From Nocardioides marmoribigeumensis (GTDB lineage Bacteria; Actinomycetota; Actinomycetes; Propionibacteriales; Nocardioidaceae), in NCBI RefSeq assembly GCF_031458325.1, contig NZ_JAVDYG010000001.1, forward strand, positions 3,162,001 through 3,226,000: a DNA stretch of 64,000 bases. Direction: 5' to 3'. The notes beneath the pieces are model-generated. The model was given only the letters and a program-made list of their open reading frames with translations. It was not told where the DNA came from and made no database searches. Shown one piece after another: positions 1-64,000 of the stretch. Position numbers and translations under genes: made by a program. The number at the start of each line of letters is the position of its first letter. Position 1 is the first letter of the stretch.

Positions 1-327
1 GGCCGGACCCCAGACGCGCTCCTGGATCGGGCCGTTGTCGACCTGGTAGCCGACGCGGACCTCGGCCAGCGTGTCGACCCCGAGGTCGGCCGCGAGCTGG
101 GTGACGACCTTGCGGGCGGTGTCCCCGTTGTTGATCGTCACGCCCAGCCCCAGCGGCTTCCACCCCTGGTCGCTGGTGATGCTGGAGTAGGAGAAGCTGC
201 AGGTCTTCTGCGGCACCGGGATCGCCTCGGCGGTGCCACCGAGGACGGTGGTCGCCGCGGCGCCGGCGAGGGCGGCGGTGGTCAGGGCGAGGGCGGTACG
301 ACGGGTGGTGCTGCGCGGTGCGCTCAT
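1..327 (-). CDS. Secreted protein of unknown function, 3' part beyond window edge
   Basis: An open frame of 109 codons starts with ATG at 327 and runs off the left edge, so only the N-terminal part is visible. The first residues contain twin arginines (STTRRTALAL), a hydrophobic alanine-rich stretch and an A-E-A site near residue 35, which reads as an export signal, possibly Tat. The mature part begins IPVPQKTCSFSYSS and has no motif I recognise. An AGGAGG ribosome binding site lies just upstream of the start. It follows the two-component genes on the same strand after 111 bp, so it may be cotranscribed with them or be their target; that is inference. Confidence 0.7.
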   Translation of the reverse strand, partial: MSAPRSTTRRTALALTTAALAGAAATTVLGGTAEAIPVPQKTCSFSYSSITSDQGWKPLGLGVTINNGDTARKVVTQLAADLGVDTLAEVRVGYQVDNGPIQERVWGPA

Positions 328-438
328 GGAGGTTCCTCCTGGGACGTGGTGCCCCTGGGTGGGCACGCGGAGGAGGAGCCGGGCCGGGGCGCGCTGATAC
401 GGCGCCGATCGTCGGTCGAGCCGGTCGAGACCCCCGCG

Positions 439-1767
439 TCAGCGCGGCACCGTCAGGCGCACCGTCGACCCGGAGGCGGAGGCCTGCCCGCCGTGGAGGT
501 CGGCGACCGCCCGCACCAGGGCCAGCCCGAGCCCGGAGCCACGGGTCGAGCGGCTCTCGTCGGCGCGGGCGAACCGGTCGAACGCGCGGTCGACGAACTC
601 CGGGGGGAAGCCCGGACCCTCGTCGTGGACCTCGAGCAGCACGTCGGCGGCGTGCCCGGTCACGGTGACCGTCACGTCCCCCTCGCCGTGGGTCAGCGCG
701 TTGGTCACCAGGTTGCCGAGGGCCAGCTCGAGCCGCAGGGGGTCGCACCGCGCACGTGCCGGCCCGTGCACCCGCAGCCCCAGCTCGCGGTCGGCGCGGT
801 GGGCCTGCGGCGCGAGGCGGTCGACGACGCGTCGCGCGACCTCCGCGACGTCGGCGTCCTCGTGGGGGGCGGGGGCCGCGCGGACCTCCTCCAGGTCGAG
901 CAGCAGGTCGGACAGCTCGACCAGCCGGTCGACCTGGATCGCCAACGAGGCAAGGGACTCCTCCACCTCGACCGGGTCGTCGGCGTGGCCGCGGACCCAC
1001 TCCAGGTCGGTCTTCATCACGGTCAGCGGCGAGCGGAGCTCGTGGGCCGCGTCGGCCAGGAACGCCCGCTGCTGCTCGTGCGCCGACGCGATGCGGGCGA
1101 GCAGGTGGTTGAGGGTGTGGCCGAGGCGGGTGACCTCGTCGTCGCGGCGGCGCGGGACCGGCAGCGCGACCTGCTGGTCCGGGTCGGCCGCCTCCGCCGC
1201 GGCGCGGTAGCGCTCGACCGGGCGCAGCGCGCCGTGGGCCGTGCGGTAGGCCGCGTAGGACGCCGCGGCCAGCACCGCGAGCCCCGCGAGCAGCAGCTGG
1301 AGCAGCAGCTCGCGCAGCGCCTCGTCGTGCCCCCGCCGGTCGGCGGCGACGGCGAGCACCCGCGTGCCGACGGGCGTGTCGACCCGGAGGCCGCGCACCC
1401 GCTGGGCGCGGTCGGACGGGGGGAGCAGGGAGCCGATCTCCCGGCGTACCTCCTCACCGACGGCGGCCGCACGCACCTCGGAGCGGCGGAGCAGCCGGTG
1501 GCCGGCGTCGCCCGAGATCAGCCGGCCGTCGACGTCGTAGACCTGGTGGACCAGGCCCGGGGTCCCGGTCGGCGGGGCGTGGCCGAGGCGCACGTCGCCG
1601 GCCACGACGTCGGAGTAGGCCGTGAGGTCGCGGTCGACCTGCCGGTCCAGCGCGAAGGAGACGCGCCACCACACCACCGCCCCGGAGACCAGCAGCACCA
1701 CCGACATCGCCGCCGTCACGGCCAAGACCAGCCGGGTGACGATCGTCCGCTCGGCGAGCCGGCTCAC
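439..1767 (-). CDS. Sensor histidine kinase (HAMP, HisKA, HATPase_c)
   Basis: This membrane histidine kinase of 442 residues should phosphorylate the response regulator encoded just upstream. A transmembrane helix lies near residues 8-30, followed by an extracytoplasmic sensor region and a second helix around 190-210. A HAMP-like linker leads to the H-box DAAHELRSPLTV, with the phospho-accepting His at about residue 240. The N-box (LGNLVTNALTHGEG) and the G boxes DEGPGFP and GSGLGLALV show an intact ATPase domain. The GTG start at 1767 overlaps the regulator stop as GTGA, which fixes the start and implies translational coupling. The signal sensed is not evident. Confidence 0.93.
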   Translation of the reverse strand: MSRLAERTIVTRLVLAVTAAMSVVLLVSGAVVWWRVSFALDRQVDRDLTAYSDVVAGDVRLGHAPPTGTPGLVHQVYDVDGRLISGDAGHRLLRRSEVRAAAVGEEVRREIGSLLPPSDRAQRVRGLRVDTPVGTRVLAVAADRRGHDEALRELLLQLLLAGLAVLAAASYAAYRTAHGALRPVERYRAAAEAADPDQQVALPVPRRRDDEVTRLGHTLNHLLARIASAHEQQRAFLADAAHELRSPLTVMKTDLEWVRGHADDPVEVEESLASLAIQVDRLVELSDLLLDLEEVRAAPAPHEDADVAEVARRVVDRLAPQAHRADRELGLRVHGPARARCDPLRLELALGNLVTNALTHGEGDVTVTVTGHAADVLLEVHDEGPGFPPEFVDRAFDRFARADESRSTRGSGLGLALVRAVADLHGGQASASGSTVRLTVPR

Positions 1768-2459
1768 CGGGTCGTCTCGAGCCGGTAGCCGACGCCGCGC
1801 ACCGTCCGAATCTCGACGCCGCCGCCCTCGACGCGCTGCCGCAGCCGCGAGACGGTCACGTCGAGGGCGTTGCTGCTGATGTCGGTGTCGTCGTCCCAGA
1901 CCTCGTCGAAGAGCCGGTCCCGGCTGACCGCGCGCCCCGGGGACTCCATGAGCGTGCGCAGCATCGCGAACTCGCGCCGCGGGACCTCGGTCTCGGTGCC
2001 GGCGACCCACAGCCGGTGGCCGTCGGGGTCGAGCACGAGCGCACCGACCCGCAGGTGGTCGTCCTCGCGCGGCGCGCGGCGCCGGGTGATCGCCTGGAGG
2101 CGGGCGTGCACCTCCTCGAGCGCGAAGGGCTTGACCAGGTAGTCGTCGGCCCCCTCGCCCAGCCCGGCCACCCGCTCGTCGAGGGTGCCCCGGGCGGTGA
2201 GCAGCAGGACGGGCAGGTCGTTGCCCTCGGCCCGGAGCGTGCGGCACACCTCGAGCCCCGACAGGCCCGGCAGCATCAGGTCGAGCACCATCGCGTCGGC
2301 GTCGCCCCGGCGGGCAGCGGCCAGGCCCGACGGCCCGTCGTGGCAGGCGGTGGTGGTGATCCCGCGCTCGGCGAGGTAGCGGGTCAGCAGCGTGACGATG
2401 CGCTCCTCGTCGTCGACCACCACCACGTGCACGCGGACCAGACTAGGGGCGGATCCCAC
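1764..2459 (-). CDS. OmpR/PhoB-family response regulator
   Basis: A 231-residue two-domain regulator partnered with the kinase that follows it. The receiver has the acidic pair in VVVVDDEERI, the phospho-acceptor Asp in MVLDLMLPG and the conserved Lys in DYLVKPFA. The C-terminal winged helix carries the typical VSRDRLFDEVWDDD and TVRGVGYRL segments. The first in-frame start is GTG at 2459, but GTG at 2432 would give VHVVVVDDEERI, which fits the family better, so the true N-terminus may be nine residues shorter. It is divergent from the DUF4956 operon and could act on the shared 40-bp intergenic region. Confidence 0.93.
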   Translation of the reverse strand: MGSAPSLVRVHVVVVDDEERIVTLLTRYLAERGITTTACHDGPSGLAAARRGDADAMVLDLMLPGLSGLEVCRTLRAEGNDLPVLLLTARGTLDERVAGLGEGADDYLVKPFALEEVHARLQAITRRRAPREDDHLRVGALVLDPDGHRLWVAGTETEVPRREFAMLRTLMESPGRAVSRDRLFDEVWDDDTDISSNALDVTVSRLRQRVEGGGVEIRTVRGVGYRLETTR

Positions 2460-2487
2460 GTGTCATGTTGACGACAGGTCGGCGCCC

Positions 2488-2493
2488 TACGGT
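2488..2493 (+). promoter_or_regulatory. Candidate -10 box of a leaderless promoter for the DUF4956 operon
   Basis: TACGGT (TANNNT) ends 7 nt before the ATG at 2501, and there is no ribosome binding site between them, the usual arrangement for leaderless actinobacterial transcripts. A TTGACG at 2468-2473 could be the -35 box, but the 14-nt spacer is shorter than normal. The -35 region lies inside an imperfect TGTC...GACA palindrome (2461-2476) that could bind the divergent response regulator. Confidence 0.4.
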
Positions 2494-2500
2494 TCCCGAC

Positions 2501-3130
2501 ATGTCCCTGATCGCCGCAATTCCCCACGGCTCGTCGGCCGAGGCCGTCGGCCGGCTGGGCCTGGACGTCCTCGCGATGGTCGCCCTCGTCCAGGTGCTCT
2601 ACCGGCGCCGCCCCTCCGCCCCCGAGATGGCGCTCGTGCTCGCTGTGCTCAACGTCGGGCTCTTCGCCGCCGTGCAGGCGATCGCCTCGGGCGACTTCTC
2701 GACCGGCGTCGGGTTCGGCCTCTTCGGCCTGCTCAGCCTGGTCCGGCTGCGCAGCGCGGCGTTCTCCCTGCGCGAGATGGCCTACACCTTCGCCGCGCTC
2801 GTCCTCGGCCTGGTCAACGGGCTGGCCGGCGTGCCGCCGCTGGTCGTGCTGCTGCTCGACCTCCTGCTCCTCGGCGCCATCCTCGTGACCGACGCCGGGA
2901 CCGGCGCCCGCACCTCGCGGACCATGCGGGTCACGCTCGACCAGGTCTTCCCCGACCTCACCGCGGCCTCCGCGGCGGTCGAGAGCCGCCTCGGCGTGCG
3001 GCCGATCGGGATCGCGGTGACCGACGTCGACTACGTGCGCGAGACCACGCGGGTCTGGGTGCGCTACGAGGTCGACCCGTCGATGGGCTCCGTGCCCGAG
3101 CTGGTCGGGGTGGAGGCCGGAGATGAGTGA
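2501..3130 (+). CDS. DUF4956 membrane protein
   Basis: A 209-residue integral membrane protein of the DUF4956 family. Three or four hydrophobic helices fill the first 130 residues, from the segment starting LGLDVLAMVALVQVLY. A soluble C-terminal ferredoxin-like part follows (MRVTLDQVFPDL, IGIAVTDVDYVRETTRVWVRYEV). DUF4956 genes are commonly found beside VTC-domain genes, as here, and the two overlap by 8 bp. The family's biochemical role is not established; membrane anchoring or regulation of the partner is inference. I chose ATG 2501 over the upstream ATG 2465 because a leaderless-type -10 box precedes it. Confidence 0.85.
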   Translation: MSLIAAIPHGSSAEAVGRLGLDVLAMVALVQVLYRRRPSAPEMALVLAVLNVGLFAAVQAIASGDFSTGVGFGLFGLLSLVRLRSAAFSLREMAYTFAALVLGLVNGLAGVPPLVVLLLDLLLLGAILVTDAGTGARTSRTMRVTLDQVFPDLTAASAAVESRLGVRPIGIAVTDVDYVRETTRVWVRYEVDPSMGSVPELVGVEAGDE

Positions 3131-3911
3131 CCTCGACCTGACCGCGCCCGCGCCGCTGTCGCTGGAGGCCGTCACCGGCACCGCGTCCGCGCTGACCCGC
3201 GTCGACCGGAAGTACGTCGTCCCGGTCGCCGTGGCGCAGCACCTCGTCGAGGAGCTGGCGGGCAGCGCCGGGGTGCTCGAGATCGCCGGACGGCGCACGA
3301 CGTCGTACCTCACCACCTACCTGGACACCGCGCGCCTGACCTCCTGCCGCGAGCACCTGCAGCGCCGCCGCCGGCGGTGGAAGGTCCGCGAGCGCGTGTA
3401 CGTCGAGGACGGGCTGCGGCGTCTCGAGGTCAAGCTGCGCGTGGGGGACGGCCGCACGGTCAAGCACCTCTCGCCGCTGGCCCCCGTGCGCGAGGGCTCC
3501 GGCCCGCTGCTGGAGGAGGACCTGCCGACGCTCGAGGGCTCGCTCGGCGCGGCCGGCCACGTCGTCGCCGCCCGGACGCTGCGCCCGACGGTGACGGTCT
3601 CCTACGAGCGCGCCACCCTCGCCGACCTCGACTCCGGCACGCGCGTCACCCTCGACACCGGTGTCGTCAGCCGGCTCGGTGACGGTCAGGTCTGGCTCGA
3701 CCCGTCGATGGTGATCGTCGAGACCAAGGGCCACACACGGCCGGGGACCGCCGACCGCCTGCTCGTGGGCGCCGGACACCGTCCGCTCGCGCTGAGCAAG
3801 TACGTCTCGGCCGCCGCGCTGCTGCGCGATGACCTGGCCGACAACGACCTGCGACGGCTGCGTGGCACCGTCCTGCACGTCGGTCGCGACCGGGACCGGG
3901 TGGCGTCGTGA
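3123..3911 (+). CDS. VTC-domain (polyphosphate polymerase-like) protein
   Basis: A 262-residue stand-alone VTC domain, the tunnel fold that makes polyphosphate from ATP in the yeast vacuolar transporter chaperone complex. The basic and acidic tunnel residues are in place: RVDRKYVV near residue 28, KVRERVY near 90, EVKLRV near 103, the RVTLDTGV strand, VIVETKG near 203 and the final ALSKY. This pattern is typical of bacterial homologues whose activity is mostly untested; other CYTH-like triphosphate chemistry is possible. The ATG at 3123 overlaps the DUF4956 stop, and the next gene overlaps this stop by GTGA, so all three are translationally coupled. Confidence 0.88.
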   Translation: MSDLDLTAPAPLSLEAVTGTASALTRVDRKYVVPVAVAQHLVEELAGSAGVLEIAGRRTTSYLTTYLDTARLTSCREHLQRRRRRWKVRERVYVEDGLRRLEVKLRVGDGRTVKHLSPLAPVREGSGPLLEEDLPTLEGSLGAAGHVVAARTLRPTVTVSYERATLADLDSGTRVTLDTGVVSRLGDGQVWLDPSMVIVETKGHTRPGTADRLLVGAGHRPLALSKYVSAAALLRDDLADNDLRRLRGTVLHVGRDRDRVAS

Positions 3912-4753
3912 GGCGCCGCGGGACCGGGGCCCTGGTCGCCCTCGCCACCGTCGCCGCGCTGGCGGGCACGGCCGGACCGGCTGCCTACGCCCAGTGGGGC
4001 GACACCTCCGCCAAGGACCGGGTCGAGGCCGACCCGCCGCCGGCGCTCTTCGCCGACGGCGACCTCGCCCCCGCCCAGCAGGCGCTGGCCGGGACCGCGA
4101 CCCGGGCCCACGCCGCGATGCGGCAGTGGTGGGCGCAGCACGGCACGAAGGCCGACGACGCCGCGTTCATGACGTGGGCCGCCGCCCAGGTCCCCGCCCC
4201 GCCGGCCGCCGCTGCGCGCACGCGCGAGCTCACCCGGGTCCAGCAGCTGTCCTCCCACCGGAGCACGGCGGGGGAGACCGCCGCGACCTGGCTCGAGGTG
4301 CACGGCAAGAAGGACGTCTGGAAGCTCGCCGCCCACGACGCCGCCGAGGTGCTGCCGTCCGACCGCGGACAGGCGCTGAAGGACGCGGTCGACCTCGGGC
4401 TCACGATGACCAAGACGCTGGCCGACGGGCTCGCGGCCGAGGACCGGCAGCCGGCGCCCTACGTCGTGCACCCGGAGCTGCGCCCCGACCACCACGTGTC
4501 ACCGGGCCAGACCTGCCCCTGCTCCTACCCCTCGCGCCACGCGGCCCGAGGCGCGGCCTCGCGCACGGTCCTGTCGCTGGTCGAGCCGCACCGGGCGGCG
4601 GACTACCGCTGGACCGAGGACGAGGTCGACTACTCCCGGCTCTACATGGCCGGGCACGTGCCGAGCGACCTGACCGGCGGTGCCTTCCTCGGCGACCTGG
4701 TCGGGGAGTACGTCGCCCGCACGCGGCTGGGGATCAGCGCCGCCACGGGGTGA
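3908..4753 (+). CDS. Exported PAP2-superfamily phosphatase-like protein
   Basis: A 281-residue protein with an N-terminal signal peptide (cleavage near AAYAQWG). Its C-terminal half has PAP2/class A acid phosphatase motifs: YPSRHAARG near residue 200 matches motif 2 (PSGH-like), and SRLYMAGHVPSD near 240 exactly matches the motif 3 pattern SRxxxxxHxxxD. Motif 1 is only partly present: an ELRP is seen, but the usual upstream lysine is not obvious. It would act outside the cytoplasm on phosphate esters. It starts with GTG overlapping the VTC stop, which places it in the polyphosphate-type operon. Its 3' end overlaps the convergent neighbour by 20 bp. Confidence 0.75.
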   Translation: MRRRGTGALVALATVAALAGTAGPAAYAQWGDTSAKDRVEADPPPALFADGDLAPAQQALAGTATRAHAAMRQWWAQHGTKADDAAFMTWAAAQVPAPPAAAARTRELTRVQQLSSHRSTAGETAATWLEVHGKKDVWKLAAHDAAEVLPSDRGQALKDAVDLGLTMTKTLADGLAAEDRQPAPYVVHPELRPDHHVSPGQTCPCSYPSRHAARGAASRTVLSLVEPHRAADYRWTEDEVDYSRLYMAGHVPSDLTGGAFLGDLVGEYVARTRLGISAATG

Positions 4754-6338
4754 GCCTCGCGTGGGCGAGCGCCGCACGCGCGGCGTTCATGCCGCACGCG
4801 CCATGGACCCCGCCACCGGGGTGCGCGGAGGCGGAGGCGAGGTAGAGGCCGGCGATCCCGGTCTCTGCCCGCCCCGCCCCGGGGACGGGTCGGAACACCA
4901 GCTGCTGGTGCAGCTGCGAGGTGCCGCCGTTGAGGGCGCCGCCGACCAGGTTGGCGTCGCGGGCCTCGAGCTCGCGCGGCCCGAGCACGCGACGGGCGAC
5001 CACGCGCGAGCCGAACCCGGGGGCGAGCCGCTCGATGCGGGCCTGCATGCGATCGCCGAAGCGCTCGCAGTCGTCGTGGTCCCACACACCACGGACCCCG
5101 CCGTCGCCGGCGTCCGGCGACTCGCCGTGGGGGACGTGGGCGTAGGCCCACGCGGACTCGGTGCCCGCCGGTGACCGGGTGGGGTCGCTGGTGGTCATCT
5201 GGCCCATCAGCATGAACGGGTCGGCCGGGATGATGCCGGCCGCGACCTGCCCGAGCGCCTCGCCCATCTGGGACACCGAGTCGGCGACGTGGACGGTGCC
5301 GGGGGCGTGCGGGGGCGGGACGGTCCAGGGGACCGGCCCGTCGAGGGCCCAGTCCACCTTGACCGTGCCGGGGTCGAGCTCGAAGCTGCGCATCTCGCGC
5401 GCCACCCGCCGGGGCACGTCGCCCGGGGCGACGAGCCCGCCGTACAGGTGCGAGGCGAGGACGTCGGCGCAGACCGCCCTGCGCGCGCCGATGCGCTCGC
5501 CGTCGGCGGTGCGCACCCCGACCGCGCGGCCCCGCTCGACGTCGACGTGGTCCACCCGCGTGCGGCAGCGGATCTCGCCGCCCAGCGACTCGAAGCGGCG
5601 CGCCAGCGCGGCCGCGAGCTCTCCCGCGCCGCCGACCGGGACGGGGTAGCCGACCTGCTGGCCGACGAAGGTGAGGAGCATCCCCAGCAGCCCCGAGCCC
5701 GGTGAGGTGAGCGGGATGTCGGCGTGGCCGGCGTTGCCGGCCAGCAGCAGGCCGGGGGCCTCGCCGCTGAAGCGCTTGCCGAGGCTCTGGGCCGGGGTGA
5801 GCAGCTCCTTGACCAGGCCGAGTCCGCCGCCGCGGGCCACCTTGACGAGCGCGGCCGAGCCGTGGCGCACGGGCGGGAACGGTGTGAGCAGGGCCCCGAC
5901 GACCTGCTCGCCGATCACGTCCCAGGTGTGGCTGAGCTCGAGCCAGGCCTCGCCGTCCCCGGGGGACTGCGCCTCCATCAGCTCGGCCGTCCGGTGCCGG
6001 TCGCGCAGCAGCATCGCCCACTCCGCGTCCGGCCGGGCGTGGCCGAGCACGGCCGGCGCGTGCGACCACTCCAGCCCGTGCCGCTCGAGGTGGAGCGACT
6101 GCAGGGCCGGGGAGGCCACCCCCAAGGGGTAGAACGCGGAGAACGTGTCCTGGACGTAGTCGGGGTGCAGCTCGCGGTCGCTGTGCACCGCACCGCCGAC
6201 CTCCGGCTGGGCCTCGAGGAGGAGCACCGACCACCCGGCGTCGGCGAGGTGGTTGGCCGCGACGAGGCCGTTGGGGCCCGCGCCGACGACGACCGCGTCG
6301 TACGACCGCGACGACGGTGCCTCGGAGCCCTGGGTCAC
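4734..6338 (-). CDS. FAD-dependent oxidoreductase, PYROXD2/phytoene desaturase-like
   Basis: A 534-residue flavoprotein with an N-terminal dinucleotide-binding motif (DAVVVGAGPNGLVAANHLADAG) followed by LLLEAQPEVGGAVHS, typical of the COG1233 phytoene dehydrogenase-related group and of PYROXD2-like proteins. A C-terminal flavin-contact region is visible at ETGIAGLYLASASAHPGGGVHG. The substrate cannot be deduced; no carotenoid genes are nearby, so carotenoid desaturation is unlikely. It is the downstream gene of a pair, overlapping the SRPBCC gene by ATGA. Its stop lies inside the convergent PAP2-like gene. Confidence 0.88.
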   Translation of the reverse strand: MTQGSEAPSSRSYDAVVVGAGPNGLVAANHLADAGWSVLLLEAQPEVGGAVHSDRELHPDYVQDTFSAFYPLGVASPALQSLHLERHGLEWSHAPAVLGHARPDAEWAMLLRDRHRTAELMEAQSPGDGEAWLELSHTWDVIGEQVVGALLTPFPPVRHGSAALVKVARGGGLGLVKELLTPAQSLGKRFSGEAPGLLLAGNAGHADIPLTSPGSGLLGMLLTFVGQQVGYPVPVGGAGELAAALARRFESLGGEIRCRTRVDHVDVERGRAVGVRTADGERIGARRAVCADVLASHLYGGLVAPGDVPRRVAREMRSFELDPGTVKVDWALDGPVPWTVPPPHAPGTVHVADSVSQMGEALGQVAAGIIPADPFMLMGQMTTSDPTRSPAGTESAWAYAHVPHGESPDAGDGGVRGVWDHDDCERFGDRMQARIERLAPGFGSRVVARRVLGPRELEARDANLVGGALNGGTSQLHQQLVFRPVPGAGRAETGIAGLYLASASAHPGGGVHGACGMNAARAALAHARLTPWRR

Positions 6339-6802
6339 GGGTGCTCGTGCGAGGAGGTGAGCGTGCGGGCGGCCCGGCCCTCGACGACGTGCGCGAGACG
6401 GTTGAGGGTCTCCGCGTTGCGGAGCTTCATCAGCGGTGCCTCCAGCGGCTCGGGCAGCAGGCTCCCGGGGCCGGAGACGGACTTCTCGTGGATCGCGACG
6501 CGGGTGCGCTCGCCGTGGGCCTCGAGCTCGATCCGGACCTCGGCCTCACCGCCGGGCCAGGCCTTGGCCCGCAGCCGGAGCTCCTTGCCGGGGCGGCACT
6601 CGAGCACCCGGGTCTCGTCGTCGACGACGAGCGGCCAGGCGCCGACGGAGTGGTGCAGGGCGGAGCCCGCAGCGGGCCAGGTGTCGTCGACGTCCCGCAT
6701 TCTTGTCGCTCCGACAACCCACAACGGGTAGAGCCAGCCGTCGGAGAGGACGTCCCAGACCTGGTCGGGGGTCGCCGCGATGTCGCGTGTGTTGGTGGCC
6801 AT
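6335..6802 (-). CDS. SRPBCC family protein
   Basis: A 155-residue START/SRPBCC-fold protein. The N-terminus ATPDQVWDVLSDGWLYPLWVVGATRMRDVD matches the polyketide-cyclase-like family, and the alternating strands and C-terminal helix (MKLRNAETLNRLAHVVE) complete the fold. Members bind hydrophobic ligands, with no fixed function. ATG 6802 is used because the fold begins right after it. The stop overlaps the next gene start by 4 bp, which makes an operon with the FAD oxidoreductase and suggests a shared small-molecule substrate. Confidence 0.85.
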   Translation of the reverse strand: MATNTRDIAATPDQVWDVLSDGWLYPLWVVGATRMRDVDDTWPAAGSALHHSVGAWPLVVDDETRVLECRPGKELRLRAKAWPGGEAEVRIELEAHGERTRVAIHEKSVSGPGSLLPEPLEAPLMKLRNAETLNRLAHVVEGRAARTLTSSHEHP

Positions 6803-6841
6803 GGGTGAGAGGTACCCCCCGGCAGGCGGCCCCATGCGGCG

Positions 6842-7471
6842 TCAGGGGGCGGGGTAGGGGTTGCCGGCCAGGAGTCGCGCCAGGTGGACGGTGTTGAGGG
6901 CCGCGGTCTGCAGCGTCGAGGCGACCGCCTCGGGGGTCTCGTCGAGGTCGTTGTAGTCCGTCCCGTGCATCGCCTCGCCGACCCAGTAGACGCCGGTGTT
7001 GGCCGCGACGGAGAAGCCCGTGTCGTTGAGCGCCTGCAGGGCCTCCGCGACGACGTGGTGGGCGCCGTCCTCGTTGCCCACCGCCACGACGGCGGCGACC
7101 TTGCCGAACGTGAGCAGGCGGCCCTCGTCGTCGGTCTCGGAGATCTCGGCGTCGAGCCGTTCCATCACCAGCTTGGCGACGGAGGACGGCTGGCCCAGCC
7201 AGATCGGGGTCGCGAGGACCAGGACGTCGGCGTCGAGCATCTTCTGCCGGATCGCCGGCCACTCGTCGCCGTCGCCCTCGTCGGTCGAGACGCCGAAGCG
7301 GACGTCGTGGTCGACCACCCGCACGACCTCGCCGGTGGCGCCGCGGCCGCGCATCTCGTCGAGCAGCTGGGTGCCGAGCTTCTCCGCGCTCGACGGCGCC
7401 GGGGACTTCTTCAGCGTGCAGACGAGGACGAGGACGCGGGGACTGAGGTCGGTGTGCGCGGTGTCGGGCAT
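6842..7471 (-). CDS. Flavodoxin-fold NADPH-dependent FMN reductase-like protein
   Basis: A 209-residue flavodoxin-fold protein. The phosphate-binding loop region LVCTLKKSPAPSSAEKLGTQLLDEM, the strand DADVLVLATPIWLGQPSSVAKLVMERLD and the segment KVAAVVAVGNEDGAHHVV are the usual FMN contacts of the NADPH-dependent FMN reductase family. It probably binds FMN and works as a quinone or flavin reductase in the cytoplasm. It lies 39 bp upstream of the SRPBCC gene on the same strand and is likely in the same transcript. Confidence 0.85.
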   Translation of the reverse strand: MPDTAHTDLSPRVLVLVCTLKKSPAPSSAEKLGTQLLDEMRGRGATGEVVRVVDHDVRFGVSTDEGDGDEWPAIRQKMLDADVLVLATPIWLGQPSSVAKLVMERLDAEISETDDEGRLLTFGKVAAVVAVGNEDGAHHVVAEALQALNDTGFSVAANTGVYWVGEAMHGTDYNDLDETPEAVASTLQTAALNTVHLARLLAGNPYPAP

Positions 7472-7517
7472 GGGACCACGTGCCCCGTCACCGGCGCGGC
7501 GAACCCCCGCCCGGGGA

Positions 7518-8717
7518 TCAGGAGTCCTGGCGGTCGTGGATCGGCTCGGCCGGGAGCTTCTTGACCCGCTTGGGCCGCTTGCGGCGGCTGGGGATCATCG
7601 AGCGCATCTCCTCGAGCTTGCCGAAGCACAGCAGCCGGTCGCCCGCCTCGAGCACGCGGCGCCCGTTGGGGTTGGGGAAGACCGAGGTGCCGCGCTGGAG
7701 CGTGAGCACGCTGATGTCGCGCTCGCGCAGGCCCGAGTCCTTGAGGGTGTGGCCGACCATGTCGGAGGCCTCCTGGACGAGGATCTCCGCCACGCCGTAG
7801 CCGGTGGAGACCGTGAGCCGCTGGCGCACGTCGATCTCGGGGAAGGCCACCTGGTTGTCGATGTGGTCGATGATCGCGCCGGCGACGTCGAGCTCGGTGG
7901 CGCGCTCGATGCCCTCCAGGCCCGGGGAGGAGTTGACCTCCATCACCAGGGGGCCGTCGTCGCCCTCGAGCATGTCGACGCCTGCGACGCGCAGGCCCAT
8001 GATCTGGGCCGACCGCACCGCGGTGCGCTCGAACTCGGGGTCGAGGTGCACCCGCTCGACCGAGCCGCCACGGTGCACGTTGGAGCGGAACTCGTCGCCC
8101 TTGGCGACCCGGCGCATCGCGGCCACCACGCGGTCACCCACGACCAGCGCACGGATGTCGCGGCCCTTGCTCTCGGTGACGAAGCGCTGGATCAGGACGT
8201 TCTGCCGTGTGCTCTGCAGCGTCTCGATGATCGCCTCGGCGACCTTGAGGTCGGGCGCCAGGATCACGCCGATCCCCTGGGTGCCCTCGAGCAGCTTGAT
8301 CACGACCGGGGCGCCCCCGACCCGCTCGATCGCGGGGATCACGTCGGCCCGGTCACGCACGAACGTCGTCGCCGGCATCGGGATCTCGTGGCGCATGAGG
8401 ATCTGGGAGGCGCGCAGCTTGTCGCGCGAGTTGGCGATGCCCCACGAGGTGTTGGGGGTGTAGACGTCCATCTGCTCGAACTGCCGGACGACGGCGGTGC
8501 CGAAGTAGGTGATCGAGTTGCCGATGCGGGGCAGGATCGCGTCGTACGTCGACAGGTGCTTGCCGCGGAACTGCAGGTCCGGCTCGTCGCCGGACAGGTC
8601 GATCCCGAAGCGGAGGGTGTCGAGCACCTTGACCTGGTGCCCCCGGTCGAGGGCGGCGGTCCGCAGGCGCTGCGTACTGTACGAGCGGTACGCACGGGAC
8701 AGGATCGCGATCTTCAT
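7518..8717 (-). CDS. rimK: RimK-type ATP-grasp ligase with C-terminal TrkA-C (RCK_C) domain
   Basis: A 399-residue ATP-grasp amino-acid ligase. RimK enzymes add glutamate or similar residues to a protein or small-molecule carboxylate. Residues 1-290 carry the N-terminal RimK fold (MKIAILSRAYRSYSTQRL) and the ATP-grasp core: VVIKLLEGTQGIGV, IQRFV, GRDIRALVVGDRVVAAMRR and the Mg site MEVNSSPGLEGIE. After about residue 300 an extra domain (GYGVAEILVQEASDMVGHTLKDSGLRERDI to GDRLLCFG) resembles RCK_C/TrkA-C ligand-binding domains, and the tail is strongly basic. ATG 8717 follows a GAAGGA ribosome binding site. It is divergent from the retropepsin-like gene. Confidence 0.9.
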   Translation of the reverse strand: MKIAILSRAYRSYSTQRLRTAALDRGHQVKVLDTLRFGIDLSGDEPDLQFRGKHLSTYDAILPRIGNSITYFGTAVVRQFEQMDVYTPNTSWGIANSRDKLRASQILMRHEIPMPATTFVRDRADVIPAIERVGGAPVVIKLLEGTQGIGVILAPDLKVAEAIIETLQSTRQNVLIQRFVTESKGRDIRALVVGDRVVAAMRRVAKGDEFRSNVHRGGSVERVHLDPEFERTAVRSAQIMGLRVAGVDMLEGDDGPLVMEVNSSPGLEGIERATELDVAGAIIDHIDNQVAFPEIDVRQRLTVSTGYGVAEILVQEASDMVGHTLKDSGLRERDISVLTLQRGTSVFPNPNGRRVLEAGDRLLCFGKLEEMRSMIPSRRKRPKRVKKLPAEPIHDRQDS

Positions 8718-8782
8718 GTGTTCCTTCGGCACGTGGGCGGCATCGGTGACAACGGGACTCGCACGGACGGAGAGGCGGTCGC

Positions 8783-9247
8783 ATGACGGACCACACCGTG
8801 GTCGGCTGGCGGGAGTGGGTGTCGCTGCCGGGCGTGGGCGTCCCCTGGATCAAGGCCAAGATCGACACCGGCGCCCGGACCTCGGCGATCCACGCCTTCG
8901 ACCAGCAGGAGATCGACCATAACGGGGAGCGGTGGGTGCGCTTCTCGGTGCACCCCTGGCAGGCCACCGACGAGGACGCGGTCACGGTCGAGTGCCCGCT
9001 GGTGGAGATGCGGACGGTGCGGTCCTCGTCCGGTCACGCGGAAGAGCGTCCCCTCGTGCGTGTGGACCTAACCCTGTCGGGCAGGACGGTGACGGCTGAG
9101 GTGACGTTGAGCAGGCGGGACGAGATGGGGTTCAGGATGCTGGTGGGTCGAGAGGCGCTGGAGCAGGGCTTCCTCGTGGACCCGGCGCTCAGCTACGCGG
9201 GCGGGCGTCCCCGCCTCGCCGTACGCCGGCGCAACCGGGGACGCTGA
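8783..9247 (+). CDS. RimB-like retropepsin-fold protease (ATP-dependent zinc protease family)
   Basis: A 154-residue single-domain aspartic-protease-like protein with the active-site motif KIDTGARTSAIHA near residues 26-38, diagnostic of the RimB/DUF785 family often annotated as ATP-dependent zinc protease. The strand and loop MGFRMLVGREAL complete the pepsin-like half-barrel. Family members sit next to RimK ligases, as here 65 bp across a divergent promoter, and are thought to trim or reverse RimK-made peptides; that role is inferred from association. The stop overlaps the next start by one base (TGATG). Confidence 0.88.
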   Translation: MTDHTVVGWREWVSLPGVGVPWIKAKIDTGARTSAIHAFDQQEIDHNGERWVRFSVHPWQATDEDAVTVECPLVEMRTVRSSSGHAEERPLVRVDLTLSGRTVTAEVTLSRRDEMGFRMLVGREALEQGFLVDPALSYAGGRPRLAVRRRNRGR

Positions 9248-10233
9248 TGCCGCGGCCCTCCTTCGAGATCGGCACCGTCCGGGTCCGTCCCGGGTCCGAG
9301 AAGTCGGTGACCCTGCCGATCACCCGCCTGGTCACCGGCGCCGACGTGGACCTGCCGATCCGCGTGGTGCACGGCAAGCACGACGGGCCGGTCGTCTGGG
9401 TCGACGCCGCCATCCACGGCGACGAGGCGGTCGGCGTCGAGGTGATCCGCCAGGTCCTCGCAGGGCTCGACCCCAAGACGCTGCGGGGCACGCTCATCGC
9501 GATCCCGATCGTCAACGTGCTCGGCTTCATGACCGGCAGCCGCTACCTGCCCGACCGCCGCGACCTCAACCGGTCCTTCCCCGGGTCCCCGCGCGGGTCA
9601 CTGGCCGCCCGCATCGCGCACCTGATGATGGAGCAGGTGGTCGCCAAGTGCAGCGTCGGCATCGACCTGCACACCGGGTCCGACCGGCGCAGCAACCTCC
9701 CGCAGGTCCGGGCCGACCTGGAGGACCCCGAGACCCGCCGTCTCGCCGCCGCCTTCGCCTCCCCGGTCATGCTGCACGCGCCCCTGCGCGACGGGTCGCT
9801 GCGCAGCGCCGCCCGCGAGCGTGGCGCCAAGGTCCTGCTCTACGAGGCCGGGGAGGCCTGGCGCATGGACGAGTGGGCGATCGGCGCCGGCGTCCTCGGC
9901 GTACGACGGGTGCTCGCCGCGCTCGGCATGACCGACCCCGTGGCCGAGGACGAGCCGGCACCGTCCACCGCGTGCCACCGCAGCGGGTGGGTGCGCTCCC
10001 GCGGCACCGGCATGATCCACCTCGACGTCGAGCTGGGGCGGCACGTGGAGAAGGGCGAGCGGCTCGGGGGGCTCTTCGACTCCTTCGGCAAGCGGGTCCG
10101 GCTGGTCCACGCCGACCGCGACGGCATCGTCATCGGGCGCACCGAGGCCCCGGTGGTGAACCGCGGCGACGCGGTCGTCCACATCGCCGAGGTCACCGAG
10201 GTCACCGAGGTCACCGGGCCGGCCGAGGGCTGA
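9247..10233 (+). CDS. Succinylglutamate desuccinylase/aspartoacylase-family zinc hydrolase
   Basis: A 328-residue zinc-dependent amidohydrolase of the AstE/AspA group (M14-like). Zinc ligands are visible in AAIHGDEAVGVEV (HxxE near residues 58-61) and in VGIDLHTGSDRR (His near 140), and the catalytic Glu is probably in LLYEAGEAW. A C-terminal barrel-like domain (SGWVRSRGTGMIHLDVELG, VEKGERLGGLFD) is typical of the family. It is translationally coupled to the retropepsin-like gene and completes the RimK / protease / acyl-amino-acid hydrolase trio. Its last residues are EVTEVTEVTG, from a 9-bp tandem repeat. Confidence 0.88.
   Translation: MPRPSFEIGTVRVRPGSEKSVTLPITRLVTGADVDLPIRVVHGKHDGPVVWVDAAIHGDEAVGVEVIRQVLAGLDPKTLRGTLIAIPIVNVLGFMTGSRYLPDRRDLNRSFPGSPRGSLAARIAHLMMEQVVAKCSVGIDLHTGSDRRSNLPQVRADLEDPETRRLAAAFASPVMLHAPLRDGSLRSAARERGAKVLLYEAGEAWRMDEWAIGAGVLGVRRVLAALGMTDPVAEDEPAPSTACHRSGWVRSRGTGMIHLDVELGRHVEKGERLGGLFDSFGKRVRLVHADRDGIVIGRTEAPVVNRGDAVVHIAEVTEVTEVTGPAEG
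10189..10215 (+). repeat. Three tandem copies of GAGGTCACC
   Basis: Three exact 9-bp units at the 3' end of the aspartoacylase-like gene encode EVT three times. The repeat is in frame and lies after the conserved domain, so copy-number change would be tolerated. Confidence 0.9.
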
Positions 10234-10239
10234 CCCGGG

Positions 10240-10851
10240 TCACTGCCGCTTGCGCGCCACGACCAGCCCGAGGACGGCGTAGCCCACGACCAGGTGCGCG
10301 GCCGCGACCGCGCGCCCGGCCTCCTCGCCCCGCAGCGCCAGGGTCGGGATCACCACGAAGGCCCAGGACTCGGCGACCATCGGCCACCAGCGGCTGACGC
10401 CCCGCCACCTGCCGGCGACGGCGGTGCGGATGCCGAGGAGGAACATGCCGGCCATCGACAACGGCCAGCACACGTCGAGCAGGGCCCACCCGAGCCGGTC
10501 GAGGTCGTCCAGGTGCGTCGCGGCGCCGACCGTCGACGCCATCGCGAGCAGGACCAGAGCGGTCTCGACCCGCAGCGCGGCCCGGGCCAGCCGCCCCTCT
10601 CCGAGGGCCCGGGTCCGCCACAGCACGCGCAGCAGCGCGAGCAGGCCGACCTGGAAGAGGCCGGACCCGGTGTGCTCGACGCTCTGCGCGAGCTCGGGGC
10701 CGTCGAAGCCGAGCACGGCGATCGCACCGGCCCAGGCGGTGGCGCCCGCGGTCAGGGTGAGGCCGTGCCGCCGGAACGCGGGGACCTCGCCGGGCGGGGT
10801 CGGGGTGGGGCTCGCGGTCCGGGCGGGTGCGGGGGTGTGCTGGATCGTCAT
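10240..10851 (-). CDS. Integral membrane protein of unknown function
   Basis: A 203-residue protein with a proline/threonine-rich cytoplasmic N-terminus and five or six hydrophobic helices (for example around LTLTAGATAWAGAIAVLGF, LFQVGLLALLRVLW, ETALVLLAMASTVGAA and AAAHLVVGYAVLGLVVA), ending in the basic tail ARKRQ. I recognise no family. ATG 10851 follows AGGAGAACG, a good ribosome binding site. It is divergent from the NarL-type histidine kinase, whose regulator could control it. The 3' end nearly touches the convergent hydrolase gene. Confidence 0.75.
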   Translation of the reverse strand: MTIQHTPAPARTASPTPTPPGEVPAFRRHGLTLTAGATAWAGAIAVLGFDGPELAQSVEHTGSGLFQVGLLALLRVLWRTRALGEGRLARAALRVETALVLLAMASTVGAATHLDDLDRLGWALLDVCWPLSMAGMFLLGIRTAVAGRWRGVSRWWPMVAESWAFVVIPTLALRGEEAGRAVAAAHLVVGYAVLGLVVARKRQ

Positions 10852-10960
10852 CACGTTCTCCTGAGGTGCCGTCCTCCGGGCCCTTCCCGGTGACGAGGAC
10901 GAGCCTCGGCGTCCCGACGGTCCCCGTGACAGGGAGCGCCGTCCCGCCGCGCGCACGGGG

Positions 10961-10983
10961 CGGTCCCGACCCGCGAGGGACCG
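10961..10983. promoter_or_regulatory. Inverted repeat CGGTCCC-N9-GGGACCG in a divergent promoter region
   Basis: Perfect 7-bp arms with a 9-bp spacer lie in the 175-bp region between the membrane-protein gene and the histidine kinase gene. It could be an operator for the adjacent LuxR-type regulator. Nothing else is recognised in this gap except a GATACT -10-like box (11015-11020) 6 nt before the kinase GTG start. Confidence 0.4.
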
Positions 10984-11026
10984 TGCTCCCAGGACGACGG
11001 GACTCCGACCGGGCGATACTCGGCGC

Positions 11027-13105
11027 GTGACCAGCGCTCCCGACGCCGTGACGAGCGGCTTCCGCCTGCGTCCCGGCCCCGCCCTGCTGGTCGCCGCGAG
11101 CGTCCTGGTGGTGGTCGGGTCGGCCGCCCTCGACGCTGCGGTGACCGACGCGGACCGCACGGCGGCGATCACCTCGCGCGGGTGGCTGATCGGCCTGCCG
11201 GGCATGCCGCTGGTGGTCGCCGGCGCGCTGGTGCTGTCGGCGCTCCCACGCCACGCGGTGGGCCGGGCCCTGGCGTTCTTCGGCGTCTTCTGGGTCGTGG
11301 ACGGGCTGGCCTTCTCGTGGGCCACCTACGCCCTGGTCCACGACCTGCCCGGCCTCTCGGTCGCCTACTGGCTCGTCGCGCGCGCCGGGGCCGGGCTGCT
11401 GCTCGCCGTACCCGTCGTGCTGCTGCTGTTCCCGACCGGTCACCTCGTGGGCGGTCGGGGCCGGTGGGCGGCGGTGGCCGCCCTGGTGCTCGGGTCCCTG
11501 CTGCCCCTCGCGCTGGTGCTGGCCCCGGACGCCGTCGTCTTCGACCAGTCCTGGCCGGGTCGCGTGCGGACCGAGATCGTCCCGCTGGACGTGCGGATGT
11601 CGGTGATGGAGCCGATCCTGCTCACGTCCCGCACCCTGACGCTGCTCTCGATCCCGGCGACGTTCGCGGTCGTGCTCGTCCGCGCCCGTCGTGCCGGGCC
11701 CGAGGAGCGTCGGCAGCTGGCGTGGCTGCTGTGGGCCGGCATGGTGACCCTGCTCTGCGTCGCGGTGCTGACCGTGGCCGCCAGCAGCGCTCTCGGCTCG
11801 GTCGCCCTGGCCGTCATCATCCTGGTCAACGCGGCCTCGGTCGGGATCGGTGTGCTGCGACCCGATCTCGGTGACGTCGACGCGCTGGTCGCTGCCACGC
11901 TGACCTTCACCGCGGTCGCCGTCGTCATGCTCGTCCTCGACCTCGCCGTGCTGTCGGCGGTCACCGCCCTGGTGGGGGAGCGCCTGACCCAGCGCGAGGT
12001 CACCGTGCTCGTGCTCCTGCTCGCGGTCTCCGCCTACGGCCCGCTGCGCGCCGCGATCGGCGGACTCGTGCGGCGGCTGCTCTTCGGCCTGCGGGCCGAC
12101 CGCTACGACGTCGTCTCCGGCTTCGCCGCCCGGCTCGAGGAGGCGGCCAGCGTGGAGGGCCAGGTGCCGGTGCTGGCGAGCGCCGTCGCCCGGGCCTTCA
12201 AGGTGCCCTTCGCGAGGGTCGAGGTGGCCCTGCCGGGCGGGGGGTCGGTCTCGGCCGACCACGGCACCCCGACCAGCCAGGTGCACGAGGTCGAGATCGC
12301 CTACCGCGGCGAGCAGGTCGGCCGGCTGGTGCTGCCCCGCCAGGGCCTGCGGTCCCTGCTCTCGCGGCGCGACCGCGACCTGCTGGTCGACCTGGTCCGG
12401 CAGGCGGCGGTCGCGGTCCGCGCCGGGCTGCTGGCCCGGGAGGTGCAGGAGAGCCGCGAGCGTCTGGTGCTCTCCCGCGAGGAGGACCGCCGCCGGATCC
12501 GCCGCGACCTGCACGACGGGCTCGGCCCGGTCCTCGGCGGGGTCGCGATGCGCCTCGACGCCGCCGGCAACGCGATCGAGCGGGACCCGGCCTCGGCCCG
12601 CGCGCTGGTGCGCACGGCCCGCACGGAGGTCGCCGAGGCGCTGGATGACGTACGCCGGCTCGTGCACGACCTGCGTCCGCCCGCGCTCGACGACCTCGGG
12701 CTGCCCGCAGCGCTCGCCCAGCAGGCCGACCGGGCGCGCGGCGCGGTCGCGGTGGACCTCGACACCGACGGGCTGGGCTCGATGCCCGCCGCGGTGGAGG
12801 TGGCGGTCCTCCGCATCGTCTCCGAGGCGCTGACCAACGTCGTCCGCCACTCGGGAGCCACCCGCTGCCACGTCTCGGTCCGCCAGGAGCCGGCCGCCGT
12901 CGTGGTGACCGTGAGCGACGACGGGCGCGGGATCGGCCCCGACGTCGTCGCCGGCGTCGGCCTGCTGTCGCTGCGCGAGCGCGCCGAGGAGCTCGGCGGC
13001 CAGTGCGAGGTGGTCTGCCACGAGGGTGGGGGTACGACGGTCCGCGCGCTGCTGCCGCACGGCCTCGAGGCCACCGGACCCGTGCTGGAAGGAGCCCTCC
13101 CGTGA
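11027..13105 (+). CDS. NarL-type sensor histidine kinase (HisKA_3)
   Basis: A 692-residue kinase with about eight to ten transmembrane helices in its first 340 residues, then a GAF-like linker (residues about 360-450), a DHp domain with the H-box RRRIRRDLHDGLGPVLGG (His near 500) and an HATPase with EALTNVVRHSGATR and DDGRGIG. The membrane part has no recognised sensor motif and may sense envelope or membrane signals. GTG 11027 is preceded at 6 nt by GATACT, suggesting a leaderless message. Its stop overlaps the cognate regulator gene as GTGA. Confidence 0.92.
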   Translation: MTSAPDAVTSGFRLRPGPALLVAASVLVVVGSAALDAAVTDADRTAAITSRGWLIGLPGMPLVVAGALVLSALPRHAVGRALAFFGVFWVVDGLAFSWATYALVHDLPGLSVAYWLVARAGAGLLLAVPVVLLLFPTGHLVGGRGRWAAVAALVLGSLLPLALVLAPDAVVFDQSWPGRVRTEIVPLDVRMSVMEPILLTSRTLTLLSIPATFAVVLVRARRAGPEERRQLAWLLWAGMVTLLCVAVLTVAASSALGSVALAVIILVNAASVGIGVLRPDLGDVDALVAATLTFTAVAVVMLVLDLAVLSAVTALVGERLTQREVTVLVLLLAVSAYGPLRAAIGGLVRRLLFGLRADRYDVVSGFAARLEEAASVEGQVPVLASAVARAFKVPFARVEVALPGGGSVSADHGTPTSQVHEVEIAYRGEQVGRLVLPRQGLRSLLSRRDRDLLVDLVRQAAVAVRAGLLAREVQESRERLVLSREEDRRRIRRDLHDGLGPVLGGVAMRLDAAGNAIERDPASARALVRTARTEVAEALDDVRRLVHDLRPPALDDLGLPAALAQQADRARGAVAVDLDTDGLGSMPAAVEVAVLRIVSEALTNVVRHSGATRCHVSVRQEPAAVVVTVSDDGRGIGPDVVAGVGLLSLRERAEELGGQCEVVCHEGGGTTVRALLPHGLEATGPVLEGALP

Positions 13106-13758
13106 CCGCACCGACCGCGATCCGGCTGGTGATCGCCGACGACCACCCCGTCTTCCGTGACGGGCTGGCCTCGCTGCTCGACCCCCTCGACGGGATCGAG
13201 GTGGTGGCGCGTGCCCGGGACGGCGCGGAGGCGGTCGCGGCCGCGCGGGAGCACCGCCCGGACGTGGTGATCATGGACGTCCAGATGCCCGAGCTCAACG
13301 GCATCGAGGCGACCCGTCGCGTCGTGGCGGACAACCCGGCGACGGGGGTCCTGGTGCTCACGATGGGGGAGGACGACGGCACCGTGCTGGCCGCGCTGCG
13401 GGCGGGTGCGCGGGGCTACCTCCGCAAGGGTGCCGAGCAGGACGAGATCGTGCGGGCGATCACGACGGTCCACGAGGGAGGAGTGGTGTTCGGGGCGTCC
13501 CTGGCGGCGCGCATCGCCGAGGTGCTGGCGCCCGCCCCGTCGGGGCCCGTGCGGCCGTTCCCCGAGCTGACCGAGCGCGAGACCGAGATCCTGGACCGCA
13601 TCGCCGCGGGCCGCAGCAACCCGCAGATCGCCGCCGAGCTCTTCCTCTCGCCCAAGACGGTGCGCAACAACGTCACCCACATCCTGGCCAAGCTGCAGGC
13701 CACCGACCGGGCGGAGATCATCATCCGCGCCCGGGACAAGGGGCTCGGGTCGGGCTGA
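13102..13758 (+). CDS. NarL/LuxR-family response regulator
   Basis: A 218-residue regulator. The receiver has the acidic pair in LVIADDHPVFRDGL, the phospho-acceptor Asp in VVIMDVQMPELNG and the Lys in GYLRKGAEQDEI. The C-terminal LuxR helix-turn-helix reads LTERETEILDRIAAGRSN...PKTVRNNVTHILAKL. It is the partner of the kinase just upstream (4-bp overlap, with GGAAGGAG as ribosome binding site inside the kinase gene). Likely targets include the divergent membrane-protein promoter; this is inference. Confidence 0.93.
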   Translation: MTAPTAIRLVIADDHPVFRDGLASLLDPLDGIEVVARARDGAEAVAAAREHRPDVVIMDVQMPELNGIEATRRVVADNPATGVLVLTMGEDDGTVLAALRAGARGYLRKGAEQDEIVRAITTVHEGGVVFGASLAARIAEVLAPAPSGPVRPFPELTERETEILDRIAAGRSNPQIAAELFLSPKTVRNNVTHILAKLQATDRAEIIIRARDKGLGSG

Positions 13759-13782
13759 GGGCCCACCCGGCAGGATGAACCC

Positions 13783-14946
13783 GTGCAGCTGCTCAGGACC
13801 CCCGGCCTCCCCGGCTGGGGGTTCCTGCTGCTCGGGGTGGTGCTGGTGCTCACCGGCGTCCTCCCGGCCGGCGCGGCCCGTGACGTCGGGGCCCGCACCT
13901 GGCCGATCCTGCTGTTCCTCGTGCTCGCGGCCGTCGCGGCGGAGCTGCTCGACGAGATCGGGCTGTTCGACGTGATCACCCACCGCGCCGCCCGCTGGGC
14001 GCGGGGGCGGGTCCCGGTGCTCTTCGCCCTCCACGTCGCGATCTGCACCGCCTGCACGGTGCTGCTCAGCCTGGACACCACCGCGGTGATGCTGACGCCG
14101 CTGGCCGTCAGCGTGGCCCGCGAGCTCGCCGTCGAGGTCCTGCCCTTCGCGTTCGCCACGCTCTGGCTGGCCAACACCGCCTCGCTCCTGCTGCCGGTCT
14201 CCAACCTGACCAACCTGCTCGCGCACGAGCGGCTCCACCTCGGCGCGCTCGACTTCGCGGGGCTCATGTGGCGGCCTCAGCTGGTCGCCCTCGTCGCCAC
14301 GGTCGTGGTCGTGCTGCTGCTCCACGGACGCGCCCTGCGCGGCCGGTTCGCGCTGCCGTCCGAGCCGGCGTCGCACGACGGGCGGGCAGTCGCGGTCGCC
14401 GGGGTCGCGACGATGGTGTTCACCGCCCTCGTCCTGGCCGGGGTGGTCCCGTGGCTGGCGGCCCTGGCCATGCTGGTGCTGCTCGTGCCCGCCCGCTCGC
14501 TGTCCGGCCCCGGGACGCTCGCGCGGCTGCCCCGGATCGTGCCGTGGGCGACGACCGCGCTGGCCCTCGGCCTCTTCCTGGTCGTGGGGTCGGTGGTGGC
14601 CCGCGACCCGGGCGGCCTGCTGTCCGGGGTGTCCGACCGCGTGGCCGGCCACCCGGTGCTGCTCGGCGCGGCGGGCGGAGTGGCCGGCAACCTGGTCAAC
14701 AACCTGCCCGCCTACCTCGCGCTCGAGCCCGCCGCCACCTCGCCCGCCCTGTCCGCGGCGCTGCTGGTCGGCACCAACGCCGCGTCGGTCGTCCTGCCGT
14801 GGGGCTCGTTGGCCACCCTGCTCTGGCTCCAGGCGTGCCGGCGGCGCGGCGTCGCCGTACCCCTGCGGCAGGTGGTGGGCGGCGGTGCCCTCCTCGCCGT
14901 GCTCGTCGTGACGGGATCCGCGTTCGTCCTCGGCGGCGTGGGGTAG
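13783..14946 (+). CDS. ArsB/NhaD-type permease (ion transporter superfamily)
   Basis: A 387-residue membrane protein with 10-11 helices. The re-entrant segments SLDTTAVMLTPLAVSVARE (about 85-103) and LWLANTASLLLPVSNLTNLL (about 127-146), together with GNLVNNLPAYLAL and VGTNAASVVLPWGSLATLLWL, match the ArsB/NhaD group of the ion transporter superfamily. The substrate could be arsenite, Na+/H+ or an organic anion; no arsenic genes lie nearby. GTG 13783 lies 24 bp after the regulator gene, so it may be read from the same transcript. Confidence 0.82.
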   Translation: MQLLRTPGLPGWGFLLLGVVLVLTGVLPAGAARDVGARTWPILLFLVLAAVAAELLDEIGLFDVITHRAARWARGRVPVLFALHVAICTACTVLLSLDTTAVMLTPLAVSVARELAVEVLPFAFATLWLANTASLLLPVSNLTNLLAHERLHLGALDFAGLMWRPQLVALVATVVVVLLLHGRALRGRFALPSEPASHDGRAVAVAGVATMVFTALVLAGVVPWLAALAMLVLLVPARSLSGPGTLARLPRIVPWATTALALGLFLVVGSVVARDPGGLLSGVSDRVAGHPVLLGAAGGVAGNLVNNLPAYLALEPAATSPALSAALLVGTNAASVVLPWGSLATLLWLQACRRRGVAVPLRQVVGGGALLAVLVVTGSAFVLGGVG

Positions 14947-14965
14947 AAGGGGCTGGTGGACGCGC

Positions 14966-15958
14966 ATGACGCATGACGAGCCGGCCTGGCTGCGGGCCGT
15001 CGCACTCCCCGGGGCCTTCGTCGTCGGGGTGATGGTGACCCTGCAGAGCAAGATCAACGGCACCCTCGCCGGGCGCCTCGGCTCCGGGCCGCGGGCGGGC
15101 CTGGGGGCCGCGCTGGTCAGCTTCGGCACCGGGCTCGTGGTGCTCTCGGCGCTGCTCCTGGTGCTCCCCGCCTGGCGGCGCGACCTGCGCCGCCTGCGCG
15201 CGGCGGTGTCCTCCGGTGACCTGCCGCGCTGGCACACCTTCGGCGGGCTCGCCGGCGCCGCGCTGGTGGCCACCCAGGGCCTCAGCGTCGAGACGATCGG
15301 GGTCGCCCTGTTCGTGGTCGCGGTGGTGGCCGGACAGACCAGCTCGGCGCTCGTGGTCGACCACTACGGCCTCGGACCGGCGGGGCGAGCCGTGGTGACC
15401 CCGGGCCGCGTCGTCGGCGCCGGGCTCGCGGTCCTCGCGGTCGTGATCTCCGGGGCGGACTCGCTCTCCGGCGGCCTCCTCGTCGTCGTCCTGGCGCTGC
15501 TCCCGCTCGTGGCCGGCGGTGGCACGGCGGTGCAGCAGGCGGTCAACGCCCAGGTCGGCCGGCGCAGCAGCCCCTGGATCGCCACCTGGAACAACTTCGT
15601 GGTCGGCACCGCCGGACTCGTCGTGGCGCTGCTCCTCACGCTGCTCCTGCCCGGGCACCTCGAGGGCCTGCCGGGTGAGTGGTGGCTCTACTCCGGTGGC
15701 CTGATCGGCGTCTGCTTCATCGCGGGCGCGGCGGCGCTGGTGCCCGTCGTCGGCGTGCTGATGTTCGGCCTCGCGACCGTGGCCGGGCAGGTGCTGGCCG
15801 CGGTCCTCGTCGACCTGGCGACCGACCCCTCCCGGGTCACGGTCCGCACCTACGTCGCGGCCGTCCTGACCTTCGTCGGCGTCGCCGTCGCCGGGTTGAG
15901 CCAGCGCCGCGCCCGGCGGCTCGCGTCGCAGCGGCCCGCGCCTGCGGAGGCCTCGTGA
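14966..15958 (+). CDS. DMT-superfamily transporter of the DUF606/YdcZ type
   Basis: A 330-residue, ten-helix protein built of two similar halves, each beginning with a motif like VTLQSKINGTLAGRLGSG (residues about 21-38) and AVQQAVNAQVGRRSSPW (about 190-206). This internal duplication of the YdcZ/DUF606 unit is characteristic of these drug/metabolite transporters. The substrate is unknown. ATG 14966 starts 19 bp after the permease stop, and its own stop shares one base with the next ATG, so the three genes form a run. Confidence 0.85.
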   Translation: MTHDEPAWLRAVALPGAFVVGVMVTLQSKINGTLAGRLGSGPRAGLGAALVSFGTGLVVLSALLLVLPAWRRDLRRLRAAVSSGDLPRWHTFGGLAGAALVATQGLSVETIGVALFVVAVVAGQTSSALVVDHYGLGPAGRAVVTPGRVVGAGLAVLAVVISGADSLSGGLLVVVLALLPLVAGGGTAVQQAVNAQVGRRSSPWIATWNNFVVGTAGLVVALLLTLLLPGHLEGLPGEWWLYSGGLIGVCFIAGAAALVPVVGVLMFGLATVAGQVLAAVLVDLATDPSRVTVRTYVAAVLTFVGVAVAGLSQRRARRLASQRPAPAEAS

Positions 15959-16560
15959 TGCCCGACCCACGCCAGCCCCGGATCGCCGACGCGGTCTTCG
16001 TCACCGACCGGCTGCTCGTCGGTGGGGACCTCGACGCCCGCGACGACGACCTCGCCGGTCGCCAGCTCGCCGAGCTGGTCGAGCTCGGCGTGACGCACGT
16101 GGTCGACGTACGCGTGGAGTGGGACGACCTGGACTACGTCGCCGAGCGCGCCCCCGCGATCACCTACCTCCACCACGGCATGGACGACGCCGGCCAGCAG
16201 GTGCCGCTGGAGTGGTTCGACGAGGGCGTGGCCTGGATCCGGTCCGCCCTGGAGGAGGGCGGGACCGTCCTCGCGCACTGCCACATGGGCATCAACCGCG
16301 GACCCTCCCTGGGCTACGCCGTCATGCTCACCCTGGGCTGGGACCCCGTCGAGGCGCTCGACGCGATCCGCCGCGCCCGGCCCCAGGCCTACGTCGCGTA
16401 CGCCGAGCAGGCGTTGCGCTGGCACCACATCCGCACCGGCGGCACGGTCGACCAGCACGCCGCCGACCAGGCGCGCCTCAAGGAGTGGCGGCGCAGCCAC
16501 GCCCTCGACCTGGAGACGGTGATCCGGCTCAAGCGGGAGCAGGGTGAGGGAGGACCCTGA
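15958..16560 (+). CDS. Dual-specificity-type protein phosphatase
   Basis: A 200-residue cysteine phosphatase. The P-loop VLAHCHMGINRGPSLGYAVM (HCxxGxxR near residue 107) has the catalytic Cys and Arg, and a general-acid Asp is likely in YLHHGMDDAGQQ. Strands upstream (DAVFVTDRLLVGGDLDARDD) match the DSP fold. The substrate may be phosphoprotein, nucleotide or inositol phosphate. I chose ATG 15958 over GTG 15955 because the CGGAGG ribosome binding site is better spaced from it. It overlaps the transporter stop by one base. Confidence 0.85.
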   Translation: MPDPRQPRIADAVFVTDRLLVGGDLDARDDDLAGRQLAELVELGVTHVVDVRVEWDDLDYVAERAPAITYLHHGMDDAGQQVPLEWFDEGVAWIRSALEEGGTVLAHCHMGINRGPSLGYAVMLTLGWDPVEALDAIRRARPQAYVAYAEQALRWHHIRTGGTVDQHAADQARLKEWRRSHALDLETVIRLKREQGEGGP

Positions 16561-16631
16561 CGGGGTGAGTCCCAGCCGATCGGGCGTCGATCTCACCTTT
16601 GGGGAGGGTGGGGCTGGGTAGGAGTGGGGGC

Positions 16632-17552
16632 ATGGGTCTCTTCAGGCGCTCTGCGCCACCTTCGCCACCGGACCCGCACCTCCCGCTGACCCTGGCGCAG
16701 GCGGCGAAGCTGCGCGACCTGGTCCGCACGACGTTCGCCGAGGCGGGCCTGGAGGTCGTCGTCCACGCCGACCACATGGAGGACGACGGCGGCCGCACGC
16801 TCGGCCTGTGGAACCTCGCCGCGCTGTGCAACGACGCGCCCGAGCGCGAGTGGCCCGACCTCGTGCGTCGCCACGTCACCGCCCTCGTCGACCCCGAGGA
16901 CATCGAGTCCCTGACCGACGACGACCTGCTCGGCAGCGTCCACCTGCGGCTGGTCGAGCGGGCGGGCTTCCCCGACCCGAGCTGGCACCCCCAGGCGGTC
17001 GCCGTCGGTGCGGACCTGCTCGCGATCCTCTCCGTCGACCTCCCCGAGACCGTGAGCACGCCGCGCGAGGACTACTGGGACGAGCGCGGCGGTCTCGCCC
17101 GCTGGCGCCTGACCGGCCGGGCCAACCTGGTCGCGGTGGCGCTGTCCGACGAGCTCGAGCACCGACGGGTCGGCACCGACGGGGGAGCCGGCGCCTTCGA
17201 CGTCGTCACCGGCGACTCGTTCTTCACCGGCAGCACGGCGCTGGTCGCCGACCACCTGGTGCGCAGGTTCTCGCCGGGCACCGACTTCTCGCTCGGTCTG
17301 CTCGTGGGGGTGCCGTTCCGTCACCAGGTCGTGTGGCGGGTGCTCGACGGCACGCCCGACTCCGCGCTCGCGATGGAGAACCTCTTCCGCTTCACCATGG
17401 TGGGGTTCTCCGACGCGCCGGGTCCGCTGAGCCCCAACCTGTTCTGGGTGTGCGGCGACGAGTGGCGCCAGGTCACGCGCATCGCGGACGACAAGGCCCA
17501 CGTCGAGGTCGACGAGGAGCTCGCCCGGGCGCTGGGGATCTCAGGCCCCTGA
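16632..17552 (+). CDS. Conserved hypothetical protein
   Basis: A 306-residue soluble acidic protein that I cannot assign to a family with confidence. The region GAFDVVTGDSFFTGSTALVADHLVRR to DSALAMENLFRFTMVGFSDAPGPLSPNLFWV looks like a conserved alpha/beta domain, with faint similarity in style to DUF1444 proteins. There is no signal peptide or membrane helix. ATG 16632 follows GGAGTGG. The gap of 71 bp before it holds only a weak CCCAGCC/GGCTGGG pairing. The 3' end overlaps the convergent acyl-CoA synthetase gene by 12 bp. Confidence 0.6.
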   Translation: MGLFRRSAPPSPPDPHLPLTLAQAAKLRDLVRTTFAEAGLEVVVHADHMEDDGGRTLGLWNLAALCNDAPEREWPDLVRRHVTALVDPEDIESLTDDDLLGSVHLRLVERAGFPDPSWHPQAVAVGADLLAILSVDLPETVSTPREDYWDERGGLARWRLTGRANLVAVALSDELEHRRVGTDGGAGAFDVVTGDSFFTGSTALVADHLVRRFSPGTDFSLGLLVGVPFRHQVVWRVLDGTPDSALAMENLFRFTMVGFSDAPGPLSPNLFWVCGDEWRQVTRIADDKAHVEVDEELARALGISGP

Positions 17553-19136
17553 GTCACCGGCCGCGAGGTCGGCGTGCTCCTGCCGCAGCTCGCGCTTGAG
17601 GATCTTGCCCGAGGGGTTCTTGGGCAGGGAGTCGGCGACGACGACGTACTTCGGCGCCTTGTAGCCGGCCAGCACCGACCGCGCGTGCTCCCGCACCTGC
17701 TCGGGGTCCAGGCTGGCGCCCTCCTTGGGCACGACGACGGCCGCGACCGCCTCGATCCACCGCGGGTGGCTCACGCCGAAGACTGCGACCTCCGCGACGC
17801 CCTCCAGCTCGTAGATCGCCTCCTCCACCTCGCGCGAGGCGACGTTCTCCCCGCCGGTCTTGATCATGTCCTTCTTGCGGTCGACGACGTAGAGATGACC
17901 GGTCTCGTCGACGTAGCCGAGGTCGCCGGAGTGGAACCAGCCGTTGCGGAACGCCTCGGCGGTCTTGGCCTCGTCCTCGTAGTAGCCCAGCGTCGCGTGC
18001 GGCGACCGGTGCACGATCTCGCCGACCGTCCCGGCCGGCACGTCCTGGTCGGCGTCGTCGACGATGCGGGTCTCGACGTTGACCGACGCGCGGCCCGCCG
18101 AGCCGGCGTACGCCAGCTGCTCGTGCGGTTTGAGGATCGTGGCCAGCGGGGCCATCTCGGTCTGGCCGTAGAAGTTCCACAGCCGGATCGACGGCAGCCG
18201 CTCCTGCAGCTCGCGCAGCACCTCGACGGGCATGGCCGCGGCGCCGTAGTAGCCCTTGCGCAGCGACGAGAGGTCGGTGGAGTCGAAGTCGGGGTGCCGC
18301 AGCAGGCCGATCCACACCGTCGGGGGCGCGAAGTACTTCGTCACCTGGTGCTCGGCGATCGCGGCGAGGACCGCGCCCGGGTCGGGGCCGGGCAGGATCA
18401 CGCTCGTGGCGCCGAGGTAGACGTCGGGGCCGAGGAAGCAGTCGAGCTGCGCGCAGTGGTACATCGGCAGCGTGTGCAGCTCGACGTCGTCGCCGCTCAT
18501 CTCGCCGTCGATGACGCACGAGGCGTACTGCCACAGCAGCGAGCGGCTGGAGAGCAGCGCTCCCTTGGGACGCGACTCGGTGCCGGAGGTGAACATCATG
18601 CGGACCGGGTCGTCGTCGGCGACGAGCACCCCGGGTGGCGTGCCGTCGAAGTCGAACCAGGCCTGCGCGTCGGGCCACCCGGTGCCGGAGACGTCGGCTC
18701 CCCGCGGGCCGATGGCGGCGCGGACCGGCACCTCGAGCCCGCTCTCGGCGACCGCCTCGTCGGCGGTGGGCACGAGGGCGTCTTCGACGACGAACGCCTT
18801 CACCCCGGCCTTGGCCAGGATGAAGGCGATCTCGTGGGCGCCGAGCATGAAGTTCACCGGCACCAGCACCAGCCCGAGCCGGGCGGTGGCGAAGTCGAGC
18901 ACGGCGAACTGCCAGCAATTGTGGCTGAGCAGCGCGACCCGGTCGCCCTTGACCAGCCCCTCGGCAGCCAGCGCGGCCGCCGTGCGGTCCACGCAGGCCG
19001 CCAGCTCGACGTACGTCATGGTCGTCGGGCCGTCGACGAGCGCGACCCGGTCGGGTGCGTTGCGGGAGGTGCGCCGGGGCAGGTCGCCCAGCGACTGCTG
19101 CCGTGCGGTGCTGATCAGGGAGGTCAGGTCGCTCAC
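17541..19136 (-). CDS. Fatty-acid-CoA ligase (AMP-binding, FadD-like)
   Basis: A 531-residue ANL-superfamily enzyme that adenylates a carboxylic acid and transfers it to CoA. Motifs in order: A3 FTSGTESRPKG near residue 180, A5 NFYGQTEMAP near 320, the Asp of SGDLGY, the hinge DRKKDMIKTGGENV near 420 and the catalytic Lys in PKNPSGKILKREL near 510. The A3 loop has ESR where TTG is common. It probably activates a medium- or long-chain fatty acid; the exact substrate is open. It starts with GTG, 24 bp downstream of the aldo/keto reductase gene on the same strand. Confidence 0.92.
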   Translation of the reverse strand: MSDLTSLISTARQQSLGDLPRRTSRNAPDRVALVDGPTTMTYVELAACVDRTAAALAAEGLVKGDRVALLSHNCWQFAVLDFATARLGLVLVPVNFMLGAHEIAFILAKAGVKAFVVEDALVPTADEAVAESGLEVPVRAAIGPRGADVSGTGWPDAQAWFDFDGTPPGVLVADDDPVRMMFTSGTESRPKGALLSSRSLLWQYASCVIDGEMSGDDVELHTLPMYHCAQLDCFLGPDVYLGATSVILPGPDPGAVLAAIAEHQVTKYFAPPTVWIGLLRHPDFDSTDLSSLRKGYYGAAAMPVEVLRELQERLPSIRLWNFYGQTEMAPLATILKPHEQLAYAGSAGRASVNVETRIVDDADQDVPAGTVGEIVHRSPHATLGYYEDEAKTAEAFRNGWFHSGDLGYVDETGHLYVVDRKKDMIKTGGENVASREVEEAIYELEGVAEVAVFGVSHPRWIEAVAAVVVPKEGASLDPEQVREHARSVLAGYKAPKYVVVADSLPKNPSGKILKRELRQEHADLAAGDSGA

Positions 19137-19160
19137 CCCGGCACCGTACGACGGGAGGGG

Positions 19161-20006
19161 TCAGTCGGGCACGTAGTCGAACGTGTCGGGGTTGGGACCC
19201 TGGCGGCCGTCCTCGCCCTTGTCGAGCCCGTCGATCAGCGACATCTGCTCCTTGTCGAGCTCGAAGTCGAAGATCTCGAAGTTCTCCTTCATGCGGGCCG
19301 GGGTGACCGACTTGGGGAAGACGATGTCGCCGCGCTGCACGTGCCACCGCAGGGTGACCTGCGCCGGGGTCCGGCCAACCTGCTCGGCGATGTCGGTGAT
19401 CGTGCCGTCGTCCAGGACCTTGCCCTGGGCGATCGGCGACCAGGCCTCGACCGCGACGCCGTGCTTGTGCGAGGCCTCGCGGGCGGCGTTGTTGGCGAAG
19501 TAGGGGTGGACCTCGATCTGGTTGACCGCGGGCGCCTTGCCGGTCTCCTCGACGATGCGGTCGAGGTGGGCCGGCTGGAAGTTGGAGACGCCGACCGACG
19601 CGGCGCGGCCGTCCTCGACGAAGGACAGCATCGTCTGCCACGTGGAGACGAAGTCGCCGTCGTAGAGCGTCGGGAGCGGCCAGTGGATGAGGAAGAGGTC
19701 GACCTTGTCGAGGCCCAGCGCCGACATGGTGCCGTCGAAGGCGCGGCGCGCGTCGTCGGGCTTGTGGAACCCGTTGTTGAGCTTGGAGGTGATGTAGAGC
19801 TCGTCGCGGGCGAGGCCCGAGGCGGCGACGGCCTCGCCGACGCCCTTCTCGTTCTTGTACATCTGGGCGGTGTCGATGTGGCGGTAGCCGATCTCGAGCG
19901 CCTGCGTCACGACCTCGGCGGTGTCCTCCGGCGGGACCTGGAAGACACCGAACCCGAGCTGGGGGATCGAGGTGCCGTCGTTCAGGGTGATCGTGGGAAT
20001 TGACAT
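19161..20006 (-). CDS. Aldo/keto reductase
   Basis: A 281-residue NADPH-dependent carbonyl reductase of the AKR5-like group. The catalytic tetrad is visible: Asp and Tyr in GYRHIDTAQMYKNEKGVG (near 50-56), Lys in YITSKLNN (near 75) and His in LFLIHWPLP (near 108). The cofactor region includes VFPKSVTPARMKENFEIFDFEL. Substrates of this group are diverse aldehydes and 2,5-diketo sugars. ATG 20006 is well placed, and a gap of only 30 bp separates it from the upstream gene. Confidence 0.92.
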   Translation of the reverse strand: MSIPTITLNDGTSIPQLGFGVFQVPPEDTAEVVTQALEIGYRHIDTAQMYKNEKGVGEAVAASGLARDELYITSKLNNGFHKPDDARRAFDGTMSALGLDKVDLFLIHWPLPTLYDGDFVSTWQTMLSFVEDGRAASVGVSNFQPAHLDRIVEETGKAPAVNQIEVHPYFANNAAREASHKHGVAVEAWSPIAQGKVLDDGTITDIAEQVGRTPAQVTLRWHVQRGDIVFPKSVTPARMKENFEIFDFELDKEQMSLIDGLDKGEDGRQGPNPDTFDYVPD

Positions 20007-20036
20007 GTCACCTACCTACCCAGACCCGCGCGACGC

Positions 20037-20432
20037 CTAACCCCCGAGCGACACCCCGAGCGCCTCGGCGAAGCCCTCGCGGTCGGCCACGGTGAGCGTC
20101 GCGCCGGGGTGGACGATCCGCTTGGTCGGGTCGATCGCGGGCACCGGCCGGTCGAACCGCACGCAGACGCCGGCCCGCCCGTTGGTCGCGAAGGACACGC
20201 CGCGGTCGCTGAACGACAGGTGCGGCGGGCCGGCCGTCTTGACGAAGGTGTAGCCGCCCGTCCGCGTCGCCGAGGTGATGTTGGACAGCGCCGTGCGCAG
20301 CGACCACGGGCCGTAGCGCACGCGGAGCGCGGTCGGGCTCACCTCGGCGTACGCCGTCCAGGGCGTGATGCCGAAGGGCAGACCGGCCACGCGGTAGGCG
20401 GCGTCCCAGTCGAACGCGAATCTCTGGCTCAC
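20037..20432 (-). CDS. Conserved hypothetical protein coupled to the GH3 gene
   Basis: A 131-residue soluble protein beginning VSQRFAFDWDAAYRVAGLPFGITPWTAYAEV. It is strand-rich, with WSLRTALSNITSATRTGGY and GRAGVCVRFDRPVPAIDPTKRIVHPGATLTVAD. It resembles actinobacterial uncharacterised proteins, but I know no function. GTG 20432 overlaps the GH3 stop as GTGA, so it is translated as part of that operon, although it has no export signal and would stay in the cytoplasm. Confidence 0.7.
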   Translation of the reverse strand: MSQRFAFDWDAAYRVAGLPFGITPWTAYAEVSPTALRVRYGPWSLRTALSNITSATRTGGYTFVKTAGPPHLSFSDRGVSFATNGRAGVCVRFDRPVPAIDPTKRIVHPGATLTVADREGFAEALGVSLGG

Positions 20433-22660
20433 CACTCGATCCTGCCGCGCAGGGGCAAGTGGCGCGAGGACGTGCCGACCCGGACCCGGTAGGTGCCGGG
20501 CGTGACGACCCACGCGTGCCGGCTCGGGCTCCAGCGCGCGAAGGCGCGGCGGGGCAGGTGGATCGTCACCCGCCGGGACTCACCCGGCTGCAGGCGTACG
20601 GCGGCGAACCCGCGCAGCTGCCTCGGCGGCTCACCGGCCCTGGCCGGGTAGGCGACGTAGACCTGCGGGACGGCCTTGCCCGGCCGGGTCCCGGTGTTGC
20701 GGACCGTGACCCGGACCAGCGCGCCCCGGCCGTCGCGGCGCACCGCCAGGTCGCGGAAGGAGTACGTCGTGTAGCCGAGCCCGAAGCCGAACGGGAACAG
20801 CGGCGAGACGCCCTGGGCGTCGTACCACCGGTAGCCCACGTGCAGGCCCTCGGAGTAGGTGACGCGGCCGTCGCGGCCGGGGTACTGCGCCGGGGTGAAC
20901 CGCACCTGGCGCTCGGAGCGCGGGAAGGTCTGCGGGAGCCGTCCGCCGGGCTCGAGCTCGCCGTAGAGCACCGCGCCGAGGGCGTTGCCGTGCTCCGCCC
21001 CGCCGTACCACGGGACGAGGACGGCGCCGGCGTCGGAGAGCCACGGCATCCGGACCGGAGCACCGATGTCGAGGACCACGACGTTGCGCCGGTTGGCCTG
21101 CGTGACCGCGGCGATCATCTTCTCCTGCTCCAGCGGCACCGACTGGCAGAACAGCGTGACGCAGGCCGAGGGACGAAGCCCGAGGTCGGGCCGGTCGGTC
21201 CCCTCCGAGGACCCGTCGGTCGCGACCACGACGGCGACGTCGGCGGCCTGCGCCGCGAGGCGGGCGTCCTCGACGTTCGACCCCTCGACGTAGACCACGC
21301 GGTCGCCGTGGGCGGCGGCCTGGGCCTGGATGCCCTCGAGCGCGCTGACGATGCGCGGCGGGAGGTTGGGGCCGCGCGAGGACCCGCCACCGGAGACCGA
21401 GTTGGCGGCGCCGACCGGGTTGGCGGCGTAGCCGACGACCGCGATCGTGCGCCCGCCGTCGACGTTGCGCAGCGGCAGGAGGTGCTCGTGGTTCTTGAGC
21501 ATCACGGTCGCCTCGGCCGCGACGCGGCGGGCGAGCGCGCGGTGCTCGGGGGTGGAGACGTCGGAGAGGTAGGGCACGGGTCCGGGTGCCACGACGTGGT
21601 CGAACAGCCCCTGCGCGAACATCGAGCGGGTGATGTTGCGGACCATCGCGTCGATGCGGGTGCGCGTGATCGAGCCCTTCGCCATGGCGGCCCTGAGCGA
21701 GTCCGCGCCGTAGTAGCGGGACCCGGCGCCGAAGACGCTCGTCGCGGGCAGCGAGGAGGCGAAGGCGTGCATCTCCAGGTCCATCCCGGCGTTGGCCGAC
21801 GGGGCGGTGGAGTGGGTCGCGCCCCAGTCGGAGACCACGAAGCCCCGGAACCCCCAGTCCCTGCGGAGGATCCCGGTGAGCAGTGCGCGGTTCTGGCAGG
21901 CGTGCTTGCCGTCGATGCGGTTGTAGGAGCACATGATCGACCCGACGCCGGCCCGCCTCACCGCCGCCTCGAACGGCGCGAGGTAGAGCTCGCGGGCGGC
22001 GCGCTCGGGCACGTGGGTGTCGATCGTCATGCGGTCGACTTCTTGTTCGTTGAACGCGAAGTGCTTCGCGTCGGCGATCACCGGGTTGTCCTGGATGCCG
22101 CGGATGAACGGCACGGTCATCTCCGAGGACAGGTGGGGGTCCTCGCCGAAGTACTCGAAGTTGCGGCCGTTGTACGGCGTGCGCGCGAGGTTCATGCCCG
22201 GGGCCAGCATCACGTTGACGCCCTTGCTGTGCGCCTCGGCCCCGATGGCCCGGCCGAGGTCGCGCTCGAGCGCCGGGTCCCAGGTCGAGGCCTGTGCGAC
22301 GCCGGACGGGAAGACCGTGGTGGCGAGGTGCATCCCGGCCACGCCGGACCCGGCGTCGGACAGCACGAGGTCGGGGACGCACAGCTCGGGGATGCCGTCG
22401 ACGTGGCCGGCGTTGCCGTAGTAGGTCACCCAGGGCGGGTCGCCGAAGGTGAGCATGTGGAGCTCCTGGTCGAGCGACATCGCCCCGACCAGCGCGTCGG
22501 CCCGCTCGGATGCGGAGTCGCGGCGGTCCATCCAGCGCGCGCAGGCCGGGTCCGTGCCGGCGGTGGCCGGGCTCGTGCCCACCAGGCTCAGCAGGCCACC
22601 GACCAGGGTGGCGGCCGCCGCGGCGGTCAGGCTTCGCGGCATCCTCGTCGGGGTCCTCAT
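20429..22660 (-). CDS. Secreted glycoside hydrolase family 3 beta-glucosidase-like enzyme
   Basis: A 743-residue GH3 enzyme with a signal peptide (MRTPTRMPRSLTAAAAATL to SPATAG). The N-terminal TIM-barrel domain contains KHFAFNEQEVDR and the nucleophile Asp in VVSDWGATHS near residue 275. The second alpha/beta domain and the fibronectin-III-like C-terminus (GLHVGYRWYDAQGVSPLFPFGFGLGYTTYSF) are complete, so the enzyme looks intact. It should release glucose or related sugars from beta-glycosides outside the cell. ATG 22660 is divergent by 34 bp from the dehydrogenase gene. Confidence 0.93.
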   Translation of the reverse strand: MRTPTRMPRSLTAAAAATLVGGLLSLVGTSPATAGTDPACARWMDRRDSASERADALVGAMSLDQELHMLTFGDPPWVTYYGNAGHVDGIPELCVPDLVLSDAGSGVAGMHLATTVFPSGVAQASTWDPALERDLGRAIGAEAHSKGVNVMLAPGMNLARTPYNGRNFEYFGEDPHLSSEMTVPFIRGIQDNPVIADAKHFAFNEQEVDRMTIDTHVPERAARELYLAPFEAAVRRAGVGSIMCSYNRIDGKHACQNRALLTGILRRDWGFRGFVVSDWGATHSTAPSANAGMDLEMHAFASSLPATSVFGAGSRYYGADSLRAAMAKGSITRTRIDAMVRNITRSMFAQGLFDHVVAPGPVPYLSDVSTPEHRALARRVAAEATVMLKNHEHLLPLRNVDGGRTIAVVGYAANPVGAANSVSGGGSSRGPNLPPRIVSALEGIQAQAAAHGDRVVYVEGSNVEDARLAAQAADVAVVVATDGSSEGTDRPDLGLRPSACVTLFCQSVPLEQEKMIAAVTQANRRNVVVLDIGAPVRMPWLSDAGAVLVPWYGGAEHGNALGAVLYGELEPGGRLPQTFPRSERQVRFTPAQYPGRDGRVTYSEGLHVGYRWYDAQGVSPLFPFGFGLGYTTYSFRDLAVRRDGRGALVRVTVRNTGTRPGKAVPQVYVAYPARAGEPPRQLRGFAAVRLQPGESRRVTIHLPRRAFARWSPSRHAWVVTPGTYRVRVGTSSRHLPLRGRIEW

Positions 22661-22694
22661 GGGCTGCTCAACGAGCGGTGGCACGATCAGTGAC

Positions 22695-23561
22695 ATGACT
22701 CGACTCACCGTCGCGGTGCTCGGCACCGGGATCATGGGCGCTGCGATGGCGCGCTCGCTGGCTCGCGAGGGCCACACCGTGCGGGTGTGGAACCGCTCGC
22801 CCGAGAAGGCGCAGGCCGTCGAGCAGGAGGGCATCACCGCCGTCGGCTCGGTCAGGGAGGCGGTCCGCAAGGCCGACGCGGTCCTGACCGTCCTCTTCGA
22901 CGCCGACAGCGTCCTCGCGGTCACCGACGACATCGTCGACGCGCTGCGCCTCGACGCCGTCTGGCTCCAGGTGAGCACGGTCGGCCCCGAGGGCGCCCGC
23001 CGCATCGCCAAGGAGGTGCCCCAGGCCCACGAGCGCCTGCTCGACGCGCCCGTGCTCGGCACGCGGCAGCCCGCCGAGGACGGCAAGCTCGTCGTGCTCC
23101 TCTCGGGGCCGAAGAAGGCGCGGGCGAGGGCCGAGCCGGTGCTCGAGGCGATCGGCTCGCGCACGGTCGTGGTCGGCAAGGAGGTCGGCCAGGCCAGCGC
23201 GCTCAAGCTGGCGTGCAACTCCTGGGTCGCCACGGTCAACGCCGGGACCGCGCAGGCCCTCGCCCTCGCGCAGGGCATGGGGGTCGACCCCGCGCTGTTC
23301 CTCGAGGCGGTCAAGGGCGGCCCGGTCGACGCGCCCTACGTGCAGCTCAAGGGCGCGCTGATGATCGAGCAGGACTGGGACACCCCGTCCTTCGCCGTCG
23401 ACGGCGTCCGCAAGGACATCGCCCTCATGGTCGAGGCCGCCAAGGCCGCCGACGTCCCGCCCAAGCTGCTCAAGGCGCTGGCGTCGTACTACGAGCGCGC
23501 GTCCGAGGACGGGCTCGGCGGCGCGGACATGGCAGCCGTGCGGGCCGCCTTCGACCGCTGA
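22695..23561 (+). CDS. NAD(P)-dependent beta-hydroxyacid dehydrogenase-family protein
   Basis: A 288-residue member of the 3-hydroxyisobutyrate dehydrogenase / 6-phosphogluconate dehydrogenase group. It has a Rossmann fold (AVLGTGIMGAAMARSLAREGH), the substrate-binding loop (LLDAPVLGTRQPAEDGKLVV, where the usual Ser-Gly-Gly is changed) and the catalytic Lys in SALKLACNSW near residue 172. The C-terminal helical domain is complete. The changed substrate loop argues against a standard hydroxyisobutyrate substrate. Its stop is 2 bp before the palindrome upstream of the XRE regulator. Confidence 0.87.
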   Translation: MTRLTVAVLGTGIMGAAMARSLAREGHTVRVWNRSPEKAQAVEQEGITAVGSVREAVRKADAVLTVLFDADSVLAVTDDIVDALRLDAVWLQVSTVGPEGARRIAKEVPQAHERLLDAPVLGTRQPAEDGKLVVLLSGPKKARARAEPVLEAIGSRTVVVGKEVGQASALKLACNSWVATVNAGTAQALALAQGMGVDPALFLEAVKGGPVDAPYVQLKGALMIEQDWDTPSFAVDGVRKDIALMVEAAKAADVPPKLLKALASYYERASEDGLGGADMAAVRAAFDR

Positions 23562-23563
23562 CC

Positions 23564-23582
23564 GTTCTGCGCACAGCAGAAC
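23564..23582. promoter_or_regulatory. Palindrome GTTCTGC-N5-GCAGAAC upstream of the XRE regulator gene
   Basis: Perfect 7-bp arms with a 5-bp spacer, centred about 52 bp before the regulator ATG. It fits the PopR target described for Streptomyces clpP3-clpP4 control (as I recall, TTCTGCC-N3-GGCAGAA), with the innermost pair changed. Position and similarity suggest autoregulation by the gene it precedes. No second copy was seen in front of the clpP pair. Confidence 0.6.
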
Positions 23583-23613
23583 GAACCGCGACCGCTCGGC
23601 CCCACCGCCGCCG

Positions 23614-23619
23614 TACGCT
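23614..23619 (+). promoter_or_regulatory. Candidate -10 box, leaderless start of the XRE regulator
   Basis: TACGCT (TANNNT) ends 6 nt before ATG 23626 and no ribosome binding site is present. No TTGAC-like -35 box is seen at the right spacing, consistent with a promoter that needs an activator bound at the upstream palindrome. Confidence 0.4.
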
Positions 23620-23625
23620 CGACCC

Positions 23626-23952
23626 ATGAGCAACGAGCCTCTGTGGCGCGAGCTGGTGGGCGCCACGCTCCGCACGGTCCGGACCCGACGTGGCGAGCGC
23701 CTCAGCGACGTCGCCGAGCGGGCCGGCGTCTCGACGCAGTACCTCTCCGAGATCGAGCGCGGCCTCAAGGACCCGTCCTCGGAGATGCTGGCCGCGGTCG
23801 CCGGCGCGCTCGACCTGTCGGTGCGCGAGCTCGGGCTGCTGACCGTGCAGTCGGTCGTCGCCGTCGCGTCGACGCCGTTCTCGGTGACCTCGGTGACCTC
23901 GGCGCCCGGTGCCTCAGGCGCCCCGCACGGCGCGCTCTGCCTGGCCGCCTGA
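23626..23952 (+). CDS. ClgR/PopR-like XRE regulator with C-terminal LAA tail
   Basis: A 108-residue protein with one XRE helix-turn-helix ([44 protein letters not shown], residues about 21-64). This spacing and the [14 protein letters not shown] signature are typical of ClgR and PopR, actinobacterial activators of clp genes. The unstructured tail contains TSVTSAPG and ends in LCLAA, resembling Clp-recognised Leu-Ala-Ala degrons. It converges on the clpP pair and its last 39 bp lie antisense to the end of the second clpP gene. Likely role: activator of clp genes removed by Clp proteolysis (inference from homologues). Confidence 0.82.
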
Positions 23953-24543
23953 GAAGGCGTTGCTCCTGAGCACCACGTCGGCGATGCCGTAGTCCACCGC
24001 CGCCTGCCCCGGCAGCACCAGGTCGCGGTCGGTGTCCTCGCGGACCTGCTCGGGCGTGCGTCCGGTGTGGCGGGCCAGGACCTCCTCCAGCAGGGTGCGC
24101 ACCCGCGCGACCTCGTCGGCCTCGAGGATCAGGTCGGGGATCGTCCCGCGGCCCTGGGCGGCCGGCTGGTGCAGCACGACCCGACCGTGCGGGAGGATCG
24201 CGCGCTGCCCGGGCTCACCGCCGGCGAGCAGCACGGCCGCGGTCCAGGCGGCCTGCCCCACGCAGGTGGTGTGGACGGGCGTGGAGACGAACTGCATCGC
24301 GTCGTACACCGCCAGCATCGCGGTGATCGAGCCACCGGGGGAGTTGAGGTAGAGGTTGATCGGCGTCTCGGGCGACTCCGACGCCAGGTGCAGCAGCTGG
24401 GCGATGACCACGTTGGCGACGCCGTCGTCGAGCTCGGTGCCGAGGTAGACGATGCGGTCCGCGAGCAGCCGTGAGAACAGGTCCATCGTCCGCTCGCCCC
24501 GCGGCGTGTGCTGGACGACGTAGGGGATCGTGAAGGAGCTCAC
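23914..24543 (-). CDS. ClpP-like subunit lacking the catalytic serine
   Basis: A 209-residue ClpP-fold protein. The family core is intact ([25 protein letters not shown], the His in [12 protein letters not shown] near residue 120, and [22 protein letters not shown]). At the nucleophile position the usual GxAAS reads [17 protein letters not shown] (Trp) replaces the Ser codon at 24246-24248. It should be proteolytically inactive alone and is probably a structural or regulatory ring partner of the active ClpP beside it, like ClpR-type subunits. GTG 24543 overlaps the upstream clpP stop by 4 bp, implying paired synthesis. Confidence 0.9.
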
Positions 24544-25148
24544 GCCATCAGCCCCATCGAGCGTGTGTGCGCCGGCGCCACGTCGTCGACCGACGAGATC
24601 ACCCGGTCCACGAAGCCGTAGGCGAGCGCCTCCTGCGCGTCGAACCACCGGTCGCGGCGCGAGTCCCGCTCGATCGTCGCGACGTCCTGGCCGGTGTGCT
24701 CGGCGACCAGCCCGATCACGGTGTCGCGGGTCTTGCGCAGGTCCTCGGCCTGGATCTCGATGTCGATGGCCGTGCCGCCGATGCCGGCCGACCCCTGGTG
24801 CAGCAGGACCCGGGCGTGCGGGAGGGCGTAGCGCTTGCCCGGGGTGCCGGCCGAGAGCAGGAACTGCCCGGCGCTCGCCGCCATCCCCATCGCCAGCGTG
24901 CTGACGTCGTTGGGGACCAGCCGCATCACGTCGTGGATCGCGAGCATCGCCGAGACCGAGCCGCCCGGGGAGTTGATCCAGAGGCTGATGTCGGAGCGGG
25001 GGTCCTCGGCCGAGAGCAGCAGGAGCTGGTGCATCAGCCGGTTGCCGTTGCCCTCCTCGAGGGCCTCGCCCAGCACGATGATGCGCTGGTGCATGAGTCG
25101 CCGGACCAGCTCGTCCTCGAGCCGTCCGTAGGTCGTCGTGGTCGTCAT
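24540..25148 (-). CDS. clpP: ATP-dependent Clp protease proteolytic subunit (active type)
   Basis: A 202-residue ClpP with all catalytic residues: Ser in [19 protein letters not shown] near residue 91, His in [11 protein letters not shown] near 116 and Asp in [22 protein letters not shown] near 165. It would form a barrel with its neighbour and degrade proteins delivered by a Clp ATPase. No clpX, clpC or tig gene is in the window, so this looks like an accessory pair comparable to Streptomyces clpP3-clpP4, not the housekeeping clpP1P2-clpX locus. ATG 25148 begins 48 bp after a small unknown gene. Confidence 0.93.
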
Positions 25149-25196
25149 GCGGCCAGCGTGCGTCGTCGGCCGGCCGGGCCCCAGAGCGTGCTGCTG

Positions 25197-25457
25197 CTAG
25201 TGGATCAGCCGCGGGCGGATCACCCGGAGGGCCACCGAGGCGACCACTCCCACCACGTCCAGGGCGAGCTCCGCGCCGCGGCGGCCGGGGTGGATCGAGC
25301 GGTCGGCCTCCGACCAGGTGTCGAACCAGCCGAGCACCCGCACGACGCCGCCGGACTCGCGCTGGACAGTCACGTAGTCCAGCCGGCCCTCCCGGGTGCG
25401 GTGGGCCCGCACCTCGGGAAGGCCGACGAGTGGCGGCCGTGTGGCGACGGCCGTCAT
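25197..25457 (-). CDS. Small protein of unknown function upstream of the clpP pair
   Basis: An 86-residue basic protein ([19 protein letters not shown]...) with the strand-rich middle [27 protein letters not shown] and a hydrophobic segment near residues 68-78 ([15 protein letters not shown]). I recognise no family. ATG 25457 overlaps the stop of the TTC38-like gene as ATGA, so it is translationally coupled to that gene and may be cotranscribed with the clpP genes 48 bp downstream. Confidence 0.6.
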
Positions 25458-26835
25458 GCCGGGACCCGCTGGTCGTGGGTGCGGAGCGAGTCGCGGCGGC
25501 GCAGGTCGAGCGGCGAGGGCCGCCGCTCGAGACGGGAGTCCAGGACGGCGCGGGCGCGGTCGGCCCACCCGGCATGCGCGAGGGCCAGGAGCAACGTCTC
25601 CTCGACCACCTCGCGCTGGGCGGCCGACCCGCCCACCTCGGGCAGGGCCGGGACGATCTCCTCGAGGGTGTCGGCGGCCTCGACCCAGCGATCCTCGAGC
25701 GAGGCGCCCGGGGCCGTGCCCAGGGGCGCGACGACGGTGCGCATCGCGCCGCGGGCCGACCGCATGCGGCGCTCGAGGGCGGCCAGCCGCGTGGCGTCAC
25801 CGTCGGCCGCGAGCGCGAGCGCGGCGTGCACGGCCACGAACGGCGTGCGGGGCTCCGCCAGCAGCTCGGGCTCGATGGTCCCGAGCACGGAGGAGGCCGG
25901 CGGCGCGGCGCCGTCGGCGGCCCCGGCGGGCCACGCGGAGGTGGTCACCCGCCAGCGCCACAGCGGCGACGCGGAGTCGACGAGTGCGAGGACGCCGGTG
26001 ACGGCCCCGGGTCCGAGCTGGGTGTAGGAGCGCTGACGCACCGCCTCGGTGTCTCCCAGCGCGAGCTCGTGCAGGGCGGCGTGCCACGAGAAGTGCGCCC
26101 GGTGGATGGCCGCGCGGCCGCTCTCGGTGACCCAGTGGTCGAGCCACGCCCGCCCGGACTCGTGCTGGCCGGTCTCGGCGCTGACGTGGGTCTGCGCGTG
26201 CACCGCGTGGCCCGAGGACGGTTCACAGGTCAGCGCGCTCTCCGCCAGCCAGCCCGCCTCCTCGAAGCGGCCCTGGTCCTGGCGGGTGAAGGCCGGCAGC
26301 GAGATGTACCACCAGTGGTCGCCGTACGCCGGGGCAAGGCCCTCGACCAGGTCCCACGCCCCCTGCTGCACGTCGGTCACGCCCGAGAACGCGATGGTCG
26401 GGACGGCGGCGGAGACGGCGAGCACGTCGCGGGGGTGCTGCGCGATGTGGTTCATCAGCGCTCCGGCGCCGTTGCCGTTGACGTCGGCCACGCGCCGGGG
26501 CACCACGTCGACCAGGGAGCGCTCGCGGTCGTCACCACGTCGTCGCACGGCCTCCTGGGCTGCCTCGAGCGCGGCGGTGACGTCCGTGGTGGCGCCGGCC
26601 TCGTGGCCGAGCATCGCCAACGCGGCGTGGCCCGGGGCGAAGCCGGGGTCGAACGCGGTCGAGGCCTCGGCGGTGGACTCCCACAGCTCGCCGCGGCGCA
26701 GCGAGCCGAGCGTCCACAGGGGGCCTCGGCGATCCCGTTGGCGTCGACCAGCCGGCCCCGCTCGGCGCGAAAGCCCATGCCGCCGGACGCGCCGGCCCCG
26801 AGGATGGCGATGCGGGAGCGAGCGGGTGCGGCCAC
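25454..26835 (-). pseudogene. TTC38-like tetratricopeptide protein gene with a -1 frameshift
   Basis: GTG 26835, with AGGAG as ribosome binding site, opens a frame (RIAILGAGASGGMGFRAERG, LVDANGIAEA) with strong third-position GC. That signal switches at a run of five G (26719-26723) into another frame reading LWTLGSLRRGELWESTAEAS and on to the TTC38-like body (FDPGFAPGHAALAMLGHEAG, DHWWYISLPAFTRQDQGRFEEA, HAVHAQTHVSAETGQHESG). One lost base restores a continuous protein of about 460 residues, the usual length. Without repair, translation would need TTG 26620. It is either a real lesion or a sequencing error. TTC38 relatives are uncharacterised TPR proteins. Confidence 0.75.
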
Positions 26836-26843
26836 TATTTCTC

Positions 26844-26871
26844 CTAATCTGAGTAAGTCACTACAGATTAG
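26844..26871. promoter_or_regulatory. 28-bp AT-rich palindrome with arms CTAATCTG / CAGATTAG
   Basis: Perfect 8-bp arms separated by 12 bp, with a nested AGT...ACT core, lie directly against the ribosome binding site of the frameshifted TTC38-like gene. The low GC in a roughly 72 percent GC background and the symmetry make it a strong operator candidate, probably for a TetR-type repressor. No regulator gene is adjacent. The rest of the 126-bp gap up to 26961 shows only the AGGAGGAGAG ribosome binding site of the next gene. Confidence 0.7.
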
Positions 26872-26961
26872 AGGGCGTGGTCCAGGTTTCGCCAGCCGGA
26901 CACGCCGGGTAGGGGTGACGCACCACCGACTGGTCGGGCTGTCGCAGGAGGAGAGGAACGC

Positions 26962-27171
26962 ATGATCCGCAAGGGCAGCACGGTCTCGTGGAAGTGGGGC
27001 TCCAGCGCCGCCGAGGGCAAGGTCGCCGAGGTCCACCACGACAAGGTGACGCGTCAGAGCAAGGGCGAGTCGATCAGTCGCAACGGCAGCGACGACGACC
27101 CGGCCTACGTCATCGAGCAGGAGGACGGCACGACCGTCCTCAAGCTCAGGTCCGAGCTCCAGGAGTCCTGA
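26962..27171 (+). CDS. DUF2945 / TUDOR-like small protein
   Basis: A 69-residue protein matching the DUF2945 (HVA1, hypervirulence-associated TUDOR) family: IRKGSTVSWKWGSSAAEGKVAEVHHDKV, then DPAYVIEQEDGTTVLKLRSEL. Bacterial members are small single-domain proteins of unknown role, often in soil actinobacteria. ATG 26962 has the strong ribosome binding site AGGAGGAGAGG. The 3' end lies 12 bp from the convergent endoglycoceramidase-like gene. Confidence 0.85.
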   Translation: MIRKGSTVSWKWGSSAAEGKVAEVHHDKVTRQSKGESISRNGSDDDPAYVIEQEDGTTVLKLRSELQES

Positions 27172-27183
27172 GCCACCGCACTC

Positions 27184-28716
27184 TCAGCGCGGGGTGACGA
27201 CGACCCGCACCCGGGTCACGCCGGCCCTCTGGGCGACGACGAGCCGGGCGGCGTTCGCGTCGGAGACGACCCGGCCACCGGTCACCGTCACGCGGTAGCC
27301 CTTCGGGTAGACGTACGCCGGGGTCGAGACGACCGTCCGGGAGCCGTGGCGGAAGCGCCCCTTCAGCGCACCGGCCTTGGCCGGTCGCCACGTCACCACG
27401 AGGCGGCGGGTGGCCCGGTCGTAGCGATCGGTCAGCGGGGTGCCGGCGACCACTGCCGGGTGGGGCACGACGAGGGCGCGCATCTTGGCCCAGTCGACGT
27501 TCTTGCCGCGCGGTGCCTCGGCCGGGTCGAGCACGAGCGCCTGGGTCGCGCCGGGACCGGTGGTGGTCGGGTCGTCGCAGCCGCAGTAGGCCCAGTACTG
27601 CCAGCCGGTCAGGTGCGCGGCCGCGCGCTGCACCATGCCGCGCAGCGTCGGCTGGTCGGTGGTCGCACCGAACTCGGTGAGCAGCGGCGGGTCGCCGGTC
27701 TCGTCGGCGTGCGCGTCGGCGTTGTCGAAGACCAGGTCGTCGAAGATGTGGCAGGCCAGCTCGCCGGCCCCCTCGGCGTCGGCCTCGGCGGTCAGGCAGT
27801 AGTCGTGGAAGGAGAACGCCAGCCGGGACCCCGTGGGGCGCACGCTCGTCCTCGCGCCGTTGTTGAACAGCACGTGCGGCTCGTAGAACACCGGCGTGCG
27901 TGAGTCCACGCGGCGGATCGCGTCGATGCTGCGCTGGCTGAAGGCCTGCAGGGTGGCGTCGAAGACGGGGCACCCCTCGGTGTTGGCGCAGGTCTGCCAG
28001 CCCGTGCCGGGCCACGGCTCGTTGAACAGGTCGTGGCCCAGGACGCCCGGCGTCCCCTTGAAGTACGACGCGACGTGGCGCCAGGCGCGGGCGTAGCGCG
28101 TCTGCAGCCCCACGCCACCGGGGCCGGCGTCGTCGGCCCAGAAGTGGTCGAACGCCCGGTTGAGGGCCAGGTTGCCGAAGTAGTTGTAGGGGAAGCCCAG
28201 CTGCGGCTGCGCCGGGACGCCGTCGTCGAGCACGGCCCAGTCGGGGGCGCCCTCGCCTTGGAACCGCTCGTTCCAGAGGTCCTGGTGGAAGTCGAGGAGG
28301 ACCCAGATCCCTTGTGCAGCAAGGATCCTGGTGGTCCGACGGATCTTGGCGAGGTAGTCGTCGTCGTACCTCCCCGGGCGGGGCTCGACGGCCTTCCAGA
28401 TCAGCCCCAGCCGCACGGTGTCGAACCCGTGGCGTCGCAGGAACGCCGCGTCGTCGCGGCCGAACCCGACCTGGCTGGGGGAGTAGGACCGGCGCTTGTA
28501 GACCATGTTGACCCCGTGCAGCAGGCGCACGCGTCCTGACGGGTCGACGATCCAGCGGCCGACGGGCCGCAGCCGCGTGGGCAGGTCGGTGGCGCGGACC
28601 ACGGTCGGCGCGCTGGTCGCGGGCGCGGCTTCCCGGGCGGACGCCTCGACCGCGCCGGTGAGCAGGCCGGCGAGGAGCGTGGGCAGGACGGCGAGCAGCA
28701 CCAGCAGTCGGGTCAC
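27184..28716 (-). CDS. Secreted endoglycoceramidase-like glycoside hydrolase (GH5)
   Basis: A 510-residue exported GH5 enzyme. The signal peptide ends near EASARE. The barrel shows RLLHGVNMVYKRRSYSPSQVGFG, VLLDFHQDLWNE, the acid/base Glu in HDLFNEPWPGTGW near residue 228, FSFHDYC and the nucleophile Glu in PLLTEFGATTDQP near 350. The C-terminal strand domain ends at residue 510. The Asn-Glu-Pro and the long FNEPWPG loop are typical of endoglycoceramidases, which release ceramide from glycosphingolipids; a related lipid glycoside is also possible. GTG 28716 is divergent from the DUF222-HNH gene. Confidence 0.87.
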   Translation of the reverse strand: MTRLLVLLAVLPTLLAGLLTGAVEASAREAAPATSAPTVVRATDLPTRLRPVGRWIVDPSGRVRLLHGVNMVYKRRSYSPSQVGFGRDDAAFLRRHGFDTVRLGLIWKAVEPRPGRYDDDYLAKIRRTTRILAAQGIWVLLDFHQDLWNERFQGEGAPDWAVLDDGVPAQPQLGFPYNYFGNLALNRAFDHFWADDAGPGGVGLQTRYARAWRHVASYFKGTPGVLGHDLFNEPWPGTGWQTCANTEGCPVFDATLQAFSQRSIDAIRRVDSRTPVFYEPHVLFNNGARTSVRPTGSRLAFSFHDYCLTAEADAEGAGELACHIFDDLVFDNADAHADETGDPPLLTEFGATTDQPTLRGMVQRAAAHLTGWQYWAYCGCDDPTTTGPGATQALVLDPAEAPRGKNVDWAKMRALVVPHPAVVAGTPLTDRYDRATRRLVVTWRPAKAGALKGRFRHGSRTVVSTPAYVYPKGYRVTVTGGRVVSDANAARLVVAQRAGVTRVRVVVTPR

Positions 28717-28790
28717 CGGCCCAGGCTAGGAGCCGCCCGCGGACCCTGCCACTGAAACTGAATGTCGGTGGGCGCTGGTCTGATGGATCC

Positions 28791-30255
28791 ATGGCGCACT
28801 ACCCGTTCGGCACGGCCGAGGTCGAGCACGACCTCGGTGAGCTGACCCGTGGGTGGGACCGCACGGCCCGGCTCTCGCGGATGCAGACCCGGCGCCGCGC
28901 CCGTGAGGCGTCCGAGGCCCAGGACCTGCTCGACCTGGTCGGGTGGGCCGACGACCACCGCACCGACGCTCTCGAGTCGTGGGCGGGCGCTGCCCTGCTG
29001 CCCGGCCACGAGGGCCACTCCGAGCCGATCATGATGTCCGGGGTGCCGGTCGACGACTTCTGTCTCGCCGAGCTGTCCGCCGCCCTCGGCATCAGCCAGG
29101 GCGCCGCCCGGGCCCGGACCGAGGAGGCGCTCGAGCTGCGCGAACGCCTGCCCCGGTTGTGGACCGCGGTCCACGCCGGCAGGCTGGCTGCCTGGATGGC
29201 GCGCCAGGTCGCCCGGGAGACCAGGTCCCTGTCCGACGAGGCCGCGGACTTCGTCGACCGGCAGCTCGCCCCGTTCGCACGCACCCTGACCCTCACGCGC
29301 ATCAAGCGTCTGGTGGCGGCAGCGATCAAGCGCTTCGACCCCGAGCGCGCCGCGGCCGATGAGCGCGCAGCCGCCGAGGATCGCGGGGTCTGGTTCGACC
29401 TGGAGCACGGCGGTGACGAGCTGGTCACCGAGGACTCCCGGCCCAACGGCACCGGCCGCCTGGAGGCGGTCGCCGACGTCCCCGACCTCCTGGCGCTCAA
29501 GGACGCCCTGGAGGTCAAGGCGCACGAGCAGCAGCTCCTCGGCGACGAGTCCTCGCACCAGGTGCGCATGGCGAAGGGCCTCGGCATCCTGGCCGACCCG
29601 CAGCACGCCCTCGACCTCTCCGCCGCCGCCGTCGACGTGCTCGACCCGGAGAGCGGGTCCGCCGTCGCGACCGACTCCCGGGTCCGTCGCGACCGGCGGC
29701 CGCACCGCAGCCGGCCGGTCTTCGGTGGTGACCGTCCCCTCCACGTCCACCTCCACACCAGCTCGCAGGTCGCACGCGTCGAGGCCAGCGGCCTGCCCCA
29801 CGCGGGTTCTCCGATCAGCCGCGAGGCGATCGAGCGCTGGATCGCCGAGCTCGCCCCGGGAGTCCGGGTCAAGGTCACCCCCGTGGTCGACCTCAACCGC
29901 AACCACTCGGTCGACGCCTACGAGGCCCCGGACCACGTCCGGGCGATGGTCGAGCTCCGGGACGACACGTGTGTCTTCCCGTTCTGCACCAACCGCGGCA
30001 GGTTCGACCTCGACCACACGACTGCCTACGTCCCGATGGACGACGGCGGACCACCCGGCCAGGCGTGGACCTACAAGCGGGTCGACTCGGTCTTCGACCT
30101 CGATCCCGCCGGTCCCGACCCGTGGATGCCCGACTGGCTGCGTGAGCAGAGCCCCGGCCCCCGAATCCGGTGGGCCTCCGTGCGCCTACCTGTGGACCTC
30201 GCCCATCGGCTTCAGCTACCTCGTCACCTCGACCGGCACCTACCCCCGCGACTGA
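28791..30255 (+). pseudogene. Degenerate DUF222-HNH endonuclease gene
   Basis: From ATG 28791 the product reads as a normal DUF222 protein for about 400 residues and enters the HNH region (CVFPFCTNRGRFDLDHTTAYVPMDDGGPPGQ). The expected second half of the HNH finger (an NLAPLCRRHHRLKTH-like stretch) is absent, and the text jumps to AWTYKRVD. After an unfamiliar acidic segment the family's usual ending, YLWTSPIGFSYLVTSTGTYPRD with stop at 30255, is found in the +1 frame; the switch lies near 30155-30165. Read without the shift, the frame runs to 30458 as low-complexity arginine/glycine sequence. These genes are multicopy in Nocardioides-like genomes. Loss of the HNH ligands predicts no nuclease activity. 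Confidence 0.75.
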
Positions 30256-30303
30256 TGCGCGCCCGTCGCGGTGTCGGCCGAGCTGGGGGGGTGCCGGCGG
30301 TGA

Positions 30304-30331
30304 GGCTCAGGGCTCAGGGCTCAGGGCTCAG
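30304..30331. repeat. Four tandem copies of GGCTCAG
   Basis: Four exact 7-bp units in the short space between the HNH pseudogene and the convergent methyltransferase gene. The methyltransferase stop codon (TCA on this strand, 30328-30330) lies within the last unit, so slippage could alter its C-terminus. The remaining bases of the 72-bp gap hold nothing recognisable. Confidence 0.9.
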
Positions 30332-30963
30332 GGGCGGCGGGTGGCGCGCACGACGACGTCGTGGATGGTCCTCTCGCGGCCGCCGGGGCCGGTCATGGTG
30401 CGCTGGGACTCCTCGGCGGTCACGACGTCCCACGTGGCCGGCTCCAGGAGCGCGGTGATGGCGGCCGCAGTCGCGGAAGCCTCGGCCGGCGGGTGGCCCT
30501 CATCCCGGTGCGTGTGGTCGTGCTGGCCGGGGTGGAGGTGGCCGACGATGAGCAGGGTGCCGCCCGGGGCGACCCAGGTGGCGATGCGCCCGTAGAACTC
30601 CAGCTGCGGGATGGCGGGGTGCGCGTAGTGGGTGGTGACGAGGTCGTAGGTGGCCTCGGGCTGCCAGGTCGAGAGGTCGGCCTGGACCCACTCCACCCGG
30701 GCGCCGAGTCCCGCGGTGGCGGCGCGCTCGCGGCCGAAGTCCAGCGCGGTGCGGGCGATGTCGGCCGCGGTGACCGTCCACCCCCGGCTCGCCAGCCAGA
30801 TGGCTTCGGCGCCGCCGCCGCAGCCGGCGTCGAGGGCCGAGCCGGGCGCCAGGTCGGCCGCCTGGGCGAGCAGGTGCGGGTTCGGTGCGCTCGACCTCAT
30901 GGCAGTCGCGCGGTCGCCGGACCAGATCCGGTCCCAGTAGTCGCTGTCGAAGGTGTGGTCCAT
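30328..30963 (-). CDS. Class I SAM-dependent methyltransferase
   Basis: A 211-residue cytoplasmic methyltransferase. The SAM-binding motif I is SALDAGCGGGAEAIWLASRGW near residues 43-63, motif II is TVTAADIARTALDFGRE, and the post-motif strand is YDLVTTHYAHP. There is no NPPY or DPPY motif, so small-molecule methylation is more likely than DNA modification. It is divergent from an XRE-cupin regulator over 113 bp that carry an operator-like palindrome, and it is probably that regulator's target. Confidence 0.88.
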   Translation of the reverse strand: MDHTFDSDYWDRIWSGDRATAMRSSAPNPHLLAQAADLAPGSALDAGCGGGAEAIWLASRGWTVTAADIARTALDFGRERAATAGLGARVEWVQADLSTWQPEATYDLVTTHYAHPAIPQLEFYGRIATWVAPGGTLLIVGHLHPGQHDHTHRDEGHPPAEASATAAAITALLEPATWDVVTAEESQRTMTGPGGRERTIHDVVVRATRRP

Positions 30964-31049
30964 CGGGTTCTCGGTCTCCTCAGTCGGGGGGCTGCGGCGA
31001 GCAGCGCACGACGAGGATGTCTCTCAGCAGGGCAGGAACGCAAAGACTG

Positions 31050-31063
31050 TTGCCGAATGGCAA
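31050..31063. promoter_or_regulatory. Operator-like palindrome TTGCC-GAAT-GGCAA
   Basis: A perfect 5-bp inverted repeat with a 4-bp spacer, with a further GGCAAC half-site at 31066-31071, lies 6-27 bp before the XRE-cupin start codon and within the divergent region shared with the methyltransferase. TTGCC-N4-GGCAA-type sites are plausible for XRE-cupin regulators, so autoregulation is likely. The rest of the 113-bp region shows no clear promoter boxes. Confidence 0.55.
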
Positions 31064-31076
31064 AAGGCAACGCACG

Positions 31077-31685
31077 ATGGCCGGCGTGGACATCGACCAG
31101 ACCCTCGACGCCGTCGGCCCCCGCCTCAAGGAGCTGCGCCAGCGGCGCGACCTCACCCTCAGCGAGCTCTCCGCGGAGACCGGCATCTCGGTCAGCACCC
31201 TGTCGCGCCTCGAGGCCGGGCTCCGTCGACCCACCCTCGAGCAGCTCCTGCCGCTGGCTGCCTCGCACGGCGTGACCATCGACGAGCTCGTCGACGCGCC
31301 ACCCGCCGGCGACCCGCGCATCACCCTCGAGCCGCTGCCGACCGACGACGGGCGCACCATCCTGCCGCTGAGCAGACGCCCCGGGGGCATCCAGGCGTAC
31401 AAGTTCGTGCTCCCCGCAGGCCGAGACGACGACGAACCGGACCTGCGCACCCACGAGGGCTACGACTGGGCGTTCGTCCTCGACGGACAGCTACGTCTCG
31501 TCCTCGGCCAGCACGACCTCATCCTCAAGCCCGGCGAGGCCGCCGAGTTCGACACCCGTACCCCGCACTGGTTCGGTGCCACCAGCGCCGGCCCTGTCGA
31601 GTTCCTCAGCCTGGTCGGCAAGCAGGGCGAGCGCGCACACCTGCGAGCCGCACCGAGGCGTCGCCTGACGGATCCGAGCACGTAG
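31077..31685 (+). CDS. XRE-family regulator with C-terminal cupin
   Basis: A 202-residue two-domain regulator. The helix-turn-helix spans about residues 15-70 (LKELRQRRDLTLSELSAETGISVSTLSRLEAGLRRPT), and a cupin domain follows (THEGYDWAFVLDGQLRLVLGQHDLILKPGEAAEFDTRTPHWFG). Such proteins usually repress a divergent metabolic gene and respond to a small ligand bound by the cupin. Here the divergent gene is the methyltransferase, and the palindrome beside the start codon is its likely site. ATG 31077 is chosen because the family N-terminus begins there. Confidence 0.9.
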   Translation: MAGVDIDQTLDAVGPRLKELRQRRDLTLSELSAETGISVSTLSRLEAGLRRPTLEQLLPLAASHGVTIDELVDAPPAGDPRITLEPLPTDDGRTILPLSRRPGGIQAYKFVLPAGRDDDEPDLRTHEGYDWAFVLDGQLRLVLGQHDLILKPGEAAEFDTRTPHWFGATSAGPVEFLSLVGKQGERAHLRAAPRRRLTDPST

Positions 31686-31750
31686 CAGCCGACTGGCCAT
31701 CGGCAGCACGACGTCCCCTGCCGCGTCGGGGCGGGACGGCTCGTGCCGCT

Positions 31751-31756
31751 TAGGCT
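31751..31756 (+). promoter_or_regulatory. Candidate -10 box of a leaderless MOSC-gene promoter
   Basis: TAGGCT (TANNNT) ends 6 nt before GTG 31763, with no ribosome binding site between. No -35 box is evident. The 77-bp gap before the gene holds nothing else recognisable. Confidence 0.4.
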
Positions 31757-31762
31757 CACGGC

Positions 31763-32590
31763 GTGCGGATCACCGGCCTCAGCCTCTTCCCGGTCAAGTC
31801 GATGGGCGGGGTCGACCTGACCGAGTCGGTGGTGACCCCGCTGGGCCTCGAGGGCGACCGCCGGTGGGCGGTGCTCGACGAGCAGGGGCGGACCCTGACC
31901 AGCCTCGAGCGGGCGGTGCTGTTCGGGGTGCGGGCCACGCCGACCCCGGCGGGGGTCCGGCTCGACCGGGGCGAGGAGACCGTCGAGGTGGCCGTGCCCG
32001 CCCTCGACGCACCGATGGTCGCCACCACGCTGAGCCGCATGGACCGGCTGCGTGCCGCGGACCCGGGGGCGTCGCGCTGGCTGTCCGGCGTGGTCGGTCG
32101 TGAGGTCGTGCTCGTCCACCAGGGCGACGACCTGCCCCGCTCGGTCTCGGAGGGCCACGGCGGCCGTCCGGGCGACCGGCTGAGCCTGGCCGACACCAAC
32201 CCGCTCCACCTGGTCACCGAGAGCTCGGTGGACCGGCTCCGCGACTGGGTCACCGAGACCCAGGGCGAGGAGTGGCTGGCGCGCGAGGACGCCGTACGCC
32301 GGTTCCGCGCCAACCTGGTCGTCGACGGCGAGGAGCCGTTCGCGGAGGACGGGTGGCAGCGCCTGCGGGTCGGCGCGACGACCTACCGCCTCGGCGAGCT
32401 GTGCGACCGCTGCACGATGACCACCGTCGACCGTGACCTGGCGACGACCAAGGAGCCGATCCGGACCCTGGCGCGGCACCGCCGCTGGGACGGCGCGACG
32501 TGGTTCGGCGTCCGGCTCGTGCCGGAGCTCGACGGGCCGTCGAGCATCGCGGTGGGTGACGAGGTCGAGGTCCTCCCCGCCGGGTCCTAG
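31763..32590 (+). CDS. MOSC-domain protein (YcbX-like)
   Basis: A 275-residue protein with an N-terminal MOSC beta-barrel (ITGLSLFPVKSMGGVDLTESVVTPLGLEGDRRWAVLD) and a MOSC domain. The latter holds the molybdenum-ligand cysteine region LCDRCTMTTVDRDLATTKEPIRTLARHR (conserved Cys near residue 216). MOSC proteins carry Mo-cofactor and reduce N-hydroxylated compounds, usually with a reductase partner; none is adjacent. The GTG start is preceded by a leaderless-type -10 box. The 3' end converges on the histidine kinase gene, 16 bp apart. Confidence 0.9.
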   Translation: MRITGLSLFPVKSMGGVDLTESVVTPLGLEGDRRWAVLDEQGRTLTSLERAVLFGVRATPTPAGVRLDRGEETVEVAVPALDAPMVATTLSRMDRLRAADPGASRWLSGVVGREVVLVHQGDDLPRSVSEGHGGRPGDRLSLADTNPLHLVTESSVDRLRDWVTETQGEEWLAREDAVRRFRANLVVDGEEPFAEDGWQRLRVGATTYRLGELCDRCTMTTVDRDLATTKEPIRTLARHRRWDGATWFGVRLVPELDGPSSIAVGDEVEVLPAGS

Positions 32591-32606
32591 CGCGGTCGGT
32601 CGCCGC

Positions 32607-34742
32607 TCACGCGCCCATCATGGCGTCCGCCGGAGTGCCCTCGTCGTCGTCCGCCGCGCTCGCGGTGGCCGCGACCGGCAGGGTGACGGTGACGGTGAGG
32701 CCCTGCCCGGGCGGGCTGCTGGCCTCGATGCGACCGCCGTGCCCGTGGACGATCGCCGCGACGACCGACAGGCCGAGGCCGGTGCCGTTGGCGACGTGCG
32801 GCTCGGCGTTGCTGGCGCGGTAGAAGCGGTCGAAGATCAGGGCGACCTCCTCCGACGGCACGCCGATCCCGTCGTCGGAGACGACCAGGCGCACGTCGGT
32901 GAGGTGGTGGTGGCGCAGGCTCACGCGGACCCGGCCGCCGGGACGGGAGTACTTCACGGCGTTGTCGACCAGGTTGTCGACGACCTGGCGCAGCCGCACC
33001 GGGTCGGCGTCGACGGTCGCGGCCTCCAGGTCGAGCTCGAGGTCGACCTCGTGCTCCCGGGCGGCGGCCTCGAAGTCCTCGCGCGCGCCGACCAGCACCT
33101 CGTCGAGGCGCACGGGCTGCCTGGCGAGCCGGATCATGCCCGTCTCCAGGCGGCTGAGGTCGAAGAAGTCGGAGAGCAACGACTCCATCTGCCGGCTGCG
33201 GCGGCTGATCGCCTCGAGGCCGTGGCGCCGGGCGAGGGGGTCGACGTCCTCGGCCATGAGGTACTCCGCATAGCCGCGGATGATCGTGAGGGGCGTGCGC
33301 ATCTCGTGCCCGGCGATGGCGAGGAACTGGTTGCGCTGCTGGTCCAGCCGCTTGCGCCGGTGGACGTCGGAGGTGATGCCGTCGACCACCAGCCGGGCCC
33401 CGTCACGCCGTGGGAACCCGCGCGACCACATCCAGCGCACGGTCCCGTCGTCGGCCCGCATGCGGGTCTCGACCTCGGCGGGGTCGCCGAGCGCGAGGGT
33501 GTCGAAGAACGCCTCCAGGTCGGGGCGGTCCTCCTCCAGCGTCCGGCGGCGCAGCTGCTCGGCGAGGTCGACGCCGCCGAGGTCGACGCCGGTGAGGTCG
33601 TCGAGGCCCAGGACCGCCGCCGCGCTGGGGCTCAGGAAGGCCGCCGGCATCGAGCCGTCGAGGTGGACCTCGGCCGACCAGATCAGGTCCTCCAGCCGGG
33701 TGGTGACCCCGCGCAGCTGCTCGTCGGCCTCACGGGCACGCGACTCCGCGCGGCTGTGCCGGGCCGACAGCGACTGCACGAGCCCGCCGAGGAGCAGCGT
33801 GATGAGGAGGCCGAGCACGACCAGCGGCCACGGGGACCACTCCATCAGCGGCACGATCCGGTGCGAGTCGCCGTACGTCGAGAGGGTCCAGGTGCGCTGG
33901 GCGACCCGGACCGTGGTGGTGCGCCGCAGGTCCGGCTCGCCGGGGTACGACGGCGCGACGGTCGCGACGTCGACGCGCTGCCCGTCGGCCCCGGTGGCGG
34001 TGACCCGGGCGCCGATGACCCCCTGGGCCGACCTGCTGAGGATCCCGCCGGCGAAGTCCTGGCCGCGGATGCCCATGAGGATCCAGCCGCGCAGTCGTCC
34101 GTCGTGGCGCACCGGGACGGTCAGGGCGAAGGAGGACTGGCGCTGGTCGAACGGCAGGTCCCGGTCGATGAGGAGGACGTAGGACGGGGTGATCGTTGCC
34201 CGTCGGGTCGCGGCCGACTCGCGCAGGGCGGCGGCCGGTGCGGGAGCGACGGCGACGTCGATGCCGGTCCGGACCTGGCTCGCGCCGTCGAGGGCCGTGC
34301 TCATGATCGAGAAGATGTGCTCGTCGACGTCCGGCGACGGGACCATCGTGAGGCCGGCTGCCCCTCGCTCCCGCCACCGACGCTGCAGCGGGGCGACCCC
34401 GGCGTCGTCGACGGGCGGGGCGAGGAAGGCCACGCTCGTGGCCCCGGCGAGCCCCATGTCCCGCAGCGGCGCGACGGCGGTGTCGAACTGCTCCTGGGTG
34501 AAGCGGTGCGTCGAGCCCGCCGAGGCGGCGATGAGCCGCAGCGCGTCCTGGTAGCGGTCGGCCTCGCTCTGCACGGCTTGGGTCACCAGCGAGGCGCGGC
34601 GGTCCAGCCGGTCCTCGGCAGCCACGCGCAGCTGACGCTGGACCAGGCCCGAGGCCGCGGTGGTCACGACGAGCCCCGCGACCAGCACGACCGCCGCCGG
34701 GCGCGACACCGACAGCACGGTGCGGCGTGGGGCGGGGGGCAT
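32607..34742 (-). CDS. CHASE-PAS hybrid-less sensor histidine kinase (orphan)
   Basis: A 711-residue kinase. A transmembrane helix (about 14-34) and a CHASE sensor region (about 45-300, with TSVAFLAPP and LTVPVRHDGRLRGWILMGIRGQDF) precede a second helix (PWPLVVLGLLITLLLGG). A PAS domain (IWSAEVHLDGSMPAAFLSPSAAAVLG), HisKA with FLAIAGHEMRTPLTII (His near 480) and an HATPase with DNLVDNAVKYS and GTGLGLSVV follow. No response regulator gene is adjacent, so its partner lies elsewhere. CHASE domains sense small extracellular ligands. The end of the protein is a short acidic tail. Confidence 0.92.
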   Translation of the reverse strand: MPPAPRRTVLSVSRPAAVVLVAGLVVTTAASGLVQRQLRVAAEDRLDRRASLVTQAVQSEADRYQDALRLIAASAGSTHRFTQEQFDTAVAPLRDMGLAGATSVAFLAPPVDDAGVAPLQRRWRERGAAGLTMVPSPDVDEHIFSIMSTALDGASQVRTGIDVAVAPAPAAALRESAATRRATITPSYVLLIDRDLPFDQRQSSFALTVPVRHDGRLRGWILMGIRGQDFAGGILSRSAQGVIGARVTATGADGQRVDVATVAPSYPGEPDLRRTTTVRVAQRTWTLSTYGDSHRIVPLMEWSPWPLVVLGLLITLLLGGLVQSLSARHSRAESRAREADEQLRGVTTRLEDLIWSAEVHLDGSMPAAFLSPSAAAVLGLDDLTGVDLGGVDLAEQLRRRTLEEDRPDLEAFFDTLALGDPAEVETRMRADDGTVRWMWSRGFPRRDGARLVVDGITSDVHRRKRLDQQRNQFLAIAGHEMRTPLTIIRGYAEYLMAEDVDPLARRHGLEAISRRSRQMESLLSDFFDLSRLETGMIRLARQPVRLDEVLVGAREDFEAAAREHEVDLELDLEAATVDADPVRLRQVVDNLVDNAVKYSRPGGRVRVSLRHHHLTDVRLVVSDDGIGVPSEEVALIFDRFYRASNAEPHVANGTGLGLSVVAAIVHGHGGRIEASSPPGQGLTVTVTLPVAATASAADDDEGTPADAMMGA

Positions 34743-34829
34743 GTCGCGACCATAGGCGGCGCGAGCAGGCCGACGACGCCGCTACGACCATCTCGGGACC
34801 TTGGTCCCTTGACGTGTCACCCACCCGTG

Positions 34830-35861
34830 TCACCGGTCGTCGTGCAGCATCCTCCGGACGCGTGGGACGACCTCGTCACCGTAGAGACCGACGCACTCGA
34901 GCAGGTGGTCGTGGGGGAGCGGGCCGTTGGCGTACTTGAGGTCGAACCGCTGTGCCCCCAGCACCCGCAGGGTCTCCGCGACGCGGCGCGCGACGGTCTC
35001 GGGCGAGCCGACGAACACCGCCCCACGGTCGGCCTCGGCCTCGAACTGGTCGCGGGTCGTCGCGGGCCAGCCGCGCTCGCGCCCGATGCGGTCGCGGTTG
35101 GCCTTGAACGGCCCGAAGAGCAGGTCGCGGGCGGTCTGGTCGTCGGCGGCGACGAAGCCCGGGGCGTGCACCCCGATCGGCTGCGGCGGGTGGCCGAGCT
35201 CGGCGAGTGCACGCCGGTGCAGGTCGGCGTACGGCGCGAAGCGGGCGGGCGCGCCGCCGATGACCGCCAGCATCATCGGGAGACCGTGCCGGGCCGCGCG
35301 CACCACGGACTCCGGTGACCCGCCGACACCGACCCAGGTCGGCAGGCTGCCGCGCTCGGTGGTGGGGAACGCCCGCTGCCCGGTCAGCGGAGGGCGGACC
35401 GTGCCCTCCCAGTGGAGGGGGCCCTCGCGGCGCAGCGCCGTGAAGATCTCCAGCTTCTCCTCGAACAGGCGCTCATAGTCGTCGAGGTCGTGGCCGAACA
35501 GCGGGAACGACTCGGTGAACGACCCGCGACCCACGGTGACCTCGGCCCGCCCGTGGGAGAGCGCGTCGAGGGTGGCGAAGCGCTCGAAGACCCGGACCGG
35601 GTCGTCGGTGCTGAGGACCGTGACGGCCGTGCCGAGCAGGATGCGGCTGGTGCGCGCGGCGACCGCCGCGAGCACGACGTCGGGGGCCGAGATCGCGAAG
35701 TCCTCGCGGTGGTGCTCCCCGAGGCCGATCGCGTCGACGCCGACCGCGTCGGCGAGCACCGCCTGCTCGACCACGTCGCGCAGCACCTGGGCCTGGGAGG
35801 TCCCCTCGGTCACGTCGCCGAAGGTGTCGAGCCCGAAGGAGTACGCCGGCACGTCGGTCAC
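34830..35861 (-). CDS. LLM-class flavin-dependent oxidoreductase
   Basis: A 343-residue luciferase-like monooxygenase-fold protein. It has the N-terminal strand YSFGLDTFGD, the conserved DAIGLGEHHREDFAISAPDVVLAAVAARTSRI block, ALSHGRAEVTVGRGSF, and TWVGVGGSPESVVRAARHGL. Members use FMNH2 or F420. GTG 35861 overlaps the stop of the copper-monooxygenase-like lipoprotein gene as GTGA, so the two are coupled. The shared substrate is unknown. Confidence 0.88.
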   Translation of the reverse strand: MTDVPAYSFGLDTFGDVTEGTSQAQVLRDVVEQAVLADAVGVDAIGLGEHHREDFAISAPDVVLAAVAARTSRILLGTAVTVLSTDDPVRVFERFATLDALSHGRAEVTVGRGSFTESFPLFGHDLDDYERLFEEKLEIFTALRREGPLHWEGTVRPPLTGQRAFPTTERGSLPTWVGVGGSPESVVRAARHGLPMMLAVIGGAPARFAPYADLHRRALAELGHPPQPIGVHAPGFVAADDQTARDLLFGPFKANRDRIGRERGWPATTRDQFEAEADRGAVFVGSPETVARRVAETLRVLGAQRFDLKYANGPLPHDHLLECVGLYGDEVVPRVRRMLHDDR

Positions 35862-37072
35862 GCCGCACCGCCGGTCACCTGGAGGATGCCCAGGCACATC
35901 TCGTCCGTGGTGCCCTCGCCCCACACGACGTAGCGCTCCTCCTGGCCGTCGAAGGCGGGCAGGACGTCGCGCAGCCCCTGGTCGTGGCGGCAGGTCACGC
36001 GGACCACGTTGCCCGGCTCGAGCCGCGCGGGCCGGCGCAGCGGGCGCGCCTGCTGGTTGTCGAAGTCCCACAACGGCATGTCGAGCAGGGTGCGGTGGCC
36101 GGGCCTGCCGGGGTTGAGCTCGATGCGGATCGACCGGCCCAGCAGGTGCATGTGTCCGGCCACGCCCATCACCGTCGTCGGCCGGCGGATCGTCCGGTCG
36201 CAGGTGGTCACCTGCCCGGGCCGGATCGCGGTGCCGCACAGCAGGTGGAGCAGGTCGGCGGCTCCGCCGGCCATGCCGAACCGGCGGTTGACGTCGGCCA
36301 CGGACGTCTCGCGGTCGCACAGGGGGCTCGCGTCGTGGCCGGGGCGGCAGGGCAGCTCGACCGGCGCCGGCAGCAGCATCGTGGTGACCGGGGCGACGGG
36401 GCCACCGTCGGGGGCGCGGTCGGCGACCCGCAGGCGTGCGGCGGAGACGTCGGGGCCGTGCCCGACGAGCAGGTTGTAGTGGACCTGCATGACGATGCGG
36501 GAGCCCGCGGCCAGCCGGGTGCCGTAGCCGGGGCGCATCACCGACTCCCGCCCGCCGGGCGCCCAGGCGCCGAGCCACGGGGCGTCGTCGAGGCCGGTGC
36601 TCCCGCCGCCCATGCCCGTGCCGCCGAAGCACGTCCAGCCCTGGCCGCTGCTCACCGCGTCCTGGTCCTCGGCCTCCGCGACGTGCTCGGGCGGGACGGC
36701 GTAGAGGATCACGTGGTGGACGACCTCGGGGTTGCCCGGGCGCACGTCGACGCCGGTCACGAAGGTGTCCTCGGTCAGGCCGGGGTCGAGCAGGAAGCAG
36801 CGGTAGTCGTCGGTGCCGCCGCGGGTCGGCGCGCTGGGCTCGTAGGCCTCGGGCATCCGCAGGTCGAGCCGGCGCTCGCCCTCGCGCAGCGGGCGCTCGC
36901 GTCCGGCGGGCACGGGTCCGGCGGAGTGGCCCCCGGCCGAGCTGTCGCCGGGGCCGGCGGGGGCAGCGCTCGTCGTCCCCGCGGGTGGCGCGGACGCCCG
37001 CTCCTCGGGGCCACAGGCCGCGAGGAGGCCCGCTGCCAGCACGGCGGCGGCCAGGGCGGCAAGGGCTCGCAT
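35858..37072 (-). CDS. Lipoprotein with PHM/DBH-type copper monooxygenase motifs
   Basis: A 404-residue exported lipoprotein (LLAACG lipobox, Cys near residue 20) followed by a Ser/Gly/Pro linker and a domain resembling copper type II ascorbate-dependent monooxygenases. The copper ligands known from peptidylglycine hydroxylase have counterparts in order: EVVHHVILY (His-His), MQVHYN (His), GHMHLLG (His-x-His) and TDEMCLGIL (Met). Hydroxylation of an external substrate is plausible but unproven. The ATG at 37072 lies 7 nt after a TAGACT -10-like box. It forms an operon with the LLM oxidoreductase and is divergent from a secreted phosphodiesterase-like gene. Confidence 0.8.
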   Translation of the reverse strand: MRALAALAAAVLAAGLLAACGPEERASAPPAGTTSAAPAGPGDSSAGGHSAGPVPAGRERPLREGERRLDLRMPEAYEPSAPTRGGTDDYRCFLLDPGLTEDTFVTGVDVRPGNPEVVHHVILYAVPPEHVAEAEDQDAVSSGQGWTCFGGTGMGGGSTGLDDAPWLGAWAPGGRESVMRPGYGTRLAAGSRIVMQVHYNLLVGHGPDVSAARLRVADRAPDGGPVAPVTTMLLPAPVELPCRPGHDASPLCDRETSVADVNRRFGMAGGAADLLHLLCGTAIRPGQVTTCDRTIRRPTTVMGVAGHMHLLGRSIRIELNPGRPGHRTLLDMPLWDFDNQQARPLRRPARLEPGNVVRVTCRHDQGLRDVLPAFDGQEERYVVWGEGTTDEMCLGILQVTGGAA

Positions 37073-37079
37073 GCTCAGG

Positions 37080-37085
37080 AGTCTA
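37080..37085 (-). promoter_or_regulatory. Candidate -10 box for the copper-monooxygenase-like operon
   Basis: On the minus strand TAGACT (TANNNT) ends 7 nt before ATG 37072. The spacer lacks a ribosome binding site, so a leaderless transcript is likely. No TTGAC -35 box is obvious. Confidence 0.4.
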
Positions 37086-37089
37086 GGTC

Positions 37090-37107
37090 GTTGGTCACTT
37101 GACCGAC
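37090..37107. promoter_or_regulatory. Palindrome with core GGTCA-CT-TGACC in a divergent promoter
   Basis: Perfect 5-bp arms, extended to near-perfect 8-bp arms (GTTGGTCA / TGACCGAC, one mismatch), lie between the divergent copper-monooxygenase-like and phosphodiesterase-like genes. It could be an operator serving both. Confidence 0.45.
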
Positions 37108-37132
37108 TCCCGTCGGGGGGCGAGGGTGCAGC

Positions 37133-38257
37133 ATGAGGATCCCCCGCCTTCGTCGAGCACCCCGCGTCCTGGCCGGCCTGCTCGCGCTCCCGCTGCTCCT
37201 GCCCCTCGCGACCGCGCCCGCCGACGCCGCGTCGCCCCCGGTCCCCGCCGTCGCGGCCGACCCCGGGCGCACCGCCACGGTGATGACGCGCAACCTCTAC
37301 CTCGGTGCCGAGCTCACCGACATCATCGACGCGCTCAGCAGCGGCAGCCAGAGCGCCGTCGTGATCGCCGCGACCTCGACCTGGCAGACCGTCCAGGACT
37401 CCCACCCCGCCGAGCGCATGGCGGCGGTGGCCGACGAGATCGTCGCGGCCGACCCGGCCGCTGTCGGCCTGCAGGAGGTCAGCACCTGGACGACGCTCCC
37501 GCTCGACCCCCGGACCCTGCAGCCGGCAGGCGCCCCGACCGTTCGTTACGACTTCCTCCAGCTGCTGCTCGACGCCCTCGCCGCGCGTGGCGTGTCCTAC
37601 CACGCGGTCGACGGTGCGACCTCCACCAACTTCACCTCTGCGTTCATCCCGGTCCTCGTGGGGGGCGCTCCGAGTCAGGCGGTCAAGCTCGTCGACCGTG
37701 ACGTGATCCTCGTCCGCGACGGGATCACGGCGACCAACGCCCACCACGGCAACTTCCAGACCGTCCTCCAGCCGCCCGCCGCACCGCTCAAGGTCGACCG
37801 CGGCTGGGGCTCGGCCGACCTGAGCACGCGCCAGGCGACGTTCCGGCTCGTCAACGCCCACACCGAGGCGTGGGGCCCCGAGCAGATCCGGGTCGGCGAG
37901 GTGCTCGAGCTGTTCGCGGCCCAGGACCAGATCGCCGCGCAGACCGGCGCGCTGCCCACGGTCTACGTCGGCGACTACAACTCCGCGGCTCCGTCCGGAG
38001 GTGGCTACCAGGCGCTGCGGACCCGCCTGTCCGACCTGGGCGGCACGCGGCCGACGTGCTGCCAGGAGGGGACCCTGACCGACCCGGTGCCGGCCTTCGA
38101 CACCCGCATCGACCTGGTGCTCGGCACGGCCGGCGTCCGGGGGATCTCCTCGACCCGCACCGGCACCCAGCCGGTCGACCTGCCCGGTGACACGTGGTGG
38201 GCCAGCGACCACGCCGGCGTCGTCAGCCGACTGGTCTTCCCCGCCTCGGGCCGCTGA
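37133..38257 (+). CDS. Secreted endonuclease/exonuclease/phosphatase-family protein
   Basis: A 374-residue exported protein (signal peptide to about APADAAS). The metal-dependent EEP fold is recognisable from VMTRNLYLGAELTDII near residue 50, the catalytic Glu in AVGLQEVSTW near 120, the strand FRLVNAHTEAWG, VYVGDYNSAAP near 280 and the final ASDHAGVVSRLVF, whose Asp-His pair completes the site. Substrates of secreted members include DNA, sphingomyelin and phosphoinositides; none is favoured by the sequence. Divergent from the lipoprotein operon. Confidence 0.87.
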   Translation: MRIPRLRRAPRVLAGLLALPLLLPLATAPADAASPPVPAVAADPGRTATVMTRNLYLGAELTDIIDALSSGSQSAVVIAATSTWQTVQDSHPAERMAAVADEIVAADPAAVGLQEVSTWTTLPLDPRTLQPAGAPTVRYDFLQLLLDALAARGVSYHAVDGATSTNFTSAFIPVLVGGAPSQAVKLVDRDVILVRDGITATNAHHGNFQTVLQPPAAPLKVDRGWGSADLSTRQATFRLVNAHTEAWGPEQIRVGEVLELFAAQDQIAAQTGALPTVYVGDYNSAAPSGGGYQALRTRLSDLGGTRPTCCQEGTLTDPVPAFDTRIDLVLGTAGVRGISSTRTGTQPVDLPGDTWWASDHAGVVSRLVFPASGR

Positions 38258-38325
38258 GGCCGATTGTGGACTGATCCACGCGACATTCGCCGTGACGTCG
38301 GGCGGTGCCGGGTCGTTGAGCGCGC

Positions 38326-39810
38326 ATGCACGTGCGTCGCCACCGACTCGTCACCGCCCTCGTCACGTCCGCCCTCGGCCTGGTCGCCCTGGCCGGCACC
38401 TCCGTCGCCGCGCCCGTCGCCCCGATCCCACCCGGACCGGGCGACGCGACGGTGCCGTCGTTCATCGGCAGGGCCGCGGTCGACCGGCCGGTCGACGCGT
38501 TCCGGGTGCCGCAGCACCCGCACATGGCGCGCACGGGCTTCAACTCGATGCACGACGACGCCTATGCCACCGACGCCTACCGCGGCGGCGGTCCGCTCGG
38601 CAGGAGCCTCACCGTCACCAGCGCGACGTACGGCGTGGTGGAGTGCGCGACAGTGACCTTCGACAGCCGGGGGAGGCTGGTCGGGCTCTGCGGCGGGCTC
38701 GACGGCTTCCAGCTGATGCTGATCGACCCCGACACGCTCGAGCCCAGGGCCACGATGCAGACCTCGCGGCGCGACCTCACCTCGGGCAGCAACCCGCTGA
38801 GCGACCTGTGCGGAGGGGCGTACTTCTACCTCGACGACCGTGACCGCGCGATCGTCGAGACCGTCGACGGCACGGTGCGGGTGGTGCAGGTGACCGCCGA
38901 CGGCTTCCGCCTCCGGCGGACGTACGACGCCAACGCGGCGATCCCCGACGGCGACTGCCTGATCGCGCTCCTGCCCGACTGGGACGGACGGATCTGGTTC
39001 GTCACCAAGGGTGGCGGGGTCGGCACGATCGACCGCGCGACCGGCCGGGTCCGCTCGCTGCGGCTGCCCGGCGAGAAGATCGTCAACTCCTTCGCCACCG
39101 ACGAGACCGGCGGCGTCTACGTCGTCAGCGACCACGCGCTCTACCGCTTCGACGCCACCTCGACGGGACGTCCCCGGGTCACGTGGCGACAGCGCTACGA
39201 CCGCGGCTCGACCCAGAAGCCGGGTCAGCTCTCGCAGGGCTCGGGCACGACGCCGACGCTGGTCGGCAAGGACCTCGTCGTCATCACCGACAACGCCGAC
39301 CCGCGCATGCACGTGATCTCCTACGACCGGCGCCGCGGCGTGACCGGCCCGCGCAAGGTGTGCTCGGTCGCGGTCTTCCCGCGCGGTGCGAGCGCGACGG
39401 AGAACAGCCTGGTCGCGGTCGGGCGGTCGGTCGTCGCCGAGAACAACTACGGCTACGAGAACCCCTCCTCGACGATGTTCGGCAGGACCACCACACCCGG
39501 TGTCGCCAAGGTCGGGGTGGGGCGCGGCAACTGCGGTCCCCAGTGGACCTCGAAGGTCGTCGCTCCGACGTCGGTGCCCAAGGTGTCGCTGAGGTCCGGG
39601 CTGCTCTACGTCTACGGCAAGCCCGCCGGCCAGCCCGCCGACCCGTGGTACCTCACCGCGATCGACGTCCGCACCGGCCGGACCGCCTGGCAGCAGCTGA
39701 CCGGCACCGGCCCGCACTACAACAACCACTACGCCGCGATCTACCTCGGACCCGACCGCACGGCGTACGTCGCGACGCTGGCCGGCCTGCTGAAGATCAA
39801 GGACGGCTGA
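38326..39810 (+). CDS. Secreted beta-propeller-like protein
   Basis: A 494-residue exported protein (signal peptide to about SVAAPVAP). Repeated strand blocks such as CATVTFDSRGRLVGLCGGLDGFQLMLIDPDTLEP, GGVYVVSDHALYRFDA and WYLTAIDVRTGRTAWQQL resemble PQQ/quinoprotein-like propellers. No catalytic motif is seen; cysteine pairs may stabilise it outside the cell. ATG 38326 is preceded by GGGTCGTTGAG, a string also found before the start of the secreted DUF6351-type gene at 51655. Confidence 0.75.
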   Translation: MHVRRHRLVTALVTSALGLVALAGTSVAAPVAPIPPGPGDATVPSFIGRAAVDRPVDAFRVPQHPHMARTGFNSMHDDAYATDAYRGGGPLGRSLTVTSATYGVVECATVTFDSRGRLVGLCGGLDGFQLMLIDPDTLEPRATMQTSRRDLTSGSNPLSDLCGGAYFYLDDRDRAIVETVDGTVRVVQVTADGFRLRRTYDANAAIPDGDCLIALLPDWDGRIWFVTKGGGVGTIDRATGRVRSLRLPGEKIVNSFATDETGGVYVVSDHALYRFDATSTGRPRVTWRQRYDRGSTQKPGQLSQGSGTTPTLVGKDLVVITDNADPRMHVISYDRRRGVTGPRKVCSVAVFPRGASATENSLVAVGRSVVAENNYGYENPSSTMFGRTTTPGVAKVGVGRGNCGPQWTSKVVAPTSVPKVSLRSGLLYVYGKPAGQPADPWYLTAIDVRTGRTAWQQLTGTGPHYNNHYAAIYLGPDRTAYVATLAGLLKIKDG

Positions 39811-39853
39811 CCCGGCAGGGGATGTCGCGCCCCGCTCGGGGAAGGCTGGCCGC

Positions 39854-40177
39854 ATGAGCGACGGGTCGTCGGAGGAGGCGCGGTGGTTCGTCGTGGACGG
39901 CCGGCGCTGGCGGCGCTCCGACCCCACACTGCCCAGCGAGGTGGAGGAGCGGCTGCTGCACCACCTGGGCCGCGGCCGCTCCGGCGTACGCACCGCGAAG
40001 CGGGCCGGCGACGAGGAGGCGCTGGCGGCGGCGCGCCACCGCGTCCGGGTCGCCAAGGTGGGTCTGGGCGAGCGGGGCGACCCGTGGTGGGAGCAGGACC
40101 CCGACGTCCGCGAGCGTCGCTGGACCGACGCGCTCGCCGGGCTCGACGGGCTCGACGGGCTCGACGGGCGCGAGTGA
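39854..40177 (+). CDS. Small conserved actinobacterial protein
   Basis: A 107-residue charged soluble protein: RWFVVDGRRWRRSDPTLPSEVEERLL, AARHRVRVAKVGLGERGDPWWEQ. Similar proteins are widespread in actinobacteria, sometimes annotated as biopolymer transporter Tol without evidence; I infer no function. The C-terminus GLDGLDGLDG comes from a 9-bp tandem repeat. The stop is 5 bp from the convergent ACT-domain gene. Confidence 0.75.
   Translation: MSDGSSEEARWFVVDGRRWRRSDPTLPSEVEERLLHHLGRGRSGVRTAKRAGDEEALAAARHRVRVAKVGLGERGDPWWEQDPDVRERRWTDALAGLDGLDGLDGRE
40139..40165 (+). repeat. Three tandem copies of GGGCTCGAC
   Basis: Three exact 9-bp units encode GLD three times at the C-terminal end of the small conserved protein, just before its stop codon. 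Confidence 0.9.
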
Positions 40178-40182
40178 CCGGT

Positions 40183-40713
40183 TCAGTCCTCGGTGGCGAG
40201 GGTGAGGTCGACCATCAGCTCGTCGGCGAGCTGCTCCAGCGAGCTGCGCAGGGCGGCCTCGTCCGCACCTGCCGGCGCCGCGAGCGTGGCGTGCGCCTCG
40301 AACAGCAGCCCGCCGGCCATCGGCGCCTCGCGCACCTCGGTCGTGAGCTCCTCGATGCTCACCCCGGCCCCGGCCAGCAGCGCCGAGATGTCGGCGACGA
40401 TGCCGGGGCGGTCGGCACCGATCAGGTCGAGGGTGAACGGGGTGCCCGCGGGCGCGACCTCAGGCTCCTTCTCCGTGCGTTCCACCTGCACCGAGAGCCC
40501 GTGGTCGGACAGGGCCTCGAGGTCGGCCGTCAGCGCGTCGACCGAGGAGCTGGCGACCGAGACCTCGACGATGCCCGCGAACTTGCCTGCCAGGCGCGCC
40601 ATCTGGCTGCGCTCCCAGCTCGCGCCGTTGGCCTTGAGCGGGGCGGACACCGCGGAGACGAGCCCGGCGCGGTCGTCGCCGAGCACGGTGAGGACGAGCG
40701 TGGTCATCGGCAT
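40183..40713 (-). CDS. Tandem ACT-domain protein (GcvR-like)
   Basis: A 176-residue protein with two ACT domains: LVLTVLGDDRAGLVSAVSAPLKANGASWERSQMARLAGKFAGIVEVSV (residues about 5-52) and FTLDLIGADRPGIVADISALLAGAGVSIEELTTEV (about 93-127). This arrangement matches the glycine-cleavage-repressor-like GcvR family, which binds amino acids and controls partner proteins and lacks its own DNA-binding domain. Two ATG codons are possible (40713 and 40707). The next gene upstream on this strand is 238 bp away. Confidence 0.85.
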   Translation of the reverse strand: MPMTTLVLTVLGDDRAGLVSAVSAPLKANGASWERSQMARLAGKFAGIVEVSVASSSVDALTADLEALSDHGLSVQVERTEKEPEVAPAGTPFTLDLIGADRPGIVADISALLAGAGVSIEELTTEVREAPMAGGLLFEAHATLAAPAGADEAALRSSLEQLADELMVDLTLATED

Positions 40714-40848
40714 GCGAGCAGCCTAGATCGATCTCGGCCACTCCGGCCCGGCCGCATTGATCGGTCACGGCCCGAGGACTGGTGGAATCGGTGCCACGAG
40801 GCGTCACCGAGCCCCCAGCCTTCGCCGGTCCGGTGGGGCGGCTGGCGA

Positions 40849-40895
40849 GCACTGAACAGCTCGGTGTCGTCAGGTGGCACCGAACTGCTCAGTGC
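40849..40895. repeat. Long imperfect hairpin with 18-bp arms
   Basis: Arms 40849-40866 and 40878-40895 pair with two non-Watson-Crick positions around an 11-nt loop. It lies in the 238-bp space between the thioesterase gene end and the start of the ACT-domain gene, both on the minus strand. It may terminate thioesterase transcription (no T-tract, as is usual in actinobacteria) or be a remnant repeat. Nothing else is recognised in this gap. Confidence 0.6.
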
Positions 40896-40951
40896 CCCTG
40901 TGGTGGCCGGGCCCCGGCCTCATCGGAGCGGTCGATCAGCCGGGGCCGACG

Positions 40952-41434
40952 TCAGCGGGCGCGCCAGCGCTTCCAGACCGCGCGGGCCTCGGCGCGAACC
41001 TTGTCCTCGAAGACGATGCGGGACAGGACGGTCATCTCGGCCTCGGAGGACTCCAGCAGCTCGGCCTCCAGCGAGAGGTCCTCGTCGAGCGGGGTGGGCC
41101 GGCGGAAGGAGACGTCGAGGCCGGCGGTGACGTAGGGCAGCAGGGCGCCCGGCGGCGGCTCCCAGCCGTTGCGGTCGGCCTCGAGGATGACGGCCGCAGC
41201 GCCGTGGCAGTCCAGGACGGTCGAGATGATCCCGCCGTTGAGGTAGCCCACGCCGTTGTCGTGCTCGGGCCACGGGTGGAAGGTCCCCACGACCAGGCCC
41301 GAGCCGACGACGGTCTCGGACTCGTAGGACCGCAGCTTGAGCCCGCGCTCGTTGGCGTGCCCGCACCCGAAGCACGGGAGGTCGGGGTAGAGCCGTTCCT
41401 GGATGCTGCGCGTGTGCTCGGTCGCCGCGGTCAT
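40952..41434 (-). CDS. PaaI-like hotdog-fold thioesterase
   Basis: A 160-residue hotdog-fold protein: CFGCGHANERGLKLRSYES, GYLNGGIISTVLDCHGAAAVI (family core helix and active loop near residues 61-80), YVTAGLDVSFRRPTPLDEDL. It probably cleaves acyl-CoA thioesters in the cytoplasm; chain-length preference is unknown. ATG 41434 is the first codon before the conserved region. Divergent from the membrane-protein/crotonase pair by 45 bp. Confidence 0.87.
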   Translation of the reverse strand: MTAATEHTRSIQERLYPDLPCFGCGHANERGLKLRSYESETVVGSGLVVGTFHPWPEHDNGVGYLNGGIISTVLDCHGAAAVILEADRNGWEPPPGALLPYVTAGLDVSFRRPTPLDEDLSLEAELLESSEAEMTVLSRIVFEDKVRAEARAVWKRWRAR

Positions 41435-41479
41435 GCGGCGATCCTGCCACCGGACGGCCGCCTGCGGGATGCTGGGCCC

Positions 41480-42088
41480 ATGGCGTACGACGCACCCCCT
41501 GCCCGCGCGGGCCGGCGCACGCGGCCCCCGAGCTGGTGGTGGTTCGCCGCCCCGGTGGTCCTCGGCGTCCTGGCGGTGGTGGTCGGCGCCGGAGCCTTCG
41601 TCTCGCTGCTGCACACCGTCGACACGAGGTACGGCGAGGTGCGGCCCGACGGCGAGCCGCACGCGATCAGCGTGCCCACTGCTCACCGCGTCGTGGTGAT
41701 GGTCCCGACGCTCGGCAACACGGGGGACTGGACCTGCCGGGTCACGGACAGCCAGGGACGCGCGGTGACGACCTCCGACCCGAGCGGGACCTTCACCCTC
41801 GGTGGCGGCGAGGCGTCGGGCTGGCAGTCACTGCTCACCTTCGACCCGGCGGACGTGGACGGCGTGGGCGACACGAGCAAGGTGAGGGTCTACGTCGCGT
41901 GCCGGACGTCCGGCGTCGACATCGACGGCAACTCGGGCACGGTGCTCGTCGCGAAGGCACCTCAGAGCGGCACCCTGGTCGCGCTCGTCGCGCTGATGGT
42001 GCTGGGCCCGATCCTCCTGGGCGGCGCGGCCCTGGTGTGGCTGGTCGTGCTGGTCGTCCTCCAGGTCGTCAGGAGGTCGGGCGCATGA
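41480..42088 (+). CDS. Two-helix membrane protein of unknown function
   Basis: A 202-residue protein with an N-terminal helix (residues about 20-45, WWWFAAPVVLGVLAVVVGAGAF), an extracytoplasmic domain of about 110 residues with two cysteines (DWTCRVTDSQG and VYVACRTSG), and a C-terminal helix pair (LVALVALMVLGPILLGGAALVWLV). The middle domain is strand-rich, and I do not recognise it. The stop overlaps the crotonase start as ATGA, which is a coupling without an obvious functional reason. Confidence 0.7.
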   Translation: MAYDAPPARAGRRTRPPSWWWFAAPVVLGVLAVVVGAGAFVSLLHTVDTRYGEVRPDGEPHAISVPTAHRVVVMVPTLGNTGDWTCRVTDSQGRAVTTSDPSGTFTLGGGEASGWQSLLTFDPADVDGVGDTSKVRVYVACRTSGVDIDGNSGTVLVAKAPQSGTLVALVALMVLGPILLGGAALVWLVVLVVLQVVRRSGA

Positions 42089-42846
42089 GCGTCACGGTCG
42101 ACCGGGACGGCCCGGTCACGACGGTCACGATCAGCCGGCCCGAGCGGCGCAACGCCGTCGACGGGCCGACGGCCGCCGCGCTGGCCGAGGCCTTCCGTGC
42201 CTTCGACGCCGACGAGGAGGCGAGCGTCGCGGTGCTGTACGGCGACCACGGCACCTTCTGCGCCGGCGCGGACCTGACCGCGGTCGGCGGGCCCGACGGC
42301 AACCGGGTCGACCCGATGGGTCACGACGGCCCGATGGGCCCGACGCGGATGCGCCTGTCCAAGCCGGTCGTCGCGGCGATCGAGGGCCATGCCGTCGCGG
42401 GCGGGCTCGAGCTGGCGCTGTGGTGCGACCTGCGGGTCGCGGCGAGCGACGCCGTCCTCGGGGTGTTCTGCCGGCGCTGGGGCGTGCCGCTGATCGACGG
42501 CGGCACGGTGCGCCTGCCGCGGCTGATCGGCATCAGCCGCGCGATGGACCTCGTGCTCACCGGCCGCGCGGTGCACGCCGACGAGGCCGAGCGGATCGGC
42601 CTGGTCAACCGGGTCGTCGCGCCGGGCACGGCCAAGGAGGAGGCGCAGGCGCTCGCGCGCCGGATCGCCGCCCACCCGCAGCGCTGCGCCCGCAACGACC
42701 GCCTGTCCCTGCTCGAGCAGCACGGCCTGACCGAGGAGGAGGCCCTGGCCCGCGAGCTGGCGCTGGGGGAGGACTCGCTGCAGGACGTCGGGGTCGGGCT
42801 GGAGCGGTTCCGCTCGGGGGAGGGACGCCACGGACAGGGCACGTGA
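42085..42846 (+). CDS. Enoyl-CoA hydratase/isomerase-family (crotonase) protein
   Basis: A 253-residue crotonase. The oxyanion-hole segments HGTFCAGADLTAVGG (about 60-74) and AIEGHAVAGGLELALWCDLRVAA (about 95-117) are intact. At the positions where hydratases carry their two catalytic glutamates (FGQPE and AMEMVLTG in the rat enzyme) this protein has VFCRR and AMDLVLTG. A classical hydratase reaction is therefore doubtful, and isomerase or another crotonase chemistry is possible. It is coupled to the preceding membrane-protein gene. Confidence 0.87.
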   Translation: MSVTVDRDGPVTTVTISRPERRNAVDGPTAAALAEAFRAFDADEEASVAVLYGDHGTFCAGADLTAVGGPDGNRVDPMGHDGPMGPTRMRLSKPVVAAIEGHAVAGGLELALWCDLRVAASDAVLGVFCRRWGVPLIDGGTVRLPRLIGISRAMDLVLTGRAVHADEAERIGLVNRVVAPGTAKEEAQALARRIAAHPQRCARNDRLSLLEQHGLTEEEALARELALGEDSLQDVGVGLERFRSGEGRHGQGT

Positions 42847-42884
42847 CCGCCTGACGACATGACTCGCGGGTAGCCAGCGGGTGC

Positions 42885-45620
42885 GTGAAACTGGCCCATG
42901 TGAACGATCTAACGGCCCTGCCGGACGACACCGACGACGTCGCCGCCCCCGACGAGGCGCTGCGGGCCGACGTCCGCCTGGTCACCTCGATGCTCGGTGA
43001 GGCGCTGGTCCGCTCGGAGGGCCAGGACCTGCTCGACCTGGTCGAGCAGGTGCGCGCGCACGCCAAGAGCGACACGCTCGAGGACCTGCCCGAGCTCGAC
43101 CTCGCGACGAGCGCGCGCCTCGCGCACGCGTTCACGGCGTACTTCCACCTCGCCAACGTCACCGAGCAGGTCCACCGCAGCCGTGCCCTGCTGCGCGCGC
43201 AGGAGGCCGAGGGCGGCTGGCTCGAGCGCACCTTCCGCCGCATCGCGGACAGCGACGACGGGACCGAGGTGCTCGCCGACGTGCTCGGCCAGGTGGGCGT
43301 GCGGCCGGTCTTCACCGCGCACCCGACCGAGGTGCAGCGCCGGTCCACCCTCGACAAGATGCGCCACGTCGCGCGGCTGCTCGACGAGCCGGCCTCCCGC
43401 CGCCGCGACCGCCGGCTGCGTGAGGAGATCGACCTGCTCTGGCTCACCGACGAGATCCGGGTCGAGCCGCCGGAGCCGGTCGACGAGGCACGCAACGGCG
43501 TCTACTACCTCGAGGGACTGGCCGCCGGCGCGCTGCCCGACGTCCTCGAGGAGCTGCGCGACCAGCTCGACGAGCTCGGCATCGAGCTGCCCGACGACGC
43601 GCGCCCGCTGCGCTTCGGCAGCTGGATCGGCGGCGACCGTGACGGCAACCCCAACGTGACCCCGTCGACCACGCGCGAGGTGCTCGACCTGCAGGCCGTG
43701 CACGGCATCCGCATGCTGCGCGCCGCGGTCGACCACCTGCGCCGCGACCTGTCCGTCAGCGAGAAGCTGTCGGGGGTCTCCGAGGCCGTGCGCGAGCGGC
43801 TGACCCAGCGCCTCGAGCACCTGCCCGAGGTCGAGAAGCGCTACCTGCGGCTCAACGCCGAGGAGCCCTACCGGCTGTTCCTCACCTGCATCCACCTGCG
43901 CCTCCGGCTGACCGAGCAGCGCATCAGCGAGCGCACCGGCCACGTCCCCGGCCGCGACTACGCCGACGACGACGAGCTGCTCTCCGACCTGAGGCTGCTG
44001 CGCGACTCGGTGGCCGAGCACCAGGGCGAGCTGCTCGCCGCCGGCGAGCTCGAGCGGCTGATCCGCACGGTCGCGGCGACCGGCCTGACCCTGGCCACCC
44101 TCGACGTGCGCGAGCACGCCGAGAAGCACCACGCCGTCCTCGCCACCCTGCTCGACCGCACCGGCGAGCTCGACAAGCCCTACGACGAGCTGTCGTCCGC
44201 CGAGCGCCTCGAGGTCCTCGGCGCCGAGCTGGCCGGACGCCGCCCGCTGGCCACGCGACCGCTGCCGCTGGAGGGCGACGAGGCCACGACCGCGGAGACC
44301 TTCGACGCGGTGCGCGAGGCGCTCGACGCCCTGGGCCCGCGCACGATCGAGAGCTACGTCATCTCGATGACCCGCGACGCCGACGACGTGCTCGCCGCGG
44401 TCGTCCTGGCTCGCGAGGCGGGGCTGGTCGACCTCGCCGCGGGGGTCGCCCGCATCGGGTTCGTGCCGCTGCTGGAGACCGTCGAGGAGCTGCAGCGCAC
44501 CGAGGAGATCCTGCGCCGCCTGTTCGCCGACGAGTCCTACCGCGAGGTGCTGCGGCTGCGCGGCGACCTGCAGGAGGTCATGCTCGGCTACTCCGACTCC
44601 AACAAGTCCGGCGGCATCGCCCCGTCGCAGTGGCAGATCCAGCGAGCCCAGCGCGTGGCCCGCGACGTGGCGCTGGAGCACGGCGTGCGGCTGCGGTTCT
44701 TCCACGGTCGCGGCGGCTCGGTCGGCCGGGGCGGCGGCCCGACCTACCAGGCGATCATGGCGCTGCCCTACGGCACGGTCGACGGCGAGGTGAAGATCAC
44801 CGAGCAGGGCGAGGTGATCAGCGACAAGTACGCCCTGCCGATCCTCGCCCGGCAGAACCTCGAGCTCTCCCTCGCCGCCACCCTCGAGGCCAGCGTCCTG
44901 CACCAGAAGGGCCGCCGCACCGAGGACCAGGCGCGCCGCTGGGACGCGACGATGGACGCGGTCGCCGACGCCGCGCACACGCGCTACCGCTCGCTGGTCG
45001 ACCACCCGGGCCTGGCCGACTACTTCCTGGCCAGCACCCCGGTCGACCTGCTCGCCGAGCTGCACATCGGCTCGCGCCCGTCGCGCCGCCCCGACGCCGA
45101 CGGCGGCATCGAGGGCCTGCGCGCGATCCCGTGGGTCTTCGGCTGGACGCAGTCGCGCCAGATCATCCCCGGCTGGTACGGCGTGGGGTCGGGCCTCGCG
45201 GCGGTCACCGACGAGGAGGCGCTGCGGGAGATGTACGCCGAGTGGCCGTTCTTCCGCACCTTCCTCGACAACGTGTCGATGACGCTGGCCAAGACCGACC
45301 TCGACATCGCCGCGACCTACGTGGCGGCGCTCGTGCCCGAGGAGCTGCACGAGCTGTTCGAGGACATCAAGGACGAGCACGCGCGGACCGTGGAGCAGGT
45401 GCTCGCGGTGACCGGGGAGGGGACGCTGCTCGGGGACAACCCGATCCTGCGCACGACGCTGGAGATCCGCGACCTCTACCTCGACCCGCTGCACCACCTC
45501 CAGGTCCAGCTGCTCGCACGGCGTCGCTCCGGCGGTGCCGACGGGGAGGACCCGCTGCTCGCCCGCGCGCTGCTGCTCACGGTCAACGGCATCGCGGCCG
45601 GCATGCGCAACACGGGCTGA
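42885..45620 (+). CDS. ppc: Phosphoenolpyruvate carboxylase
   Basis: A full-length 911-residue PEP carboxylase that makes oxaloacetate from PEP and bicarbonate to refill the TCA cycle. The catalytic His is in FTAHPTEVQRRS near residue 145. GGDRDGNPNVT, GYSDSNKSGG near 565, FFHGRGGSVGRGGGP near 600 and the conserved C-terminus LLTVNGIAAGMRNTG are all present. GTG 42885 is used; GTG 42900 is an in-frame alternative giving VNDLTALP. The upstream 38 bp carry no clear ribosome binding site. The 3' end meets the convergent PNPOx-like gene after 13 bp. Confidence 0.97.
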   Translation: MKLAHVNDLTALPDDTDDVAAPDEALRADVRLVTSMLGEALVRSEGQDLLDLVEQVRAHAKSDTLEDLPELDLATSARLAHAFTAYFHLANVTEQVHRSRALLRAQEAEGGWLERTFRRIADSDDGTEVLADVLGQVGVRPVFTAHPTEVQRRSTLDKMRHVARLLDEPASRRRDRRLREEIDLLWLTDEIRVEPPEPVDEARNGVYYLEGLAAGALPDVLEELRDQLDELGIELPDDARPLRFGSWIGGDRDGNPNVTPSTTREVLDLQAVHGIRMLRAAVDHLRRDLSVSEKLSGVSEAVRERLTQRLEHLPEVEKRYLRLNAEEPYRLFLTCIHLRLRLTEQRISERTGHVPGRDYADDDELLSDLRLLRDSVAEHQGELLAAGELERLIRTVAATGLTLATLDVREHAEKHHAVLATLLDRTGELDKPYDELSSAERLEVLGAELAGRRPLATRPLPLEGDEATTAETFDAVREALDALGPRTIESYVISMTRDADDVLAAVVLAREAGLVDLAAGVARIGFVPLLETVEELQRTEEILRRLFADESYREVLRLRGDLQEVMLGYSDSNKSGGIAPSQWQIQRAQRVARDVALEHGVRLRFFHGRGGSVGRGGGPTYQAIMALPYGTVDGEVKITEQGEVISDKYALPILARQNLELSLAATLEASVLHQKGRRTEDQARRWDATMDAVADAAHTRYRSLVDHPGLADYFLASTPVDLLAELHIGSRPSRRPDADGGIEGLRAIPWVFGWTQSRQIIPGWYGVGSGLAAVTDEEALREMYAEWPFFRTFLDNVSMTLAKTDLDIAATYVAALVPEELHELFEDIKDEHARTVEQVLAVTGEGTLLGDNPILRTTLEIRDLYLDPLHHLQVQLLARRRSGGADGEDPLLARALLLTVNGIAAGMRNTG

Positions 45621-45633
45621 GCCGGCACCACGC

Positions 45634-46086
45634 TCAGGCGTCGAGGCGGGCGTGCAGCCACGGGCGCTCGAGGACGAACCGGCGTCCCGACAGCTGCTCG
45701 GGCACGATCTCCACCACGTCGTACTTCAGCGTCGGCACCCAGGGGCGCAGCGGCAGCTGCTCGGCGCGGTGCGCCTCGTCCTCCTCCAGCCGCCGGGCCC
45801 GCCCGCGCACGATGACGCTCGAGGCCTCGTGCTCGTCGTACCGGTCGATCTCGAAGACCACCTGCGGGTGCAGCAGGACGCCGAGCAGCTTGGACCCCTC
45901 CGCGGTGCGGAACAGCAGGGTGGGTCCGTCGCGACCGGCGTCGTCGACCGCGTAGTTGACCGGCACCAGACCGACCTCGTCGCCGAGCGCGTAGGCCAGT
46001 CGTCCGAACTCGTCGGCGCGGAGCGCCGCCCAGCACTCCTCCGTGCTCAGCACGGTGACGACCTCGTCGTCGATGTCCTCGCCCAT
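45634..46086 (-). CDS. Pyridoxamine 5'-phosphate oxidase-family flavin-binding protein
   Basis: A 150-residue split-barrel protein: LSTEECWAALRADEFGRLAYALGDEVGLVPVNYAVDD, TLLFRTAEGSKL, VVFEIDRYDEHEASSVIVRGRARRL. This pattern belongs to PNPOx-like proteins of actinobacteria that bind FMN, F420 or heme, often with stress-related roles. ATG 46086 is chosen because it follows GGAGGTGGG; the family domain starts soon after. The 111-bp gap upstream shows nothing further. Confidence 0.85.
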   Translation of the reverse strand: MGEDIDDEVVTVLSTEECWAALRADEFGRLAYALGDEVGLVPVNYAVDDAGRDGPTLLFRTAEGSKLLGVLLHPQVVFEIDRYDEHEASSVIVRGRARRLEEDEAHRAEQLPLRPWVPTLKYDVVEIVPEQLSGRRFVLERPWLHARLDA

Positions 46087-46197
46087 GACCCACCTCCGGT
46101 GGCTTCGCCATCGGCCGCGGCCCGAGCGGTCGCGACCACCCACCTCGACTCTAGGAGCGCCGGGCCCCCAGCGGGAGGTGTGCGCCTGTCTGGTGCA

Positions 46198-46839
46198 TCA
46201 CCACGCGGCGCCCGGCGGGCCGGACAGGTAGGCCCCGAGCGCCTCGGCGAGCCCGAGCCGCGCCTCGCCGGCGTCGGCGTACGTCGACAGGCGGCGCTCC
46301 AGGTGCAGGCCGCGCACCGCCCCGGGCAGCAGGCTGCGCACCCGCGCCAGGCGCACCGGGTCGACGTCGTACGCCGCGAATGCCGCCCGCACCTCCTCCT
46401 CCCACCTCTCGTCCCAGGCCCGGAGGGCCAGGGCGGTGTGGGGGTGGCTCGCCTCGAGCGCCGCCCGGTCGGGCGGGAGCGCGAGGCGCAGGTGGAGGAT
46501 CGCGCGCATCCGCGGCCGGTCCAGGCCGTCCCACAGCAGGTCGACGATCTCGCGGACGCGCTCGGCGACACCGACGCCCGGGGCGCCCTCGCCGAGCATG
46601 GGGCCGGCCGGGGTCGCGTGCGCGAGCACCGCCGCCCACAGCCCGTCGACGTCGCCGAACTGGTGCTGGAGGGTGCCCCACGTGACCTCCGCCCGGCGGG
46701 CGACGAGGCTGGCGCTCGCGGCCTCGGGTCCCTCGGCCAGGCAGGCCAGCGCCGCGTCGAGGACCCGCGCTCGCGTCTCGAGCCCGCGGCGGTTGAGCCG
46801 CGTGCCGCGGGCGCTGAGGGGATGGTCAGCGGTCGTCAC
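46198..46839 (-). CDS. TetR-family transcriptional regulator
   Basis: A 213-residue repressor. The helix-turn-helix covers residues about 20-65 (ETRARVLDAALACLAEGPEAASASLVARRAEVTWGTLQHQFGDVDGLWAAVL), and the C-terminal ligand-binding domain is helical. GTG 46839 is divergent from the LLM oxidoreductase gene, and the 72 bp between them contain a 22-bp palindrome that is its likely operator. The probable function is repression of itself and the oxidoreductase until a substrate-like ligand binds. Confidence 0.9.
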   Translation of the reverse strand: MTTADHPLSARGTRLNRRGLETRARVLDAALACLAEGPEAASASLVARRAEVTWGTLQHQFGDVDGLWAAVLAHATPAGPMLGEGAPGVGVAERVREIVDLLWDGLDRPRMRAILHLRLALPPDRAALEASHPHTALALRAWDERWEEEVRAAFAAYDVDPVRLARVRSLLPGAVRGLHLERRLSTYADAGEARLGLAEALGAYLSGPPGAAW

Positions 46840-46858
46840 GCTGGCTATCCTCCTCCGG

Positions 46859-46880
46859 TGTCATAGAGACGTCTATGACA
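46859..46880. promoter_or_regulatory. 22-bp palindromic operator, arms TGTCATAGA / TCTATGACA
   Basis: Perfect 9-bp arms with the 4-bp centre GACG lie 20 bp from the TetR start codon and 31 bp from the LLM oxidoreductase start codon. Symmetry, AT content and position between divergent genes are classic for a TetR operator. Confidence 0.8.
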
Positions 46881-46911
46881 AGTCGACACGTCGAGCACGT
46901 CGGGGAGCGCC

Positions 46912-47775
46912 ATGCGGCACGGCATCGTCCTGTTCACCAGCGACCGCGGGATCACCCCCGCCGAGGCCGCGCGCGCCGCCGAGGCCCACGGGTTCGACAC
47001 GTTCTACGTCCCCGAGCACACCCACATCCCGGTCCGCCGCGACGCCGCGCACCCGGGCACGGGCGACGAGACGCTCCCCGATGACCGCTACCTCCGCACG
47101 CTCGACCCGTGGGTCTCGCTGGCCACCGCCGCCGCGGTCACCGAACGGATCCGCCTGGCCACCGCGGTGTGCCTGCCGGTCGAGTCCGACCCGATCACGC
47201 TCGCCAAGACCATCGCCACCCTCGACCACCTCTCCGGCGGCCGCGTCACCGTCGGCGCCGGCTTCGGCTGGAACACCGACGAGCTGGCCGACCACCACGT
47301 CCCCGCGGGCCGGCGCCGCACGGTCCTCCGCGAGTACGTCGAGGCGATGCGCGCGCTGTGGACCCAGGACGAGGCGTCGTACGACGGGGAGCACGTCTCG
47401 TTCGGGCCGTCGTGGGCCTGGCCCAAGCCGACCCAGCCCCACGTGCCGCTGGTCGTGGGCGCCGGGGGCGGCCCGCGGACCTTCGCCTGGATCGCCCGGC
47501 ACGCCGACGGCTGGATGACCACGCCGGGCGAGGCCGACGTCGCCGACAAGGTCGCCCTGCTGCGCAGGACGTGGGCCGACGAGGGCCGTGAGGGTGAGCC
47601 GCAGCTGCACGTGCTGGCGACCAGCCGGCCGACCCCCGAGCTGCTCGAGCAGTGGGAGGAGCTCGGCGTGACCGACGCGGTCTGGGGCCTTCCGGACAGG
47701 TCGGCCGACGAGGTGGTGGCCTTCGTGGGGCGGCACGCCGAACGGCTGGGGATCGGGCCCGAACGGACGTCTTGA
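46912..47775 (+). CDS. LLM-class (F420-type) oxidoreductase
   Basis: A 287-residue TIM-barrel oxidoreductase. It has FDTFYVPEHTHIPVRRD near residues 28-44, RIRLATAVCLPVESDPITLAKTIATLDHLSGGRVTVGAGFGWNTDEL (about 78-124), VPLVVGAGGGPRTFAWIARHADGW and a conserved C-terminal helix region. The strand and loop pattern matches TIGR03619-like F420-dependent members. It probably reduces or oxidises an unusual small molecule; control by the divergent TetR regulator is inferred. ATG 46912 follows GGGGAG. Confidence 0.88.
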   Translation: MRHGIVLFTSDRGITPAEAARAAEAHGFDTFYVPEHTHIPVRRDAAHPGTGDETLPDDRYLRTLDPWVSLATAAAVTERIRLATAVCLPVESDPITLAKTIATLDHLSGGRVTVGAGFGWNTDELADHHVPAGRRRTVLREYVEAMRALWTQDEASYDGEHVSFGPSWAWPKPTQPHVPLVVGAGGGPRTFAWIARHADGWMTTPGEADVADKVALLRRTWADEGREGEPQLHVLATSRPTPELLEQWEELGVTDAVWGLPDRSADEVVAFVGRHAERLGIGPERTS

Positions 47776-47841
47776 ACCACGCGCCGCTCATGGGAGAGGG
47801 TGTGGCGCTCGGGGTCCGGTGCGCGAGGGGGGAGGCCAGGC

Positions 47842-48918
47842 ATGCCTGAGGACAGGCCACCCGTGCTCGTCACGGGCGCGCTCGGCCACGTCGGACGCCA
47901 CACCGTCCGCGCGCTGCTCGGGCGACGACGCCGGGTGGTGGCCACCGACCGGCGCACCCCGGCCACCGAGGCGCTGGCCCGCACCCTCCCCGAGTCGGTC
48001 GAGCTCCGGTGGGCCGACCTGACCGACGCCGACGAGGTGCACCGGCTGGTCGAGGAGGTCGAGCCGCTGGCCGTCGTCCACCTGGCCGCGATGATCCCGC
48101 CCTCCTCCTACGCCGCGCCGGAGCTGGCTCGTCGCGTCAACGTCGAGGGCACGCGCCACCTGGTCGCGGCGATCGAGTCGCTGATGGTCCGCGCGGAGCG
48201 CAACTGCCGACTGGTGCACTGCTCGTCGGTGGCCGTGCACGGGCCGCGCAACCCGCGCCGGGGCACCCTGCTGAGCGCGGAGACGCCGGTGCGGCCCGCC
48301 GACGTCTACGGCGCGACCAAGGCCGAGGCCGAGGCCCTCGTGCGCCGCTCCGGGGTGGACTGGACGATCCTGCGCCTGGGCGCCGTGGTCTTCCCCGACC
48401 TGACGATGACCGGCGACGTCGACACGCAGTACTTCTCCGCGATGCTCCCCTCCGACGGCCGCGTGCAGACCGTCGACGGACGTGACGTCGCCTTCGCCCT
48501 CGCGACCGCCGTGGGCGCCGACTGCTCGGGCCGCACGCTGATGATCGGCGGGGGCGAGAGCCACCGCATGACGCAGGGCGACCTGGTCCGCGCGATGGCG
48601 TGGGCGGTGGGCGTGCCCGGCGCGCTGCCGCCGGGGCGGCCGGGCGACCCGGACGACGACGACTCGTGGTTCTGCACCGACTGGATGGACACCGCCGAGG
48701 CGCAGCGGGTGCTGGGCTTCCAGCACCACACGTGGCGCGAGACCCGCAACGCCGTCGCCCACCACGCCGGGGTGCGGCGGTGGGTCAGCTGGCCGGCGAT
48801 CCTGCCCGTGCGGGCCCTGCTCAGCGCGCGGTCGCCGCTGCGGGGGTTCCCCGGTCCGTTCGCGCCGATGTGGCGCGGCGTCGAGGCCCGCTGGGGCGAG
48901 GAGTCCCTGGCGCCCTGA
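47842..48918 (+). CDS. NAD-dependent epimerase/dehydratase, paralogue 1
   Basis: A 358-residue extended SDR. The cofactor motif is LVTGALGHVGRHTVRALL (GxxGxxG near residues 10-16), the catalytic residues are Ser in CSSVAVHG near 130 and Tyr-x-x-x-Lys in VYGATKAEAEAL near 155, and DVAFALATAV and RTLMIGGG follow. It shares near-identical blocks (LVTGALG, VVATD.RTPATE, ADL.D..EV.RLV, LAA.IPP, ALPPG.PGDP, WMDT.EAQ.LLGFQHH) with the gene at 53931, so the two are paralogues. The substrate is probably a nucleotide sugar or steroid-like compound. Confidence 0.9.
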   Translation: MPEDRPPVLVTGALGHVGRHTVRALLGRRRRVVATDRRTPATEALARTLPESVELRWADLTDADEVHRLVEEVEPLAVVHLAAMIPPSSYAAPELARRVNVEGTRHLVAAIESLMVRAERNCRLVHCSSVAVHGPRNPRRGTLLSAETPVRPADVYGATKAEAEALVRRSGVDWTILRLGAVVFPDLTMTGDVDTQYFSAMLPSDGRVQTVDGRDVAFALATAVGADCSGRTLMIGGGESHRMTQGDLVRAMAWAVGVPGALPPGRPGDPDDDDSWFCTDWMDTAEAQRVLGFQHHTWRETRNAVAHHAGVRRWVSWPAILPVRALLSARSPLRGFPGPFAPMWRGVEARWGEESLAP

Positions 48919-48930
48919 GCGGGCGGGCGG

Positions 48931-49215
48931 TCAGCGGGTCCGGCGCACGCGCCGGCGCAGCTGCAGGATGCGCAGCGAGGCGGCGATGACCGCCAGGGCC
49001 AGTCCGGCTGCGGTGGCGATGAGCAGGGCGACCGACTGTGGCGCGGTGCCGCTCCAGCCGAGGAAGTTGACCTCGGCCTCCTGGGTGTTCTGCGCGATGA
49101 AGATGATGAGGAGCACCAGGAGGAGGCCGAGCCCCACCACGCCCGTCCACACCGCGCTGGTGCGCGACCCGCGCAGCGGGTCGTCGGGCGGTGGACCGGA
49201 TGCGTGCTCGCTCAC
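48931..49215 (-). CDS. LapA/DUF1049-family membrane protein
   Basis: A 94-residue protein with two membrane helices (TGVVGLGLLLVLLIIFIAQN and VALLIATAAGLALAVIAAS) joined by TQEAEVNFLGWSGTAPQS. This QNT..A.V.FL pattern is typical of LapA/DUF1049 proteins, which assist envelope assembly. The C-terminus is basic. It starts with GTG, and a strong hairpin ends the next gene's transcription 39 bp upstream. Confidence 0.87.
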   Translation of the reverse strand: MSEHASGPPPDDPLRGSRTSAVWTGVVGLGLLLVLLIIFIAQNTQEAEVNFLGWSGTAPQSVALLIATAAGLALAVIAASLRILQLRRRVRRTR

Positions 49216-49253
49216 GCTCCGAACCTACCCGTCCCACCCACGGTCGGACGCCG

Positions 49254-49292
49254 CACGAGGGGTGCCCGGCGCGCGGCCGGGCACCCCTCGTG
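49254..49292 (-). terminator. Intrinsic terminator hairpin after the secreted protease gene
   Basis: Perfect 16-bp arms (49254-49269 and 49277-49292) with a 7-nt loop begin 15 bp past the stop of the minus-strand protease gene. No T-tract follows, as is common in high-GC actinobacteria. It separates that gene from the LapA-like gene. Confidence 0.85.
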
Positions 49293-49307
49293 GTGCAGCA
49301 AAGTGGG

Positions 49308-51470
49308 TCAGCTCTTCTTCTGCTTGACCACCCACCAGTCGTAGCCCGCGTCGAGGACCGAGAGGTCACCGGTCGGCAGGTTGCTGATCGCCACGGTGAA
49401 GTCGGACTTCTTGCCGTTGGCGCACTTGGTCTCCAGCGTGCCCGTCCGGACCTTGCCGTCCGCGCCGGCCTCGTAGCGGTAGACGAAGTTGCCGGCCCCG
49501 TCGCGGATCTCCTCCGGGCTGGTGGTGCCCGGGGTGAGGTCGCACGCCGAGATGACCTGCACGACCCAGTTGTTGGTCTGCTTGCCGTCGGTCTGGGTCC
49601 ACTCGTCACCCTCGGACGAGACCGCGGCAGGGACGCCGTTCACGGTCACGTCGTCGATGAACCAGCCCGTGTCGAGGTAGGCCGCGTCGGTGGAGTAGCG
49701 CCACCTCACGTCGGTCGCCCCGGCGGGCAGGGTGACGGAGTACTGGCGGTAGGTCGGCTCGTCGACGAAGTACGCCCCGCCCGAGGTGCCGGTGATGCCG
49801 TTGCCCTCGGTGTTGTTGCCCTGCGGGTCGTCATCGGTCGAGACGACCGCGCCGGTCGCCTTGTCGGTGACGGGCACCGTCTGCCACTCGCCGTCGACCA
49901 GGGCCTCGACGAAGCCGTAGTCCCAGCCCTCCTCGATGAAGTGCCAGTTCCAGAAGTCGACCGTCTCGCCGCCGGTCACCGGGGTGTCGAGCCCGAGCAC
50001 GTGGTCGGACTGGCTCTGGTAGCCGCCCCACCAGTGGGTGTCGCCGGAGTGCGGCGCGACCTGGGCGTTGGGGTCGCCGTCGAAGGCGAGCGAGACCCGC
50101 GGGCCGGGGTTGCGCAACTTCTCGTAGGAGACGCCGAACGGCAGCGCCTGCGAGGCCGGCCGGTTCTTCAGCCGGTTGAACTTCGCCTGGGGCAGCGCAC
50201 CCTGGTAGCTGCCGCGGTCGTCCCAGAACAGCTCGTTGGCCAGGTCCACCGTCCAGCCACCGGAGGCGGGACCGAGGTCGATGTTCTTCAGGTCCCACAG
50301 CGGCGACTTCTCGTCGTCGAGGTACATCGCGACCGCCCAGTCCTTGAACAGCTCGGCAGCGGACTCCAGCTGCTTGTCGCCGGAGGCGTTCCAGGTGTCG
50401 ATGGCGTTCTGCACGCCCTCCATGCCGTCGGCCGGCTCGGCGAAGATGTCCTTGATCAGCTGGTCCCCGGTCTGGCCGCCCTGGAACTCCAGGTCGGGCT
50501 CGAGGCTGCCACCGCCGTTGCCGCCGGCCTGCTCCCACAGGTAGAGGAAGTAGCTGAACGACGCGCCGTAGTTCTCCAGGCCGCCGCCCCACCGGGTCAG
50601 CGAGGTCTCGCGGTGGAAGACCTGCTGGTAGGTCAGGTGGCTGCCGGTCATGTCGAAGCCGTTGAGGAACGCCGCGGTGTCGGCCAGGCCCTCGTCGACC
50701 CAGGACAGCTCGCCGGGGTCGGAGTAGTTCATCAGCATGTGCTCGAGCTCGTGGGCGATGACGCCCTCGTAGAGCTCGGGGCGGTCGTTGTCGGGGTTGC
50801 CGTCGCTCCACGGCTCGGTGTTCGGGTCCTCGCCGATGCGGTTGGCCCAGTCGAGGGCGTCGATCACCATGACGTTCATCCCGAGGCTGTCGGCGGAGAG
50901 GTACTCCGGCGCGAAGTAGCCCGCGGTGTAGGTGCTCACCGAGCAGTCGTAGTAGTTCTCGTCCTGGACGTTGTAGACCAGCGTGACCAGGGCGTCGCTG
51001 TCGCCGCCCTCGGGGGTGCCCAGCTCGCCGAAGTGATCCTCGTCGACGGCGAGGATCTGGTCCTCCAGCTTGGCGCCGAGGTAGTCGACCTGGGCCTGGG
51101 TGACCTTGAAGTCCGCGGGGTCGGCATCCGCGCACGGGGTGAAGTCGTCCGCCGGGTTGGGGTCGAACGACGGGTCCAGGCTGTGCACGCCGGACGGACC
51201 GTCGAAGGCGCCCTGCGGGACGTAGACGTAGACCGGGGTCCCCGAGTCGGTCTCGCCCGCGTAGGCACGCTCGAACGGCTGGTAGTAGGTGCCGCCGGCC
51301 TCGCTGTCGGTGATCGGCACCGTGATGGTGGCGTCGCCGGCGCTGCCGTAGTCGGCCGGGGGGGTGCTGCTGTGGCTGGCCATCGCGGGGGCGGCCACCG
51401 CCCCGAGGCTGACCGAGGTGGCGAGTGCAACGCCTGCGGCGACCAAGCGCCGTCGTCGGAGAATCTTCAT
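49308..51470 (-). CDS. Secreted zinc metalloprotease, immune-inhibitor-A-like
   Basis: A 720-residue exported protease. The signal peptide runs from MKILRRRRLVAAG to about PAMASHS. The zinc site is HELEHMLMNY near residue 242 (HExxH) with the third ligand probably the Glu in LSWVDEGLADTAAFL near 262. A long strand-rich C-terminus (VSLAFDGDPNAQVAPHSGDTHWWGGYQSQSD, WRYSTDAAYLDTGWFIDDVTVNG) resembles M6 immune-inhibitor-A domains. ATG 51470 follows AGCAGGAT. The gene is divergent from the DUF6351-type gene and ended by a hairpin terminator. Role: extracellular protein breakdown. Confidence 0.85.
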   Translation of the reverse strand: MKILRRRRLVAAGVALATSVSLGAVAAPAMASHSSTPPADYGSAGDATITVPITDSEAGGTYYQPFERAYAGETDSGTPVYVYVPQGAFDGPSGVHSLDPSFDPNPADDFTPCADADPADFKVTQAQVDYLGAKLEDQILAVDEDHFGELGTPEGGDSDALVTLVYNVQDENYYDCSVSTYTAGYFAPEYLSADSLGMNVMVIDALDWANRIGEDPNTEPWSDGNPDNDRPELYEGVIAHELEHMLMNYSDPGELSWVDEGLADTAAFLNGFDMTGSHLTYQQVFHRETSLTRWGGGLENYGASFSYFLYLWEQAGGNGGGSLEPDLEFQGGQTGDQLIKDIFAEPADGMEGVQNAIDTWNASGDKQLESAAELFKDWAVAMYLDDEKSPLWDLKNIDLGPASGGWTVDLANELFWDDRGSYQGALPQAKFNRLKNRPASQALPFGVSYEKLRNPGPRVSLAFDGDPNAQVAPHSGDTHWWGGYQSQSDHVLGLDTPVTGGETVDFWNWHFIEEGWDYGFVEALVDGEWQTVPVTDKATGAVVSTDDDPQGNNTEGNGITGTSGGAYFVDEPTYRQYSVTLPAGATDVRWRYSTDAAYLDTGWFIDDVTVNGVPAAVSSEGDEWTQTDGKQTNNWVVQVISACDLTPGTTSPEEIRDGAGNFVYRYEAGADGKVRTGTLETKCANGKKSDFTVAISNLPTGDLSVLDAGYDWWVVKQKKS

Positions 51471-51570
51471 CGATCCTGCTTCCTGGGTGGGAGACGAGCA
51501 GTGCTGAGCGTCCAGGAGCGGACGCCCTGGCAACGTACGTCGACCTCCGGAAGGTTGTCGAGACACCTGC

Positions 51571-51605
51571 AGGGGTGGGTCGACCACCCCTCACTGAACG
51601 TGAGG
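51571..51605. promoter_or_regulatory. Two overlapping inverted repeats in a divergent promoter region
   Basis: AGGGGTGG-N5-CCACCCCT (51571-51591) overlaps CCTCAC-N5-GTGAGG (51589-51605). Both lie in the 184-bp region between the secreted protease and the DUF6351-type gene and could be operator sites for coordinated control. No clear promoter boxes were seen in the rest of the gap. Confidence 0.4.
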
Positions 51606-51654
51606 ACTGATCAGGTCTGCGTAGCCAGGGGCCGCCTGGGTCGTTGAGGAGCGC

Positions 51655-53934
51655 ATGAGGTCACGTCCCCTGCTCGCCGCCGTGCTGAGCGTCGCCGCGT
51701 CGCTCGCGGTCCTGCCCGCCCTGACCAGCCCGGCCAGCGCCGCGGCGAGGCCGCTGTCGATCCAGGTGGTCTCGACCCGCGCCGACCTGGTCTCCGGTGG
51801 CGACGCCCTCCTGCGCGTCCCGCTGCCGTCGGGCGTCTCGCCGTCGTCGGTGCGGATGTCGCTCAACGGGCGTGACGTCACCTCCCAGTTCGCCCGGCGG
51901 CCCGACGGGACGTACGCCGGCCTGCTCACCGGCCTGCGTCTGGGCGACAACACCGTGCGGGCCACCGCCCCGGGCTGGTCCGGCAGCCGCACGGTCACCA
52001 ACCACCCCCAGGGCGGACCGATCTTCGCGGGGCCGCAGCTGGGCCCCTACCAGTGCCAGGCAGGGGCGAAGGACGCGCAGTGCAACCAGGCGCCGACGTA
52101 CTCCTTCCTCTACAAGAGCACCGACCCGACCAAGCAGGGCCTGCAGCCCTACGACCCGAAGAACCCGCCCTCGGACGTCGCCACGACCACGACCGACCAG
52201 GGCCGGACCGTCCCCTTCGTCGTACGCCGCGAGGACGGCATGGCCGACCGTGACCGCTACTCCGTCCTCACGCTCTTCACTCCCGGCAAGGGCTGGAAGC
52301 CGTGGGCGGCGCAGAAGCAGTGGAACCACAAGGTGCTGGTCACCCACGGCGGCGGCTGCGGGGCGTCCTTCACCCCGGGCACGGTGCGGCTCGAGGACTA
52401 CGCCGGCACGATCCCCTTCGACTTCCCCGGCACCGAGCAGACCTACGTCACCGCGCTCGGCAAGGGCTTCGCGGTCGCGTCCGCGGCGCTCAACAACACC
52501 GGGCACCAGTGCAACCTCCCGCAGGAGGCCGAGGCGATGATGATGCTCAAGGAGCGCGTCGTCGAGGCCTACGGCCCGATCCGCTACACGATCGGCACCG
52601 GCTGCTCCGGCGGCTCGATCGCGCAGCACACGATCGCCAACGCCTACCCCGGCATCTACCAGGGCCTGGTCACCACCTGCTCCTACCCCGACGTGCTCAC
52701 CGCCGGCGCGCAGTTCGCCGACTACCACCTGCTGCGCAACTACTTCGAGAACCCGCAGAAGTGGGGCGCTCCCTGGAGCCCGACCCAGATGGCCGACGTC
52801 GAGGGCCACCTGAGCCACGTCAACGCCGTCGTCGCCGACGAGGGGCTGTTCAAGGAGGCGATCAACCCCGAGTCGGCCTGCCCCGGCAGCAAGGACACCG
52901 TCCCCGGCGACCGGACCACGCGCTACGACTCCGAGACCAACCCCGGCGGCGTCCGCTGCTCGATCCTCGACATGATGGTCACCACCCTCGGCAAGCGCCC
53001 CAGCAGCGTCTGGACACCCTGGGAGAAGGCCGCGGGCACCGGGTTCACCGGGGTCCCGTTCGCCAACCAGGGCGTGATGTACGGCTTCGAGCCGCTGAAG
53101 CGCGGCACGATCACGCTGGCGCAGTTCCTCGACCTCAACGAGAAGGTCGGCGGGCTCGACATCAACGCCGACCACTCCGCGACCCGCATCGCGGGCGACC
53201 CGGTCGCCCTGCGCAACGTCTACCGCTCCGGGCTGGTCAACGAGGCCGACCACATGTCGGGGGTCGCGATGATCAACCACGGCGGCCCCGACCCGGGCAT
53301 CGCGCACGACTACGCCCACGCGTTCTGGACCGAGGAGCGGCTGCAGCGCGCGCAGGGCGACACCGACAACCGCGTGATGTGGTTCGGCACCACCCCGCTG
53401 ATCGGTGACCCGCGCTGGGCCGGCGAGGCGTTCCTCAAGATGGACAAGTGGCTCGCCGCGGTCGAGAAGGACAGGCGCGACCTGCCGCTGGCCACCAAGA
53501 TCGCCGAGGACCGCCCGGCCGACGTCACCGACCGGTGCCAGGACGTGCCCGGCGTCGAGCTGGTGGGCACCCCCGCCGAGCCCGTGTGCCGGCAGGACGC
53601 GTTGCAGCTGCACCTGTCGACCCCGCGCGAGCAGGCCGGCGACGACGTCGCCAACGACCGGGTCGCCTGCCGGCTGAAGCCCCTGACCAAGGACCTGTTC
53701 TCGTTCCTGCTGGTCCCCCTGTCGGACGTCGACCTCGCCCGCCTGCAGAAGGTGTTCCCCGACGGCGTCTGCGACTACAGCAGGCCCGGGATCGGCCAGG
53801 GACCGGCGGAGACGTGGCTGACCTACGGCACGCCCACCACCCCGACGTACGGCGGGACGAACCTGCCCGCCCGGCCGGCCGGGTCCGCGACCGGCTGGCA
53901 GAGCGCGAGCTTCGCCGGCCTCCTCGCCGAGTGA
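51655..53934 (+). CDS. Secreted DUF6351-family alpha/beta-hydrolase-like protein
   Basis: A 759-residue exported protein (signal peptide to about SPASAAAR). An N-terminal strand domain (ADLVSGGDALLRVPLPSGVS) precedes a hydrolase-like core with YTIGTGCSGGSIAQHTIANAYPG near residue 315. There the Ser in GCSGGS is the likely nucleophile, and His in GVAMINHGGPD may be catalytic. It matches DUF6351 proteins, whose substrate is unknown; esterase or tannase-like activity is a guess. The stop overlaps the epimerase start as GTGA, an unexpected coupling of a secreted protein with a cytoplasmic enzyme. Confidence 0.8.
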   Translation: MRSRPLLAAVLSVAASLAVLPALTSPASAAARPLSIQVVSTRADLVSGGDALLRVPLPSGVSPSSVRMSLNGRDVTSQFARRPDGTYAGLLTGLRLGDNTVRATAPGWSGSRTVTNHPQGGPIFAGPQLGPYQCQAGAKDAQCNQAPTYSFLYKSTDPTKQGLQPYDPKNPPSDVATTTTDQGRTVPFVVRREDGMADRDRYSVLTLFTPGKGWKPWAAQKQWNHKVLVTHGGGCGASFTPGTVRLEDYAGTIPFDFPGTEQTYVTALGKGFAVASAALNNTGHQCNLPQEAEAMMMLKERVVEAYGPIRYTIGTGCSGGSIAQHTIANAYPGIYQGLVTTCSYPDVLTAGAQFADYHLLRNYFENPQKWGAPWSPTQMADVEGHLSHVNAVVADEGLFKEAINPESACPGSKDTVPGDRTTRYDSETNPGGVRCSILDMMVTTLGKRPSSVWTPWEKAAGTGFTGVPFANQGVMYGFEPLKRGTITLAQFLDLNEKVGGLDINADHSATRIAGDPVALRNVYRSGLVNEADHMSGVAMINHGGPDPGIAHDYAHAFWTEERLQRAQGDTDNRVMWFGTTPLIGDPRWAGEAFLKMDKWLAAVEKDRRDLPLATKIAEDRPADVTDRCQDVPGVELVGTPAEPVCRQDALQLHLSTPREQAGDDVANDRVACRLKPLTKDLFSFLLVPLSDVDLARLQKVFPDGVCDYSRPGIGQGPAETWLTYGTPTTPTYGGTNLPARPAGSATGWQSASFAGLLAE

Positions 53935-55010
53935 CCCGCACCCCGCCGTCCGCGGTGCGGCCCGTCCTGGTCACCGGTGCCCTCGGCAACCTCGGCCGCC
54001 TGCTCCTCGAGGAGCTCGCGGGACGTGGGGTGGCCGTGGTCGCCACCGACCTGCGGACCCCCGCGACCGAGAGGGCCGCGGCCGCGCACCCCGGGGTCCA
54101 CGTGGACTGGGCCGACCTCCGTGACCCGGCAGAGGTACGCCGGCTGGTGGCGACCCACCGCCCGCGGGCGCTCGTGCACCTGGCCGCGATCATCCCGCCG
54201 GCGGCCTACCACGACCCGGACCTGACCCGGGCGGTCAACGTGACCGCCACCGGCCACGTCGCGGAGGCCGTCGCCGCGGCGGCCGAGCCCTGCCGGCTCG
54301 TGCTCGCCTCGAGCATGGCGGTCTACGGCTCGCGCAACCCGCACACTACCGAGCCGGGGGTGACCGCGCAGACGCCGGCCCGGCCGTGCGAGCTCTACGG
54401 CCACCACAAGCTCGAGGCCGAGGCGCTCGTGCGGCGCGTCCCGAGCCACGTCGTCCTGCGCGTCGCGGCCGTCGTGGTGCCCGACAGCCTGCTCGCCCTC
54501 GACCCGGAGTCGGCCCACCTCGAGGCGCTGCTGCCGGTCGACGGGCGGGTGCACGTGGTCGACGGGCGCGACGTGGCGACGGCCCTCGCCGCGGCCACCG
54601 ACCCTGCCGTCGACTGCGAGGGCCGCACCCTGCTCGTCGGGGGCGACGACTCGTGCCGCCTGCGCCAGGGTCAGCTGACCGAGGAGATGACGGCGGCGGT
54701 GGGCCTGCGCGGCGCCCTGCCGCCGGGCCTGCCGGGCGACCCGGCCGACGAGGACGGCTGGTTCTGCGTGGAGTGGATGGACACCACCGAGGCGCAGGCG
54801 CTGCTCGGCTTCCAGCACCACTCCTGGCCCGACATGCTGCGTGAGGCCCGTGCGGCGGTCGGCTGGAAGCGGCCGCTGCTGCGGGCCGCGGCGCCGCTCG
54901 CTCGCCTGTGGTTCTCCCTCACCCCGCCCCGCCGCGGACGGCGCGGGCCGTGGGCGCACGTGTGGGCCGACGTCACCGCCCGGTGGGGCGACGGCGCGAC
55001 CGGCCGCTGA
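53931..55010 (+). CDS. NAD-dependent epimerase/dehydratase, paralogue 2
   Basis: A 359-residue extended SDR: cofactor motif LVTGALGNLGRLLLEELAG near residues 13-31, Ser in ASSMAVYGSRN near 125, Tyr-x-x-x-Lys in LYGHHKLEAEAL near 153. The C-terminal block GALPPGLPGDPADEDGWFCVEWMDTTEAQALLGFQHHSW is shared with the paralogue at 47842. GTG 53931 overlaps the preceding stop by 4 bp. Substrate not known. Confidence 0.9.
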   Translation: MTRTPPSAVRPVLVTGALGNLGRLLLEELAGRGVAVVATDLRTPATERAAAAHPGVHVDWADLRDPAEVRRLVATHRPRALVHLAAIIPPAAYHDPDLTRAVNVTATGHVAEAVAAAAEPCRLVLASSMAVYGSRNPHTTEPGVTAQTPARPCELYGHHKLEAEALVRRVPSHVVLRVAAVVVPDSLLALDPESAHLEALLPVDGRVHVVDGRDVATALAAATDPAVDCEGRTLLVGGDDSCRLRQGQLTEEMTAAVGLRGALPPGLPGDPADEDGWFCVEWMDTTEAQALLGFQHHSWPDMLREARAAVGWKRPLLRAAAPLARLWFSLTPPRRGRRGPWAHVWADVTARWGDGATGR

Positions 55011-55029
55011 GCGACCTGGGAGCGGGCCC

Positions 55030-55698
55030 CTAGGAGGGGACCCGCTCGCTCGCGCGGCTCGCGCGGTAGGGGTAGGCCCGCATGCCGTGCTCGACGCCCC
55101 ACAGCACGGCCTGGCTGCGGCTGGTGATGCCGATCTTGCGGTAGGCGCTGCGGATGTAGGACTTCACCGTGTTGGGGGAGAGGTAGGCCAGCCGGCAGAT
55201 CTCCTGGTTGCTGCGGCCCTGGGTGATCAGCGCGATCATCTCCGACTCGCGCAGCGACAGGCCCTCGGGGCGGCCCGGCCAGTCGCCGCTGACCACCGGC
55301 GTGTGGCCGGGGCTGGGGGAGACCACCACCTCGCCGTTGTGGATCCGCTCGACCGACTCGACCAGCTCCTTGGCCGGCAGGGTCTTGGCGAGGTAGCCGC
55401 GGGCGCCGGCGGCGAGCGCCCCGTCGATCAGCTCGGGCTCGAAGTTCCAGGTGTAGACCGCCACCGCCTCGACCCGGTCGTCGCCGGTGAGCTCCTGGAC
55501 CCCGCGGGGGTCCTCGCGTGGGCGGGAGTAGGTGTCGTAGAGGACGACGTCGACGGGGCTGGAGACGCCGTCCCGGGTGCTGAGCTCGACGACGCGCACG
55601 CGGTCGGCGTAGCCGCCGAGCATGTCGGCGAGACCCCGGACGACGACCTCGTAGTCGTTGATGATGGCGACCCGGATCGGGCCCGCTGCGGCCGGCAT
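55030..55698 (-). CDS. LuxR-type response regulator with atypical receiver, orphan
   Basis: A 222-residue regulator. The receiver keeps the phospho-acceptor position (VVLYDTYSRP) and the Lys (GYLAKTLPA), but the usual acidic pair reads N-D (AIINDYEVVVRG), so phosphorylation may be weakened or absent. The LuxR helix-turn-helix is complete (LSLRESEMIALITQGRSNQEICRLAYLSPNTVKSYIRSAYRKIG). ATG 55698 is preferred over 55707 and 55710 because TATGAT precedes it by 7 nt. There is no kinase gene nearby. Divergent from the ureohydrolase gene. Confidence 0.88.
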   Translation of the reverse strand: MPAAAGPIRVAIINDYEVVVRGLADMLGGYADRVRVVELSTRDGVSSPVDVVLYDTYSRPREDPRGVQELTGDDRVEAVAVYTWNFEPELIDGALAAGARGYLAKTLPAKELVESVERIHNGEVVVSPSPGHTPVVSGDWPGRPEGLSLRESEMIALITQGRSNQEICRLAYLSPNTVKSYIRSAYRKIGITSRSQAVLWGVEHGMRAYPYRASRASERVPS

Positions 55699-55705
55699 GG
55701 CGCAC

Positions 55706-55711
55706 ATCATA
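55706..55711 (-). promoter_or_regulatory. TATGAT -10 box, leaderless promoter of the LuxR-type regulator
   Basis: On the minus strand TATGAT ends 7 nt before ATG 55698, close to consensus and with no ribosome binding site between. No matching -35 box is seen. Confidence 0.5.
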
Positions 55712-55789
55712 GGGGTGAGCAGGGGCACCCCGAGGCGGCTTCGCTCACCTGCCCAGACCAGTGCTCAGGTGCGTGCGAGACTCCGGCCC

Positions 55790-56839
55790 ATGACGCATCA
55801 CCACGGCCCGACGCCCGCGGGCCCGCCGCCGGGCCGCTACGGCCAGCAGTTCGGCCCGGACTTCACCTTCCTCGGCGTCTCGAGGTGCGACCTGTCCGAC
55901 GAGTCGACCTACGCCGACGCCGACGTCGTCGTCCTGGGGGCACCCTTCGACGGCGGGACCTCACACCGGCCCGGCGCCCGCTTCGGGCCGATGGCGATCC
56001 GGATGCAGGACTACCTCCCGCACGACGGCTCGCGCCCCAGCCTCGCCCTGCGCACCGACGGGCTGCGCGACCTGCGCGTGGTCGATGCCGGCGACGTGGA
56101 GATGTACTCCGGTGACGTCCTCACCTCCCTCGGGGCGCTCGAGGCGGCCGTGGAGCTCGTGGCCCGCGCCGGCGCCATCCCGGTCGTGCTCGGCGGCGAC
56201 CACTCGATCGCCTTCCCCGACGCCAAGGGCGTGGCCAACGTGCTCGGCCACGGCCGGGTCTCGATGATCCACTTCGACGCCCACGCCGACACCGGCGACA
56301 TCGAGTTCGGCTCGCTGTGGGGCCACGGCCAGCCGATGCGCCGGCTGATCGAGTCCGGTGCGCTGCGCGGCGACCGCTTCCTCCAGGTCGGGCTGCGGGG
56401 CTACTGGCCCGGGCCGGAGACGCTGGACTGGATGGCTGGCCAGCGGATGCGGTCCTACGAGATGACCGAGATCGTCCACCGCGGCCTGTCCGAGTGCCTC
56501 ACCGAGGCGTTCACGATCGCCACCGACGAGTGCGACGGGGTCTTCCTGTCGGTCGACATCGACGTGTGCGACCCGGGCCACGCCCCGGGCACGGGCACCC
56601 CCGAACCGGGTGGGCTGAGCGCGCGCGAGCTGCTGGACGCCGTACGCCGGATCTGCCTGGAGCTGCCCGTCGTCGGCGTGGACGTGGTCGAGGTGAGCCC
56701 GCCCTACGACCACGCCGACATCACCGCCGCCCTGGCCAACCGGGTCGTGCTGGAGGCGCTGTCCGCGATCGCGCGCAAGCGACAGGACGAGCGCGACGGC
56801 ACGAGCTGGGACCCGCTGCGACCCCTGCTGGACCGGTGA
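55790..56839 (+). CDS. Agmatinase/guanidinobutyrase-type ureohydrolase
   Basis: A 349-residue arginase-superfamily enzyme that cleaves urea from a guanidino compound. The binuclear manganese ligands are all present: GGDHS near residue 142, HFDAHADTGD near 163-172 and SVDIDVCDPGHAPGTGTPEPGG near 252. The last segment is typical of agmatinases and 4-guanidinobutyrases. The next gene, a PLP decarboxylase, follows after 2 bp, so the pair may convert an arginine-type amino acid to a polyamine or related amine (inference). Confidence 0.9.
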   Translation: MTHHHGPTPAGPPPGRYGQQFGPDFTFLGVSRCDLSDESTYADADVVVLGAPFDGGTSHRPGARFGPMAIRMQDYLPHDGSRPSLALRTDGLRDLRVVDAGDVEMYSGDVLTSLGALEAAVELVARAGAIPVVLGGDHSIAFPDAKGVANVLGHGRVSMIHFDAHADTGDIEFGSLWGHGQPMRRLIESGALRGDRFLQVGLRGYWPGPETLDWMAGQRMRSYEMTEIVHRGLSECLTEAFTIATDECDGVFLSVDIDVCDPGHAPGTGTPEPGGLSARELLDAVRRICLELPVVGVDVVEVSPPYDHADITAALANRVVLEALSAIARKRQDERDGTSWDPLRPLLDR

Positions 56840-56841
56840 GC

Positions 56842-58284
56842 ATGACCGACACCGGCGCCTACGACGAGCTCCCGCGCCCCGAGGGGACCCGGGAGCGACG
56901 CCGCAAGCCCCACGAGCGGGTCGCCGGCCGCGCGATGCACCGCGTCGACCAGACGACCGAGCAGATGGTGCGCAGCGTGCTGGCCTACGCCGAGAACCGC
57001 CTGCGGATGGACCCCGTGCCCCTCGACCAGGGCACGCTGACCAACGCCCAGCTCTACGAGCGCCTCGAGGGCGTGATCTGCGAGCAGGCGAGCACCCCCG
57101 ACGAGGTGCTCGGCGTCTACGCCTCGGTGATCGCGCCGAGCGTGATCTCCGCCGACAGCCCGCGCTTCCTGGGCTTCATCCCGGCAGCGCCGACCAAGGC
57201 GAGCCTGCTGTTCGACATGCTCGTCTCCTGCGCCTCGATCCAGGGCATCTCGTGGCTCGAGGCGTCCGGTGCGATCGCGGCGGAGAACACCGTGCTCTCG
57301 CTCATCGCCGGCGAGGCAGGCCTCGACCCGCGGACCGCCGGCGGCACCTTCGTCTCCGGCGGCTCGGCGGGCAACCTGTCGGCGCTGGCCGTGGCGCGCG
57401 AGGAGGCCAAGCGCCGCGACCCGTCGGTGGGCCGCTGGCGCGTGGTCGTCGGCACCGACGCCCACTCCTCGGTGGTCAACACCCTGCGCCTGCTCGAGAT
57501 GGACGCGCTGGTCGTCGAGACCCCCGACCACCGGCTGACCCGCGCCGACATCGAGCGCGGCACGGCCGGGCAGGACCTCTCCGACGTCGCGGCCGTCGTG
57601 TGCACCTCGGGCACCACCAACGCGGGCATCATCGACGACCTCGACTCGGTCGGCGCCCTCGCGCAGGAGCGCGGCTGGTGGTTCCACGTCGACGGGGCGT
57701 ACGGCGGCGCCGGCATCTTCGCGCCGTCGCTGCGGGCGAAGTACGCCGGCCTGGAGCGGGCCGACTCGTTCATCCTCGACCCGCACAAGTGGATGTTCAC
57801 GCCGTTCGACTGCTGCGCGCTGCTCTACGCCGACCCGGCCAAGGCACGGCGCACGCACACCCAGGACGCCTCCTACCTCGACGTGATCCACGAGCACGAG
57901 GCCTGGAACCCGACCGACTACGCCTACCACCTCACCCGGCGTGCCCGCGGTTTGCCGCTGTGGTTCTCCCTCGCGGTCCACGGCGTGGGCGCCTATCGCG
58001 ACGCGATCGAGGTCGCGGTGCGGCTGGCGGCCGAGACCGCGGCGATGATCCGCGCCGAGGACCACCTCGAGCTGGTGCGCGAGCCCGACCTCGGCATCGT
58101 GCTGTTCCGCCGCCTGGGCTGGGAGGAGGAGGACTACCACGCCTGGGCGCGCGAGCTGCACCAGGACGAGGTCGCCTTCATCCCGCCGAGCGCGTGGGAG
58201 GGGGAGACGGTGGGCCGTTTCGCCTTCCTGCACCCCGACACCAGCCTCGACCTGGTCAGGGAGGTGCTGGACCGCACGCGCTGA
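56842..58284 (+). CDS. Group II PLP-dependent amino-acid decarboxylase
   Basis: A 480-residue fold-type I decarboxylase of the glutamate/aromatic-amino-acid group. The substrate region is SADSPRFLGFIPAAPTKASLLFDML, the cofactor Asp is in WWFHVDGAYGGAGIF near residue 290, and the Schiff-base Lys is in FILDPHKWMFTPFDCCALL near 315. The substrate is not determined by these motifs; the neighbouring ureohydrolase suggests an arginine- or ornithine-like substrate. ATG 56842 is used; GTG 56836 is a possible earlier start that would overlap the ureohydrolase stop. Confidence 0.9.
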   Translation: MTDTGAYDELPRPEGTRERRRKPHERVAGRAMHRVDQTTEQMVRSVLAYAENRLRMDPVPLDQGTLTNAQLYERLEGVICEQASTPDEVLGVYASVIAPSVISADSPRFLGFIPAAPTKASLLFDMLVSCASIQGISWLEASGAIAAENTVLSLIAGEAGLDPRTAGGTFVSGGSAGNLSALAVAREEAKRRDPSVGRWRVVVGTDAHSSVVNTLRLLEMDALVVETPDHRLTRADIERGTAGQDLSDVAAVVCTSGTTNAGIIDDLDSVGALAQERGWWFHVDGAYGGAGIFAPSLRAKYAGLERADSFILDPHKWMFTPFDCCALLYADPAKARRTHTQDASYLDVIHEHEAWNPTDYAYHLTRRARGLPLWFSLAVHGVGAYRDAIEVAVRLAAETAAMIRAEDHLELVREPDLGIVLFRRLGWEEEDYHAWARELHQDEVAFIPPSAWEGETVGRFAFLHPDTSLDLVREVLDRTR

Positions 58285-58331
58285 CCCCGGGTGAGGCAGG
58301 ATGGTCGGACCAACCCACCCGGAGGTGACCA

Positions 58332-59468
58332 GTGCGCTCCCACAGCGCCGTCTACGTCGACGTCGGCTACCTGCTGGCCAGCTCGGCCACCCGGGTGACC
58401 GGCACCTCGCTGCGCAGCGGCGTCGAGGTCGACCACCGCGCCCTCATCGAGGCGATCATGGAGCAGGCCGCGGAGAGCAGCGGTCTCCCGGTGCTCCGGG
58501 TCAACTGGTACGACTCCGGCGGCGGCCGCGGCGGCACCCCCGACCGCGAGCAGGAGCAGATCGGCCTGCTGCCGCGGGTCAAGCTGCGCCTGGGCCGGCT
58601 GAGCCACTCCGGCGAGCAGAAGGGCGTCGACCTCAAGATCGGGCTCGACCTGGTCACCCACGCCCGCAACAGCGCGGTCGACGTGATGTTCCTGCTCTCC
58701 GGCGACGACGACCTCACCGAGGCCGTCGAGGAGGCCCAGGCCCACGGCATCGAGGTCGTGCTGCTCGCGGTCCCGGGTGACCGCGGCAAGCCGCACGCGG
58801 TGAGCAAGCACCTGCTGCGCGCGGCCGACCGGCTCGAGCTGATCGACGAGAAGGCCATCGACGCGGCCGTCACGACCGTGGTCCGCGAGATGTTCCAGCA
58901 GCCGATCGTGCCCTACGTCCCCGATGAGCCCGGTCCCGACCAGGCGCCCGCCAAGCCGGCCGCCCCGGTCGACGGCGCGTCCGCGGTGCCGGCCGCACCG
59001 CCCGCCCCGGCCGGCGCCCCCTCCGGCGCGGGCCCGGACCTGGGGTCGCACGCGGGCTCGGACCCCGTCGACTCGGGACCCAAGCCGCCGACCCCGGCCC
59101 TCATGCCCCGCAAGCTCCCGGCGCCCGCGCCGCCCGCGGCGCCCGTCCCGCCCGCCGCGGTGCTCGCCTACCAGTCGACGACCGGGCGCCCCTCGGGCGG
59201 CTGGTTCGAGTCCGTCGACCCCCAGGAGGAGGAGCGCCTCGTCGACGAGGTGTGCGCCAGTGTCCTGGAGTCGTGGGCGCGCACCGCGTCGGAGGAGGCC
59301 CGCGGCACCCTCCTCCGGGGGGAGCCGACCATCCCCAGCGAGATCGACCGCGCGCTGCTGGTCGACCTGTCCAACCGCCTCGGCATCTACGCCCTCGACG
59401 AGCCGACGCGCCACATCCTGCGCTCGCGGTTCTGGGTGGTCGCGAGCGCCAAGCTGCGCGAGACCTGA
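58332..59468 (+). CDS. NYN-domain (PIN-like) RNase-type protein
   Basis: A 378-residue protein. The NYN nuclease domain occupies residues about 1-185, with acidic site residues in AVYVDVGYLL, KGVDLKIGLDLVTHA and FLLSGDDDLTEAVEEAQAHGIEVVLLAV. A proline/alanine-rich linker (about 195-285) leads to a helical C-terminal domain. NYN proteins cleave RNA, so this is probably a cytoplasmic endoribonuclease. GTG 58332 has an excellent ribosome binding site, GGAGGTGA. Confidence 0.87.
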   Translation: MRSHSAVYVDVGYLLASSATRVTGTSLRSGVEVDHRALIEAIMEQAAESSGLPVLRVNWYDSGGGRGGTPDREQEQIGLLPRVKLRLGRLSHSGEQKGVDLKIGLDLVTHARNSAVDVMFLLSGDDDLTEAVEEAQAHGIEVVLLAVPGDRGKPHAVSKHLLRAADRLELIDEKAIDAAVTTVVREMFQQPIVPYVPDEPGPDQAPAKPAAPVDGASAVPAAPPAPAGAPSGAGPDLGSHAGSDPVDSGPKPPTPALMPRKLPAPAPPAAPVPPAAVLAYQSTTGRPSGGWFESVDPQEEERLVDEVCASVLESWARTASEEARGTLLRGEPTIPSEIDRALLVDLSNRLGIYALDEPTRHILRSRFWVVASAKLRET

Positions 59469-59569
59469 CCCGCCTCCCGGGGCTCCTCCGGAGTCGCCAA
59501 CGCCACACCCGCGCCGGCCTCCCGGGCCCGCGCGCGGGCGTAGCGTGAGCAGCAGGAGGGTGAGTCGAC

Positions 59570-60973
59570 ATGGTCACCTCGAGTCCGCAGTTCCTCAGCA
59601 ACAGCGACGCCTTCACCTGGGAGATGGAGCACGACGCCGCGCTCCGCTCGACGGTCGTCACCGTCTTCGTCCTGGACCGTCCGCCGGACCCCGCCCGGGT
59701 CCGTGAGGGGTTCGAGCGGGCTGTCGCCACCGTCCCCCAGTTCCGGCAGCGGGTCGTGCCCTCGGCCCCGCCCGCCCCGCCCCGCTGGGAGGACGACCCC
59801 GACCTCGACCTCGACTTCCACCTGCGCCACGTCACCGCCAGCCCCGTCGACGGGCAGGCGCCCGGGCTCGACGTCGTGCTCGAGATGGCCCGGCGGGCCG
59901 AGATGGCCGACTTCGACCGCGCCCGGCCGCTGTGGGAGGCCACGATCGTCGACGGGCTCACCGTCGACGGGGTGCCCGGACGGGCCGCCCTGCTGGTCAA
60001 GCTCCACCACGCGCTGACCGACGGCATCGGCGGGGTCCAGCTGGCCCTGTCGATCCTCGACCTCGGCCCCGAGCCGACGGAGAGGGGACCGCTGCCCGCC
60101 GTACCCGTGGCGCCGGAGGCGGGGCGCTGGGCGCCCTGGACCGCGTCCGCGGCCTACGACCTCTCCGCCGTGCGCACGCTGGCCCGCACGACCCTGCGGT
60201 CGGTGCCGGGGATGCTGCGCGGCGCCCTGCACCCGGTCGAGACCGCGCGCGACGTCGCCGCGGTGGCCGGGTCGGTGGCGCGGACCGTGCGGCCGATCAA
60301 CCGGACCGGCTCCGCGCTGATGTCCGAGCGTCGCCTGGTCCGGCAGCTGGGGGTGCACCAGGTCCCGCTCGCGGGCCTCAAGGAGGCCGCGCACGCCTGC
60401 GACGCGACCCTCAACGACGCCTTCCTCGCGGCCGTGACGGGCGGCGTGCGCCGCTACCACGAGCGCCACCGCGCGGAGGTCGGCGACCTGCACGTCACCA
60501 TGCCGTTGAGCCTGCGGGACGACGGCGACGCCCTCGGCGGCAACCGCATCACGCTGATGCGCTTCGACGTGCCCGCCCGCATCCCGCGGGCCGACACCCG
60601 CATGCGCGCGATCCACGTGCGCGCGCAGCGGATGCGCTCCGAGCGCTCGCTGCCCTACACCCAGGCCATCGCCGGAGCCCTCAACCTGCTGCCGCACGCC
60701 TACCTCGCCGCGATGCTGCGCCACGTCGACGTGCTCGCCAGCGACGTGCCGGGGATCCCGGTCCCGGTGTGGCTCGGGGGAGCCAGGGTGCTCGTGCAGT
60801 ACCCCTTCGGCCCGACGATCGGCTCGGCGGTCAACGTCACGCTCATGTCGTACGTCGACACGTGCGCGGTCGGCGTGGACGTCGACACCGGCGCCGTGCC
60901 GGACCTGGAGGTGTTCCTCGAGTGCCTGCGCGAGGGGTTCGACGAGGTGCTCGCCCTCGGGGTCAGCCGGTGA
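59570..60973 (+). CDS. Wax ester synthase/diacylglycerol acyltransferase (WS/DGAT)
   Basis: A 467-residue acyltransferase that esterifies fatty alcohols or diacylglycerols with acyl-CoA for storage lipids. The catalytic motif HHALTDGIGGVQLALSIL (HHxxxDG) is near residue 146. DATLNDAFLAAVTGGVRRY, the conserved VPGIPVPVWLGGARVLVQYPFGP region and a C-terminal helix complete the family pattern. AGGAGG precedes ATG 59570, and TAGCGT at 59541-59546 is a possible -10 box. The end overlaps the convergent amidase gene by 11 bp. Confidence 0.92.
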   Translation: MVTSSPQFLSNSDAFTWEMEHDAALRSTVVTVFVLDRPPDPARVREGFERAVATVPQFRQRVVPSAPPAPPRWEDDPDLDLDFHLRHVTASPVDGQAPGLDVVLEMARRAEMADFDRARPLWEATIVDGLTVDGVPGRAALLVKLHHALTDGIGGVQLALSILDLGPEPTERGPLPAVPVAPEAGRWAPWTASAAYDLSAVRTLARTTLRSVPGMLRGALHPVETARDVAAVAGSVARTVRPINRTGSALMSERRLVRQLGVHQVPLAGLKEAAHACDATLNDAFLAAVTGGVRRYHERHRAEVGDLHVTMPLSLRDDGDALGGNRITLMRFDVPARIPRADTRMRAIHVRAQRMRSERSLPYTQAIAGALNLLPHAYLAAMLRHVDVLASDVPGIPVPVWLGGARVLVQYPFGPTIGSAVNVTLMSYVDTCAVGVDVDTGAVPDLEVFLECLREGFDEVLALGVSR

Positions 60974-62393
60974 TCACCGGGAACGGCCGGGCGGCCTCGA
61001 GCTCGTAGGCGACCTCGAGCAGGGTCCGCTCCTGGCCGTGGTCGGCCGAGAGCATCGCCGAGAGCGGGACCGAGCCGCCCTCGACCTCGCCGAGGCCGGT
61101 GGGCACGGTGATCGCCGGCCCGCCGGAGACGTTGGCGGCGGGGGTGAACCCGACGTAGGCGCGCAGCCGCTCGAAGACCAGGTCGAACTCGACGTCGGAG
61201 CCGAGGTGGCCGATCGGCGGCGTCACGTGGCCCAGCGTAGGGGTCAGCACGAGGTCGAAGCGGCGGAAGACCTCGTGGTAGAGCGCGCCCGCGCCGCGCA
61301 GCCGGCGGATCGCGCCGGGCAGCGAGCGCCACCGGCCTGGCACCATCGCGGCCAGCCCCTTGACGATCGGGTCGACCTGCGCGTGGTCGAAGTCGCGGGA
61401 GTAGAGCACCTTGCCCAGCCGCGAGGTGAGCAGGCCGAGCAGCGCCCAGTAGAGCGCGAAGTCGTCGGCGAACGCCGGGTCGATCGGGAGGCGCTCCTCG
61501 ACCAGCTCGTGGCCCGCGGCCGCGAGGAGGTCGGCGGTGCCGAGCACGCTCGCGCGGGTCGCGTCGTCGGTCGGGATGTCGGTGACCGAGTCGGTCATGA
61601 CGGCGATCCGCAGCCGGCGCGCGGCGGGCCCCTCGACGAGCCCGACGGGGCGCAGGCCCCGGCGGGCGGGGCGCACCCGCTCGGCGGCGGCGAGGAAGTG
61701 GGCGGTGTCGCGGACGGTCCGGCTGACCGCACCCTGGGCCACCACCTGCACCGGGAGCACGGTGTCGGCCAGCTCGGCGGCGAGCCGTCCGCGGGTGGGC
61801 TTGAGCCCGACCAGCCCGCAGGCCGCGGCCGGGATGCGGATCGAGCCGCCGCCGTCGTTGGCGTGGGCGAGGGGGACGACCCCCGCGGCGACCAGGGCCG
61901 CGGCGCCGCCGGAGGACGCGCCTGCGGAGTGGCCGGTGTGCCACGGGTTGCGGACCGGGTCCTCGGTGAGGAACTCCGTCGACGCGGTGAGCCCGAACTC
62001 CGGGAGCCTGCTCTTGCCCAGCGTCACGGTCCCGAGCCCGCGCCACTGCTTCATCACGCCGCCGTCGTGCCGGGCCGGCCGGGCGACGTACGCCACGCTG
62101 CCGAAGTTGGTCGGCATCCCCTCGACGTCGACGTTGTCCTTCATGAAGGTCGGCAGCCCGGCGAACGCCTCGTCCCCGAGGCCGTCCCGGTCGAGCCGCG
62201 CGGCCTCGCGCCGCGCCTCGTCGTACGCCGCGTGCTGGACCGGGCACAGCGCCGGCTGCACCTGCTCGGCGCGGGCGATCGCGGCGTCGACCGCCTCGAG
62301 GACGCCGACCTCGCGGCTCCGGAGGAGGGCGCTGAGCCCGACCGCGTCGTGGTCGGCGAGGACGTCGTCGGTGAAAGCGTGCACGCGAGTCAT
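60963..62393 (-). CDS. Amidase-signature family hydrolase
   Basis: A 476-residue amidase. The Ser-cisSer-Lys triad is visible: Lys in GLPTFMKDNVDVEG near residue 84, cis-Ser and nucleophile Ser in GHSAGASSGGAAALVAAG and HANDGGGSIRIPAAACGLVGLKPTRG (about 155-200). The substrate may be an aliphatic or aryl amide. ATG 62393 is divergent from the permease gene by 110 bp, and the two may act together, one importing a compound and the other hydrolysing it (inference). Confidence 0.92.
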   Translation of the reverse strand: MTRVHAFTDDVLADHDAVGLSALLRSREVGVLEAVDAAIARAEQVQPALCPVQHAAYDEARREAARLDRDGLGDEAFAGLPTFMKDNVDVEGMPTNFGSVAYVARPARHDGGVMKQWRGLGTVTLGKSRLPEFGLTASTEFLTEDPVRNPWHTGHSAGASSGGAAALVAAGVVPLAHANDGGGSIRIPAAACGLVGLKPTRGRLAAELADTVLPVQVVAQGAVSRTVRDTAHFLAAAERVRPARRGLRPVGLVEGPAARRLRIAVMTDSVTDIPTDDATRASVLGTADLLAAAGHELVEERLPIDPAFADDFALYWALLGLLTSRLGKVLYSRDFDHAQVDPIVKGLAAMVPGRWRSLPGAIRRLRGAGALYHEVFRRFDLVLTPTLGHVTPPIGHLGSDVEFDLVFERLRAYVGFTPAANVSGGPAITVPTGLGEVEGGSVPLSAMLSADHGQERTLLEVAYELEAARPFPVITG

Positions 62394-62438
62394 GTCCGCA
62401 TCCTTGCCGATCCGTCCGATTGGTGTGAGGTCGAACCA

Positions 62439-62467
62439 TTGACGGGGGTGGCCGCCTTCGCCACACT
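62439..62467 (+). promoter_or_regulatory. Candidate promoter of the permease gene
   Basis: TTGACG (62439-62444) and CACACT (62462-62467) are 17 bp apart, good -35 spacing with a weak -10 box, in the 110-bp gap between the divergent amidase and permease genes. An imperfect GTC...GAC symmetry around 62431-62443 may be an operator. Confidence 0.4.
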
Positions 62468-62503
62468 CCGAAGCATCACAGCCCTCGTGGAAGGCGGTCC
62501 CCG

Positions 62504-64000
62504 ATGAGCAGCGCAGACCTCGACGACGCCGACGCCAAACGCCTGGCAGAGCTCGGCTACACCCAGGAGCTCCACCGGGGCATGTCCGGGTTCTCCAACT
62601 TCGCGGTGTCGTTCTCGATCATCTCGATCCTGGCCGGGTGCATCACGACCTACTACCTCGCGATGGACGCCGGCGGCCCGATCGTCATCTCGCTCGGCTG
62701 GCCGCTGGTCGGCATCTTCGTCCTCCTGGTCGCCCTCTCGATGGCCGAGATCTGTTCGACCTACCCCACGGCGGGCGGCCTCTACTACTGGGCGGGCCAG
62801 CTGGCCAGGCGCAACAAGCGCGTCTGGGCGTGGTACGTCGGGTGGTTCAACTTCCTCGGCGAGGTCGCGGTCACCGCGGCCATCGACTACGGCGCCGCGA
62901 TCACGTGGATGGCGGCCCTCAACCTGATGTTCGGCATCTCGGTCACGCCGACCTCGACGTTCATCGCCTTCCTGGTCATCATCGCGCTGCACGGGCTGCT
63001 CAACACCTTCGGCGTCAACCTGGTCAACCTGCTGTCGATGGTCTCGGCCTGGTGGCACCTCGCGGGCGTGGGCCTGATCGTGGCGATCCTGTGGATCGTG
63101 CCCGACCAGCACCAGTCGCTGGCCTGGACCTTCACCGAGTTCAAGAACGACACCGGCTTCAGCAACCCGCTCTACGTCTTCATGATCGGCCTGCTGATGG
63201 CGCAGTACACCTACACCGGCTACGACGCCTCCGCCCACGTCGCCGAGGAGACCAAGAACGCCTCGGTCGAGGCGCCCAAGGGCATCGTGCGCAGCGTGTG
63301 GGTCTCGATCCTCGCCGGCTGGGTCCTGCTGGTCAGCGTGACCGCGGCCATCCAGAGCTACTCCGGCGCGCGCAACTCCGACACCGGCCTGCCGCCCGCC
63401 CAGATCTTCATCGACGCGGCCGGCAAGGACCTCGGCGTCTTCATGCTGCTCATCGCGGCCGTGGCGCAGTTCTTCTGCGGCATGGCGTCGGTGACGGCCA
63501 ATTCGCGCATGTCCTACGCCTTCTCGCGCGACAACGCCCTCCCGGGCTCGCGCCTGTGGTCGAAGGTCAATCCGCGCACCGGCACGCCCACGAACTCGAT
63601 CTGGTTCTGCGTGTTCTGGTCGGTGGTGCTGACGCTGCCCTCGCTGTGGTCGCTCACGGCCTACTTCGCGGTGACGTCGATCGCGGTCATCGGCCTCTAC
63701 ATCGCCTACGTCACGCCGGTGATGCTGCGCCGGCTCAAGCCCGACTTCCAGGACGGGCCGTTCAGCCTCGGTCGCTGGAGCGCCCCGGTCGGCTGGATCT
63801 CGGTGGTCTGGGTGATCTTCATCGTGATCCTGTTCATGCTGCCGCAGTACTCCCCGGGCACGCTCGGCGACAGCACGTTCAACTACGCGCCGGTGGCGGT
63901 CCTCACCGTGCTGCTGTTCGCGACCGTGACCTGGTTCGTCGGCGGCCGGCAGCACTTCATGCACGGCGCCAAGGGCGAGCACACGACCAAGGACCTCGAG
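62504..64000 (+). CDS. APC-superfamily amino-acid permease, 3' end beyond window
   Basis: An open frame of 499 codons from ATG 62504 to the right edge with no stop, nearly the usual family length of 510-530. The start LAELGYTQELHRGMSGFSNF, the first helix VSFSIISILAGCITTYY and the core motifs TYPTAGGLYYWAG and YTGYDASAHVAEETKNAS match the amino-acid/GABA (BAT1/UGA4-like) permeases of the APC superfamily. About 12 membrane helices are evident. It should import an amino acid or amine by cation coupling. The last residues visible are GEHTTKDLE. Confidence 0.92.
   Translation, partial: MSSADLDDADAKRLAELGYTQELHRGMSGFSNFAVSFSIISILAGCITTYYLAMDAGGPIVISLGWPLVGIFVLLVALSMAEICSTYPTAGGLYYWAGQLARRNKRVWAWYVGWFNFLGEVAVTAAIDYGAAITWMAALNLMFGISVTPTSTFIAFLVIIALHGLLNTFGVNLVNLLSMVSAWWHLAGVGLIVAILWIVPDQHQSLAWTFTEFKNDTGFSNPLYVFMIGLLMAQYTYTGYDASAHVAEETKNASVEAPKGIVRSVWVSILAGWVLLVSVTAAIQSYSGARNSDTGLPPAQIFIDAAGKDLGVFMLLIAAVAQFFCGMASVTANSRMSYAFSRDNALPGSRLWSKVNPRTGTPTNSIWFCVFWSVVLTLPSLWSLTAYFAVTSIAVIGLYIAYVTPVMLRRLKPDFQDGPFSLGRWSAPVGWISVVWVIFIVILFMLPQYSPGTLGDSTFNYAPVAVLTVLLFATVTWFVGGRQHFMHGAKGEHTTKDLE

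Follow-up and report, generated by a model that had tools for sequence, protein, structure and literature searches.

Gene content of the locus

The window (the whole stretch of DNA analysed here, 64,000 nucleotides from Nocardioides marmoribigeumensis) contains two adjacent clpP-like genes on the minus strand. The upstream one, a clpP3-like gene for a ClpP1-type subunit (24540..25148, 202 aa, hereafter P3), carries the motif GMAAS, with Ser92 encoded by AGC at 24875..24873; its Ser-His-Asp triad is intact and it has no N-loop. The downstream one, a clpP4-like gene for a ClpP2-type subunit (23914..24543, 209 aa, GTG start, hereafter P4), keeps the N-loop and the docking patch, retains His125 (LHQP) and Asp174 (DTDRD), and reads GQAAW at the nucleophile site. 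The preliminary description had reported a full ClpP with Trp at the nucleophile and with His and the Asp region kept, beside a partner that overlaps it by 4 bp and has GMAAS and all three catalytic residues; both statements are borne out, the first from the 209-aa product. The TGG codon reported there is likewise present, but its position was two bases off (24246-24248), the codon of Trp100 lying at 24244..24246 (minus strand).

Both products match the PF00574 profile far above the cut-off of 20.2 bits (P3 217.1 bits, P4 206.6 bits). The ClpP domain and fold are thus present in P4 whilst the Ser-His-Asp triad is absent (Trp-His-Asp), and judged from its sequence P4 would be a ClpP-fold protein rather than an active ClpP peptidase. 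The stop of P3 and the start of P4 share the 4-bp overlap GTGA, read from the sequence at 24540..24543 (minus strand), which likely couples translation of the two genes. P4 seems to begin directly at a mature-type N-terminus, so that propeptide removal would be unneeded.

Convergent with the pair, on the plus strand at 23626..23952, lies a PopR/ClgR-like HTH regulator of 108 aa with the C-terminus LCLAA. This gene and clpP4 share 39 bp at their 3' ends (23914-23952), so that the codons for the LAA terminus lie opposite the clpP4 tail. An operator-like site, GATCCAC-N3-CAGCAG, is located at 25191..25206 (minus strand), 42 bases upstream of the P3 ATG. An 85-aa frame just upstream of clpP3 (25197-25454) has no Pfam match, and its stop codon falls inside the operator-like site.

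The genome (4.44 Mb, one contig) yielded four matches in total to a ClpP search, none beyond the window pair and a housekeeping clpP1P2 pair at genome positions 3975621-3976786, apart from the window pair. An ATPase with an LGF loop is encoded just downstream of clpP1P2 (3977914) and, from its position and that loop, is taken to be ClpX-type. The earlier remark that the window pair lies away from clpX thus holds, the ClpX-type gene being found by the separate housekeeping pair. No dedicated ATPase for a second core was found beside the window pair; the genome yielded three ClpB_D2-small matches, and one of these lies beside clpP1P2. Four further genomes from the window's genus (G001-G004), one of them 82% complete, have two ClpP matches each, which are the housekeeping pair, and the second pair would therefore have been recently lost or gained there.

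Identity of the second pair

A tree of 93 rows (32 P4, 31 P3, 16 housekeeping ClpP2 and 14 housekeeping ClpP1) split ClpP1 and P3 from ClpP2 and P4 with support of 100. P3 formed one group (support 99), as did P4 (92), and the second pair is therefore old, with the Trp gene as its ClpP2-like member, P4. By this tree and by its separate locus, the ClpP1-like and ClpP2-like pair is distinct from housekeeping clpP1P2. The P4 branch lies on the side of actinomycete ClpP2.

The AlphaFold2 model of the P4 monomer (mean pLDDT 85.6, pTM 0.81) has as its best PDB match the Mycobacterium tuberculosis ClpP2 of the ClpP1P2 complex (4u0g_B, TM 0.87/0.93, 45% identity); for the 'altered geometry' proposed in the preliminary description, no evidence was found in this comparison. 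By sequence alone, Thermus ClpP came first for P4 (6hwm, 4.9e-63) and M. tuberculosis ClpP2 scored 3.8e-55 (4u0g_A), whilst M. tuberculosis ClpP1 (4u0g_H, 2.3e-59) was among the closest solved chains for P3.

The pairing is close to invariant. Across 270 second-pair loci, with housekeeping rows left out, the active partner lies directly upstream of P4 in 268, and from this fixed gene pairing we infer that the two subunits may form an obligatory hetero-oligomer, as had been suggested from the window.

The PopR-like regulator and its putative operator

The regulator of the window matches trans_regClgR as its best NCBIfam family (63.4 bits, short of the 170-bit cut-off) as well as HTH_3. Of the 270 loci, 257 have a PopR-like match, in every case (257/257) convergent on the opposite strand, and its product ends in Ala-Ala in 230 of the 257. 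Measured from the P4 stop, that of the regulator falls between 65 bp short of it and 1197 bp past it, with a median of 22. Within the clade of second pairs that carry Trp (see below) the regulator is on the opposite strand in 39/39 and has the Ala-Ala end in 38/39.

Of 272 distinct regions upstream of P3, 94 carry the half-site GATYYRC-N3-NRGCAG, where shuffled sequences would give 0.13; in the Trp clade the figure is 24 of 39. The pattern was composed after viewing 11 upstream regions, including that of the window, and the window's own match is therefore by construction. With 94/272 regions positive, it is only in certain lineages that the half-site stands out clearly. Its sequence resembles the PopR site that PMC9775585 quotes for Streptomyces lividans. 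The exact Streptomyces half-site TCTGCC-N3-GGC occurs upstream of P3 in 66/288 loci and is absent from the window's region, and a ClgR box (GTTCGC-N5-GCG) was found upstream of P3 in 1/288 loci.

In Streptomyces, clpP3-clpP4 is described as a backup that is switched on when ClpP1P2 stops degrading PopR (PMC9765437 and PMC12607617, describing Viala and Mazodier 2000, 2002). As far as these accounts go, the window shares with that system the adjacent ClpP1-like and then ClpP2-like genes, the PopR/ClgR-type regulator with an Ala-Ala end (here LCLAA, beside the pair), a putative operator of similar though not identical sequence, and the position of a second system to housekeeping clpP1P2. The gene pair and the PopR-like neighbour, together with the putative half-site, place the window pair among the clpP3-clpP4-popR backup systems of actinomycetes. 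A second, probably conditional Clp core had been proposed from the window alone, and the comparative evidence agrees. By analogy with Streptomyces, PopR would be degraded via its LAA end by housekeeping ClpP1P2, and the backup core would be made only upon ClpP1P2 failure.

Recurrent loss of the catalytic triad in P4

Second-pair loci were collected as the best 80 of 248 relatives, a family sample (loci from 130 of 133 matching genomes; G222, G203 and G176 left out) and a class sample from other families (80 of the 102 matches, less 5 housekeeping rows). Loci duplicated from the window's own genome were left out, and identical proteins were counted once. Catalytic His and Asp columns were placed by alignment to what we take to be the E. 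coli numbering. After removal of 10 housekeeping rows (5 from the same genus as the window, plus L281, L293, L301, L302 and L304), the triad was broken in 191 of 267 distinct P4 sequences, 185 of which are without Ser and/or His, and intact in 76; these 10 rows are not fully removed from the counts of triad changes on the tree, Trp-clade regulators, docking residues, half-sites and dN/dS. The partner P3 kept an intact triad in 265/265 distinct sequences. In housekeeping controls (31/40 genomes matched at E 1e-75, 30 loci used, the window's genome included) the triad was intact in ClpP2 (30/30) and ClpP1 (30/30) alike. P4 was broken in 84/129 of the family sample, 33 of these with Trp, and in 55/75 of the class sample.

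A closer inspection reveals that the lesions are diverse. Ala replaces the P4 nucleophile in Mycolicibacterium, Nocardia, Amycolatopsis, Lentzea, Rhodococcus, Leifsonia and others; other replacements are Gly, Glu (with Asp changed to Asn or His), Phe and Asp. Streptomyces-type P4, so labelled because it groups with that of Streptomyces sp. AcH 505 (L110, ClpP4 at 4001-4603), keeps Ser and has Gly for His (LLGQP). This holds for L110 and for each of the 15 loci sampled from one genus; L242, L249, L260, L271, L272, L284 and L289 are examples of the type. Elsewhere in the window's family His has given way to Asp, Gln or Glu, and all three triad residues are replaced (Ala, Thr, Gln) in Corynebacterium kalidii (L098). 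Six P4 sequences have a change of Asp to Asn, Ser or His alone; these might keep activity, by analogy with Listeria ClpP1, which is described as having Asn there (PMC9765437).

His is kept in 38/38 Trp-type and 85/87 Ala-type distinct P4, and this retention is not predicted by bare decay. In the NSPGGS substrate-groove loop, the 87 distinct Ala-type proteins have Asp for Ser72 in 77 and Glu for Pro69 in 77 (examples are L069, L075 and L102), whereas SPGGS is retained in all 38 Trp-type proteins.

A tree was built from 151 representatives, 7 of which are housekeeping or housekeeping-like, with the triad columns excluded. It requires at least 30 changes of triad state and at least 10 changes between intact and broken, or 26 losses if loss is irreversible. 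Collapsing weak branches left the counts at 10 and 30, though with 63 of 148 inner branches weak and hence open the exact number of changes is uncertain. Two intact P4 (L207, L212) sit inside the Ala-type group and share its NCEGGD loop; going by their sequences, they may be cases of regained serines.

Selection on P4 and on its tryptophan

The survey of related genomes named beforehand as a check on the Trp gave a uniform answer: TGG was found in 50/50 loci of the Nocardioides-type Trp clade, the window included, and a Ser codon in none. These loci encode 38 distinct proteins, and some of them repeat named records; among the matches listed, the named Trp records number 16 (L046-L061), 15 titled Nocardioides and 1 Propionibacteriales. 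A sequencing error or a decaying pseudogene, to which we give a negligible chance, is ruled out by this constancy together with the full-length frame, the conserved synteny and a median dN/dS of 0.156 for P4 in the clade.

That ratio is closely matched in P3 (0.163), and the same holds for the Ala type (P4 0.249 vs P3 0.244) and the Streptomyces type (0.174 vs 0.176); for pairs with an intact P4 the medians were 0.428 vs 0.498, in a divergent set with 5 housekeeping-like rows in it. These are NG86 values on high-GC genes and hence rough, but as estimated from sequence P4 and P3 are under equal purifying selection.

Amongst the 39 distinct genes of the Trp clade the TGG codon shows 0 changes, compared with a mean of 8 at 64 fourfold sites (minimum 1), and the Trp is therefore held by selection. 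His125 is likewise unchanged across the 39 genes. The catalytic Asp is less constant: it is Thr in 28 of the 38 distinct proteins and Ser in 1 (at gene level, T in 29 and S in 1 of 39).

These figures bear on the simplest alternative, namely that a dispensable P4 triad has drifted by pure neutral decay and that the Trp is a functionless accident. Such decay differs from our preferred reading, set out below, only on the Trp. It would account well for the varied lesions at all three triad positions and for the later loss of Asp in part of the Trp clade. However, a codon without a change in 39 genes where fourfold sites average 8, next to an unchanged His125, points to constraint after the loss, and we regard neutral decay of the Trp as possible but doubtful. 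On the preferred reading, the Trp of the Nocardioides-type clade would have been fixed by one step, TCG to TGG, and would now itself be selected, its side chain probably packing into the vacated active-site groove.

Activity of P4 through another residue, for example Thr101 beside the Trp, was also considered. Thr follows Trp in 51/51 aligned rows, as this idea would have it, but Thr also follows the nucleophile Ser in 28 rows, Ala- and Gly-type P4 mostly have Val, Ala or Pro at this position, and the Asp too has been lost in most of the Trp proteins. On the Thr101 row counts and the Asp loss an alternative nucleophile was rejected as very improbable.

Docking features and a probable division of labour

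The docking features of P4 have been kept where its catalytic ones have not. In the 191 silent P4, the N-loop residues Pro7 and Val9 are each present in 191, the patch residue Tyr65 in 188 and Phe/Tyr85 in 169, with His at position 85 in 22. In untrimmed frames the N-loop motif was found in 247/270 P4 vs 0/266 judgeable P3 (268 frames minus L101 and L220, whose sequence starts within the gene). At the docking-patch positions P3 mostly carries Trp or Tyr, and Leu. By our mapping, P4 Tyr65, position 85 and Trp100 correspond at a constant offset of 10 to Tyr75, Tyr95 and Ser110 of M. tuberculosis ClpP2, of which Tyr75 and Tyr95 form the patch mutated in PMC9067928.

In M. tuberculosis, chaperones are reported to dock on the ClpP2 face (PMC9067928, PMC4416901), and growth with ClpP2 S110A equalled the control whilst that with ClpP1 S98A did not (PMC9067928). 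In S. hawaiiensis, ClpP1 combined with ClpP2 S131A is described as keeping activity fully (PMC9765437).

Sequence, conservation, recurrence, linkage and selection were observed directly in this analysis, and we consider it likely that the window encodes a PopR-controlled backup core in which P3 cuts and a silent P4 docks the ATPase. P3 (ClpP1-like) would be the cutting ring of what is presumably a 7+7 assembly. P4 (ClpP2-like), its silence predicted from sequence, would be the ring that closes the chamber, and its N-loops and hydrophobic patch would form the docking face for ClpX or ClpC, the choice of ring following from these features by inference. Since catalysis by the docking ring is dispensable, it would be lost repeatedly and by different lesions, with docking and assembly features kept. 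The 76/267 P4 with an intact triad imply that silence is not needed for the docking role. Against the docking part stands the His at patch position 85 in 22 of the 191, and against the PopR part the regulator score below the ClgR cut-off and the occurrence of the half-site pattern in no more than 94/272 regions.

Silent P4 could instead be a regulator of the housekeeping core, mixing with ClpP1 or ClpP2 and so retuning or inhibiting it. The genome also encodes ClpP1P2, and partner swapping by a distinct ClpP is described for ClpP-ADEP of S. hawaiiensis (PMC12607617). However, P4 has its own active partner adjoining it in nearly all loci, and P3 and P4 show equal constraint; we think such a role quite unlikely.

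The preferred reading of a cutting P3 and a docking P4 may also be extended into an adaptive one, which we put forward as rather unlikely. The backup core would run when natural products that attack ClpP (beta-lactones, which acylate serine, and ADEPs) stop ClpP1P2; silencing P4 would then remove the reactive site of the docking ring, and in the Trp and Glu lineages the larger residue would lock the ring in the active, extended state. If so, loss of Ser or of His would alike render the ring inert to mechanism-based inhibitors, which would give many lesions in the backup pair and none in 30 housekeeping ClpP2. In favour, S. coelicolor without clpP3 and clpP4 is reported to be killed by beta-lactones (PMC9775585) and ClpP3P4 to be ADEP-insensitive (PMC12607617). 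Against it, the reactive Ser is retained in P3.

Relation to known systems and implications

The window pair differs from the Streptomyces system in its P4, which has Trp, whereas P4 in the Streptomyces-type loci compared here keeps Ser with Gly for His. In M. tuberculosis ClpP1P2, as described (PMC9067928, PMC4416901), ClpP1 likewise cuts, ClpP2 docks and ClpP2 catalysis is dispensable; however, ClpP2 there has an intact triad, and the pair serves as the housekeeping core. The principle of a silent ring is thus already published for M. tuberculosis ClpP2 (PMC9067928).

The loss of catalytic residues that marks ClpR is found in the window P4. ClpR of cyanobacteria, plastids and apicoplasts is, according to PMC7966870 and PMC6508832, a silent ClpP paralogue that works with an active ClpP, and the preliminary comparison of the window pair with ClpR, in principle, is in keeping with the comparative evidence. 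ClpR is nonetheless of another lineage, and in cyanobacteria and plastids it is described as mixing with active subunits within a ring, whereas P4 is a ClpP2-type actinomycete subunit. Nocardia asteroides, S. coelicolor and Leptospira interrogans are each reported to have one clpP allele without critical residues, reminiscent of ClpR (PMC9067928). The two actinomycete alleles are probably of the same silent-subunit class as P4; the passage gives the three examples, and in it there is no survey, partner comparison or Trp clade. The literature searched, mostly outside subscription papers, yielded no survey of recurrent loss, no Trp variant and no report that such loss is restricted to P4.

Taken together, the recurrent disabling of P4, and of its partner in none of the sequences surveyed, suggests that the P4 ring now mainly docks the feeding motor, in a second Clp machine that, by analogy with Streptomyces, is probably for emergencies only. 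A two-ring Clp core with one non-cutting ring moves from a laboratory result to a natural experiment repeated among actinomycetes, with the ring identified. This raises the question of why housekeeping ClpP2 keeps its triad (30/30) though the M. tuberculosis mutant thrives, whilst backup ClpP4 loses it repeatedly. Moreover, actinomycete 'ClpP' annotations will often denote inert subunits, which is relevant to Clp-directed drug work.
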